Made by a program: the position numbers and the translations under genes. The notes under the pieces are model-generated. The model was not told where the DNA came from and did not search any database. It saw nothing but the letters and a program-made list of their open reading frames with translations. A stretch of 38,873 nt of DNA from Akkermansiaceae bacterium (lineage in GTDB: Bacteria; Verrucomicrobiota; Verrucomicrobiia; Verrucomicrobiales; Akkermansiaceae), in the NCBI GenBank assembly GCA_029253285.1, contig JAQWZU010000004.1, positions 1 to 38,873 on the forward strand. The letters run 5' to 3'. Numbering within the stretch: the first letter of the stretch is position 1; the number at the start of each line of letters is the position of its first letter. Positions 1 through 38,873 of the stretch are shown piece by piece.

Positions 1-13
1 TTCGCGGAGCGGC

Positions 14-41
14 AAAATAGGGATCAACGCCCCGCTGTCAA
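14..41 (-). promoter_or_regulatory. Putative sigma70-type promoter facing off the left edge
   Basis: Read on the minus strand there is a perfect TTGACA (plus positions 36-41), a 16-base spacer and TATTTT (plus positions 14-19). It would drive a gene lying left of the window. The spacer is one base short of ideal and the -10 matches consensus in four of six positions, so this is a reasonable guess only. Confidence 0.4.
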
Positions 42-79
42 GGATTTGAGCCCTTTTTCGGTCTTTTTTTAAGCAAACT

Positions 80-109
80 AAAGCGATTCGGCTTCAACCG
101 AATCGCTTT
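80..109. repeat. Perfect 12-bp inverted repeat with 6-base loop
   Basis: AAAGCGATTCGG (80-91) and its exact reverse complement (98-109) flank the loop CTTCAA. A hairpin this strong between genes is usually a terminator. However, neither strand has a T-run directly after the stem: the T-rich stretch at 64-70 lies on the plus strand before the hairpin. It may be a terminator or mRNA-end stabiliser for a plus-strand gene left of the window, or a protein-binding site. Confidence 0.6.
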
Positions 110-344
110 GAAAATTAAATTGGCTCCGTGGTGCTCAATTTTATACTCGCCGCCATCTGAGCCGCGATCCAGAAACTACCCCCGACTCTCCTTCAAAATC
201 CCAACTCAATGGCAGACCGTGCAGGCAAGGTCCGCAAAAATCGTGAGGTACGTTGTTTCGAATGGATCGAATCAACAACTTCAACATAAAGAGTGGTTCC
301 TCCATTCCGAAAATGGTTCCAACCCATGGAGCCACGTCAAATTC
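110..344. other. Intergenic stretch with no recognisable gene
   Basis: Open frames exist on both strands (108-437 plus, 141-335 minus), but their translations resemble no family I know and have no convincing start context. The plus-strand frame also runs into the end of the dehydrogenase gene. I see no RNA gene or mobile element here. Confidence 0.5.
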
Positions 345-1346
345 TCACGGCTTCAGAAGGATCTTCAGCAAACCCTCTTTTCCATCGCGAGAACGCTGAA
401 AATAATCCGCACCTTCTTCCAGCGGAGCAATCGCTGAGATGAGCGGCTTCACCTGAATCTCTCCACTGGCGATGGCATTCAAGGCGTCGGTGCATTCCCC
501 CGCTGCGGCGCAGGATCCGAGGAGAGAAATTTCGCGAGTCACGACCCATTGCAGAGCAAGAGGAACTTCGGCAACAACATTCCCCACGAGACCAACACGT
601 CCTCCTTTACGAACGGCTTTGACGGCTTTCTCCAAGGTCGGGGCAGCGCCGACGACTTCCATCGCGATATCAAATTCCGCTCCGCAATCTTCCGTTCCCA
701 AAAAGGAGGCAGTCGCGCCCAGGTCCATCGCCAGGTCGAGACGTTTCCGGTCCATATCAACGGCAACGATCTCAGAACAGCCGGCTCGCTTGAGAGCCTG
801 CACAACGAGCAGACCAATTAACCCTGTTCCCACGACAAGCGCGCGTTCGCCGGGTTGGGCTTTCACGATATTCACCGCATGCAAGGCCACAGCAAGAGGC
901 TCGGTGAAGGCCGCCTCTTCAAAACTCAGCCCCTCGGGAATACTTTCGAGGATATGCGCCGGGACGATGACCCACTCGGCAAAGGCTCCGTCGCGCTTGA
1001 ATTCGTCACAGGACACTCCCATGACCTGCCGTTCCTCGCAAAGATTCGTTTCCCCTTTTTCACAATGCCCGCACTGGCCACAGTAGACCATGGAATCAAA
1101 CGACACGCGGTCATCGACATTCCAGCTATCGACGCCTTCGCCCAATTCCTCGATCACGCCACTCGCCTCGTGCCCCATGATCATGGGAGGGATGCGGCGA
1201 CCGCTGCTATTATCCATCCCATGGACATCGCTGCCGCAAATTCCGCAGCACGCCACCTTGATGAGGACCTCGCCAGCTTGCGGCGAGGGCTTGGGCTTTT
1301 CGGAAATGGCAAACTCGGAGGGCGCAGTCAGTTCGAGAACTTTCAT
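345..1346 (-). CDS. Zinc-dependent medium-chain alcohol/polyol dehydrogenase
   Basis: A 333-residue member of the zinc-containing MDR family (sorbitol, threonine and galactitol-1-phosphate dehydrogenase branch), expected to oxidise a secondary alcohol or polyol in the cytoplasm. Catalytic zinc ligands are visible as Cys37 in CGICGSDVHG and His59-Glu60 in GHE. The structural zinc site is complete, with Cys89, Cys92, Cys95 and Cys103. The Rossmann glycine motif is at 173-178, and an acidic residue (Asp196) at the end of the next strand favours NAD over NADP. The ATG start gives normal family length. It lies 56 bases downstream of the Sua5 gene on the same strand, so co-transcription is possible. 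The substrate cannot be told from sequence: tdh-, gutB- and sorbitol-type enzymes all look alike at this level. Confidence 0.88.
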   Translation of the reverse strand: MKVLELTAPSEFAISEKPKPSPQAGEVLIKVACCGICGSDVHGMDNSSGRRIPPMIMGHEASGVIEELGEGVDSWNVDDRVSFDSMVYCGQCGHCEKGETNLCEERQVMGVSCDEFKRDGAFAEWVIVPAHILESIPEGLSFEEAAFTEPLAVALHAVNIVKAQPGERALVVGTGLIGLLVVQALKRAGCSEIVAVDMDRKRLDLAMDLGATASFLGTEDCGAEFDIAMEVVGAAPTLEKAVKAVRKGGRVGLVGNVVAEVPLALQWVVTREISLLGSCAAAGECTDALNAIASGEIQVKPLISAIAPLEEGADYFQRSRDGKEGLLKILLKP

Positions 1347-1402
1347 GCGTTAGATGTGACCGCTATTTGCACGGCAGGCAAATCCTAACCGCCGAATTGA
1401 CG

Positions 1403-2428
1403 TCATTTTCCCGAGCCCACACTTGCGCGACGCAGGCGATCATTGATCGCCACCCCGATTCCGGTCTCACTCACCGCTTCTGCCACAATGACATCCACCC
1501 CGGCGGCATCGAGCGCGCGGAGGCAGTAAAACAATCTCACCGCGCCTTCCGCCAACTTCCCTTTCCCAGGACTCATCATTTCAATGGCGTCCCAATCATG
1601 TTTCTCGACAAGTGAAGCATTTCCTTCGCCACGATAGCTGAGCAAACCGTAGCTCTTCCCCTCTTCCGGCTCGAAGGTCACCTTCTTATCCATGAAGATC
1701 ATCGGGGTTGTCGGCGCGTAGTGGCTTTCGATTTGCCCCGGCGACTCGATGTGATCCGCCTTGGTCTTCTTGGGCTTCACCACTTTGGCAAACTTACGCA
1801 AATCTTCCTTGGGAATCGGCCCCGGACGCATCATTCGCAGAACCAGCCCTTTCTCCTCCATCGCCGGAGCGACAATCGTGCTTTCGACCCCGTCACGACA
1901 GGCCCCCCCATCGATCACAAGAGGAATTTTCCCGCCGAGCTCCTCAATCACGGCCTGTGCCGAGGTTGGGCTGATCCGCCCGAAGCGATTCGCGCTCGGC
2001 GCCGCGACCGGCATTTGTCGGGAAACTCCTCGCATCACCTCATGAGCACTGATCCGCACCGCCACGGTATCGAGCCCGCTGGTCACAATATCCGGCACTT
2101 CCGGCCGTTTCGGCAAGACCAAGGTCAAGGGTCCCGGCCAATAAGCCTCAATGAGTTCATCGACCAATTCATCCAACTCCTCGGGCACCATCGCCACTTT
2201 TTCCAGGTCGCGTTTGTGGCCGATATGCACGATCAGCGGATCAAAGCTGGGACGTTCCTTGATCTCGAACACCTTAGCCACGGCCTCGGCATTGAAAGCA
2301 TCTGCCGCCAGCCCGTAGACGGTCTCCGTAGGCAATGCCACGACCTCTCCCTGCTCCAAAAGAGCGATTGCTTCATCGACGGTTTGACGCCAATCTTCAA
2401 AGTCTGCGACGACTAATTTCGTGTCCAC
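1403..2428 (-). CDS. ywlC: L-threonylcarbamoyladenylate synthase (Sua5/YwlC type)
   Basis: Makes threonylcarbamoyl-AMP from threonine, bicarbonate and ATP, the first step of t6A37 tRNA modification. The N-terminal YrdC/TsaC domain covers about residues 10-210. It has the TETVYGLAADA motif near residue 34, the nucleotide-binding Lys57-x-Arg59 (KERPSFDPL) and the SANRFGR motif at 145-151. The 341-residue length and the extra C-terminal domain show it is the long Sua5 form, not the short TsaC form. The start codon is GTG. Its start lies 64 bases from that of aroK on the opposite strand, so the two share a divergent promoter region. Confidence 0.93.
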   Translation of the reverse strand: MDTKLVVADFEDWRQTVDEAIALLEQGEVVALPTETVYGLAADAFNAEAVAKVFEIKERPSFDPLIVHIGHKRDLEKVAMVPEELDELVDELIEAYWPGPLTLVLPKRPEVPDIVTSGLDTVAVRISAHEVMRGVSRQMPVAAPSANRFGRISPTSAQAVIEELGGKIPLVIDGGACRDGVESTIVAPAMEEKGLVLRMMRPGPIPKEDLRKFAKVVKPKKTKADHIESPGQIESHYAPTTPMIFMDKKVTFEPEEGKSYGLLSYRGEGNASLVEKHDWDAIEMMSPGKGKLAEGAVRLFYCLRALDAAGVDVIVAEAVSETGIGVAINDRLRRASVGSGK

Positions 2429-2492
2429 GGCGGATCTTTAGCAAATACAGCTTCATGAATCGAATTAAGAAGCTAGTCTTTTCACCATCAGC

Positions 2493-3020
2493 ATGACGGA
2501 GAACATCATCCTCGTAGGTTTCATGGGAACAGGCAAGTCCACCATCGGGCGCAGCCTGTCCCAAACCTTGAGCTATCCCGTCATCGATACCGACCAGTTG
2601 ATCGAGAAACAGCAGGGACGCAGCATTCCGGAAATTTTCGAAGAAGAGGGCGAGGATGCCTTTCGCGACATGGAAACCGCCCTTCTCCGATCTCTTCTCA
2701 AGCAATCCGGACACATCATTTCCACCGGAGGCGGCATCATCATCCGCGAGGAAAACCGCCAACTCCTCCGAAAAATGGGCTACGTCATCTGGCTCGTCGC
2801 CAGCCCCGAGGAAATCCACAACCGAACCTCCCGTAACAACAACCGTCCTCTTCTCAATAACGAAGACCCCGCTGGGACAATCCGAAAATTGCTCGAGACT
2901 CGAATCCCGCTCTACAAAGAGTGCGCCCACCTCGCCATTGAGACCAACCAACTCAACTTCGACGAGATAACCACCGGGATCATCGAATCTGCCCGCTACT
3001 ACTTCTCCCAACCGGAATGA
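2493..3020 (+). CDS. aroK: Shikimate kinase
   Basis: Phosphorylates shikimate at O3 with ATP in the chorismate pathway. The 175-residue protein has the family's normal length. The Walker A loop is GFMGTGKST at residues 9-17. Substrate-binding residues are present as Asp32 and Asp34 (IDTD), Arg58 and the Gly triplet at 79-81, and a lid arginine sits in NNNRPLL (Arg118). The ATG start follows a short untranslated region. The stop codon overlaps the start of queG by four bases (ATGA), so the two are translated together. I use aroK for the family; aroL would be equally defensible. Confidence 0.94.
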   Translation: MTENIILVGFMGTGKSTIGRSLSQTLSYPVIDTDQLIEKQQGRSIPEIFEEEGEDAFRDMETALLRSLLKQSGHIISTGGGIIIREENRQLLRKMGYVIWLVASPEEIHNRTSRNNNRPLLNNEDPAGTIRKLLETRIPLYKECAHLAIETNQLNFDEITTGIIESARYYFSQPE

Positions 3021-4051
3021 CACCGGAAACGGTCAAGCGAAACGTCCAGTTCGTCGCCCGGCAGCTCGGCTTTGATGATTGCCGCGTCTCCGCCGCGCAA
3101 CGCGCGCCTCACGCCGACAACTATCTCGATTGGGTCGAGCAGGGCCACGCCGGTGACATGGGCTGGCTCGAACGAAACGTCGAACGCCGTTGCGATCCCC
3201 GCAAAGTCCTCCCCGGCTGTCGCTCCGTCATCTCGCTCGCACTGAATTACCTCCCCGCGAAGGATCACCCTGACACCGGCTATCGTATCGCCCGCTACTC
3301 TTGGAACGACGACTACCACGACCTTATCGAAGAAAAGCTCAAGGATCTCAATCTCGCCCTCGAAGACATGGGCGGCCAGCAGCGCTACTACGTCGATACG
3401 GGGCCCATTCTGGAGCGCGACTTCGCCAGTGCTTCAGGTCTCGGCTGGAATGGGAAATCCACGGTGCAGATTCATCGCAAACTCGGTACTTGGTTTTTCC
3501 TTTGCGAACTCCTTACCACCCTCGAGCTCGAACCCGACAAAGCATCGAGCGACCACTGCGGCAAATGCACCGCCTGTATCCAAGCCTGCCCGACCCAGGC
3601 GATCACCGGCCCGCGACAACTGGCCGCAAAGCGCTGCATTTCCTATCTCACCATCGAGCACAAAGGGAGCATCCCGCTGGAATTCCGTCGCGCCATCGGC
3701 GACCGCATCTACGGCTGCGACGACTGCCTCGACGCCTGCCCCTGGAACCGCTTCGCCCAAGTCTCCCGCGAAGCCAGCCTCCACGCCCGCCCCGGCCTCT
3801 TTGACCATCGCCTCCGCGACTTCCTCGCTCTCGACCTTGAGCAATTCCGAGCCCTCTTCGCGAAGTCCCCCATCAAACGAATCAAACGCGATCGCTTCCT
3901 GAGAAACGTCTGCGTCGCCCTCGGCAACACCGGCGGTCAAGATGATCTCCCAGCCCTCTACGCCACCGCCCACAACGAGGCCTCCCTCGTGACCGAACAC
4001 GCCCAATGGGCCATTGGCGAAATCAACGAGCGGGTTCAAGCAACTCCTTAA
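3017..4051 (+). CDS. queG: Epoxyqueuosine reductase
   Basis: Catalyses the last step of queuosine synthesis, reducing epoxyqueuosine in tRNA to queuosine using cobalamin and two [4Fe-4S] clusters. The presumed catalytic Asp127 lies in YYVDTGPILER, and GLGWNGKS follows as in the family. Cluster ligands are Cys181, Cys184, Cys187 and Cys191, then Cys234, Cys237 and Cys241 with Cys207 as the likely fourth. The C-terminal part (about 255-344) looks like the HEAT-like repeat that binds tRNA. Length (344) is normal. It overlaps aroK by four bases and ends at a bidirectional terminator. Other queuosine genes are not in the window. Confidence 0.94.
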   Translation: MTPETVKRNVQFVARQLGFDDCRVSAAQRAPHADNYLDWVEQGHAGDMGWLERNVERRCDPRKVLPGCRSVISLALNYLPAKDHPDTGYRIARYSWNDDYHDLIEEKLKDLNLALEDMGGQQRYYVDTGPILERDFASASGLGWNGKSTVQIHRKLGTWFFLCELLTTLELEPDKASSDHCGKCTACIQACPTQAITGPRQLAAKRCISYLTIEHKGSIPLEFRRAIGDRIYGCDDCLDACPWNRFAQVSREASLHARPGLFDHRLRDFLALDLEQFRALFAKSPIKRIKRDRFLRNVCVALGNTGGQDDLPALYATAHNEASLVTEHAQWAIGEINERVQATP

Positions 4052-4053
4052 AA

Positions 4054-4096
4054 TCAAAGAAGCCACGCCCGCATTGCTGCAAACGTGGCTTTCTTG
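4054..4096. terminator. Probable bidirectional terminator between queG and the membrane protein gene
   Basis: An inverted repeat pairs AGCCACG (4061-4067) with CGTGGCT (4084-4090), extended outward by A/T-rich partly complementary arms (TCAAAGA against TTCTTGA). It lies between two convergent genes, with T-rich sequence on the plus side (TTTCTTGATTGTTT). Confidence 0.65.
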
Positions 4097-4117
4097 ATTG
4101 TTTAGAATTGCCGCTTT

Positions 4118-4630
4118 CTACATCGCGGCACCACCGACTGAGCTTCCGGCACCGATCATGATATAGATAAACCTCGCCGCAATGAAGGTGAAGACCATTC
4201 CTCCGATAACCAGCAGTGCAATCGATCGAACACGTTCATTTTCGTCCGTCTTCAAGAAAATACTAATCACACCAAGTCCAAAAATTGCGGCTCCAAGCTG
4301 ACTCAACAAAGACCAAATCACAGCCCCATTTGGGAATGCAGCCAGAGCATTCTGGGCATCGAGAGTTTGCTCAGGGAGATCCTCCTCTCGTAATTCCTTG
4401 ATCTCATATTTATTAATATCGTCATCATCACTCTGTTGCGCCTCCAACTGGAGCTCATTGATTTCGGCCTGCACACTGGCAATGTCGCCCATGGCATCAA
4501 CTACGCGTGCTTGTTTAAAGGTCAGGACCGTTGAAACTCCGGCCATAATTAAAAATCCGATAATAAGAAGACCTCCTTTGGGGATATTAGTTGGTATCAT
4601 AACCGTTAGATCATGAACCGCAGACCCCAC
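4118..4630 (-). CDS. Small three-helix membrane protein of unknown function
   Basis: I do not recognise this family. The 170-residue reading has three likely membrane helices: GGLLIIGFLIMAGVSTVLTF near residues 18-37, NGAVIWSLLSQLGAAIFGLG near 97-116, and a third near 135-160 starting RSIALLVIGG. Between the first two is a hydrophilic, acidic, probably helical segment rich in Asp, Glu and Gln. The start is uncertain. GTG at 4630 has a GGAG eight bases upstream; an ATG at 4600 (residue 11) would start directly before the first helix and give 160 residues. It stands alone between two terminators and is more AT-rich than its neighbours, so it forms its own transcription unit. Confidence 0.72.
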   Translation of the reverse strand: MGSAVHDLTVMIPTNIPKGGLLIIGFLIMAGVSTVLTFKQARVVDAMGDIASVQAEINELQLEAQQSDDDDINKYEIKELREEDLPEQTLDAQNALAAFPNGAVIWSLLSQLGAAIFGLGVISIFLKTDENERVRSIALLVIGGMVFTFIAARFIYIMIGAGSSVGGAAM

Positions 4631-4773
4631 GGGTCAAGCTCCGTTGACAGGCTTAACCACCAAGGCGTCCAGGCTGGGAAAAGCCTAACAAATAAGCCGA
4701 TTAAGACCGCCCCGCTCTATCAAGGGGTGCCACCCTCTTTGAATGCCTCGAAGGTCATCGGACCGGCAATCAC

Positions 4774-4808
4774 AAAAAAACCCGGGCCTTGAGGAGGCTC
4801 CGGGCTTT
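4774..4808 (-). terminator. Rho-independent terminator of ilvC
   Basis: On the minus strand, just past the ilvC stop, AAGCCCGG(A)GCCT pairs with AGGCCCGGGTT around a short loop with a single bulged A, followed by a run of seven T (plus positions 4774-4780). This is a classic intrinsic terminator. Confidence 0.85.
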
Positions 4809-4829
4809 TGAAATGTGAATCGGAACTGC

Positions 4830-6305
4830 CTAGCTCACGATGGCCTTCATCGCGCCCATGGCTTCACGAAGGTAAATGCCAATTTCTTCGACGGGATGTT
4901 CACGGAGCTCGGCGTTCACTTGAACGAGAGTTTGGTTGTCGACGCCATTGTCGGCAGAAGAGAGTTCCTTACCGATAACGCTGGTATCCACACCCGCCAT
5001 GAAGTCCTGCAAAAGAGGCACCGCTGCGTGCGAGAAGAGGTAACAACCATATTCGGCCGTATCGGAAATGACGCGGTTCATTTCGTAGAGCTTCTTACGT
5101 GCGATCGTATTGGCGATAAGCGGAGTTTCGTGGAGGGACTCGTAGTATGCGGACTCAGGCTCGATGCCGGCTTCCACCATGGCTTCGAAGGCAAGTTCAA
5201 CTCCGGCACGCACGAAGGCGACCATGAGAATTCCCTTGTCGAAGTATTCCTGCTCAGTGATGTCTCCTTCACCTTCGGTTTGTTCGAATTCAGTCTCGCC
5301 GGTGTCCTTGCGCCATCCAAGGAGATTGACGTCGTCGTTGGCCCAGTCAGCCATCATGGTGCTGGAGAACTCACCGGAGATGATGTCGTCCATGTGCTTG
5401 TAGAAAAGATCACGCATAATGAACTTGAGCTGCTCGGAGAGTTCGAATGCTTTGATTTTCGCCGGGTTGGAAAGACGGTCCATCATGTTGGTGATGCCAC
5501 CATGCTTGAGAGCCTCGGTGATCACTTCCCATCCGTGCTGGATGAATTTGACAGCCCACTTTGTGTCGATACCGTCAGCCTTCATCTTGTCGAAGCACAG
5601 AATGGAACCAGCCTGAAGAAGCCCACAGAGAATAGTCTGCTCTCCCATCAGGTCGGACTTCACTTCAGCAACGAAGGAAGACTCGAGCACACCGGCACGA
5701 TCTCCTCCCTGGGCAACACAAAGAGCCTTGGCAATCTCAATGCCCTCGCCGGAGGGATCGTTCTCGCCGTGGCAGGCGATGAGAGTCGGAACACCAAAGC
5801 CACGCTTATATTCTTCACGCACCTCGGAACCGGGGCTTTTCGGAGCCACCATGATCACGGTGAGGTCGCTGCGGATCTCAGTCCCCTCTTCCACGATGTT
5901 GAATCCGTGGGCGTAGGAGAAACAAGCGCCCTCCTTCATAAGAGGCACGACGGTGTTCACCACGTCGGTGTGCTGCTTGTCTGGAGCGAGATTCATCACG
6001 ATGTCGGCTGTGGGAAGCATTTCTTCATAAGTGCCAACGGCGAAACCATTCTCGGTGGCATTGAGGTAAGACTGGCGCTTCTCTGAAATCGCAGCAGCGC
6101 GAAGAGTGTAGGAAACGTCGAGACCGGAGTCGCGCATGTTAAGGCCCTGGTTGAGTCCTTGGGCTCCGCATCCGACGATGACGATCTTGAGGCCTTTGGC
6201 CGCAGTCACTCCGTTGGAAAATTCCGAAGAGTCCATGAAGCGGCAGGTGCCGAGTTCATCGAGTTGGCGACGGAGGGGAAGAGTATTGAAGTAGTTCGTG
6301 CTCAT
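4830..6305 (-). CDS. ilvC: Ketol-acid reductoisomerase (NADP+), class II
   Basis: Converts 2-acetolactate and 2-aceto-2-hydroxybutyrate to dihydroxy acids in valine and isoleucine synthesis, using Mg2+ and NADPH. Starting at [14 protein letters not shown] (ATG at 6305) gives 491 residues, the size of the long class II enzyme of E. coli rather than the common short class I form; an upstream in-frame ATG at 6377 is not needed. The nucleotide-binding loop GCGAQG is at 45-50. [14 protein letters not shown] carries the metal-binding Asp and Glu, and YYESLHE supplies the second-domain acidic ligands. The duplicated C-terminal knot domain of class II is present. It is divergent from the regulator ilvY, with 117 bases between the starts. 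Confidence 0.96.
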
Positions 6306-6422
6306 ACTGTGATTGGTTGAATTGACGGCTCTGAATGTCAGGAATCCTAGAATTGTAAACGACGAATCCCATTTCATTTATTGAATTGATCGGGAGACAG
6401 TATTGCATTATGTGAAACGACA
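6306..6422. promoter_or_regulatory. ilvC-ilvY divergent control region
   Basis: This 117-base AT-rich region separates two divergent starts and must hold both promoters. By analogy with the E. coli ilvYC locus, IlvY would bind here and activate ilvC when acetolactate or acetohydroxybutyrate is present. A candidate LysR-type dyad is TTCA-TTTAT-TGAA at 6373-6385; others may exist. I cannot assign -10 and -35 boxes with confidence. Confidence 0.55.
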
Positions 6423-7319
6423 GTGAATCCCGACGAACTCCGCCCTTTTCTCCACCTCTGCGAAACCCTCCATTTTGGGAAAACAAGCCAGGCCTGCAAT
6501 ATGAGCGCCTCCGCCCTCACCCGCGCAATTCAACGTCTTGAGGAAAATGTCGGCGTAGCCCTCTTCCTGAGGGACAACCGGGGAGTAGCCCTGACCGAGG
6601 CGGGGATCACCTTCAGCCGCTACGCTCGGCAGGCCCTGCTTGATTGGGAATCGATGAAGTCCAAGCTCTCGGGTAACGAACTCACTTCGGGAGAAATTTC
6701 GATCTATGCCTCGGTCACGGCAGTTTACAATCTCCTCCCCAACCTCCTCGAAGCCTTCCGAACCCGCTATCCTTCGGTACAACTCTCACTCAAGACCGGC
6801 GCAGCCGAGGACGCCGTTCCACAGGTACTCACCGGAGAATTCGACCTCGCAGTCGCCGCCCTCCCGGATCGCCAACCGGGAAAGCTGGAGTTTCTCCCAT
6901 TGAGAAAGACCGCGCTGGTTTTCATCGGACCGAAAGACAAATCCGCCGTTCCAATGCGTGATGGCTCCCTCGATCTTGCGACGGCAACTTTGGTTCTTCC
7001 CAGCAGTGGCCTCTCCCGCCGAAGACTCGATGCCTACCTCAATAAAAATTCCATTCGGCCCCAGATCACTACCGAAGTCTCGGGAAACGAAGCCAGCATT
7101 GCCATGGTTCGTCTGGGATGCGGTATCGGAGTGGTTCCCGAACTAGTCCTCGAGAAAAGCCCTTTTCGAGATGAAGTGCAGATCATCGATCAGGCACCCG
7201 AACTCGCCGCTTACGAAGTTGGACTTTGCTCCACCCAAAAAAGTCTCAAACGACGAAGCGTCGCCGCGCTTTGGGAACTCGCCTCATCCCGGGACGGCCT
7301 TTTCAAAAATCCAAATTAA
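6423..7319 (+). CDS. ilvY: LysR-family activator of ilvC (IlvY)
   Basis: A 298-residue LysR-type regulator. Residues 1-60 are the winged helix-turn-helix domain (FLHLCETLHFGKTSQACNMS followed by ALTRAIQRLEE), and about 90-295 is the periplasmic-binding-protein-like effector domain. It matches what I recall of E. coli IlvY well beyond the DNA-binding domain: FLHL near the start, RDNRGVALTEAG, SVTAVYNLLP, KTGAAEDAV, a GCGIGVVPELVLE segment and an ELGLC-like end (EVGLC). The divergent position next to ilvC supports the call. The start codon is GTG. It likely represses its own gene and activates ilvC. Its stop is 8 bases from the convergent peptidase gene. Confidence 0.88.
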   Translation: MNPDELRPFLHLCETLHFGKTSQACNMSASALTRAIQRLEENVGVALFLRDNRGVALTEAGITFSRYARQALLDWESMKSKLSGNELTSGEISIYASVTAVYNLLPNLLEAFRTRYPSVQLSLKTGAAEDAVPQVLTGEFDLAVAALPDRQPGKLEFLPLRKTALVFIGPKDKSAVPMRDGSLDLATATLVLPSSGLSRRRLDAYLNKNSIRPQITTEVSGNEASIAMVRLGCGIGVVPELVLEKSPFRDEVQIIDQAPELAAYEVGLCSTQKSLKRRSVAALWELASSRDGLFKNPN

Positions 7320-7327
7320 GAAGCAGA

Positions 7328-7942
7328 CTACCAATCTACGTTGTGCCCGCGGGTATCAATGTGGATGAAAGAACTGTATCGTCCCACGCCACCTTTGAAG
7401 ACCCCCTTGCTGCGCAGGTAACGGGCAGCAGCTGCAACTCTGGAAGTGGAAGTAGCGAACTTAAGATCAAGTGCGAAATTTTTCATGTGCCAGGACTGGC
7501 TCTTTGCCCCGGGGCAACGACGGTTGTATGCCGGACTCCGATAAGCAGACGTAACTTCTCTAACCGGAGAACCAACCTGAGCCGCAATCTTGTCGGTCAC
7601 TTTCAAACTACTTCCCATATTCCGCCACATCGAGCGAGGAGGAAGGGCATTCCAAACGCTCCCCTTTTTCTTGGCATGCGATTCAATCACTTGCATCGGT
7701 GTTACATACTTCAAACGAAGCCCGGCAAGATAGTCAGCATAACTTTGAATACTACGCGCCCCCTGATTGGCAACCCAGCTGGTGGGAAGCTCACTCATAT
7801 CAAGTGGAGTGGAGCGGCGGAAAAGAAATGCTTGGCTGGTTCCCACGGAGGCAGCGAGGCCTGCCGCAGCGGCGGTGGCTGCCGAAATAAAATTGCGACG
7901 AGTGGGGAGGACGATACTTGAGGTCGGTGTTGGCTCTGGCAT
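7328..7942 (-). CDS. Tat-exported M15-type peptidase (DUF882/YcbK-like)
   Basis: A 204-residue exported protein of the YcbK/DUF882 branch of zinc peptidase family M15, related to D-Ala-D-Ala carboxypeptidases and probably acting on cell-wall peptides. The twin-arginine signal is TRRNFISAA at residues 14-22, followed by an Ala-rich hydrophobic stretch and a cleavage site near SQA. Zinc ligands fit the M15 pattern His152-x6-Asp159 and His194-x-Asp196 (SSFIHIDTRG). SAYRSPAYNRR precedes the first ligand, as usual. The role is inferred from family; E. coli YcbK (MepK) is a murein endopeptidase. It converges on ilvY. Confidence 0.85.
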   Translation of the reverse strand: MPEPTPTSSIVLPTRRNFISAATAAAAGLAASVGTSQAFLFRRSTPLDMSELPTSWVANQGARSIQSYADYLAGLRLKYVTPMQVIESHAKKKGSVWNALPPRSMWRNMGSSLKVTDKIAAQVGSPVREVTSAYRSPAYNRRCPGAKSQSWHMKNFALDLKFATSTSRVAAAARYLRSKGVFKGGVGRYSSFIHIDTRGHNVDW

Positions 7943-8210
7943 CTCGCGGCGGAGTATGCAGATTGCCCATTACCTGGCTACAAAAACATTTTAAAACGGC
8001 CGCAACCTATTCTCTCTTTCATGTTTCACTAAAATTTTACGAGGAATTGTGAATAACAACGGTGGAATACATAGTTTGTATGGAATTCCCAATCATTCAT
8101 CGATGTAAATAAACCTGCCATTTTTGCCAAAATCGCCCCTGAATTAATGATTTCCAGCCCAATTTTCCTCTCCCGAAAAAAATCTATTGAGACCTCATGA
8201 CAATCCCCTC
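7943..8210. other. AT-rich intergenic region upstream of hisS
   Basis: The divergent intergenic region between the M15 peptidase start and hisS runs to 8270 (328 bases). It is clearly more AT-rich than its surroundings. A minus-strand open frame at 8029-8256 gives a 75-residue translation with no family resemblance and is probably chance. No RNA gene or repeat was recognised. Confidence 0.5.
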
Positions 8211-8238
8211 TCGACAAGTGGAAATCGGGTCCTATTCT
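8211..8238 (+). promoter_or_regulatory. Putative hisS promoter
   Basis: TCGACA (8211-8216), a 16-base spacer and TATTCT (8233-8238) resemble the promoter seen at the left edge, which also has a 16-base spacer. Transcription would start near 8245, about 25 bases before the ATG at 8271, which supports that start over the longer frame beginning at 8187. Confidence 0.38.
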
Positions 8239-8270
8239 CGCGCGCCCGCGACCCACCCCCTATTCATTCC

Positions 8271-9548
8271 ATGGCCAAAGGTTTTCAAAGTCTCCCCGGT
8301 TTTCGTGATTTTCGTCCCGAAGACTGCGCGGTGCGCAATTATCTCTTCCGGACTTTTCGTGAAGTGGCGAGACGCTATGGCTTCCTTGAATACGAAACTC
8401 CCCTTCTCGAACCTACCGAACTCTACCTCAAGAAGTCGGGCGGCGAATTGAGCAGCCAGCTCTTCCGCTTCGAAGACCAGGGCGGACGCGACATCACCCT
8501 TCGCCCCGAAGTCACCGCCTCTCTCGGTCGCCTCGCCGCCACTGTGCAGCGGAATTACCAAAAGCCGATGCGTTGGTTCGAAATCGGCCAGTGCTTCCGC
8601 TACGAAAAACCCCAGAAAGGCCGCACCCGCGAGTTTTACCAATTCAATGTCGACCTCCTCGGCGAATCGAATTCCGGAGCAGACGCCGAACTCATCGCTC
8701 TCTCGATCGAATTGATGCGTGAACTGGGCTTCCAATCCGGCGACTACGTCATTCGTCTTTCCGATCGTAGCTACTGGCAGGCCTTCGGCGAAAAGAAAGG
8801 TCTCAGCAAAGAACAAACCGCCGAACTTCTCCAGATCGTCGACAAGCTCGAGCGCAACAAGCCCGAGGTCACAGAAGAAAACCTCTCGTCTCTCGGCCTT
8901 ACCGCCGACGAAGTCAAAACCGCCATCGAGCAACCCGAAGCTCTCGGCGAGAACCTCGACAACATCCTTGCCAATCTCGAAGCCCGGGGCATACGGGACG
9001 AAGTCGAAGTCGATCTTTCTATCGTGCGCGGCCTCGCCTACTACACCGGCGTGGTCTTCGAAGTGTTTGATGCTAGAAAATCCCTCCGCGCCGTCGCAGG
9101 AGGCGGACGTTACGACACCCTCATCTCCAGTCTCTCCGATGGCTCGGTTGACCTCCCCGCCGCCGGATTTGCGATTGGCGACGTTGTCATTCGTCATCTC
9201 ATCGAAGAAACACCCCACGCTGCCGCAAAGATGGAAGAGGCACTCGAAGCCGACAAAGCTTGCGACGTTTTCATCGTCCTTGCCGACGAATCGAAACAAC
9301 TCGACGCTCTCGGCCTGGCTTCGAAACTCCGCAGCGCCGGAATCGCAGTGATCTATCCGCTAGCTCCAACCAAAGTCGGCAAGCAATTCAAACAAGCCGA
9401 ACAATCGGGCGCCCAACTGGCCCTCGTCGTGGGAAATGAATTCCCCGAGCTCGCAATGAAAACCCTCTCCTCCAGAACTGAAGAAACGATTACGGCTAAC
9501 GCCGACGTCGCAGACTCCATCCTAAAACGACTCAACACCACATCATGA
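8271..9548 (+). CDS. hisS: Histidine-tRNA ligase
   Basis: Charges tRNA-His; a class II synthetase. With the start at MAKGFQSLPGFRDFRPED it is 425 residues, the normal bacterial size; the frame is open back to 8187, but a likely promoter lies within that extension. Class II motif 2 is seen in WFEIGQCFRYEKPQKGRTRE followed by FYQFNVDLLG. The histidine-specific GLAYYTG segment and the motif 3 region follow, and the C-terminal anticodon-binding domain occupies roughly the last 90 residues. Its stop overlaps aspS by four bases, giving a hisS-aspS operon as in many bacteria. Confidence 0.96.
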   Translation: MAKGFQSLPGFRDFRPEDCAVRNYLFRTFREVARRYGFLEYETPLLEPTELYLKKSGGELSSQLFRFEDQGGRDITLRPEVTASLGRLAATVQRNYQKPMRWFEIGQCFRYEKPQKGRTREFYQFNVDLLGESNSGADAELIALSIELMRELGFQSGDYVIRLSDRSYWQAFGEKKGLSKEQTAELLQIVDKLERNKPEVTEENLSSLGLTADEVKTAIEQPEALGENLDNILANLEARGIRDEVEVDLSIVRGLAYYTGVVFEVFDARKSLRAVAGGGRYDTLISSLSDGSVDLPAAGFAIGDVVIRHLIEETPHAAAKMEEALEADKACDVFIVLADESKQLDALGLASKLRSAGIAVIYPLAPTKVGKQFKQAEQSGAQLALVVGNEFPELAMKTLSSRTEETITANADVADSILKRLNTTS

Positions 9549-11344
9549 GAACACACCACTGTAACGAAATACGCTCCGAACATATCGGACAAACCGTCAC
9601 CTTGATTGGTTGGGTGAATTCCACGCGTGACCACGGAGGCGTGATCTTTATCGACCTCCGCGACCGCGAAGGCCTGACTCAGGTAGTTTTCCGTCCCGAT
9701 GACTCCATCGAAGCAGCCAAGCTTTCCCACTCACTTCGTGAAGAAGACGTGATTCAAGTCACGGGAACGGTCACGGCCAGGCTTAAAACCGAAGAGGTGG
9801 ACGCCACCAACGCCGATCTTGCCACCGGGCAAGTCGAACTAATCGCCAAGGAGCTCACGATCGTCAACAAGGCAGAGGTGCTCCCCTTCCAGCTCGACAA
9901 GGAACTCTCCAACGAAGACCTCCGTCTCAAGCATCGCTATCTCGACCTTCGCCGCCCGCGCCTGACCGAGAACCTCAAACAGCGTCACATCATCACCAAA
10001 GCCGCCCGTGATTTCCTCTCGGACGAAGGTTTCCTCGAGGTTGAAACACCCATTCTCTCCAAAGCGACTCCGGAAGGAGCCCGGGACTTTCTTGTGCCTT
10101 CGCGTATCAACCCAGGAAAATTCTACGCCCTTCCGCAAGCACCCCAACAATACAAGCAGATGCTCATGGTTGCCGGCGTCGAAAAATATTTCCAGATAGC
10201 CCGTTGCTTCCGCGACGAAGATCTGCGAGCAGACCGACAGCCTGAATTTAGCCAGATCGACATCGAGGCCTCCTTTATCTCACAAGACGACATCATCGGA
10301 ATGATCGAAGGAATGCTCTCCTCGATGTTCTCACAAGCCCGTGGAGTGGAAGTCCCCACTCCCTTTGAGCGTCTCACCTGGAAAGACGCCATGAATCGCT
10401 ATGGCTCCGATAAGCCCGAACGTCGCATCGGCATGGAGATGGTTGACCTTACCGAAGACCTCAAGGACTGCGAATTTCGCGTCTTCTCGGGCACTATTGC
10501 CAACGGCGGCGTTGTCAAAGCAATCAACGCAAAAGGCTTTGCGGACATTTCCACCGGTCAAATCGATAAGCTCACCAAGCTGGCTCAGGAAGCCGGAGCC
10601 AAGGGACTCGCCTACATCCAGGCCCGCGACACCGACCGCACGACCTGGCGCTCGCCATTCGTGAAGCGGATGACCGACAGCGAAGTGGAGGCTCTTCGCA
10701 GCAAACTCAACATCGAACCCGGAGACCTCATCCTCTTCGCAGCCGACAACTGGGAGCCTGCCTGCGACGTCCTCGGACGCATCCGCCTTGAGGTTGCAAG
10801 CCTTAAGGAATTGCTCAAAGGGAACGAAGAGCTCGATTTCCTTTGGGTCACGGAATTCCCTCTCCTCGCCTATGACGAAGAAGAGGGCCGCCACGTCGCG
10901 GTGCATCATCCCTTCACCCGCCCCCTCATAGAAGACGAGGAAAAACTTCGCAATGGCGAACTCGATGGACTTCGTGCCCAGGCCTACGACGTCGTTCTCA
11001 ACGGCTACGAATTAGGCGGCGGCTCGATCCGGATCCACGAAGCCGACTTACAGAGTTCGATGTTCACGGCACTCGGAATTAGCGAAGAAGAAGCGGCCGA
11101 GGAATTCGAGCACATCCTGGACGCCTTCAAATACGGCGCTCCTCCTCACGGCGGTATTGCCCTGGGTCTCGATCGCGTCGTGATGCTGGCCTGCAAGGAA
11201 AACTCGATCCGCGAAGTCATCGCCTTCCCAAAAAACAACAAGGGAGCCGAACTCATGACCTCAAGCCCCGGAACCGCGACTCCGATTGCCCTCCGCGACC
11301 TGCGCATCAAATCTACCTACGTCGAAAAGCCCAAGGATGAGTAA
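9545..11344 (+). CDS. aspS: Aspartate-tRNA ligase (bacterial type)
   Basis: Charges tRNA-Asp (possibly also tRNA-Asn, which cannot be settled here). The 599 residues match the long bacterial form: N-terminal OB-fold anticodon domain (about 1-105), class II catalytic domain, the bacterial GAD insertion (about 300-420), then motif 3. Motif 2 reads FRDEDLRADRQPEFSQIDIE. The motif 3 region is GGIALGLDRVVML, and the C-terminus carries the usual SPGTATPIALRDLRI-type ending. The ATG start overlaps the hisS stop (ATGA), indicating translational coupling. Confidence 0.96.
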   Translation: MRTHHCNEIRSEHIGQTVTLIGWVNSTRDHGGVIFIDLRDREGLTQVVFRPDDSIEAAKLSHSLREEDVIQVTGTVTARLKTEEVDATNADLATGQVELIAKELTIVNKAEVLPFQLDKELSNEDLRLKHRYLDLRRPRLTENLKQRHIITKAARDFLSDEGFLEVETPILSKATPEGARDFLVPSRINPGKFYALPQAPQQYKQMLMVAGVEKYFQIARCFRDEDLRADRQPEFSQIDIEASFISQDDIIGMIEGMLSSMFSQARGVEVPTPFERLTWKDAMNRYGSDKPERRIGMEMVDLTEDLKDCEFRVFSGTIANGGVVKAINAKGFADISTGQIDKLTKLAQEAGAKGLAYIQARDTDRTTWRSPFVKRMTDSEVEALRSKLNIEPGDLILFAADNWEPACDVLGRIRLEVASLKELLKGNEELDFLWVTEFPLLAYDEEEGRHVAVHHPFTRPLIEDEEKLRNGELDGLRAQAYDVVLNGYELGGGSIRIHEADLQSSMFTALGISEEEAAEEFEHILDAFKYGAPPHGGIALGLDRVVMLACKENSIREVIAFPKNNKGAELMTSSPGTATPIALRDLRIKSTYVEKPKDE

Positions 11345-11392
11345 ATTTCTCCGAGATTGACCAAAGCAAGCGCCTTTCGCAGAGTCACTACG

Positions 11393-12091
11393 ATGATTCG
11401 AAATGCCCTTCTTTTTTGCCTTTGTCCTATTACGTTTACGTCCGTCCAAGCGGAGATCGAAAACGAAATTAAGTTGGGGATCGAAGCCGTCACCGGAATT
11501 CGTTCCAGCTATCTCCATCGCGGATATGATCTCGCCGGCGCATCGCTGGAATTTCAACTTCAAGCGGAGTTCGCCCTCTCCAACGAATCATCGCTCAACT
11601 TCGGCGTCTGGCATCTCGCTGAAAGCGACGGAGATTTTTCAGCAAACTCGGCCTATTTGGAACTGGATCACCAGGTCGCCGAACAACTCTGGATCGGCGG
11701 ATCGATCACTTATCGCGAATTGGATCGCAGCTCTCTCGACAGCGGCGGTGATCTCGGAACCTACTTCCGCTATCGCCCTCACGACGATTGGACCATCAGC
11801 GGAGAGCTACACTACGACTTTGCTGCCGACGGGTGGTATGCGGACACTGAATTGGAGTGGAGCCAACCACTCTCCGACACCGCCTTTATTGCAATCAGCA
11901 ACGGAGTCAGCTTTGCGTCCGACTACTACGGCGACAGCAGCTTTCACGATGTCTTCAGCAGAATCACTCTGACCTATCCTCTATCCGACGAAATCGCCTT
12001 CACGCCATTCGTAGGATCCAGCTTTTCCTTGAGCGATTCAAACCGCGACGATGAAGTCTACGCCGGCTTGTGGTTCGAGGTTATTTTTTAG
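11393..12091 (+). CDS. Probable outer-membrane beta-barrel protein
   Basis: About 232 residues from the ATG at 11393; an upstream TTG in frame at 11357 is less likely. A signal peptide, MIRNALLFCLCPITFTSVQA, is followed by alternating polar/hydrophobic strands typical of a barrel. The final residue is Phe after EVI, as required for outer-membrane assembly. Strand pairs with short turns (YLHRGYDLAG, SYLELDHQ-like segments, LSDEIAFTPFVGSS) suggest an eight- to twelve-strand barrel. I do not recognise the specific family. It lies 48 bases after aspS and may be read from the same transcript. Its end overlaps the convergent EF-hand gene by 11 bases. Confidence 0.75.
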   Translation: MIRNALLFCLCPITFTSVQAEIENEIKLGIEAVTGIRSSYLHRGYDLAGASLEFQLQAEFALSNESSLNFGVWHLAESDGDFSANSAYLELDHQVAEQLWIGGSITYRELDRSSLDSGGDLGTYFRYRPHDDWTISGELHYDFAADGWYADTELEWSQPLSDTAFIAISNGVSFASDYYGDSSFHDVFSRITLTYPLSDEIAFTPFVGSSFSLSDSNRDDEVYAGLWFEVIF

Positions 12092-12812
12092 GCCCCTTCT
12101 TCCGGGGGTCGCGAAGTTCGCTTGAATCCAGAAAGCCATCGGCATTTTTGTCGAGCTTTTGGAATAACTTCTCTCTCGCCTCCTCAGGCACTCCAAGAGA
12201 AATTGGACCCTTTTGGAATTCCTCCCTTGAAACTCTATTGTCCCCATTAGTGTCGAGGTTCTTCATCCCTCCCTCGGGCCTACCACCTTTTTTACCACGA
12301 CGGTCATGTCCCAACTTGGAATGGTCCTTGCGGCTCAAAAACCCATCCTTATTGCGATCCATTTGATCAAAAATACGACGAGCACGCTCCGGCGGCATCT
12401 CTTTGAATTTGGGAGAGTTTGAAAATTCCTCAATGCCCACCCGGCGGTCTTTGTTGGCATCCATTTTCTCAAATAGCGGGAATGCAAATCCGCCATGAGG
12501 GCCCTTTGGATCATGGGAACGTCTCAGCTCATTCTTCGAAATCACCCCATCACTGTCCTTATCCAAACGGTCAAAAATCTTCTTCCTGACCCCCTCATCA
12601 AGAGATTGCATCCTCTTGCTGGCTGAAAATTCCCCGAATGAGATTTCGCCGTTCTTATCGGCATCCAGTCGCTTCACCATGTCCTGGGATGACGGTCTTT
12701 CTCCACCCCGATCAGGCTTATCACCCTCTTTTTTAGGCTCTGCCTCACAACCCATCATTCCCGAAGAATTCAGGGTTACCAGTGCCAGAATGATGAAGAT
12801 AATGCGCGCCAT
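12081..12812 (-). CDS. Six-EF-hand lipoprotein
   Basis: A 243-residue secreted calcium-binding protein. The N-terminus is a hydrophobic signal followed by a lipobox-like GMMGC with the lipidated Cys at 22, then a charged linker. Six EF-hand loops follow, starting near residues 50 (DADKNGEISFGE), 84, 118, 152, 187 and 221, most with the D-x-D/N-x-D/N-G pattern. The third (DANKDRRVGIEE) and fifth (DTNGDNRVSREE) lack the central Gly, and the fourth ends in Asp-His instead of Glu. Such EF-hand lipoproteins are common in planctomycetes and Verrucomicrobiota, and their roles are mostly unknown. It converges on the barrel gene. Confidence 0.85.
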   Translation of the reverse strand: MARIIFIILALVTLNSSGMMGCEAEPKKEGDKPDRGGERPSSQDMVKRLDADKNGEISFGEFSASKRMQSLDEGVRKKIFDRLDKDSDGVISKNELRRSHDPKGPHGGFAFPLFEKMDANKDRRVGIEEFSNSPKFKEMPPERARRIFDQMDRNKDGFLSRKDHSKLGHDRRGKKGGRPEGGMKNLDTNGDNRVSREEFQKGPISLGVPEEAREKLFQKLDKNADGFLDSSELRDPRKKGPKK

Positions 12813-12914
12813 AGGATCAGCTTGGGGGAGTTAACCACAGAGTGGAGGCGAAGTTGCACAAAAAATCGCGCTTTTGCGTAGACTGGACACGGGGAGATTT
12901 TAAACTACCGGCAG

Positions 12915-13784
12915 ATGGAAATTCTTTCCCTTCTCAAAGCCCCCAAGCCAACTCTCTCTTTTGAATTTTTTCCTCCAAAAGACGACGCTGGAGCAGATGA
13001 TTTGCTGAAGACAGTCGATGACCTGGGAAAACTAGATCCAGCCTTCGTGAGTGTGACCTACGGAGCCGGCGGGACAACCAGGGGCCGCACCCGCTCCCTG
13101 GTTCAGCGTATCATGAAGGAAGCCTCTGTCCCTGCGGTCCCCCACCTGACGTGCATTGGACACTCTGAAGATGAAATGTCCGAGATTCTCGACCACTATT
13201 CGAAGGATCAAGTCAGCACCATTCTGGCCTTGCGGGGCGATCCACCACGCAATGAACCCAACTACGATCGCAGCAAAGACGACTTCAAGTTTGCCGCCGA
13301 CCTGGTGAAATTCATCAAGAACCATCACCACCCCATTGAAATTGGCGTCGCCGGATTTCCCGAGGGTCACCCCGCCACTCAAAACCGGCTCAAGGAAATG
13401 GAATACTTCAAAGCAAAAGTAGATGAGGGAGCTGACTACATTTGCACCCAGCTCTTTTTCGACAACCACGACTTCCTGGACTACCGGGATCGATGTGCTC
13501 TCGAAGGAATTCATCTTCCCATCGTGGCGGGCATCATGCCCATCACGACAATTTCCGGCATGAAGAGAATGGCCGAACTCGCCGAGGGAAGCCGATTTCC
13601 CGCAACACTATTGAAAGCTCTCAACACCGCAGGAAATGACGCCAAAGCCATCCAACAGGCTGGAATCCAACATGCGATTCATCAGTGCCAGGAACTCATC
13701 GACGAAGGAGTTTCAGGCCTACACCTTTACACTCTCAACAAGAGTAATGCGACCCTCACCATTGCCAACTCGCTGGAGTTTTAA
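12915..13784 (+). CDS. metF: Methylenetetrahydrofolate reductase
   Basis: Reduces 5,10-methylene-THF to 5-methyl-THF with FAD, supplying methyl groups for methionine. The 289-residue single-domain protein matches the bacterial MetF length. It has the N-terminal SFEFFPPK with catalytic Glu17, VSVTYGAGG followed by TTR, and the PHLTCIGH folate/FAD-binding strand, then LALRGDPP and VAGFPEGHP. The ATG start fits the family. It appears to be a single-gene unit, and no SAM or SAH riboswitch was recognised in the 102 bases upstream. It converges on the AsmA-like gene with 20 bases between stops. Confidence 0.95.
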   Translation: MEILSLLKAPKPTLSFEFFPPKDDAGADDLLKTVDDLGKLDPAFVSVTYGAGGTTRGRTRSLVQRIMKEASVPAVPHLTCIGHSEDEMSEILDHYSKDQVSTILALRGDPPRNEPNYDRSKDDFKFAADLVKFIKNHHHPIEIGVAGFPEGHPATQNRLKEMEYFKAKVDEGADYICTQLFFDNHDFLDYRDRCALEGIHLPIVAGIMPITTISGMKRMAELAEGSRFPATLLKALNTAGNDAKAIQQAGIQHAIHQCQELIDEGVSGLHLYTLNKSNATLTIANSLEF

Positions 13785-13804
13785 GGAGCACTCAGGTGGG
13801 TAGA

Positions 13805-15481
13805 TTACTCCTCCTCGATATACTCCTCTTCCCGTCTCGCTTCCTCGAGAACTTCCTTTGCGACATCCGCAGAGACCCGTGAAAAGGTGTTTTTGTTTTT
13901 AAAAGGAACCCAGCGCCACCCTAGGGCATCGGCAGGGAACATCTTGATCAGGTTATCGTATTTCGCGAAAGCGATTGCCGGCACTCCGAGGCTTAAATCT
14001 CCACGAACCCGGTAGACATTCATCTCGTCTCTCATCCTCATATCATCGATCTGCTGCGGAGTCATGACTCCACGCTGGGCCTCCGAAAGCCCGGCTAACC
14101 CTGAATTATCGAGATTAAGATAGTTTTCCTCCTCCTGCAAAAGACCCGCCGCAGTCTTCAGACTCATCCGCTCATCCTCTAAATCCTTGGCCGCCGAAGT
14201 GTCAGTACTGTCAGATTTAAAACTCCCCGAGCCAATCCCTTCGGTCAACACGATTTCAAGGGCCTCTGCAGCTTCCTTCTGACTAGGCAAATGGGTTTTA
14301 AATTCGCCCTTCAACGCAGCCAATGAACCCGACTTCAGATCAATCCCATTTACCTCCATCTCTCCTCCCCCGGTTTTGAAGGAAAACATGCCCTCTTCAA
14401 AATCAACCCGTCGGTATGTCCGGTCCACATCAAGAACTGAAATCGCCCGCAAGAGATCCCACTTCTCACGTAAAGTGACCACATCATTCCCTCGCAATTC
14501 TACATCGGCTTCCATCACAATACGATAATCAGTTGATCCGGAAATTTTCAGATCTCCGGAAATCGAACCCGACATAAACTCCCTCACGTCAATCCCCGGA
14601 AGCCTCACCAAAGATAGAATTGGCAATGATTGAAATGATCCTTTTAAATCAAATTTCGGACGTGCCGCCGGCCCCATAATTGAACCAGCCAGTTCCATTT
14701 CCCCGCCGTTCTTGGACAAGAGCAACTTCTCCACTCTGATTCCATCCGAATCACACAGCAACTTGGCCTCCTTGATATCGAGATTCTTCAACCAGTTCTG
14801 ACTGAACCGTCCTCCCTCGAGTGAGATTTCCCACACCCCTTGATCCCGGGAGGCGCGAAACTTCGCCTTTTCTAGTTTCCCGTAGGTAATCTTGGAATAC
14901 CCCCATTCACAACTCAACTCATCGATCTCAATGGACTCCAGATTCCCCTCCGACATGCTCGCTATAATTGAAGCAAAGGAATTCTCCATTTCCTCCTGAT
15001 CCCCTCCCGCTTTGAGTTCAAAATAGGCTGACTTCATCCTCACCTGCTCAGGTGCCCACTTGGAGGTAATTCCAGTGAGAAAGCTCGAAGCTGCTGCCAA
15101 GCGATTGATTTCAGCCTGATAGAAAAAGCTCTCTTCCCCACCTTCAATGACAAGGTCTTGAAAAGTCGAAACACCCCTGGCTCTCTCAAACTTCTTGGCT
15201 TCGATGGAGCTGGCCCCCAATACCTCACCCAGCGCAGCCGTCACTTCGCCTCGGTAATCATCCCCTCCAAAATAGTGATTGAGGGCAAAAAACGCCACTC
15301 CCAGGCACAGCAGCAGCACTACCAGCACTCTCAAAAACAACACTCCCAACTGCTTGATCACGGACCCACCACCCATGGTTCCGGCATGGCGTAATTGGAA
15401 AAAGATCCCTTGTTTTGCAATCCAATCAGTCACGCGTTTTTGATATTCATCAAGGCGCTGCTGATCGATAAGGTTACCCAC
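13805..15481 (-). CDS. Membrane-anchored AsmA-like protein of unknown function
   Basis: A 558-residue protein with one membrane helix near residues 45-67 (LGVLFLRVLVVLLLCLGVAF), a short cytoplasmic N-terminus and a large periplasmic part. The periplasmic region has many short strands and SGSISGDLKISG / MELAGSIMGP-type segments, as in AsmA/TamB-like beta-groove proteins that move or organise lipids. I assign only this broad resemblance. The C-terminal 100 residues look different: a helical part, then FAKYDNLIKMFPADALGWRW and an acidic Glu-rich tail. The start is taken as GTG at 15481; an ATG at 15376 (residue 36) is an alternative that keeps the helix. It is divergent from scpA. Confidence 0.72.
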   Translation of the reverse strand: MGNLIDQQRLDEYQKRVTDWIAKQGIFFQLRHAGTMGGGSVIKQLGVLFLRVLVVLLLCLGVAFFALNHYFGGDDYRGEVTAALGEVLGASSIEAKKFERARGVSTFQDLVIEGGEESFFYQAEINRLAAASSFLTGITSKWAPEQVRMKSAYFELKAGGDQEEMENSFASIIASMSEGNLESIEIDELSCEWGYSKITYGKLEKAKFRASRDQGVWEISLEGGRFSQNWLKNLDIKEAKLLCDSDGIRVEKLLLSKNGGEMELAGSIMGPAARPKFDLKGSFQSLPILSLVRLPGIDVREFMSGSISGDLKISGSTDYRIVMEADVELRGNDVVTLREKWDLLRAISVLDVDRTYRRVDFEEGMFSFKTGGGEMEVNGIDLKSGSLAALKGEFKTHLPSQKEAAEALEIVLTEGIGSGSFKSDSTDTSAAKDLEDERMSLKTAAGLLQEEENYLNLDNSGLAGLSEAQRGVMTPQQIDDMRMRDEMNVYRVRGDLSLGVPAIAFAKYDNLIKMFPADALGWRWVPFKNKNTFSRVSADVAKEVLEEARREEEYIEEE

Positions 15482-15586
15482 ATGGGAATACTAAACAATG
15501 GATAGGCGATTGACCATCGAAAATAATCCGAGCATTCGATTAGTATTTCACTCGCCGTACCCCGCGACCTCGGGTATCTCTCCTGC

Positions 15587-16324
15587 GTGGAATCTGCCGA
15601 CTACAAAGTCAGCCTGGAAATATTCGAAGGCCCCTTAGACCTGCTTCTTTACCTCATCAGGAAAGACGAGGTGGACATTTACGACATATCGCTGGAACGG
15701 GTCACAACCCAATATCTCGATTACCTCGAGACCTTCAAACTTCTCAACATCGATTTGGCATCTGAATTCATCTCCATGGCCGCCAACTTGATGTATATTA
15801 AGAGCCGGACCCTTCTCCCCAAGCGGGAGCAGCCTCCAGAGGACGAGGCAGACGAAGACGACCCTCGATGGGAATTGATCCGCCAGCTAATTGAATACAA
15901 AAAATTCAAAGATGCCGCCGGCTTCCTCGCCCGCCGGGAGGTCGAACAAGAATCGGTCTTCGCCCTCACTCCCGAGAAAAACGCAAAACCCGAGGATCTT
16001 GAACCGACTCCCTTGGCCGAAGTTTCCATTTTCGACCTCATCAGAGCCTTCCAGAATGTCCTGAAGCGATTCGAAGAGGCCCGGGATTTTGGCGACATCG
16101 TCGATGACCGCTACACCGTCAATGACAAGATCGAATTCCTCCTGACCAGTCTCCAACCAGGCCAAGGAATGACTCTGCAATCTCTTTTCAAGGAGGCCAC
16201 CTCGAAGGTCGAGGTCATCGTCACCTTCCTCGCCCTCCTCGAACTCATGAAAATGAACCAATTCAAGGCCAAACAGGACAACCTGATGGGGCAGATCGAG
16301 ATCGTCCGGTCCGCCGCTCCGTAA
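15587..16324 (+). CDS. scpA: Segregation and condensation protein A
   Basis: The kleisin subunit that bridges SMC heads in the bacterial condensin, acting in chromosome segregation. The N-terminal segment KVSLEIFEGPLDLLLYLIRK followed by DEVDIYDISL is diagnostic. ANLMYIKSRTLLPKR follows, and the C-terminal winged helix (about 165-245) includes VIVTFLALLELMK and the usual QIEIV ending. 245 residues is normal. The start codon is GTG. The usual partners scpB and smc are not in the window. nadD follows after 12 bases, so the two are probably co-transcribed. Confidence 0.94.
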   Translation: MESADYKVSLEIFEGPLDLLLYLIRKDEVDIYDISLERVTTQYLDYLETFKLLNIDLASEFISMAANLMYIKSRTLLPKREQPPEDEADEDDPRWELIRQLIEYKKFKDAAGFLARREVEQESVFALTPEKNAKPEDLEPTPLAEVSIFDLIRAFQNVLKRFEEARDFGDIVDDRYTVNDKIEFLLTSLQPGQGMTLQSLFKEATSKVEVIVTFLALLELMKMNQFKAKQDNLMGQIEIVRSAAP

Positions 16325-16336
16325 TCCTCAATTCCC

Positions 16337-16921
16337 GTGTCCCTCCCTCCCCGCCTGGCATTCTTTGGAGGAACCTTCGACCCCATTCACCTGGGACACC
16401 TGGAAGTTGCCCGCAAAGCGCAATTCGCCCTTCAATTGGATCAAGTGATTTTCCTGCCCTGTCGGCAGTCCCCTCACAAGACAGACACACCCAGCGCCTC
16501 CGACCAAGAGCGCCTCGAAATGATCAAGATCGCAATCCAAGATATCCATTGGGCGCATGTCAGTGACTTCGAGCTGAAAAAGCCACCTCCGTCCTACACG
16601 TGGGAAACCTTGCGCGAATTCAAGAATACATTTCAAGACGACTGCCGTCTTTTCCTGATTCTGGGGCTTGATCAATGGAATTCCCTGCCTCGCTGGAAAC
16701 ACCCCGAACGGCTCGCGGAGGATGTTGAATTTATTGTGATTGGGAGAGACGGACACCCTGACTCCCGTCCCGATTACCGGGCTCATTTCATCGAAGGAGA
16801 TCACCCGGCTTCCTCGTCCCAAATCAGAGAGGACATCTCCAGCGCCATTCCTCCCCGATGGCTTCCGAAAAAAATTCGAACGTATCTTGCTCAAAAAGGT
16901 CTCTATTCTAACATTGCCTAG
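16337..16921 (+). CDS. nadD: Nicotinate-nucleotide adenylyltransferase
   Basis: Makes nicotinate adenine dinucleotide from NaMN and ATP in NAD synthesis. The nucleotidyltransferase signature is at residues 10-21: FGGTFDPIHLGH with His18 and His21. The second signature appears near the end in SSSQIREDIS. GLDQWNSLPRWKHPERL is typical of the family. 194 residues fits. The start codon is GTG. It lies 12 bases after scpA and 42 bases before a TPR protein gene; the rsfS gene that often follows nadD is not here. Confidence 0.94.
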   Translation: MSLPPRLAFFGGTFDPIHLGHLEVARKAQFALQLDQVIFLPCRQSPHKTDTPSASDQERLEMIKIAIQDIHWAHVSDFELKKPPPSYTWETLREFKNTFQDDCRLFLILGLDQWNSLPRWKHPERLAEDVEFIVIGRDGHPDSRPDYRAHFIEGDHPASSSQIREDISSAIPPRWLPKKIRTYLAQKGLYSNIA

Positions 16922-16963
16922 GCAATTTGACTTCCCTAGGCTTCTCAAAGAATTCCTTTTCCT

Positions 16964-17737
16964 ATGAAAAAAATCACCCTCGCCCTTCTGGCTTCAACCC
17001 TCTGCCTGTCGGCCCAAAAACCAAAATCTGCTGAAGCAGAGAAACAAGAAATCCCACAATGGATCGCTGACATTAGAGCTCTCTCAGAAGAGGACCAAAA
17101 AAAATACGGGGTAAGCGCCCAACGCTGCAAACAACTCTTCGATCAAAAAAGAGTCTTCGAATGCCTCGCGGAAATCAGAAAAACCGAGGAAATCTACGAT
17201 CGAAACCCCGCCATCCTCAATCTCCGGGGTGCCTGCTACGTTGAATTTCGCAGTTTCGACAAAGCTTTGGACGCTTTCAAAGTTGCCCTGGAAATTCAAA
17301 AGGGCGATTTCAACGTCCGCTTCAACATCGCCGAAATCAAGTTCGTCTCCCAGAAATATCAGGAGTCTCTGGTTGATCTCGAATCACTCCTCGAAGAGGC
17401 CTCCGAAGACTCCAATTACGCCAGCATGATCCCGCTGATCAAGTTCAAAGGCCTCCTTTGCAAACTGAAACTCAAAGACGTCGATGGAGCGAAGCAATAC
17501 ATCGCGGATACCGATTTTCTCTCCGACTCGCCAATTTACTACTACGGAAATGCCGCACTCGCATACAACAACGACAATGGTCCCGAGGCCGAAAAATGGC
17601 TGGCCCGGGCACGGATTGTCTTCGGCAATCCAAAGATCCTCGCTCCCTGGCAGGACACCTTAATTGAATATGGTTACGTCAAGAGCTTCTACGGCGGAGA
17701 CTTGGAACTCGAGAGCGGCCCACCGACCGGAGAATAA
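16964..17737 (+). CDS. Exported TPR-repeat protein
   Basis: A 257-residue protein with a short signal peptide (MKKITLALLASTLCLSAQ) and tetratricopeptide-like helical repeats. One clear repeat starts near residue 80 (NLRGACYVEFRSFDKALDAF) and the next near residue 115 (RFNIAEIKFVSQKYQESLVD). Further degenerate repeats reach the ALAYNNDNGPEAEKWLARA segment. It likely acts as a periplasmic protein-interaction scaffold; partners are unknown. The GPPTGE end is polar. It is probably the third gene of the scpA-nadD unit. Its stop is 4 bases from the convergent deaminase gene. Confidence 0.8.
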   Translation: MKKITLALLASTLCLSAQKPKSAEAEKQEIPQWIADIRALSEEDQKKYGVSAQRCKQLFDQKRVFECLAEIRKTEEIYDRNPAILNLRGACYVEFRSFDKALDAFKVALEIQKGDFNVRFNIAEIKFVSQKYQESLVDLESLLEEASEDSNYASMIPLIKFKGLLCKLKLKDVDGAKQYIADTDFLSDSPIYYYGNAALAYNNDNGPEAEKWLARARIVFGNPKILAPWQDTLIEYGYVKSFYGGDLELESGPPTGE

Positions 17738-17741
17738 TCAC

Positions 17742-18179
17742 TTAAACGTCGATTGGTGCGACTTGCTCCAGATGAATGCCATATAATTTGGCAATCTCGG
17801 GAGCATCCGACTTCCGGTAAATCTCGCGATAGTAGATTTCCTTGATCCCGTAGGCACACAAGGTCTGCATGCAAGCAGTGCATGGCATGGTCGTCGTCGC
17901 AACCAATTTTGCTTCACCGCGCTTAAACAGGCTGCAAAGATTCACCTCGGCATGAAGCATGTATTTCTGCCGACCATCTCGGTTATCCCAGAATCCTCCA
18001 GGCGCATCAAATCCCGGCGCCAATCCGTTGTAGGCGGTAGCAATAACGCGGTTATCCCAATCGAGCGCGGCCGCCCCCACCTTTCGAAACGGGTCCTCGG
18101 AGCGCAAACTCGCCACCTCAGCCAATGCCATGGCGTATTCCGGAATAGACAATCTTGCCTCACTCATACGTTTCACCAT
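17742..18179 (-). CDS. Deoxycytidylate deaminase family protein
   Basis: A 145-residue zinc deaminase of the cytidine/dCMP deaminase fold. Ligands and catalytic residue are present: His76-Ala77-Glu78 (LHAEVN) and Cys100-x-x-Cys103 (TTTMPCTACMQTL). AAALDWDNRVIATAYNGLAP is the typical substrate-side segment of dCMP deaminases (ComEB-like), which feed dUMP to thymidylate synthesis. The substrate is inferred from this similarity. The start is either the ATG at 18179 or the ATG four codons later. It is divergent from the phosphoesterase gene with only 17 bases between starts, so their promoters must overlap the coding regions. Confidence 0.85.
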   Translation of the reverse strand: MVKRMSEARLSIPEYAMALAEVASLRSEDPFRKVGAAALDWDNRVIATAYNGLAPGFDAPGGFWDNRDGRQKYMLHAEVNLCSLFKRGEAKLVATTTMPCTACMQTLCAYGIKEIYYREIYRKSDAPEIAKLYGIHLEQVAPIDV

Positions 18180-18196
18180 AAGGAAAGCCCGCCGAT

Positions 18197-19054
18197 ATGT
18201 CCAGCAAGCCGAAACTCGAGTCCCTGAAAAAAATCACCCGCCGCAGCTCAATCGGACTTCTTGCCGCCAGCATACCCAGCGGCATTTGGGCTGGAGCGAT
18301 CGAGCCCGACCAACTCTCGACCACCCATCGCGAAATCACCCTGCCTCGCTGGCCCAAGGCTCTCGACGGATTCAAGATCGCCCAGGTAACTGACCTTCAC
18401 TACCGACCAGGAGCCGATGACAAACTCCTCGCCAAAGTCATCGCCGCGCTCATAGAGGAATCTCCGAACCTCATTGCCATCACCGGAGACTTTATCATTC
18501 AAGATCAATCCTCACTTCCCGAATTGTTCCGTGAACTCAAAGTCCTCTCCGCACCGCACGGAATCATCGCCAGCCCGGGAAACCATGATCGCTGGCACTG
18601 CTCCCCATCACTTCTCCGCAAGACCATCGAAAAATCCGGAGTGAGCTATCTCGCGAATGCCGGAACGACCCTTTCAATTAAAGGTGAGGATGTTTTTATC
18701 GCTGGTATCGACTCCATTTGGGGAGGCACACCGGACCCCTCAAAAACCTGGAGCGGGCATCAAGGACATCAGCCCGTCATCGCGCTCGTCCACGAACCGG
18801 ATGCCTTCGACCATTTACGCCCCTACCATCGCATCGATCTCCAACTCTCAGGCCATACCCACGGAGGACAATGCCGCGTCCCTTTGATCGGATACGCCCC
18901 GGCCAAGGTAAAGTACGGCAAAAACTATATTTACGGACACTACGAGAAAGAGCAATCCCAGCTCTGGGTCGGGCGAGGCATCGGCACTGTAGGCCTCCGC
19001 GTTCGCTTTGCCTGCTCGCCGGAACTCGTCATCCTTACTTTGCGCTCTGCCTAA
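18197..19054 (+). CDS. Exported metallophosphoesterase (YkuE/LpxG-like)
   Basis: A 285-residue calcineurin-type phosphoesterase. Metal ligands are in order: Asp66 and His68 (VTDLHYRPG), Asp98 (ITGDFI), Asn129-His130 (SPGNHDRW) and the late GHTHGGQ. The N-terminus carries [19 protein letters not shown], a twin-arginine-like signal, so the enzyme is probably exported folded. Relatives include Bacillus YkuE and UDP-diacylglucosamine hydrolase LpxG, so a role in envelope lipid or phosphodiester metabolism is possible but not shown. Its end overlaps the convergent DUF255 gene by 20 bases. Confidence 0.88.
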
Positions 19055-21152
19055 TAAGCAAAGCCTTTAACTTTTCAGGCGTGTTGACCGGTAGCTGACA
19101 GGTTTCCCCCTCACAATAATACGCTGTCGCCCTGCCCCCTCTCGGCTTCAAGGTCTTGGTAAAGTCACTGACCGGTCCATTCGAGCTCAGCAAAATCATA
19201 TTGGGATCGGGATGCTTCGCCGCCAATTCCAACATCTCCTGCCGCCCTTCTTCGCCCACAATCACGAGGCGGGCAGGCTTCTTGAGATACATCCTCATTC
19301 CTCGAATCATCTCCCCCATTCCACCCGGAGCCTCCCGAATCATAGGGACATATGCCCGAAGGGTCTTTTCAGCCACTTCCGAGAAATCCTCTCTCCCGGT
19401 AATTTCGGCTAGAATCAAAAATTCCCTCACCGCCACCGAACTCTCGGTGGGAATGGCCGAATCGTGCTGACCTTTCAGCCTGAGCACCAAATCATCACGC
19501 TTCTCCCCCTGAAAGAATCCCCCATTCTCCTCATCGTAAAAATGCTTTTTCGATTCCTCCGCCAACTTCACCGCAAATGCCAGCACTCCGGCATCAAGGG
19601 TCGCTTCATACAATTGACGGGTTCCCCGCAGAAAAAAGAGATAGCTCTCCGCTTGCAAGGTCCCATCCTTTTCGCCGTCCCTCCAGCGGTGGGAAAGACG
19701 TTCCTTCTTGGCGTCCCACAGCTTTGCCTTCACAAAGCGATGCGCTTTTCCCGCCGCCTGAAGATACTTCTTCTCGCCAAGAACCCTTCCGGCTCTGGCC
19801 ATCGATCCAATCATTAATCCATTCCACGACGCCAATACCTTGTCGTCCGTCGGCGGCGGCACGCGCTTCGCCCTCACTTTTACCAGCTTTTCCAGAATTC
19901 CCTTCACTGCGACAGCCTCCTCGTCACTCAAGGATGCCCGCACTTTCTTATAATGGAGGACATTCTGATCCGGCAAAGCTTCGGGATCACTATGATCCAC
20001 AAAGTTCCCCTTCACGGTCACACCAAGAACATCCTGCGCCAACTTCACTTCGTCCCCCGAGAGAACCTTCTTCAATTCCTCCAGGGTCCAGCAAAAATAT
20101 TTACCTTCCTTCCCTTCGCTCTGGGCGTCCTCTGCACAATAAAAGCCACCCTCCGGATGTGTCAGATCTCGTAAAACATAGTCGGCAATACCACGTGCCA
20201 CTTCTTGAAAATCCTTCTCGCCACTCACCAACCAAGCATCCAGATACAAGTCCAGAAGCTGGGCTTGATCATAGAGCATTTTCTCAAAATGAGGCACCAG
20301 CCATTCCCGGTCGACGGCATACCGATGAAATCCTCCGCCCACCTGATCATGAATCCCGCCGTTCATCATCTTCCGGCAGGTCATGATGGCAGCTTGGCGG
20401 GTTTCTTTATCCACCGATTGCAACATCAACCTGAAGATATTCACCTGGGGGAATTTCATCTCTTTTCCCAATCCACCCCAAGCCGGATCAATTTGATCCA
20501 AGGCCTGCGCAACAGATTCATCGACCAAGACTTGATTCAAATCTTCCTTACTTGCGGAAAGTTTAAGGGCCCCGGTGAAATATTCTTCCATCTGCCCATG
20601 CCCCAACTTGGCCTGGTTCAAAATCTCCTCGGGCTTGGTTTTCCAAACCTTCTGCACTTCCGAAAGCACTGTCTTAAATCCCATCCTACCTTGTTGATCC
20701 TTGGGCGGAAAATACGTCCCTCCGAAAAACGGCTTTAGGTCCGGAGTGAGAAACATATTCAGAGGCCAGCCGCCATTTTGCCGGGTCAGAGCCTGCAAAG
20801 CGGTCATATAGACCTTGTCCACGTCCGGCCGCTCTTCCCGATCCAATTTGATCGACACGTAATTCTCATTGAGAAATTTCGCGATCTCATCATTTTCGAA
20901 CGATTCCCGCTCCATGACATGGCACCAATGGCAGGTCGAATAGCCCACACTCAGCAAAATCAGCTTATTTTCCTTCTTTGCCTTCGCAAAGGCTTCCTCG
21001 CCCCAAGGATACCAATCCACCGGATTATGGGCATGGAGCAGCAAATAAGGTGATTTTTCCTTGGCCAGGCGATTCGCCTTCTTTTCCTCTCCCAAGCATG
21101 GAGCAATTGAAGAAAAAACAGCCAACGTCGTTAAGACCACCTCGCGAATCAT
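19035..21152 (-). CDS. Secreted DUF255/YyaL-type thioredoxin-domain protein
   Basis: A 705-residue member of the YyaL/spermatogenesis-associated-20 family. After a signal peptide ([20 protein letters not shown], cut near GEE) comes the DUF255 thioredoxin-like domain, with [20 protein letters not shown] and the redox-like motif CHWCH at 74-78 (HVMERESF follows). The rest (about 200-700) is the alpha/alpha-toroid, six-hairpin-glycosidase-like domain. The biochemical activity of the family is not established. An export signal is a noteworthy difference, since many homologues are cytoplasmic. It converges on the metallophosphoesterase gene. Confidence 0.9.
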
Positions 21153-21324
21153 GGCGAAAACCTACACCGGAGCACAAAAAACGGAATTTTAATTCTTCCC
21201 GGGTTACCGAAAGGTAAATTTGCACTGAAATTTCCGCCATCAGACTTGCCCCAGGGCCACCTTCCCCCTTAACTCTCCGCTCCCGGAGCAAGATCACCTA
21301 TTCTGCTCCACAGATACTCCTGCC

Positions 21325-23565
21325 ATGATTGAAAATATCCGCAAATACACCGGCCTCATGATTGTTGTGCTGGTCCTTCTCTTTATTGGACTCGTATTCC
21401 TCGGCGACACTGCCCGCAATAGTTTTGCCGGCAAACCCGTCATGGAAGTCAATGGCGTCGCCGTCTCCCAAAAGGAATTCGATCGCATGTCCGGCAACGC
21501 CTTACAAATTCCATCCGCATTGGCCCAAGCAGGTCCCCTTTCCCAATCCAGCAAGGTGATCGCCAGCCACTATCTCGGCGACAGCGTCCTTGCCAACCCA
21601 ATGACCTCGGCCGCCTCAATTCTCACCGAGATGACCGAATACCTCCAGGGCAGTGACCCCGGGCGATTCCTGGCCAATCGGATCGCAGTTCGCGAAGCAG
21701 GACTCGACTATGGAGCCACTCCGGGGCCCGACGAGGTCGAATCCTTCATCGAAAAAGTCCTCTTCGCTGATCAGGACGGAAATTTTGACCAGGTCGCCTT
21801 CTCCGAATTCATGGAGAAAAAGATCGGTCGCCTCGGCATCGGCAGTCGCGGATTCAACGGATACGTTCGTGACCTCCTGACCGCACAAAACATTGCCAAA
21901 ATCCTCGGTGCGGGTATCGCAGCCGACTCCTCGACCGCGGCCACCCACTACAGTCTCGACAAGCAAAGCATCACCGCCCAGCAAGTCACGCTCGACATGC
22001 TCGACTTCGAGAAAGACCTCAAGCCTACCGAGGAGGAGATCAAAGCCTTCTACGAGGAAAACAAAGAAAACTACTTCTCCGACGAACTCCGCAAGACGAC
22101 TTACATCTTCGCCGAGCCAGATTGGCAGGCCGCATACGACAAGCAGGAAGAGGAAAAAGCTAAAGCGGCCGAAGAAGCGAAGAGGGCGGCCGATGAAGCC
22201 AAGAAAAAAGCCGTAGAAGCAGAAGCAAAAGCCGACGCTGAAAAGAAAACAGACGAGGAAACTACCGCGCCTAAGGTCAATGGCGAAGCCCCCATAACTC
22301 CGGAAAAGCCGGGAGAGACTCCGCCCTCTCCGGAAAAGACTACCGAGACCGAAGAAACTACCGAAACCGCTGAATCTCCTGAGAAGCCAGCTGAGATTCC
22401 TGCCGAAACCACCGAAGAAGGTGCAGAAGGCGATCCAGGAGCCCAGGGCGAACCAGCCCCGGAAACTCCGGCTAAGGAAGAAACCCCTGCTCCCAAGAGC
22501 GAAGAAACAACGGCGCCTCCCGCCGAAGAAACTGCGGAACCCAAAGTGGTTAAAGATGAAGCCAAGGAAACTACTGAGAAATCTGCTGAATCCACCGGAA
22601 AGCCTACTGAAGAAACCAAAGCCACTCCCGGAGAAACCAAAGAAGACACCGCCAAGCCGGAAGTGGAGACCAAGCCAGCACCGGTCCCTGAAAAAAGTCC
22701 CAAGGACAAACTCTCGTTCCAGAACAAGGAAAAGGCCGTCGACTCACTCAGCAATGACATCTCGGACTTCTTCGATGACCTCATCAACGACGGCGGCAAC
22801 GACTTTGAAAAGCATGCCGCTAATGCCGGATATGAGGTGAAAACCAGCGAACTCTTCTCCCAAAGCAAACCCGCCGAAGGGCTGGATCAACGCATCACCA
22901 GCAAAAATACCGACTCCGGAATCAGCACCCTCGCCGATGCCGTCTTCCGCGCCCCCGTCGATGGTGAGCCGGATGAAAGACTGACCTACCCATATCGCAC
23001 CGGCGATGGTTGGTTCGTTGGCCGTCTCGACGAATCGGTCGCTCCAGTTCAGCTCAGCTATGAGGAAGCCAAGGTCCGCGCAACGGTCGACCTCAAGAAG
23101 AAAACCGCCCGGGATAAAATGATCGCCCGCGCCAAAGAACTCCACGAAAAGCTCAGCGCCGGTGTCAAAGAGGGCAAAACCTTCGAAGAAGCAGCCAAAG
23201 CCATCGACGAAAAAATTGTTGTCAGCAAGCAACCCAATCTTGCCAAGCCCGACCTCAGCGGAATCCCCATTCAGTATCGGGCCCAGTTTGGCGGACAGGC
23301 TCCCCCAGCGTTCCAGGCAGCCCAGTATGTCAATCCCGGAGAGATCGCCGAGGTCAAGTTCACTCCAAGTGAAGACAACCCGGAGAAAGCGCTCATCGTT
23401 TTCGTCGAAAAACGCGAAGTCACTGTCAGTGATGCCTACAGTTCGGAACTCAATCGCTCGATCGATAACCAGTCCGGCCTCGCTCGCTATCTCGCCTTCC
23501 AAAACTGGCTCTACGAACAATACGATAAGAACCAAGTGATCGTTGTTGGGGACAAACAACAATAG
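21325..23565 (+). CDS. PpiD-like periplasmic chaperone without a visible parvulin domain
   Basis: A 746-residue inner-membrane-anchored SurA/PpiD-like protein. A single helix at about 9-27 (TGLMIVVLVLLFIGLVFLG) is followed by a SurA_N-like chaperone domain (AGKPVMEVNGVAVSQKEFDR). A low-complexity linker of about 200 residues (270-465), rich in Glu, Lys, Thr, Pro and Ala, begins with an Ala/Lys/Glu coiled-coil-like part. The C-terminal part (470-746) resembles the end of PpiD. The parvulin signatures I would expect between these parts (HIL and GGDLGWF-type) are absent, so prolyl isomerase activity is unlikely. It probably assists folding of exported proteins at the translocon exit. A TPR gene and metG follow closely. 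Confidence 0.82.
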   Translation: MIENIRKYTGLMIVVLVLLFIGLVFLGDTARNSFAGKPVMEVNGVAVSQKEFDRMSGNALQIPSALAQAGPLSQSSKVIASHYLGDSVLANPMTSAASILTEMTEYLQGSDPGRFLANRIAVREAGLDYGATPGPDEVESFIEKVLFADQDGNFDQVAFSEFMEKKIGRLGIGSRGFNGYVRDLLTAQNIAKILGAGIAADSSTAATHYSLDKQSITAQQVTLDMLDFEKDLKPTEEEIKAFYEENKENYFSDELRKTTYIFAEPDWQAAYDKQEEEKAKAAEEAKRAADEAKKKAVEAEAKADAEKKTDEETTAPKVNGEAPITPEKPGETPPSPEKTTETEETTETAESPEKPAEIPAETTEEGAEGDPGAQGEPAPETPAKEETPAPKSEETTAPPAEETAEPKVVKDEAKETTEKSAESTGKPTEETKATPGETKEDTAKPEVETKPAPVPEKSPKDKLSFQNKEKAVDSLSNDISDFFDDLINDGGNDFEKHAANAGYEVKTSELFSQSKPAEGLDQRITSKNTDSGISTLADAVFRAPVDGEPDERLTYPYRTGDGWFVGRLDESVAPVQLSYEEAKVRATVDLKKKTARDKMIARAKELHEKLSAGVKEGKTFEEAAKAIDEKIVVSKQPNLAKPDLSGIPIQYRAQFGGQAPPAFQAAQYVNPGEIAEVKFTPSEDNPEKALIVFVEKREVTVSDAYSSELNRSIDNQSGLARYLAFQNWLYEQYDKNQVIVVGDKQQ

Positions 23566-23579
23566 CAACTTTCCAAACC

Positions 23580-23921
23580 ATGGCCGACACCACTGCCCGC
23601 GACGAAGCTATCGAGCAGGGTCATACGCACCTCGCCATGGGTGAACTGGAACACGCGGAAGCCTGTTATCGGAAGTCCACCGAACTCGACGATAACTTCT
23701 TCGACGGCTGGCAGGCTCTCGCCATGACTCTCCTCAAACTTGAAAAAGTCAAGGAAGCCATCGGCTGCGGAATCAAGGCCACCATGCTTGAACCCAACGA
23801 CCTCCTCGCCTGGACCGGCCTCTCCCAAATGTATGTCCGCGACGGTCAAATCGCCGAAGCCGAACACGCCAAAGGAAACGCCCGCATCCTCTCGATGGGA
23901 GGCAAAGTTACCAATCTCTAA
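23580..23921 (+). CDS. Small TPR protein
   Basis: A 113-residue cytoplasmic protein made of three tetratricopeptide repeats: AIEQGHTHLAMGELEHAEAC (from residue 10), DGWQALAMTLLKLEKVKEAI and AWTGLSQMYVRDGQIAEAEH. No signal peptide or other domain is present. It lies 14 bases after the PpiD-like gene and 13 bases before metG, so the three form a likely operon. A protein-binding adaptor role is inferred from the fold only. Confidence 0.85.
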   Translation: MADTTARDEAIEQGHTHLAMGELEHAEACYRKSTELDDNFFDGWQALAMTLLKLEKVKEAIGCGIKATMLEPNDLLAWTGLSQMYVRDGQIAEAEHAKGNARILSMGGKVTNL

Positions 23922-23934
23922 TTCATTCTTTCCA

Positions 23935-25500
23935 ATGTTCTTTGTTACCACCGCGATCGACTACCCAAATGGTAAGCCCCACATTGGCCACGCTTACGAA
24001 AAAATTCTCGCGGATGTTCTCACCCGCTATCGCCGCTTTCGAGGCGAGGAAGCTTATTTCCTCACCGGAGTTGATCAGCACGGACAGAAAATGGTTAAGA
24101 CAGCAGAGGCCGAAGGCGTCAATGTCGCGACATTAACAAAGCGCAACACGAAGGGCTTCATCAAGCTCTGGGACAAGCTGGACGTCCGCTACGACGGCTG
24201 GGCTGAAACAACTGACGATCGCCACAAGGCTTGCGTGCAGACCATCCTCACCGAACTCGAAACCAAGGGATCACTTTACAAGAAGTCTTACGCCGGATTC
24301 TACTCCGTCCGTCAGGAACAATACCTCACCGACCGCGATCGGAATGAGGAAGGCGAATTCGGCCCCGAGTGGGGCGAGGTCGAGGAGCGAGAAGAAGAGA
24401 ACTGGTATTTCAAACTCTCCGATCACGCCGATTGGCTCAAGTCCACCGTCGAAAACGATGACCTCAAGATCATCCCGACATTCCGTAAAAGCGAAGTGCT
24501 CAATGCTATCGAACGCGCCGGCGAAACCGACCTTTGCATTTCCCGCCCCAAAGACCGTATGTCTTGGGGGATTCCCCTTCCCTTTGATCCCGACTTCGTG
24601 ACCTACGTTTGGTTCGATGCCCTAATCAACTACATCTCCCTGGCAGGATACAAAAAGCCCGACGGAAGTGACCTTCCTGATTTCGAGGAACTCTGGCCCG
24701 CCGACCTTCAAATCATCGGTAAAGATATTCTTGTTCCGGCACATGCGATTTACTGGCCATGTATGCTTCACGCGATGGGCTTCGAGGCCAAAGAGATGCC
24801 CACCCTTCTCGTTCACGGATTTTGGAACATTCGCGGGGACAAAATGTCCAAGTCCCTCGGCAACATTGTCGATCCGGACGAACTCTCGGACAAGTTCGGC
24901 ACCGATGCCCTACGCTACTATCTCTGCCGTGACATCAACTCTGGTAAAGACAGCGACTTCGACATCGAGCGCCTTGTCATGCTCTTCAATACCGAACTTG
25001 CCAACGATCTTGGCAACCTCCTCAACCGGTCGATCAACATGACCAAGGGATTCTGCAACTCCACCATCAGCGCGACCGACACTGATGACGAAGGAGACAT
25101 TGCTCTCCGCGAATCGCTCGCTTCCTGCACCGCAGCCTATAAAACGGCAATGGACAATTGCGAAGTCAGCGTAGCCCTCCAAGCCATCAACGACCACGTC
25201 ACTCACTGCAACGGCTACCTCGAGCGGAACAAGCCGTGGGAAATGAAGAAGGACGAATCAAAAATGGAACGCGTCGGCGAGGTCCTCTCCCACACCGCTG
25301 AATCCTGCGCCCATCTCGCCCTGCTGCTGCGCCCCATCCTCCCGGAAGCAGCAGACAAGATTTTCGGTCAACTGAAAAAGGAGGAAGTCAAAGACCTCAC
25401 TATCGACCAACTCTCCTGGGGTCTCCTCACCGCCGGCCACCAAACCGGTAAGCCCAAGCCGGTCTTCCCCCGCATTCAGGCGGAAGAGAAGGAAGCTTAA
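23935..25500 (+). CDS. metG: Methionine-tRNA ligase
   Basis: Charges initiator and elongator tRNA-Met; a class I synthetase. The start at MFFVTTAIDYPNGKPHIGHA gives 521 residues; the frame is open further back (23740), but that part only shadows the TPR gene. The HIGH motif is His16-Ile-Gly-His19 and KMSKS is at 303-307. The connective-peptide region, GFYSVRQEQYLTDRDRNEEG and onward, contains none of the CxxC pairs that bind zinc in many MetRS, so this is a zinc-free form. The C-terminal tRNA-binding (EMAP/Trbp111) domain is absent, making it the short form. A strong terminator follows. Confidence 0.95.
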   Translation: MFFVTTAIDYPNGKPHIGHAYEKILADVLTRYRRFRGEEAYFLTGVDQHGQKMVKTAEAEGVNVATLTKRNTKGFIKLWDKLDVRYDGWAETTDDRHKACVQTILTELETKGSLYKKSYAGFYSVRQEQYLTDRDRNEEGEFGPEWGEVEEREEENWYFKLSDHADWLKSTVENDDLKIIPTFRKSEVLNAIERAGETDLCISRPKDRMSWGIPLPFDPDFVTYVWFDALINYISLAGYKKPDGSDLPDFEELWPADLQIIGKDILVPAHAIYWPCMLHAMGFEAKEMPTLLVHGFWNIRGDKMSKSLGNIVDPDELSDKFGTDALRYYLCRDINSGKDSDFDIERLVMLFNTELANDLGNLLNRSINMTKGFCNSTISATDTDDEGDIALRESLASCTAAYKTAMDNCEVSVALQAINDHVTHCNGYLERNKPWEMKKDESKMERVGEVLSHTAESCAHLALLLRPILPEAADKIFGQLKKEEVKDLTIDQLSWGLLTAGHQTGKPKPVFPRIQAEEKEA

Positions 25501-25513
25501 TTTATCTCTACAA

Positions 25514-25547
25514 AAAGCCCCGGCTGCGAATCGCAATCCGGGGCTTT
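25514..25547. terminator. Bidirectional terminator between metG and the SNF2 helicase gene
   Basis: A perfect 10-bp inverted repeat, AAAGCCCCGG (25514-25523) and CCGGGGCTTT (25538-25547), with a 14-base loop, sits between the two convergent stops. The stem is flanked by A/T-rich sequence, with A-run and T-run halves included in the arms. Confidence 0.85.
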
Positions 25548-25565
25548 GAAGTTTTCAGCTTACCC

Positions 25566-28500
25566 CTATTTCTTGGGGGGCTTTTTGGCCGCCTTCTTCG
25601 TGGCCTTCTTGGCTGCTTTTTTGGCGACCTTGGTCACGGTGGTGACCTTCTTAACGGCTGCCTTTTTCGCTGCCGGAGGCTTCGGCGGCGGCGGTGTCAT
25701 ATCCTCATCATCTCCACCTCCGTGACTGAGAATAAACTGAAGATCCTCCATTCCGAGATTCGAGGCAAAGCCTTCGTCTCCGAGAATATTGGTCACGAGC
25801 GCCGTCTTCTGGTGTTGCAGGATCCGAATCTTCTCCTCCACGGAATCGCGGGTCAGGAGACGATAGGCGATCACCTTGTTCTTCTGTCCAATTCGGTGCG
25901 TCCGGTCAATGGCCTGATTCTCCACTGCGGGGTTCCACCATGGATCGTAAAGGATGACGTAGGACGCCGAGGTCAGGTTGAGACCAGCACCACCTGCTTT
26001 GAGCGAGAGAAGGAAGACCGATGGATCCTTGGTCGTTTGAAATTTCTCAATCTCCCCTTTCCGGTCCTTGGTCTGACCGGTGAGATAGTTGAAGGGGCGA
26101 CTCTCGACTTCAAGACGCGTCTTGATGATGTCGAGCATGGAAACGAACTGCGAGAAAACGAGCACCTTGTGGTTTTCTTCGCGAAGCTGGTCGAGCAAAT
26201 AGAACAAGGCGTTCATCTTGGCGCTCTCCTCCTTGAGCCACTTTGGATCGATAAGACCGGGGTGACAACAGATCTGACGCAAACGCATCAGCCCTTGAAG
26301 AATCGCAAAGCTGTTCTTCTTAACCGCTTCGTCCGAATCGAGTCCGAGAAGAGCCTTCTGGATACGCTTAAGTTCGGCTTTGTAGAGTTCTTCCTGAATT
26401 CCATCCATTCCAGCGAAAACCTCTTCCTCTGTTCTTGGCGGAAGATCTTTTGCCACTTGACCTTTGGTCCGGCGAAGAAGGAAAGGACGCAAACGAGCAG
26501 CGAGACGGTTCTGACTGCTCGGGTCCTTCCGCTTGTCAAAGCGGCGCTTGAAGTAAGCGCGCGTTCCGAGAACACCCGGCATCGCAAAGGCCATCAGCGA
26601 CCACATGTCCATGAGCCGATTCTCAATCGGAGTACCAGTGAGGACGAGGCGATTTTCCGCATCCAGTTCGCGGGCACACTTCGCAGCCTTCGAATCCGGG
26701 TTCTTGATCTGCTGTCCTTCATCGAGAATTACGGTTAGCCAGCGGATTTTGTTTAACTCCTCCCCGCAGACGCGGAGCTGAGCGTAGTTCAGGACGAGAA
26801 TATCGAGCTCTTCGCGGACCTCCTTAAGATCGAGATCATCGCGAGTGCGAAGGACCTTCACGTTCAATTCCGGAGCAAATTTCCCGGCCTCGGTCGCCCA
26901 GACATCGAGCACGGATTTCGGGCAAACCACGAGAGCCGGCCCAAGTCGCTTCATCTTCTCATCTGACTCGGCATTTTTACGCAACCAGAGAATGTAAGTG
27001 ATACTCTGGATGGTTTTACCAAGACCCATATCATCCGCAAGAATTCCACCGAATCCATTGGTCGAAAGATAGGCCAGGAATTGGAATCCCTCGACCTGAT
27101 AAGGCCGAAGCTTGGCATTCAATTCAGTCGGCACATCGGGCTTGATATCGATCTGAATATCGCGGGCACGATCCTTGATTCGCTTCCAAGCTTTCGGGTC
27201 GAAGACCTCGGCAGCCTTTGGATCAGCTAATTGCATGGCGTGCATGCGGTGGGTTTCTCCGGAGAGATCAAAGGGATCAAGACCCAGTCTGGTGACCGCG
27301 TCGCGCTGATCTGGATCGAGTTTAATTTCCAAACGCATCCAAGAGCCGTCATCCATACGGACATAGCCACCACGAGCGGCAACCAACTGGCGAATTTGCG
27401 CTTTGGATAAATTCACACCATCAACATCGATGACGACGCGGAGATCGAACCAATCGATTTCCTGATTCACGACCTCAAAGCGAATTGCAGCGGTCACCGG
27501 ATCGGCCAAAATTGTCTTGAGCTTCTGCTCGATGTCCAACTCGAGGTAATCGGGCATGGACTCAATCCATTCCGCAAATTTCTCAGGAAACTGCTTGGTG
27601 ATCCGCCCTTTGAAGGCCTCCAGCTTCTCGTCATAAGTCAGGCCCATTTCCAGGAGAAGACTCGGAACAGGATACAGTTTCTCCCGAGCGAAACGCAGGA
27701 GGGCTTTCCCTTTTACCGGCTTTTGCTCGATGAGATCCCACCCGGCTTTGATCAATTTCTCTTCGCGACGTCCTTTGGATTCAAACGCCTTTACATCAAC
27801 GATAAGGTGCTCGGTTTCCGCAGCGGTCAGCCCCTGCTCAACCCACAATTTGAAGTGGGGAAAGAGATCCAAATCCGTCACCCGACGCTTCATCGAAGGA
27901 GGCAGACTTGATCCAATCTTACGCAGGAATTCCACCCCTTCCAAGCTGTCGATCACCGACTTTGGAATGGAATATCGTGGCATGATCTCGGTATCCTCCA
28001 ACCAACGGGGAGGACCGGGGAAGACGGTTTCGTCTGACTGGTATAGTTCGGTCCGACCGGGGAGCAAACGAACGGAGTGGGACACGAAATCCCCTGACTT
28101 CGTCACCAATTGAAGAGCGAAGGAATTTGGATCCATAGCGTCATCGTCACAAATCCAACTCAGCTTTTCATCCACCACCTTGAACGGACGTTCATCGAGG
28201 TTCACGAGGTATCCAGCCAACTCCTTCTGATGGAACAGCAGGTTCATGAAGCGACAGGATTCCTCTTGCTCAAGATCAAGGTAGGTCTCCCCACTCTTCT
28301 CGGAAAAGCGCAGGAAGTGTTCCCACAAAATCCGGCTGGCGGCATCCATCCTCAGGGCGGCGGCATCAAAGAGTTTCAGAATGCGTTCAATCTCCCCTTT
28401 TTCGCGGAGCGAGGTCCATTCTTCCTCTCCCTCTTCACGGGCTTCGACCCGGGCTTCGTTAATCGTCGAGAGAAGCCGGAATTCAATCTTATGAGGAATT

Positions 28501-29216
28501 TCCTGGGGAGGACGGTCATTGACACTTTCGATCCGGTCATACCAAGCCGCCACCTCGCGCTCCTGCTCCCAATCGTGCATCCGGCGCTGAACTCCTTCGA
28601 GATCAGTGATGCACTCCATGAAGTCGGCATAAGGCAGCTTCTTCTTATAGAAGGCGTAGGCAAGGTAGTTCCAGAACTCCAAAATATCCCCCGGAGGCAC
28701 AGGCCAGAGTTCGAGCGGCTCGTAACTTGCGATCTCCCAGCGGGGATTCAAGCGCACCATATCGTGATCGTGAATTTCACCCTCGATGACATATCGGCGA
28801 TAGCGCTTCTCCACTTTGGAGACAAACTCGGCCTCTTTGTCGTCCAATTCCCGATCAAGCTTCTCCTCAATCAGGTCAACAATCGGAGTATCATCAAATT
28901 CATTCGGAGATTCCGGAAGATCCTCCCCCCGGTGCAAACGCTCCAGCATGGCCGCAAACATGACCGCTCCCGCTGTTTCATCGTCCTCGGTGGAACAACT
29001 ACCAAACCAACGGTTTCCCTGCAGCCGCAAGGTCGTGCGATGTACGCCGGTCTTATCTTCGACGCGCCCCTGAATAAAGAGGTGATTTCCAAAAATCTGG
29101 GTCACAGCCCCTTCTTCTTGTAAATGCTCACCGCGCTTTCGCACAGCTTCGGGGAAACTATTTAGGAAATTGAGGGTTGCCCGGTCCGGGTTCAACGCTG
29201 ACATATTACTGGCCAT
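25566..29216 (-). CDS. SNF2-family helicase with Lys/Ala-rich C-terminal tail
   Basis: A 1216-residue SNF2/Swi2-type ATPase from ATG at 29216 (MASNMSALNPDRA); the frame is open 28 codons further up. The N-terminal ~120 residues resemble a SWIM-type region (RGEHLQEEGAVTQIFG, then HLFIQGRV) but lack its full Cys/His set. The ATPase core starts near 700: motif I is LADDMGLGKTIQ (about 725) and motif II is DEGQ, as in bacterial SNF2 proteins, instead of DEAH. The helicase C domain (GLNLTSASYVILYDPWWNPA, then AIDRTHRIGQ) is complete. The last ~40 residues are almost only Lys, Ala, Pro, Val and Thr, like a histone-H1 tail, which should bind DNA. It likely remodels protein-DNA complexes or RNA polymerase; the target is unknown. 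Confidence 0.93.
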   Translation of the reverse strand: MASNMSALNPDRATLNFLNSFPEAVRKRGEHLQEEGAVTQIFGNHLFIQGRVEDKTGVHRTTLRLQGNRWFGSCSTEDDETAGAVMFAAMLERLHRGEDLPESPNEFDDTPIVDLIEEKLDRELDDKEAEFVSKVEKRYRRYVIEGEIHDHDMVRLNPRWEIASYEPLELWPVPPGDILEFWNYLAYAFYKKKLPYADFMECITDLEGVQRRMHDWEQEREVAAWYDRIESVNDRPPQEIPHKIEFRLLSTINEARVEAREEGEEEWTSLREKGEIERILKLFDAAALRMDAASRILWEHFLRFSEKSGETYLDLEQEESCRFMNLLFHQKELAGYLVNLDERPFKVVDEKLSWICDDDAMDPNSFALQLVTKSGDFVSHSVRLLPGRTELYQSDETVFPGPPRWLEDTEIMPRYSIPKSVIDSLEGVEFLRKIGSSLPPSMKRRVTDLDLFPHFKLWVEQGLTAAETEHLIVDVKAFESKGRREEKLIKAGWDLIEQKPVKGKALLRFAREKLYPVPSLLLEMGLTYDEKLEAFKGRITKQFPEKFAEWIESMPDYLELDIEQKLKTILADPVTAAIRFEVVNQEIDWFDLRVVIDVDGVNLSKAQIRQLVAARGGYVRMDDGSWMRLEIKLDPDQRDAVTRLGLDPFDLSGETHRMHAMQLADPKAAEVFDPKAWKRIKDRARDIQIDIKPDVPTELNAKLRPYQVEGFQFLAYLSTNGFGGILADDMGLGKTIQSITYILWLRKNAESDEKMKRLGPALVVCPKSVLDVWATEAGKFAPELNVKVLRTRDDLDLKEVREELDILVLNYAQLRVCGEELNKIRWLTVILDEGQQIKNPDSKAAKCARELDAENRLVLTGTPIENRLMDMWSLMAFAMPGVLGTRAYFKRRFDKRKDPSSQNRLAARLRPFLLRRTKGQVAKDLPPRTEEEVFAGMDGIQEELYKAELKRIQKALLGLDSDEAVKKNSFAILQGLMRLRQICCHPGLIDPKWLKEESAKMNALFYLLDQLREENHKVLVFSQFVSMLDIIKTRLEVESRPFNYLTGQTKDRKGEIEKFQTTKDPSVFLLSLKAGGAGLNLTSASYVILYDPWWNPAVENQAIDRTHRIGQKNKVIAYRLLTRDSVEEKIRILQHQKTALVTNILGDEGFASNLGMEDLQFILSHGGGDDEDMTPPPPKPPAAKKAAVKKVTTVTKVAKKAAKKATKKAAKKPPKK

Positions 29217-29412
29217 TTTCTCTCGATGGGGATGCAAATAGACCGACGCTTGTCTCGAATTAGGACAAAACGACGGCGAGGCGCCCATTCTAAGCCACAC
29301 TTTGAGTTTCGCGCAACTAAAAGCTTACTGTTTTACAGAGGAGATAGTTCAGATAGCTGAAAGATTCCCGTGCCCCGGCTTGTTTCTAACACTTACACTC
29401 TTCTGATCACTC

Positions 29413-30702
29413 ATGAAAGTCACCCCACGCGGACTCCTTCTGATCGGTCTCTGGCTTCTAGCGCTGGGAATCGGGATTATGATCGGGAGGCAACAATCTC
29501 CTTCTTCCCGCGAAATCTCCGTCTCGGAGGACGCTCCGGCCACTTCTGGAGCAAGCTCAGATAATCGCAGTGGTTCACCATCTCTCTCCAATCAAAGCTC
29601 CGGCCTCTCCCGCAAACGCTCTGTTTCCTCCCCTGAACAACACGACCGAATCGAAGCTGCGCGCTTCCAGATGGCGGAAATCCTCAATACCAGCAATCGT
29701 ATTGAGCGCACCCGGCAACTCATTCAATTCATCGATCAACTCGACCCCTCTGAATATGAAGGTGTCGTCTCGGGATTCCGGGAATCAGGGTGGGTTGACT
29801 ACAATCGCAGCGAGTATGTCATGCTCATCTCAGCCTGGATGAGTCAGGATCCCCACTCTGCGATCGACTATTTCGAACAAAGCGAACCCGATGGCTGGAG
29901 TCGTAAAACCGCTATCGCCGCCTGGGCCGCCGAGGATCCGGAAGCCGCCGCAGGTGCCATTGACGGACTGAAAGATGAAGGCGACGTCAATGATTGGATC
30001 GTTGGCTTGGCCCAGGGTATGGCCCGAAATGATCCCGCGGGAGCTTTGCAGACCTTGCAAAGACTTCCCGCCAATGAAACCCGCAAACAAGCTATCCGCA
30101 CTATCCTCCCAGAAGTCGTATCCCGAGGGACCGATTTCGCCGGCAAATGGGTTGAGATGATCGAAGAACCCAAACTCCAGCGGGAAGCTGCCACCCGTCT
30201 GGCCCGCCCGCTGGCGGACCGCGACCCGGTCGCAGCCGCCGAGTGGATCCGGGAAATAAATACCGTAGGCACCCGGCGGGACGCCTCGGAGGTCGTTGCC
30301 GACGTCTACGCCGCCAACGATATTGAGGGAGCCAGGCTCTGGACCGAGAGTCTGCCACCGGATACCATGACGGAAGCAGCGGAGGGAGTGGCCAAACATC
30401 TCGCCCGCCAAGACCCGGCCGAGGCCGCACAATGGCTGCAGAATTTGGGGGATGATCCCGACCTCGATGGCGCGCGCATCCTATTCCTTCGCGAAGCAGG
30501 CAGTCAGGATCCGCAAATCGCACTCGATAGTGTCCCCACCCTCTCAAAAAGCTCCGACCAGGAACGCTACTACCGTGACATCTTAAAGACCTGGTCCAAG
30601 ACCGACAAACAAGCGGCCATCGCGTGGGCCATCGACAACGCCGCAACCCTACCCCCAAAAATCATCAAATCAATCGTGCCGAAGGACCAACGCCCTGAGT
30701 GA
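29413..30702 (+). CDS. Membrane-anchored W/DP-repeat protein, copy 1
   Basis: I do not recognise a named family. The 429-residue protein has one N-terminal helix (GLLLIGLWLLALGIGIMIGR, about 7-26) and a Ser-rich linker to about 75. The rest consists of helical repeats of roughly 30-35 residues, each with an Ala-Trp, Asp-Pro and Ala core: ISAWMSQDPHSAIDYF, IAAWAAEDPEAAAGAI, LARPLADRDPVAAAEWI, LARQDPAEAAQWLQ, LKTWSKTDKQAAIAWA. This suggests a TPR/HEAT-like superhelix on the periplasmic side. It has a clear paralogue at 31698-32990 with the same layout. Its stop codon directly abuts the convergent stop of the next gene. Confidence 0.8.
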   Translation: MKVTPRGLLLIGLWLLALGIGIMIGRQQSPSSREISVSEDAPATSGASSDNRSGSPSLSNQSSGLSRKRSVSSPEQHDRIEAARFQMAEILNTSNRIERTRQLIQFIDQLDPSEYEGVVSGFRESGWVDYNRSEYVMLISAWMSQDPHSAIDYFEQSEPDGWSRKTAIAAWAAEDPEAAAGAIDGLKDEGDVNDWIVGLAQGMARNDPAGALQTLQRLPANETRKQAIRTILPEVVSRGTDFAGKWVEMIEEPKLQREAATRLARPLADRDPVAAAEWIREINTVGTRRDASEVVADVYAANDIEGARLWTESLPPDTMTEAAEGVAKHLARQDPAEAAQWLQNLGDDPDLDGARILFLREAGSQDPQIALDSVPTLSKSSDQERYYRDILKTWSKTDKQAAIAWAIDNAATLPPKIIKSIVPKDQRPE

Positions 30703-31179
30703 TCAACTGAGGTGGTATTCCTCGAGCAAATCGAGATACTCCTCCCACTCGGGAGAATCCTCTTTTGAGATCTCTTTAAGTTCCGCCAATCGGGATTCGA
30801 TCAATTGATCTCCAGACTTTTCTTCGATGAGCAAAGTGACAAGAGACTGCAGAGCCAAAATCTGCGTTACTTCGTCAGAATCACCATCCAACACCTCCTC
30901 GTAAAGATTGATCGCCTCCTTGGGATTGGGTGAGAAATCCGCCCGGGTGGAAATCAAGGCCGACAGCCGGCCATACTTCTCTTCCAACCCATCCAACAAG
31001 TGGAACAGTTCTTTGGTGAAATTGTCGTCTAGAGCTGCGTCGCCAGACAAGGACGCATTGACAACCTTCATGGCCGCCTCTTGTAAAGGCTTCCAGTCTT
31101 CCGGGGAAATCCCTTCCGGTATCATGTTCCTGAAACTCAGGAATAAATCAGCAGCCTCATCCACCGCCACCACCACCAT
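30703..31179 (-). CDS. Acidic helical protein downstream of the YlbF gene
   Basis: Family not recognised. From the ATG at 31179 it is 158 residues, acidic and predicted to be all helix, with TPR-like stretches (ALISTRADFSPNPKEAINLY, LALQSLVTLLIEEKSGDQLI, SRLAELKEISKEDSPEWEEY). The start overlaps the end of the ylbF-like gene by 23 bases in another frame; an ATG at 31125 (MIPEGISPEDW) is an alternative. The open frame extends to 31266, but that extension reads the Gly/Cys tail of the upstream gene out of frame. The overlap suggests translational coupling and a joint function. Confidence 0.7.
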   Translation of the reverse strand: MVVVAVDEAADLFLSFRNMIPEGISPEDWKPLQEAAMKVVNASLSGDAALDDNFTKELFHLLDGLEEKYGRLSALISTRADFSPNPKEAINLYEEVLDGDSDEVTQILALQSLVTLLIEEKSGDQLIESRLAELKEISKEDSPEWEEYLDLLEEYHLS

Positions 31180-31603
31180 CACCCTCGCCACTACTCTCGC
31201 CACCGCAGCAACCGCCGCCCTGGGTTTGGGCAATGTCTTCTGAAGTCGGCACGCGTCCCAGCTCAAGCGTCATCCCGACCAAGCGACCAACAGTCGTTTG
31301 AAGGCTCTCGAGATCCTTTTGGGCTCCGAGAAATTCCGAAGCAATCGGATTGGCCATCAAAGATTCCCGAGCCGACTCGAACTGGGCGATTTCCGAATCG
31401 GCAAGCTCCAGTCCGGCCTGCTGCTTTTGATTCAGGGCCTGACCGCTTTCGTGCACCGATTGATAGGCCAACCGGGCTTCATCATTGTTGAGAAAAGTCT
31501 CAACCTTCGCCAATAATTGCTGGTAATCCGCATCTTCGGCAATCGTGGAACAAAGCTCGCGTGCTTTTGACATCACGGCGGAATCGTCTTCAAGGATCTT
31601 CAT
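31157..31603 (-). CDS. YlbF-family protein with Gly/Cys-rich tail
   Basis: A 148-residue helical protein resembling the YlbF/YmcA family (RicF and RicA in Bacillus, partners of RicT in RNA-processing and developmental control). The family region runs from about 8 to 115: SKARELCSTIAEDADYQQLL, then NNDEARLAYQSVHESGQALN, then PIASEFLGAQKDLESLQTTV. The tail is unusual: Gly-rich with adjacent Cys132-Cys133 (QGGGCCGGE) and ends in six Gly. Bacillus relatives bind Fe-S clusters through conserved Cys, so metal binding is possible but unproved. The frame stays open to 31963, but those first 120 codons are antisense to the next gene; ATG at 31603 is the sensible start. Confidence 0.78.
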   Translation of the reverse strand: MKILEDDSAVMSKARELCSTIAEDADYQQLLAKVETFLNNDEARLAYQSVHESGQALNQKQQAGLELADSEIAQFESARESLMANPIASEFLGAQKDLESLQTTVGRLVGMTLELGRVPTSEDIAQTQGGGCCGGESSGEGDGGGGGG

Positions 31604-31697
31604 GGAGAAGCCATAGCCACGACTTTCCGATCCGGCAACCGTTAGATTGAAAAAATCCCGTCTGTGTTTGGGTAAATCTATGATAAAATAACACAAG

Positions 31698-32990
31698 ATG
31701 GACAACAAAACTTCTCTGATCACCGCCGGTTGGGCTCTTAGCTGCGGTGTCGCCTTCTTTATCGGACGGACCAACTCCGACGCTCCATCCAATTCGGCAG
31801 AGGCGAATAACAGCATCCAGGTGTCCTCCTCAGGCCCAAGCCGAACCATTTCCAGAGATACCACCCCTCCCTCTAAATCTTCAAATAGAAGTGGGCGCAT
31901 ACTCACGGGCAGCGAAACTCCGAACGAACTCCAATTGTCGGTTGACGATCTACTCGCCATCACCGACCCGATTTTCAGGACCCGGGGATTTCTCGAATTG
32001 GTCGAAAACCTGAGTCCTGACCAGTTTCTCTCGGTCGTGGACTACTACCGCAGTTTTGGCGTCGATGACCAACAATTTGGAGAATACGGTATTCTCCTCA
32101 CCGCCTGGGCCAAGGTCGACCCACTTCAAGCCCTCACCTACGCCAGCGAGAAAACAAGAGGCTCTTTCGCCCGCCAAACAATTCTCTCATCCTGGGCCAA
32201 AGATGATCCCGAATCCGCCATTTCCTGGGCCAAGGACAACTTCGAGGAAGGAAAAGACACCCGAGATCCGGCCAATCCATGGCTCGTCGGGGTGATCAAA
32301 GGGATTGTCTCGCAAGACATGCCGCGCGCCACTCAACTCCTCGAAGAACTGCCCTACTCCCGCGGACGCTCCGAGGCCCTGGATGCTATTTTCGACTCCC
32401 TCAACCGAGAAGGAACCGAGGCCACCAAGGAATGGATTTCCCGTCTCTCGGACGAACAACTTCAGGCCGGAGCCGCCTCCCGCCTCGCCAACAAAATGGC
32501 CGAGAGCAATCCCCAGGAAGCGATCGAATGGGCTGGCAGCGTAAGCGAGGAAGCTCTCAAAAATTCCGCTGACGACATTGTTGAAAAATGGGCTGAGAAC
32601 GACTTGGAAGGAGCGCAAGCTTGGGTGGACAGCCAACCCACCGAAATCGCGTCTTCGGCAGCTCCGGAGCTCATCGACGCCATCATCGATCAAAGCGGAG
32701 TCGTCGCGGCCTCCGCCTGGCTTTCGCAACACGAAGGAAACCCTGCATTCGACCGCACGGTGCAAACCCTCGTCTGGAATTCCATGCGCGAAACCCCGGA
32801 ACTTGGCTTTGATTGGATTATGAAAATGACCAACGAGCGCGAGCGAGCCCGCACCGCCCACCGTACCATCGGAGATTGGGCAAAACGGGACATGGAGGGA
32901 GCCTATGACTACGTGCAAAACAATCCTGTCCCCGAAGGCATTCAGAAACGCCTCGAATACCAACTCAAAGAGTCCCAAAAACCAAAGTAA
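31698..32990 (+). CDS. Membrane-anchored W/DP-repeat protein, copy 2
   Basis: Paralogue of the protein at 29413-30702, with the same length (430) and layout. An N-terminal helix ends in the same Ile-Gly-Arg motif (FFIGRTN here, IMIGRQQ there). A Ser/Thr-rich linker follows, then about ten helical repeats: LLTAWAKVDPLQALTYA, LSSWAKDDPESAISWA, KMAESNPQEAIEWAG, VEKWAENDLEGAQAWVD, IGDWAKRDMEGAYDYV. Sequence identity to copy 1 is clear but not high, so the duplication is old. It is divergent from the ylbF-like gene (94 bases between starts), and msrA follows 9 bases after its stop. Confidence 0.8.
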   Translation: MDNKTSLITAGWALSCGVAFFIGRTNSDAPSNSAEANNSIQVSSSGPSRTISRDTTPPSKSSNRSGRILTGSETPNELQLSVDDLLAITDPIFRTRGFLELVENLSPDQFLSVVDYYRSFGVDDQQFGEYGILLTAWAKVDPLQALTYASEKTRGSFARQTILSSWAKDDPESAISWAKDNFEEGKDTRDPANPWLVGVIKGIVSQDMPRATQLLEELPYSRGRSEALDAIFDSLNREGTEATKEWISRLSDEQLQAGAASRLANKMAESNPQEAIEWAGSVSEEALKNSADDIVEKWAENDLEGAQAWVDSQPTEIASSAAPELIDAIIDQSGVVAASAWLSQHEGNPAFDRTVQTLVWNSMRETPELGFDWIMKMTNERERARTAHRTIGDWAKRDMEGAYDYVQNNPVPEGIQKRLEYQLKESQKPK

Positions 32991-32999
32991 GAAAAGACT

Positions 33000-33599
33000 A
33001 TGAAAACCCTCTACTCCATCATTTCATTCTTCGCATTGAGCATCGCAGCCTGTAAATCCGAAGCCGATAAAGACACCGTGCCCAAAGACCACATTACCAT
33101 CACCCTGGGCGGAGGCTGCTACTGGTGCGTCGAAGCCGTCTTCCAGCAACTCGACGGCGTGGCTTCTGTGACCTCCGGATTCATGGGGGGGCATATTCCA
33201 AACCCCACCTACAAGCAGGTTTGCGAAGGAACGACGGGGCACGTCGAGGTGATCAACGTGGTTTACAATCCCAAGATCATCTCCACCAAAACCATCCTAA
33301 AATGGTTCTGGAAAGCCCATGACCCCACAAATCCACTGGGTCAGGGTGCCGACATTGGCGAGCACTATACCAGCAATATTTTCTACCACAACGACGAGCA
33401 GAAAGCGGATGCCGAGTGGTCCAAAAAGACCGTTCAGGAGGCCTTCGCAAAGCCGATTGTAACCAGGATCCGTAAAGTCGGAGTCTTCTACAAGGCGCAG
33501 GAAGATCATCAAAACTACTACGCCCGAATGAAGAACAAAAACCCCTACTGCCAGGCGGTCATCACTCCCAAGCTCGAAAAGCTTAACTTGGAAAAATAG
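33000..33599 (+). CDS. msrA: Peptide methionine-S-sulfoxide reductase, lipoprotein form
   Basis: Repairs oxidised methionine (S form) in proteins. The catalytic motif is GGCYWCVEAVF with active Cys40 (Tyr replaces the usual Phe of GCFWC). GHVEVINVVYNPKIIS and DPTNPLGQGADIGEHYTSNI are the other conserved segments. The N-terminus is a signal with lipobox SIAAC, lipidated Cys18, so the enzyme should sit in the envelope, unlike cytoplasmic MsrA. The C-terminal part has a single extra Cys (NPYCQAV), a possible resolving residue. It lies 9 bases after repeat protein copy 2 and is probably co-transcribed with it. Confidence 0.94.
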   Translation: MKTLYSIISFFALSIAACKSEADKDTVPKDHITITLGGGCYWCVEAVFQQLDGVASVTSGFMGGHIPNPTYKQVCEGTTGHVEVINVVYNPKIISTKTILKWFWKAHDPTNPLGQGADIGEHYTSNIFYHNDEQKADAEWSKKTVQEAFAKPIVTRIRKVGVFYKAQEDHQNYYARMKNKNPYCQAVITPKLEKLNLEK

Positions 33600-33602
33600 G
33601 AG

Positions 33603-33953
33603 TTAGACTTCGGGCTCACAAACAATGGGAGTGGCCTCGCACACCTCCCGCCAGTTAGGAAAATTCCATCGATTGGGGAAACCGGCACACTGCACCGGTT
33701 TGACCTCCTGAAGACGGCAATTTCTTCCATCAAGCATGATACACTCGGTAGTCCCCGACTTGTCGATGAGAGACAGGCCCAAACGATTCTCGCGCAGCCG
33801 GGTATAGTCCTTCACGAATTCATAGAGAGGAATTCCAAGATAATCGGCGATCACTTCAACCTCTCCCTCTTCCAACACGACATCGCCCTCCCACTGACAA
33901 CAGTTGGTGCAGCGCTGGCATTGGTACCAAAGTCCTTCCTCTGCTTTAGCCAT
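33603..33953 (-). CDS. YkgJ-type cysteine-cluster protein
   Basis: A 116-residue protein from the ATG at 33953 (MAKAEEGLWYQCQRCTNCC). The frame is open to 34031, but that extension overlaps the amidase gene. It has the YkgJ/CxxCxxCC family pattern: Cys12, Cys15, Cys18, Cys19, later CIMLDGRNC and KPVQCAGFP, and a final pair in REVCEATPIVC. These Cys probably bind zinc or an Fe-S cluster; the function of the family is not established. Its start overlaps the end of the amidase gene by 8 bases, suggesting coupled translation. It converges on msrA with 3 bases between stops. Confidence 0.85.
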   Translation of the reverse strand: MAKAEEGLWYQCQRCTNCCQWEGDVVLEEGEVEVIADYLGIPLYEFVKDYTRLRENRLGLSLIDKSGTTECIMLDGRNCRLQEVKPVQCAGFPNRWNFPNWREVCEATPIVCEPEV

Positions 33954-34716
33954 AAGCTCCGGAGGCGATCTTGCGATGGTAGGAATCCACCTTACGCAAA
34001 AAACCTCTCCACTTGTATCCCGGACGACCATTGTCCAAAAGGAAATGCGGACAGTTCTTGTTAGGAGGATTCTTCCCTTTGCGGGGCCACGTATAATGCG
34101 GCACCACTTTGGAAAGAGGGATCTTGTGCTTATACATTAACCAAGCCGCCAGCTTCGCGGTTCGCTCGGTGGTTGCCGATCTGCTGTTGCCGGGATGCTC
34201 ACACATTTCGATGCCAATGCTGTATCGGTTTCCCGGACCATCATAATCAGCGTGATTACCCTGCTCGGTCGTCGGGAGATGCTGCACCGCGATATCCTCA
34301 TCAACCGTGTAATGCCACGAGAGACGCCCCAGCGCACCACGTTTGAGCGCGAGAGAATGGCGACGGGCATCGGCCCCTTTACTCCAATTTTGGGTCGAGT
34401 GGATTGTAATATAACGAGGGCTCATCGACTTACGAGACCGACCTCTCGCCCTGTAAGAAAGGTAATCATACTTGATCCCAACCTGCCTCATGAGACTGGA
34501 TGCGCTAATCCTACTGCTCCCCACGGAGGGAGCGGATCTCGAAACAGACGCCGTTTTCTGTGACCGGTCATGAATTCCGGTATAATTGTTTCCCGAACCA
34601 TAGCCGAAGGGACGGTAGACGTCACTCGCCGAGACAATGGCCGGGTCCGGAGAACACGCTACAAAAATGCCAACTCCCAGACTGGCAAGAGCGAACCATA
34701 GCGCCTTAGTTTGCAT
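33946..34716 (-). CDS. Lipoprotein N-acetylmuramoyl-L-alanine amidase (Amidase_2)
   Basis: A 256-residue peptidoglycan amidase cleaving the muramic acid-peptide bond. The signal MQTKALWFALASLGVGIFVA is followed by Cys21, a lipobox-type end (IFVAC). A Ser/Arg-rich linker leads to the Amidase_2 domain from about 95. Zinc ligands fit as His106 (YITIHSTQN), His207 (VVPHYTWPR) and Cys222 (NKNCPHFL), with WHYTVDEDIAVQHLPTTEQG between. RYSIGIEMCEH is typical. The first ~98 bases of its promoter and signal region closely match those of the cytochrome gene at 34769-35812. The Cys-cluster gene overlaps its end. Confidence 0.9.
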   Translation of the reverse strand: MQTKALWFALASLGVGIFVACSPDPAIVSASDVYRPFGYGSGNNYTGIHDRSQKTASVSRSAPSVGSSRISASSLMRQVGIKYDYLSYRARGRSRKSMSPRYITIHSTQNWSKGADARRHSLALKRGALGRLSWHYTVDEDIAVQHLPTTEQGNHADYDGPGNRYSIGIEMCEHPGNSRSATTERTAKLAAWLMYKHKIPLSKVVPHYTWPRKGKNPPNKNCPHFLLDNGRPGYKWRGFLRKVDSYHRKIASGAYG

Positions 34717-34755
34717 AGACTAATGATCTATCACAGTAAACAGCCGATAGAAAGC
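34658..34755 (-). repeat. Leader-module repeat, copy A (promoter plus signal peptide)
   Basis: Read on the minus strand, this segment begins GCTTTCTATCGGCTGTTTAC and runs into the amidase start. It matches copy B (35754-35851) over the same length with no gaps: the upstream part shares CTGTG-TAGATCA and the coding part shares ATGCAAACTAAG. The similarity ends inside the signal peptide, where the two proteins become unrelated. Confidence 0.75.
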
Positions 34756-34768
34756 ATGGGATCACTTT

Positions 34769-35812
34769 TTAATTGGCTCCAAAATAGGTCTCCAGTCCTG
34801 GCAGCTCCCTTTTAAGAGCGGCCGCTCCTTCCGGCGTGGCTTTAGAATCCCACAAGTAAAGCTTCCGCAGCTTGGGCAAAGCCTTGAGTTTCAGCAAACC
34901 TGCATCAGTCACCTTGCTGCCATAGAGATTGAGCCATTCGAGCTCTTTCAGTCGCGCAACCGCATCGAGCCCCCCATCACCAATCGCGGTTTGGCTGAGA
35001 TCCAGCTTGGTGAGATTCTTCATCTTGGGCAACTCGGAGATCAAAACGCTCTCGGAGATTAAGGTTGAGCCAACTTTCACCGTGGCAAGAGAGTCCGCGA
35101 TTGGAGCCAGCTTTTTGAATCCCTCGTCATCGAGCGATTTCCGAAGGCTCACTGCGGTAAATTCGAGTTCGGTAGAATCTTGGGAGACATACATCAGGGA
35201 GGTCTTGAACAACTCGTCCTGCTTGAGGGTATTCAAAGCCCCCTCGATGGCTTTCCGCTTGGCAGCCGCTACGTCCTCAGCATTCTTTTTAGCAGACTCT
35301 ATGGCCGCTTTCGCTGCAGCGAGCTCTTCCGGCGACGCCAATTTAGCAGCCGCATCAAGAATACTCTGCGGAGCATTCAGCTCCCTGAGAGTTTGATCTT
35401 TCGGCTGTTGACTTCCTTTTGGAAGACTGCCTACCCACCACTCGAGAAGTGCAATTTCCGGAGCCTCCATTTGGGTCTTCTTCTTGGGAGGCATGTGATA
35501 ATCATCATCTTCGGGAAGACGAAGCACCTCGATCATGAAACTTTCCTTCACATCTCCTGGAACAAGAGCGGTAGCTTCCTCTCCCCCCTCGAGAAGCCCT
35601 TCCCAACTATCCAACAAGAGACCGCCCTTTTTCTTCTGATCTTTTCCGGTGCCATGACAGTCATAGCACTTGCCCTGTAAGATGGGAACGACCACATCGG
35701 TATAGGCCAGACGATCCTCAGGAGCTTTGAACTTCTTGGGCTCCTCGCCCGAGCCTACAAAGATCACACCCCCGAAACTGGCTAAGGAAATCCACAGCGA
35801 CTTAGTTTGCAT
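34769..35812 (-). CDS. Exported cytochrome c-leucine-rich-repeat protein
   Basis: A 347-residue protein from the ATG at 35812 (MQTKSLWISL); the frame opens 9 codons earlier. A signal peptide is followed by a planctomycete-type cytochrome c domain with one heme site, Cys49-x-x-Cys52-His53 (KCYDCHGTG), and the axial Met107 in HMPPKKK. A coiled, Ala/Lys/Glu-rich stretch (about 150-200) leads to a C-terminal leucine-rich-repeat domain (LTKLDLSQTAIGDGGL, LEWLNLYGSKVTDAGL, LRKLYLWDSKATPEGA). It is a tandem paralogue of the C-terminal two thirds of 35906-37534 but lacks the membrane domain. Probably periplasmic; electron partner unknown. Confidence 0.88.
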   Translation of the reverse strand: MQTKSLWISLASFGGVIFVGSGEEPKKFKAPEDRLAYTDVVVPILQGKCYDCHGTGKDQKKKGGLLLDSWEGLLEGGEEATALVPGDVKESFMIEVLRLPEDDDYHMPPKKKTQMEAPEIALLEWWVGSLPKGSQQPKDQTLRELNAPQSILDAAAKLASPEELAAAKAAIESAKKNAEDVAAAKRKAIEGALNTLKQDELFKTSLMYVSQDSTELEFTAVSLRKSLDDEGFKKLAPIADSLATVKVGSTLISESVLISELPKMKNLTKLDLSQTAIGDGGLDAVARLKELEWLNLYGSKVTDAGLLKLKALPKLRKLYLWDSKATPEGAAALKRELPGLETYFGAN

Positions 35813-35851
35813 ATAAAAGTGATCTACCACAGCAAACAAACGACAGAAAGC
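35754..35851 (-). repeat. Leader-module repeat, copy B (promoter plus signal peptide)
   Basis: Partner of the repeat at 34658-34755. On the minus strand it begins GCTTTCTGTCGTTTGTTTGC and includes the start of the cytochrome c-LRR gene (MQTKSLWISLASFGGVIFVG against MQTKALWFALASLGVGIFVA). I count it as a direct repeat in the same orientation, lying one gene length apart. Confidence 0.75.
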
Positions 35852-35905
35852 CTTCGATTGATTTTTTGGGAAATCTTGCAGGTAATCCCAAAAAGCTGGG
35901 CGCGA

Positions 35906-37534
35906 TTAGTTACTCCCGAAGAAAAACTCTAATTCAGGAATCTCCTTTTTAAGCGCTTCCGCACCTTCGGGCGTCGCCTGGGAATTCCATAAGTAAACCT
36001 TCTCTAATTTGGAAAGAGTTTTGAGCTTCAGCAACCCCTCATCCGTCACCTTGGTGTTGTGAAGATTGAGCCACTCAAGATTGGGAAGCTGGGCCACAGC
36101 TTCGAGTGAGCCACTCCCGATCTCCATGTCACTGAGATCAAGCCTTATCAAATTCTTCATCTTGGGCAACTCGGAGAGCAAGGCCCCTTCGGAAATCGAC
36201 GTTGAGCCAATTTTCACCGTGGTGAGCGAGTCTGCGATTGTAGCCAGTTTTTTGAATCCCTCGTCATTAAGCGATTTCCGAAGACTCACCGCAGTAAATT
36301 CAAGATTGGTGGAATCCTGAGAGACATACATCAGGGAGGTCTTGAACAACTCGTCCTGCTTGAGGGCATTCAAAGCCCCCTCAATCGCTTCCCGCTTGGC
36401 AGCCGCTTCGTCCTCAGCCTGCTTCTTCGCCGCCTCCTCGGCAGCTTTGGCCGCCGCGAGCTCTTCCGGTGTGACCAACTTTGCAGCCGCATCGATGATA
36501 TTCTGCGGAGCATTCAACTCTTTCAGAGTCTGATCTTCAGGTTGCTTGTCCCCATCGGGAAGAATTCCGACCCACCACTCGAGAAGCTCAATCTCATGAG
36601 ACTCCATCTGATCCTTTTTGGGAGGAGGCATGTGGTAATCATCGTCTTTAGGAAGGTTAAGCACCTCGATCATGAAACTTTCCTTCACGTCACCGGGAAC
36701 TAGAGCGGCGGCTTCCTCTCCCCCTTCGAGAAGCCCTTCCCAACTATCCATCAAAAGACCACCCTTTTTCTTTTGGTCCTTCCCTTCGCCATGACAAGCC
36801 AAGCACTTGGCCTCGAGTATCGGAACGACCACGTCGGCATAGGCCAAACGATCCTCGGGGGCCTTGATGACCTTGCCCTGATCTTCATCCTTGTCTTCGT
36901 CTTCGTTTTCCTCCTCAGGAAGCAATTTCAGCTCCACGAGGAGATCATTCACCGGGTCAGTCCCGTGAATTTTTTCTCCGCCAATATGGGCTCCGTAGCC
37001 CAAAGCTCCCATCGAAGCGATCAGGAGAATTCCATAAATTGGGCCATGAGTGCCATTTCGGGCACCCCAGAGCTTGGCAAGATAGGCCAAGCCAAGAACA
37101 CCCGCAAAGATTACCCCTCCCCACATGTGATTTTCCCAGGCCTCACCCTGGTATCCATTCAAATCCATGCTGACGTATCCCGTAATACAGGCAAATACCG
37201 CCGTGATCACGCCCAAGAAAAGAGCCAAGCCGGTCTTGGGCTTGAAACGCCCGAAAGAGAGCCATCCGAAAACCTCTGAAGAGAACACGAGAAAGGCGAT
37301 TCCGATTGGAAGGTGCAGAATCAAGGGGTGAAAATCTCCGGTAATTTGAGCAAACCTCTCGGCGGGAATCACCTTGCTAATGAGTTCGGGATCTTCTTTC
37401 CCGACAAATGGCATCGCCACCGTGATTCCGACCAACGCGAAAATTAAGAGAGTGAGAAAAACGAGCCCTGCAACACTGCCTTTTTCGTCCAGGTCATCTT
37501 CGAGATCGTAGTTAATTTGTTCTTCTTCAGACAT
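35906..37534 (-). CDS. DUF2231-like membrane domain fused to cytochrome c and LRR
   Basis: A 542-residue protein. About five membrane helices (23-43, 70-92, 103-124, 138-158, 165-183) form a DUF2231-like domain with His70 and His74 in FHPLILHLPIG, possible heme or metal ligands. An acidic linker (ENEDEDKDEDQG) leads to a planctomycete-type cytochrome c with Cys244-x-x-Cys247-His248 (KCLACHGEG) and Met302 in HMPPP. An Ala/Lys/Glu helix and a leucine-rich-repeat domain ending EFFFGSN follow. The part after residue ~222 is nearly colinear with the neighbouring gene, so one arose from the other by tandem duplication. Likely an inner-membrane redox protein; its function is not established. Confidence 0.9.
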   Translation of the reverse strand: MSEEEQINYDLEDDLDEKGSVAGLVFLTLLIFALVGITVAMPFVGKEDPELISKVIPAERFAQITGDFHPLILHLPIGIAFLVFSSEVFGWLSFGRFKPKTGLALFLGVITAVFACITGYVSMDLNGYQGEAWENHMWGGVIFAGVLGLAYLAKLWGARNGTHGPIYGILLIASMGALGYGAHIGGEKIHGTDPVNDLLVELKLLPEEENEDEDKDEDQGKVIKAPEDRLAYADVVVPILEAKCLACHGEGKDQKKKGGLLMDSWEGLLEGGEEAAALVPGDVKESFMIEVLNLPKDDDYHMPPPKKDQMESHEIELLEWWVGILPDGDKQPEDQTLKELNAPQNIIDAAAKLVTPEELAAAKAAEEAAKKQAEDEAAAKREAIEGALNALKQDELFKTSLMYVSQDSTNLEFTAVSLRKSLNDEGFKKLATIADSLTTVKIGSTSISEGALLSELPKMKNLIRLDLSDMEIGSGSLEAVAQLPNLEWLNLHNTKVTDEGLLKLKTLSKLEKVYLWNSQATPEGAEALKKEIPELEFFFGSN

Positions 37535-37657
37535 AGATGGGGAAAATACGAGTTTTCGGATCGGAGTCTTTCGATTCGGACAACTTAATCAATCCCAATC
37601 ACAGGGAGTCCCAATCAATTGCACGTTTTTCCTCGCTCCAAAACCCCAAGAAGATGC

Positions 37658-38722
37658 TCAAAAACTCCAGTCCCATTTCTCAAGTCCGCAAATCGAGGCA
37701 GTGAGAAGATCGACACAGGCTAAAATGTCCTTCTTGTGACTCATCTCGATCACTTGATGAATGTGGCGGGTCGGCACCGAGATCGCTCCGGCAATCGAGC
37801 CCCCCGGAGACATCCTTTGCAAGCCGGCGGTATCTGTTCCGCCGGCTTTTAAGATTTCCGGCTGCCACTTGATCTTCTTTTCCTTCGCGGTGCTCTTGAG
37901 AAATTCGATCATGCGGTAATCGCAAATGGTCGAGGCATCCATGATCTTAATCCCGGCACCTTTACCAAGCTTCGTCACCTGCTCCTGGGGCTGGGATCCC
38001 GGCGTGTCGTAGGCAATCGTGGTATCGAGTCCAATTCCAAAGTCCGGCTGAATCTCCAGAGCGGAAGCATTGGCACCTCTCAGCCCCACCTCTTCCTGCA
38101 CCGTGAAAACGGCGTAGAAATCATAGCTGGGCTTTCGGCGCCCTTTTTTCAACTTCTTCAAAGCCTCCAGAAGAACGTATACAGACACCCGGTTATCGAG
38201 AGACTTCACATTCACACAATCACCCATCTCCACCAACTCTCGCTCTCGTGTCACCGAGTCGCCCACGCTGATGACTTTTTTCACCTCCTTAGCCGACAGG
38301 CCGAGATCGATGAAGTAATCCGTGAGCTTGGGCACCTTGGCCCGCTCCTCAGGCGACATGATATGGATTGGCTTCGAGCCCATTACACCAACCAAATCCT
38401 TCTTCCCATGCACAATCACCCGTTGGGAACTGAGCGTCTTGGGATCAAATCCGCCCAGGGGATTAAATCGAATGAAACCATTATCATCGATATGGGTCAC
38501 GATGAAGCCGATCTCATCCATATGCGCGGCAGCCATGACTGATTTTCCCGAGGATTTCCCCTTCTTCAGGGCTACCACACTCCCCATTGCATCCACCCGG
38601 ACCTCGTCGGCGAGGTTGCCATCCTTGAGCTCCTTGAGAATCAAATCACGGATTCTTTTCTCAAAACCGGGCGCACCCGGAGTCCGGCAAATTCTTTCCA
38701 ATAAGGGCAAATCAATCGACAT
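37658..38722 (-). CDS. M42-family metallo-aminopeptidase (glucanase-like)
   Basis: A 354-residue cytoplasmic peptidase from the ATG at 38722 (MSIDLPLLERICRTPGAPGF); upstream in-frame starts exist (38749, 38812), but the conserved part begins here. The two-metal site is visible in order: His in AAAHMDEIGF, Asp in KSLDNRVSV, Glu-Glu in TVQEEVGLRG, Asp in GLDTTIAYD and His in PTRHIHQVIE. These fit the M42 (PepA/FrvX/TET) family, which trims N-terminal residues from peptides, usually as a dodecamer. Substrate preference is not evident. It has its own unit between gaps on both sides. Confidence 0.93.
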   Translation of the reverse strand: MSIDLPLLERICRTPGAPGFEKRIRDLILKELKDGNLADEVRVDAMGSVVALKKGKSSGKSVMAAAHMDEIGFIVTHIDDNGFIRFNPLGGFDPKTLSSQRVIVHGKKDLVGVMGSKPIHIMSPEERAKVPKLTDYFIDLGLSAKEVKKVISVGDSVTRERELVEMGDCVNVKSLDNRVSVYVLLEALKKLKKGRRKPSYDFYAVFTVQEEVGLRGANASALEIQPDFGIGLDTTIAYDTPGSQPQEQVTKLGKGAGIKIMDASTICDYRMIEFLKSTAKEKKIKWQPEILKAGGTDTAGLQRMSPGGSIAGAISVPTRHIHQVIEMSHKKDILACVDLLTASICGLEKWDWSF

Positions 38723-38776
38723 ACCGGGAGAGTTAAAGAAGCCATCCATCTCCACCAGCGGAAAACACCTCCCAGA

Positions 38777-38809
38777 CAAAAAAAAGAACGGAGTCCGAAG
38801 ACTCCGTTC
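38777..38809 (-). terminator. Rho-independent terminator of the gene at the right edge
   Basis: On the minus strand GAACGGAGTC (plus 100-109 offset, 38100s region written here as 38800-38809 reversed) pairs perfectly with GACTCCGTTC around the stable tetraloop TTCG, followed by a run of nine T (plus positions 38777-38785). It lies just after the stop of the partial barrel gene and upstream of the peptidase gene. The stem itself spans plus positions 38786-38809. Confidence 0.93.
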
Positions 38810-38841
38810 CAAAGGTTAAGTTAGTTGTGGTTCGTTACCTC

Positions 38842-38873
38842 TTAGAAAGAAAAGGAAACAGATGCACCACCGA
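38842..38873 (-). CDS. C-terminal end of a probable outer-membrane protein (partial)
   Basis: Only the last ten or so codons are in the window. The minus strand reads GGASVSFSF followed by TAA (plus 38842-38844). A terminal Phe with alternating hydrophobic residues is the typical end of an outer-membrane barrel. The strong terminator 33 bases further on, in the same orientation, supports a gene ending here. The rest of the protein lies to the right. Confidence 0.5.
   Translation of the reverse strand, partial: GGASVSFSF

What the first reader, a model, noticed from the sequence alone, without database searches (positions are those of the whole stretch)
29413..32990. Twin membrane-anchored W/DP-repeat proteins enclosing a YlbF-like pair
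Two paralogous, equally long (429 and 430 residues) proteins share an N-terminal helix ending in Ile-Gly-Arg, a Ser/Thr linker and about ten helical repeats with a Trp, Asp-Pro, Ala-Ala-Trp core. Between them, on the other strand, lie a YlbF-family protein and an acidic helical protein whose genes overlap; msrA follows copy 2. The symmetric layout and shared control region suggest one envelope-linked module with a cytoplasmic YlbF-type component. I know of no described system with this make-up. Layout and repeats are seen; a joint function is inference.
Basis: partly seen in the sequence, partly recalled or inferred. Interest (0 to 1): 0.62.

Follow-up and report, generated by a model that had tools for sequence, protein, structure and literature searches.

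The report
Envelope repeat proteins beside a ylbF-type gene
Two related helical-repeat proteins, probably tethered in the cell envelope, flank a small cytoplasmic regulator-type gene; relatives of the repeat proteins are fused to known signalling proteins, which suggests an undescribed family of outside-the-cell sensing or binding domains rather than one dedicated two-part machine.

Summary
The layout is real: RP1 (429 aa), a PF06133 (YlbF-type) gene overlapped by an acidic gene, RP2 (430 aa), then a lipoprotein MsrA. All are under purifying selection. RP1 and RP2 belong to an unnamed Verrucomicrobiota repeat family (no Pfam, NCBIfam, PHROG or PADLOC model), predicted as alpha-solenoids on an N-terminal anchor. 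Within the window's genus the order SNF2-RP1-ylbF-RP2-msrA is kept while the flanks change. Across Akkermansiaceae, RP2 is beside ylbF in 29 of 86 genomes (five genera), RP1 in 22 of 33 (two genera). The tie is not obligatory: Akkermansia has ylbF without the family, other Verrucomicrobiota the family without ylbF. The acidic gene is a recent insertion. ylbF has its own predicted leaderless promoter, conserved with or without RP2. RNase Y and YaaT/PSP1 are absent from 58 relatives, so the Bacillus Y-complex mechanism does not apply. RP domains elsewhere are fused to an ECF sigma factor and to a BlaR1-type M56 protein, and RP1 follows a two-component system in three genomes; both fusions place the repeats outside the membrane. 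Best reading: RP is an extracytoplasmic recognition domain feeding various signalling outputs. A joint RP-YlbF function remains unproven.

The parts
29413..30702 (+). RP1: N-terminal hydrophobic anchor, Ser/Thr linker, W/DP helical repeats (429 aa, no Cys)
30703..31179 (-). Acidic helical protein (158 aa), overlaps the ylbF 3' end; clade-specific insertion
31157..31603 (-). PF06133 (YlbF/YmcA/YheA superfamily) protein with a CC-containing, Gly-rich tail (148 aa)
31610..31638 (-). Predicted ylbF promoter TTGCCG-N17-TATGGC, 6 nt before the ATG (predicted leaderless transcript)
   Evidence: same arrangement in 78 of 80 loci, 1.1% of random positions
31604..31697 (.). 94-nt divergent gap between ylbF and RP2
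31698..32990 (+). RP2: paralogue of RP1 (430 aa)
33000..33599 (+). MsrA with lipoprotein signal (LSIAAC), 9 nt after RP2; kept next to RP2 in the genus
25566..29216 (-). SNF2-family helicase, divergent from RP1; kept next to RP1 in the genus

Best explanation
RP1 and RP2 are inner-membrane-anchored proteins whose alpha-solenoid of W/DP repeats sits in the periplasm and binds a ligand, most likely another protein or an envelope polymer. They belong to a large Verrucomicrobiota family in which the same domain is also built into signalling proteins, so the domain most likely works as an extracytoplasmic recognition or sensing part whose output depends on what it is joined to. RP1 and RP2 themselves have no output domain and would act as tethered binding partners or adaptors. 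The YlbF-type protein is a cytoplasmic, independently transcribed (predicted leaderless) housekeeping gene of the order; its long association with RP1 and RP2 is an inherited neighbourhood, possibly with some regulatory benefit. Shown: family membership, anchor, predicted fold, fusions, neighbourhoods, promoter pattern. Inferred: periplasmic side, ligand binding, signalling role.
For: Anchor plus linker plus repeats is the build of RP proteins across the phylum. In four genomes, the window's own included, an RP domain follows an ECF sigma factor (Sigma70_r2 and r4 confirmed in two of them) in one 649-650 aa ORF; the two copies checked have one hydrophobic segment between, which puts RP on the far side of the membrane. 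In G127 an RP follows a BlaR1 M56 peptidase (E 1.7e-21) after four hydrophobic segments, where BlaR1 carries its outside sensor, with a BlaI-type repressor (PF03965, E 1.8e-23) just upstream and further RP genes downstream. In three genomes where RP1 has left ylbF it follows a response regulator and a histidine kinase on the same strand. RP repeat domains are 96% Cys-free over 106 proteins. AlphaFold2 gives a confident solenoid. The ylbF promoter is kept with or without RP2; RP and ylbF are found one without the other.
Against: No experiment and no known ligand. Most RP genes scanned have no sigma or M56 partner (only one further sigma gene nearby). The M56 fusion is one genome, and an internal start inside that ORF is possible. 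The RP2 anchor is only weakly hydrophobic. Lack of Cys is a weak location marker. PPR-like folds top the structural list, so nucleic-acid binding in the cytoplasm is not formally excluded.
Confidence: 0.5

Rival explanations
1. A dedicated RP1-YlbF-RP2 module: the two periplasmic solenoids sense the envelope and signal to the cytoplasmic YlbF-type protein, which acts through an Fe-S or thiol tail.
For: Block kept in essentially all genus members while outer flanks change; RP2 beside ylbF in 29/86 genomes over five genera and RP1 in 22/33 over two; RP1 and RP2 groups each need one change on the tree; RP2 away from ylbF shows no other widely recurring neighbour.
Against: RP2 is apart from ylbF in 57/86 genomes, including all of g7, g10 and g29; Akkermansia keeps ylbF with no RP, and several other families keep RP with no ylbF; opposite strands and a ylbF promoter independent of RP2; RP1 and RP2 have no cytoplasmic part large enough to meet YlbF if they face the periplasm.
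Confidence: 0.2
2. Plain inherited gene order: RP1/RP2 arose by local duplication next to ylbF in the Akkermansiaceae ancestor and stay there by inertia in some genera; no functional link to ylbF at all, RP being structural envelope proteins.
For: Double occurrence pattern and loss of adjacency in most genera; tandem RP2-like copies next to ylbF in G071 fit local duplication.
Against: Within the genus the five-gene block is kept where its neighbours are not, at RP identity of about 50%.
Confidence: 0.25
3. RP proteins are cytoplasmic RNA-binding solenoids of the PPR/TPR kind working with YlbF in RNA processing.
For: Designed PPR proteins and mitoribosomal PPRs head the structural second look (Z 11-13); YlbF relatives act in RNA maturation in Bacillus (PMC6751060).
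Against: No Foldseek hit at E <= 0.001, and Z under about 13 is unspecific for helical repeats (tool note); N-terminal anchor and the two fusion topologies point outside; no RNase Y and no PSP1/YaaT in 58 genomes, while both searches find their controls.
Confidence: 0.05

Closest known systems
Bacillus subtilis Ric/Y-complex (RicF = YlbF, RicA = YmcA, RicT = YaaT, with RNase Y)
   Same: PF06133 fold family; Cys-rich C-terminal tail: CC...CGC in most of the order, like the four tail Cys of RicF (C134, C138, C144, C146; PMC6751060)
   Different: No RicT (PSP1) and no RNase Y in 58 relatives, a single match per genome, NCBIfam YlbF/YmcA equivalog cut-off not reached (19.2 against 130), tail reduced to CC plus poly-Gly in the window
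YheA / UPF0342 (DUF964) proteins
   Same: Closest solved chains by sequence profile (2oee, E 3.3e-5)
   Different: The Cys-rich tail; to my knowledge the function of YheA is unknown, so this gives no mechanism
BlaR1/MecR1 sensor-proteases with BlaI/MecI
   Same: In one relative an RP domain follows the M56 core after four hydrophobic segments, with a BlaI-type gene upstream
   Different: RP in place of the penicillin-binding sensor; RP1 and RP2 of the window have no M56 part
ECF sigma factors with C-terminal membrane extensions
   Same: Sigma-70 regions 2 and 4 followed by one hydrophobic segment and an RP domain in four genomes, the window's own included
   Different: RP1 and RP2 have no sigma domain; the RP extension is not matched by Pfam
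PPR, TPR and HEAT-type alpha-solenoids
   Same: Two-helix repeats in a superhelix
   Different: 31-32 residue W/DP-A-W repeat, no Pfam repeat model reached for RP1 or RP2, no significant structural match

Membership tests
PF06133 Com_YlbF superfamily (window 31157-31603) | Score over the Pfam gathering cut-off | tested here: met
   53.5 bits against 23.9
YlbF/YmcA equivalog (NCBIfam NF010209) | Score over the curated cut-off | tested here: not met
   19.2 bits against 130
halo-CC-star HcsL (NCBIfam NF041416) | Score over the curated cut-off | tested here: not met
   29.9 bits against 140
Bacillus Y-complex (RicAFT with RNase Y) | RicT/YaaT (PSP1, PF04468) encoded in the genome | tested here: not met
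   0 of 58 genomes, 6 of 14 control genomes ring
Bacillus Y-complex (RicAFT with RNase Y) | RNase Y (PF12072) encoded in the genome | tested here: not met
   0 of 58 genomes, 6 of 14 control genomes ring
Bacillus Y-complex (RicAFT with RNase Y) | Fe-S binding by tail cysteines | not testable with these tools
   Cys tail seen in the order, needs spectroscopy
RP repeat family (RP1, RP2) | Common descent over the full length | tested here: met
   27% identity over 437 columns, E 4e-47; profile hits across the phylum
PPR/TPR/HEAT repeat families | Match to a family profile | tested here: not met
   No repeat family reaches its gathering score for RP1, RP2 or ten further RP proteins; ELYS passes its cut-off (35.7 against 28.8) for one distant long RP protein, without a significant single stretch
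PPR/TPR/HEAT repeat families | Significant structural match | tested here: inconclusive
   No Foldseek E <= 0.001; Z up to 13.1 in the second look, unspecific for repeats
ECF sigma / BlaR1 signalling proteins | Sigma or M56 domain in RP1 or RP2 themselves | tested here: not met
   No such domain in RP1 or RP2; present only in paralogues

The most novel reading that the evidence does not exclude
RP1 and RP2 are a pair of periplasmic sensing solenoids that report envelope state to a YlbF-type protein working without RicT, RicA or RNase Y: one branch of a wider RP sensor family that also drives ECF sigma factors, BlaR1-type proteases and two-component systems.
Probability: 0.15. Interest if true: 0.72.

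Novelty: new variant of a known kind. Interest (0 to 1): 0.45.

Why it matters
A large protein family (up to 32 matches per genome) in Verrucomicrobiota has no domain model in the libraries searched and no proposed role that I could find. The fusions found here give it a testable role as an extracytoplasmic recognition domain and point to which signalling proteins to test first. Separately, an order-wide YlbF-type gene without RNase Y or YaaT shows that this superfamily must have a function besides assisting RNase Y.

Tried and rejected
Pfam, NCBIfam, PHROG and PADLOC for RP1/RP2: nothing above cut-off. PDB by sequence profile: no convincing hit (TON_1535 at E 0.0015 over 57 residues set aside). 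Foldseek and VIA-align: generic solenoids only. Y-complex hypothesis rejected for lack of RicT and RNase Y. Shared promoter idea rejected. The sigma-70 consensus scan of the region gave no more hits than shuffles, so the ylbF promoter rests on conservation, not on that scan. Search for a constant neighbour of RP2 away from ylbF: none beyond small local groups. Long class-level RP proteins (640-850 aa) checked for sigma fusion: none; they are simply longer solenoids. Literature searches for Verrucomicrobial solenoid paralogues, YlbF in Verrucomicrobia, ECF extensions and CC-star gave nothing useful.

Full report
What is there. The window holds, in order, a SNF2 helicase (minus), RP1 (plus), an acidic ORF and a PF06133 gene (both minus, overlapping by 23 nt), RP2 (plus) and a lipoprotein MsrA (plus). 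RP1 and RP2 are 27% identical along their whole length. Comparison with three close relatives gives dN/dS of 0.02-0.29 for all six genes, so none is a chance ORF. The PF06133 gene starts at the ATG at 31603, not at the upstream GTG of the mechanical ORF list. Nearest named records are Verrucomicrobiales/Akkermansiaceae metagenome assemblies.

The repeat proteins. AlphaFold2 with 36 family rows gives a mean pLDDT of 83.4 and, after a disordered anchor and linker (residues 1-66 below 50), about ten pairs of helices forming a solenoid; the profile repeats at 32 residues. The core motif is roughly W-A-x-x-D-P-x-x-A-x-x-W. No Pfam, NCBIfam, PHROG or PADLOC model covers RP1 or RP2, and structural comparison finds only generic PPR, TPR and HEAT superhelices without significant E-values. 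Own-genome profile search finds the two window genes and several further loci; relatives have up to 32 matches; the family is present in 31 of 194 Verrucomicrobiota genomes at E <= 1e-10.

The neighbourhood. In the genus, SNF2-RP1-ylbF-RP2-msrA is the order in nearly all genomes whose contigs allow it to be seen, while genes outside the block mostly differ. In 80 named loci fetched by YlbF, 30 have an RP next to it: the window's genus, Roseibacillus (RP2 side only), Luteolibacter marinus and some others (RP1 side only); the other 50 have none. In 145 genomes of the family, RP2 orthologues are next to ylbF in 29 of 86 genomes (g1 17/17, g8 2/2, g27 3/4, g28 6/8, g32 1/7; none in g7, g10, g29), RP1 orthologues in 22 of 33 (g1 14/16, g7 8/14); one of the two g1 exceptions, G020, looks like a contig break. 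A quick tree of 106 RP proteins puts the ylbF-side RP2 rows and RP1 rows each on one side of a branch, and together in one group apart from most other paralogues. So an ancestral RP-ylbF neighbourhood is likely in Akkermansiaceae, lost many times. Beyond it the two part: the sampled Akkermansia genomes (genus g3) have ylbF and no RP, and genomes such as G173, G184, G205 and G214 have RP and no ylbF. Sharing of neighbours within one family is also what inertia would give, so this is not proof of joint function.

The acidic gene. It is at this locus in four genomes only (the window's and three relatives at about 90% identity), with weaker matches elsewhere in two more. It is a recent addition, probably translated together with ylbF, and cannot define a system.

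The YlbF-type gene. It is present once in 48 of 58 relatives across the order and in 139 of 145 genomes of the family. Its tail carries CC and CxC motifs across the order, worn down to CC plus glycines in much of the window's genus; the order-level pattern resembles the RicF tail, in which C134 and C146 ligate a 4Fe-4S cluster (PMC6751060). But there is no PSP1 protein and no RNase Y in any of 58 genomes, with both controls positive, so the known Y-complex role cannot be transferred. By profile its nearest solved structures are YheA-type.

Control region. Upstream of ylbF, TTGnnn-17-TAnnnn ends about 6 nt before the ATG in 78 of 80 loci, against 1.1% of random positions; this holds in 53 of 55 loci not counted as having RP2 on that side. 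That spacing puts the predicted start of transcription at the A of the ATG, hence a leaderless mRNA (inference). The element belongs to ylbF itself, so it gives no evidence for shared control with RP2. A weak excess of such sites at distances 6-7 in 534 genes of these loci (the ylbF genes were not excluded from that count) suggests that leaderless starts may not be unique to ylbF there.

What RP domains do. Three contexts tie RP to signal transduction. First, an ECF sigma factor followed by RP in one ORF in four genomes; one hydrophobic segment separates the parts in the two copies checked. Second, a BlaR1 M56 peptidase followed by RP, with four hydrophobic segments and a BlaI-type repressor upstream; the RP anchor itself supplies the fourth segment. 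Third, RP1 directly downstream of a response regulator and histidine kinase in three genomes of genus g7, beside a MacB-type permease (the kinase and regulator were confirmed by Pfam in one of the three). The first two place RP outside the membrane by the topology of their partners. With the near-absence of cysteine, the best reading is an extracytoplasmic recognition domain with interchangeable outputs. RP1 and RP2 would be free-standing, tethered versions; their ligands are unknown.

Verdict. The claim of one module with YlbF is weakly supported and not excluded. The larger finding is the repeat family and its fusions.

Noticed in passing
window 31604-31638 (minus strand) and L125-L204: Predicted leaderless ylbF promoter (TTGnnn-17-TAnnnn, about 6 nt before ATG) in 78 of 80 loci.
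   Followed up: partly
L115 11728-13674 (G000:C204), L211, L242, L243: ECF sigma factor fused through one hydrophobic segment to an RP repeat domain, followed by more RP genes; in the window's genome also a 1089-aa protein between them whose sequence looks like a YVTN-repeat / cytochrome-type protein (by eye, not searched).
   Followed up: partly
L313 556-4566 (G127:C71): BlaI-type repressor, BlaR1 M56 peptidase fused to an RP domain, then further RP genes in tandem.
   Followed up: partly
L279, L280, L281 (genus g7): RP1 orthologue directly downstream of a response regulator and histidine kinase, next to a MacB-type ABC permease.
   Followed up: partly
Verrucomicrobiales, 58 genomes: YlbF-type protein with RicF-like Cys tail although RNase Y and YaaT/PSP1 are absent from all genomes searched.
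   Followed up: partly
window 30703-31179 and L043, L044: Acidic helical gene inserted behind ylbF in four genomes; distant relatives at other loci in two more genomes.
   Followed up: no
window 12081-15481: EF-hand-like / MTHFR / membrane protein cluster that in genus g28 sits next to ylbF and RP2 instead of far away.
   Followed up: no
window 34769-35839: Planctomycete-type cytochrome c (PSCyt1) domain protein with leucine-rich repeats.
   Followed up: no
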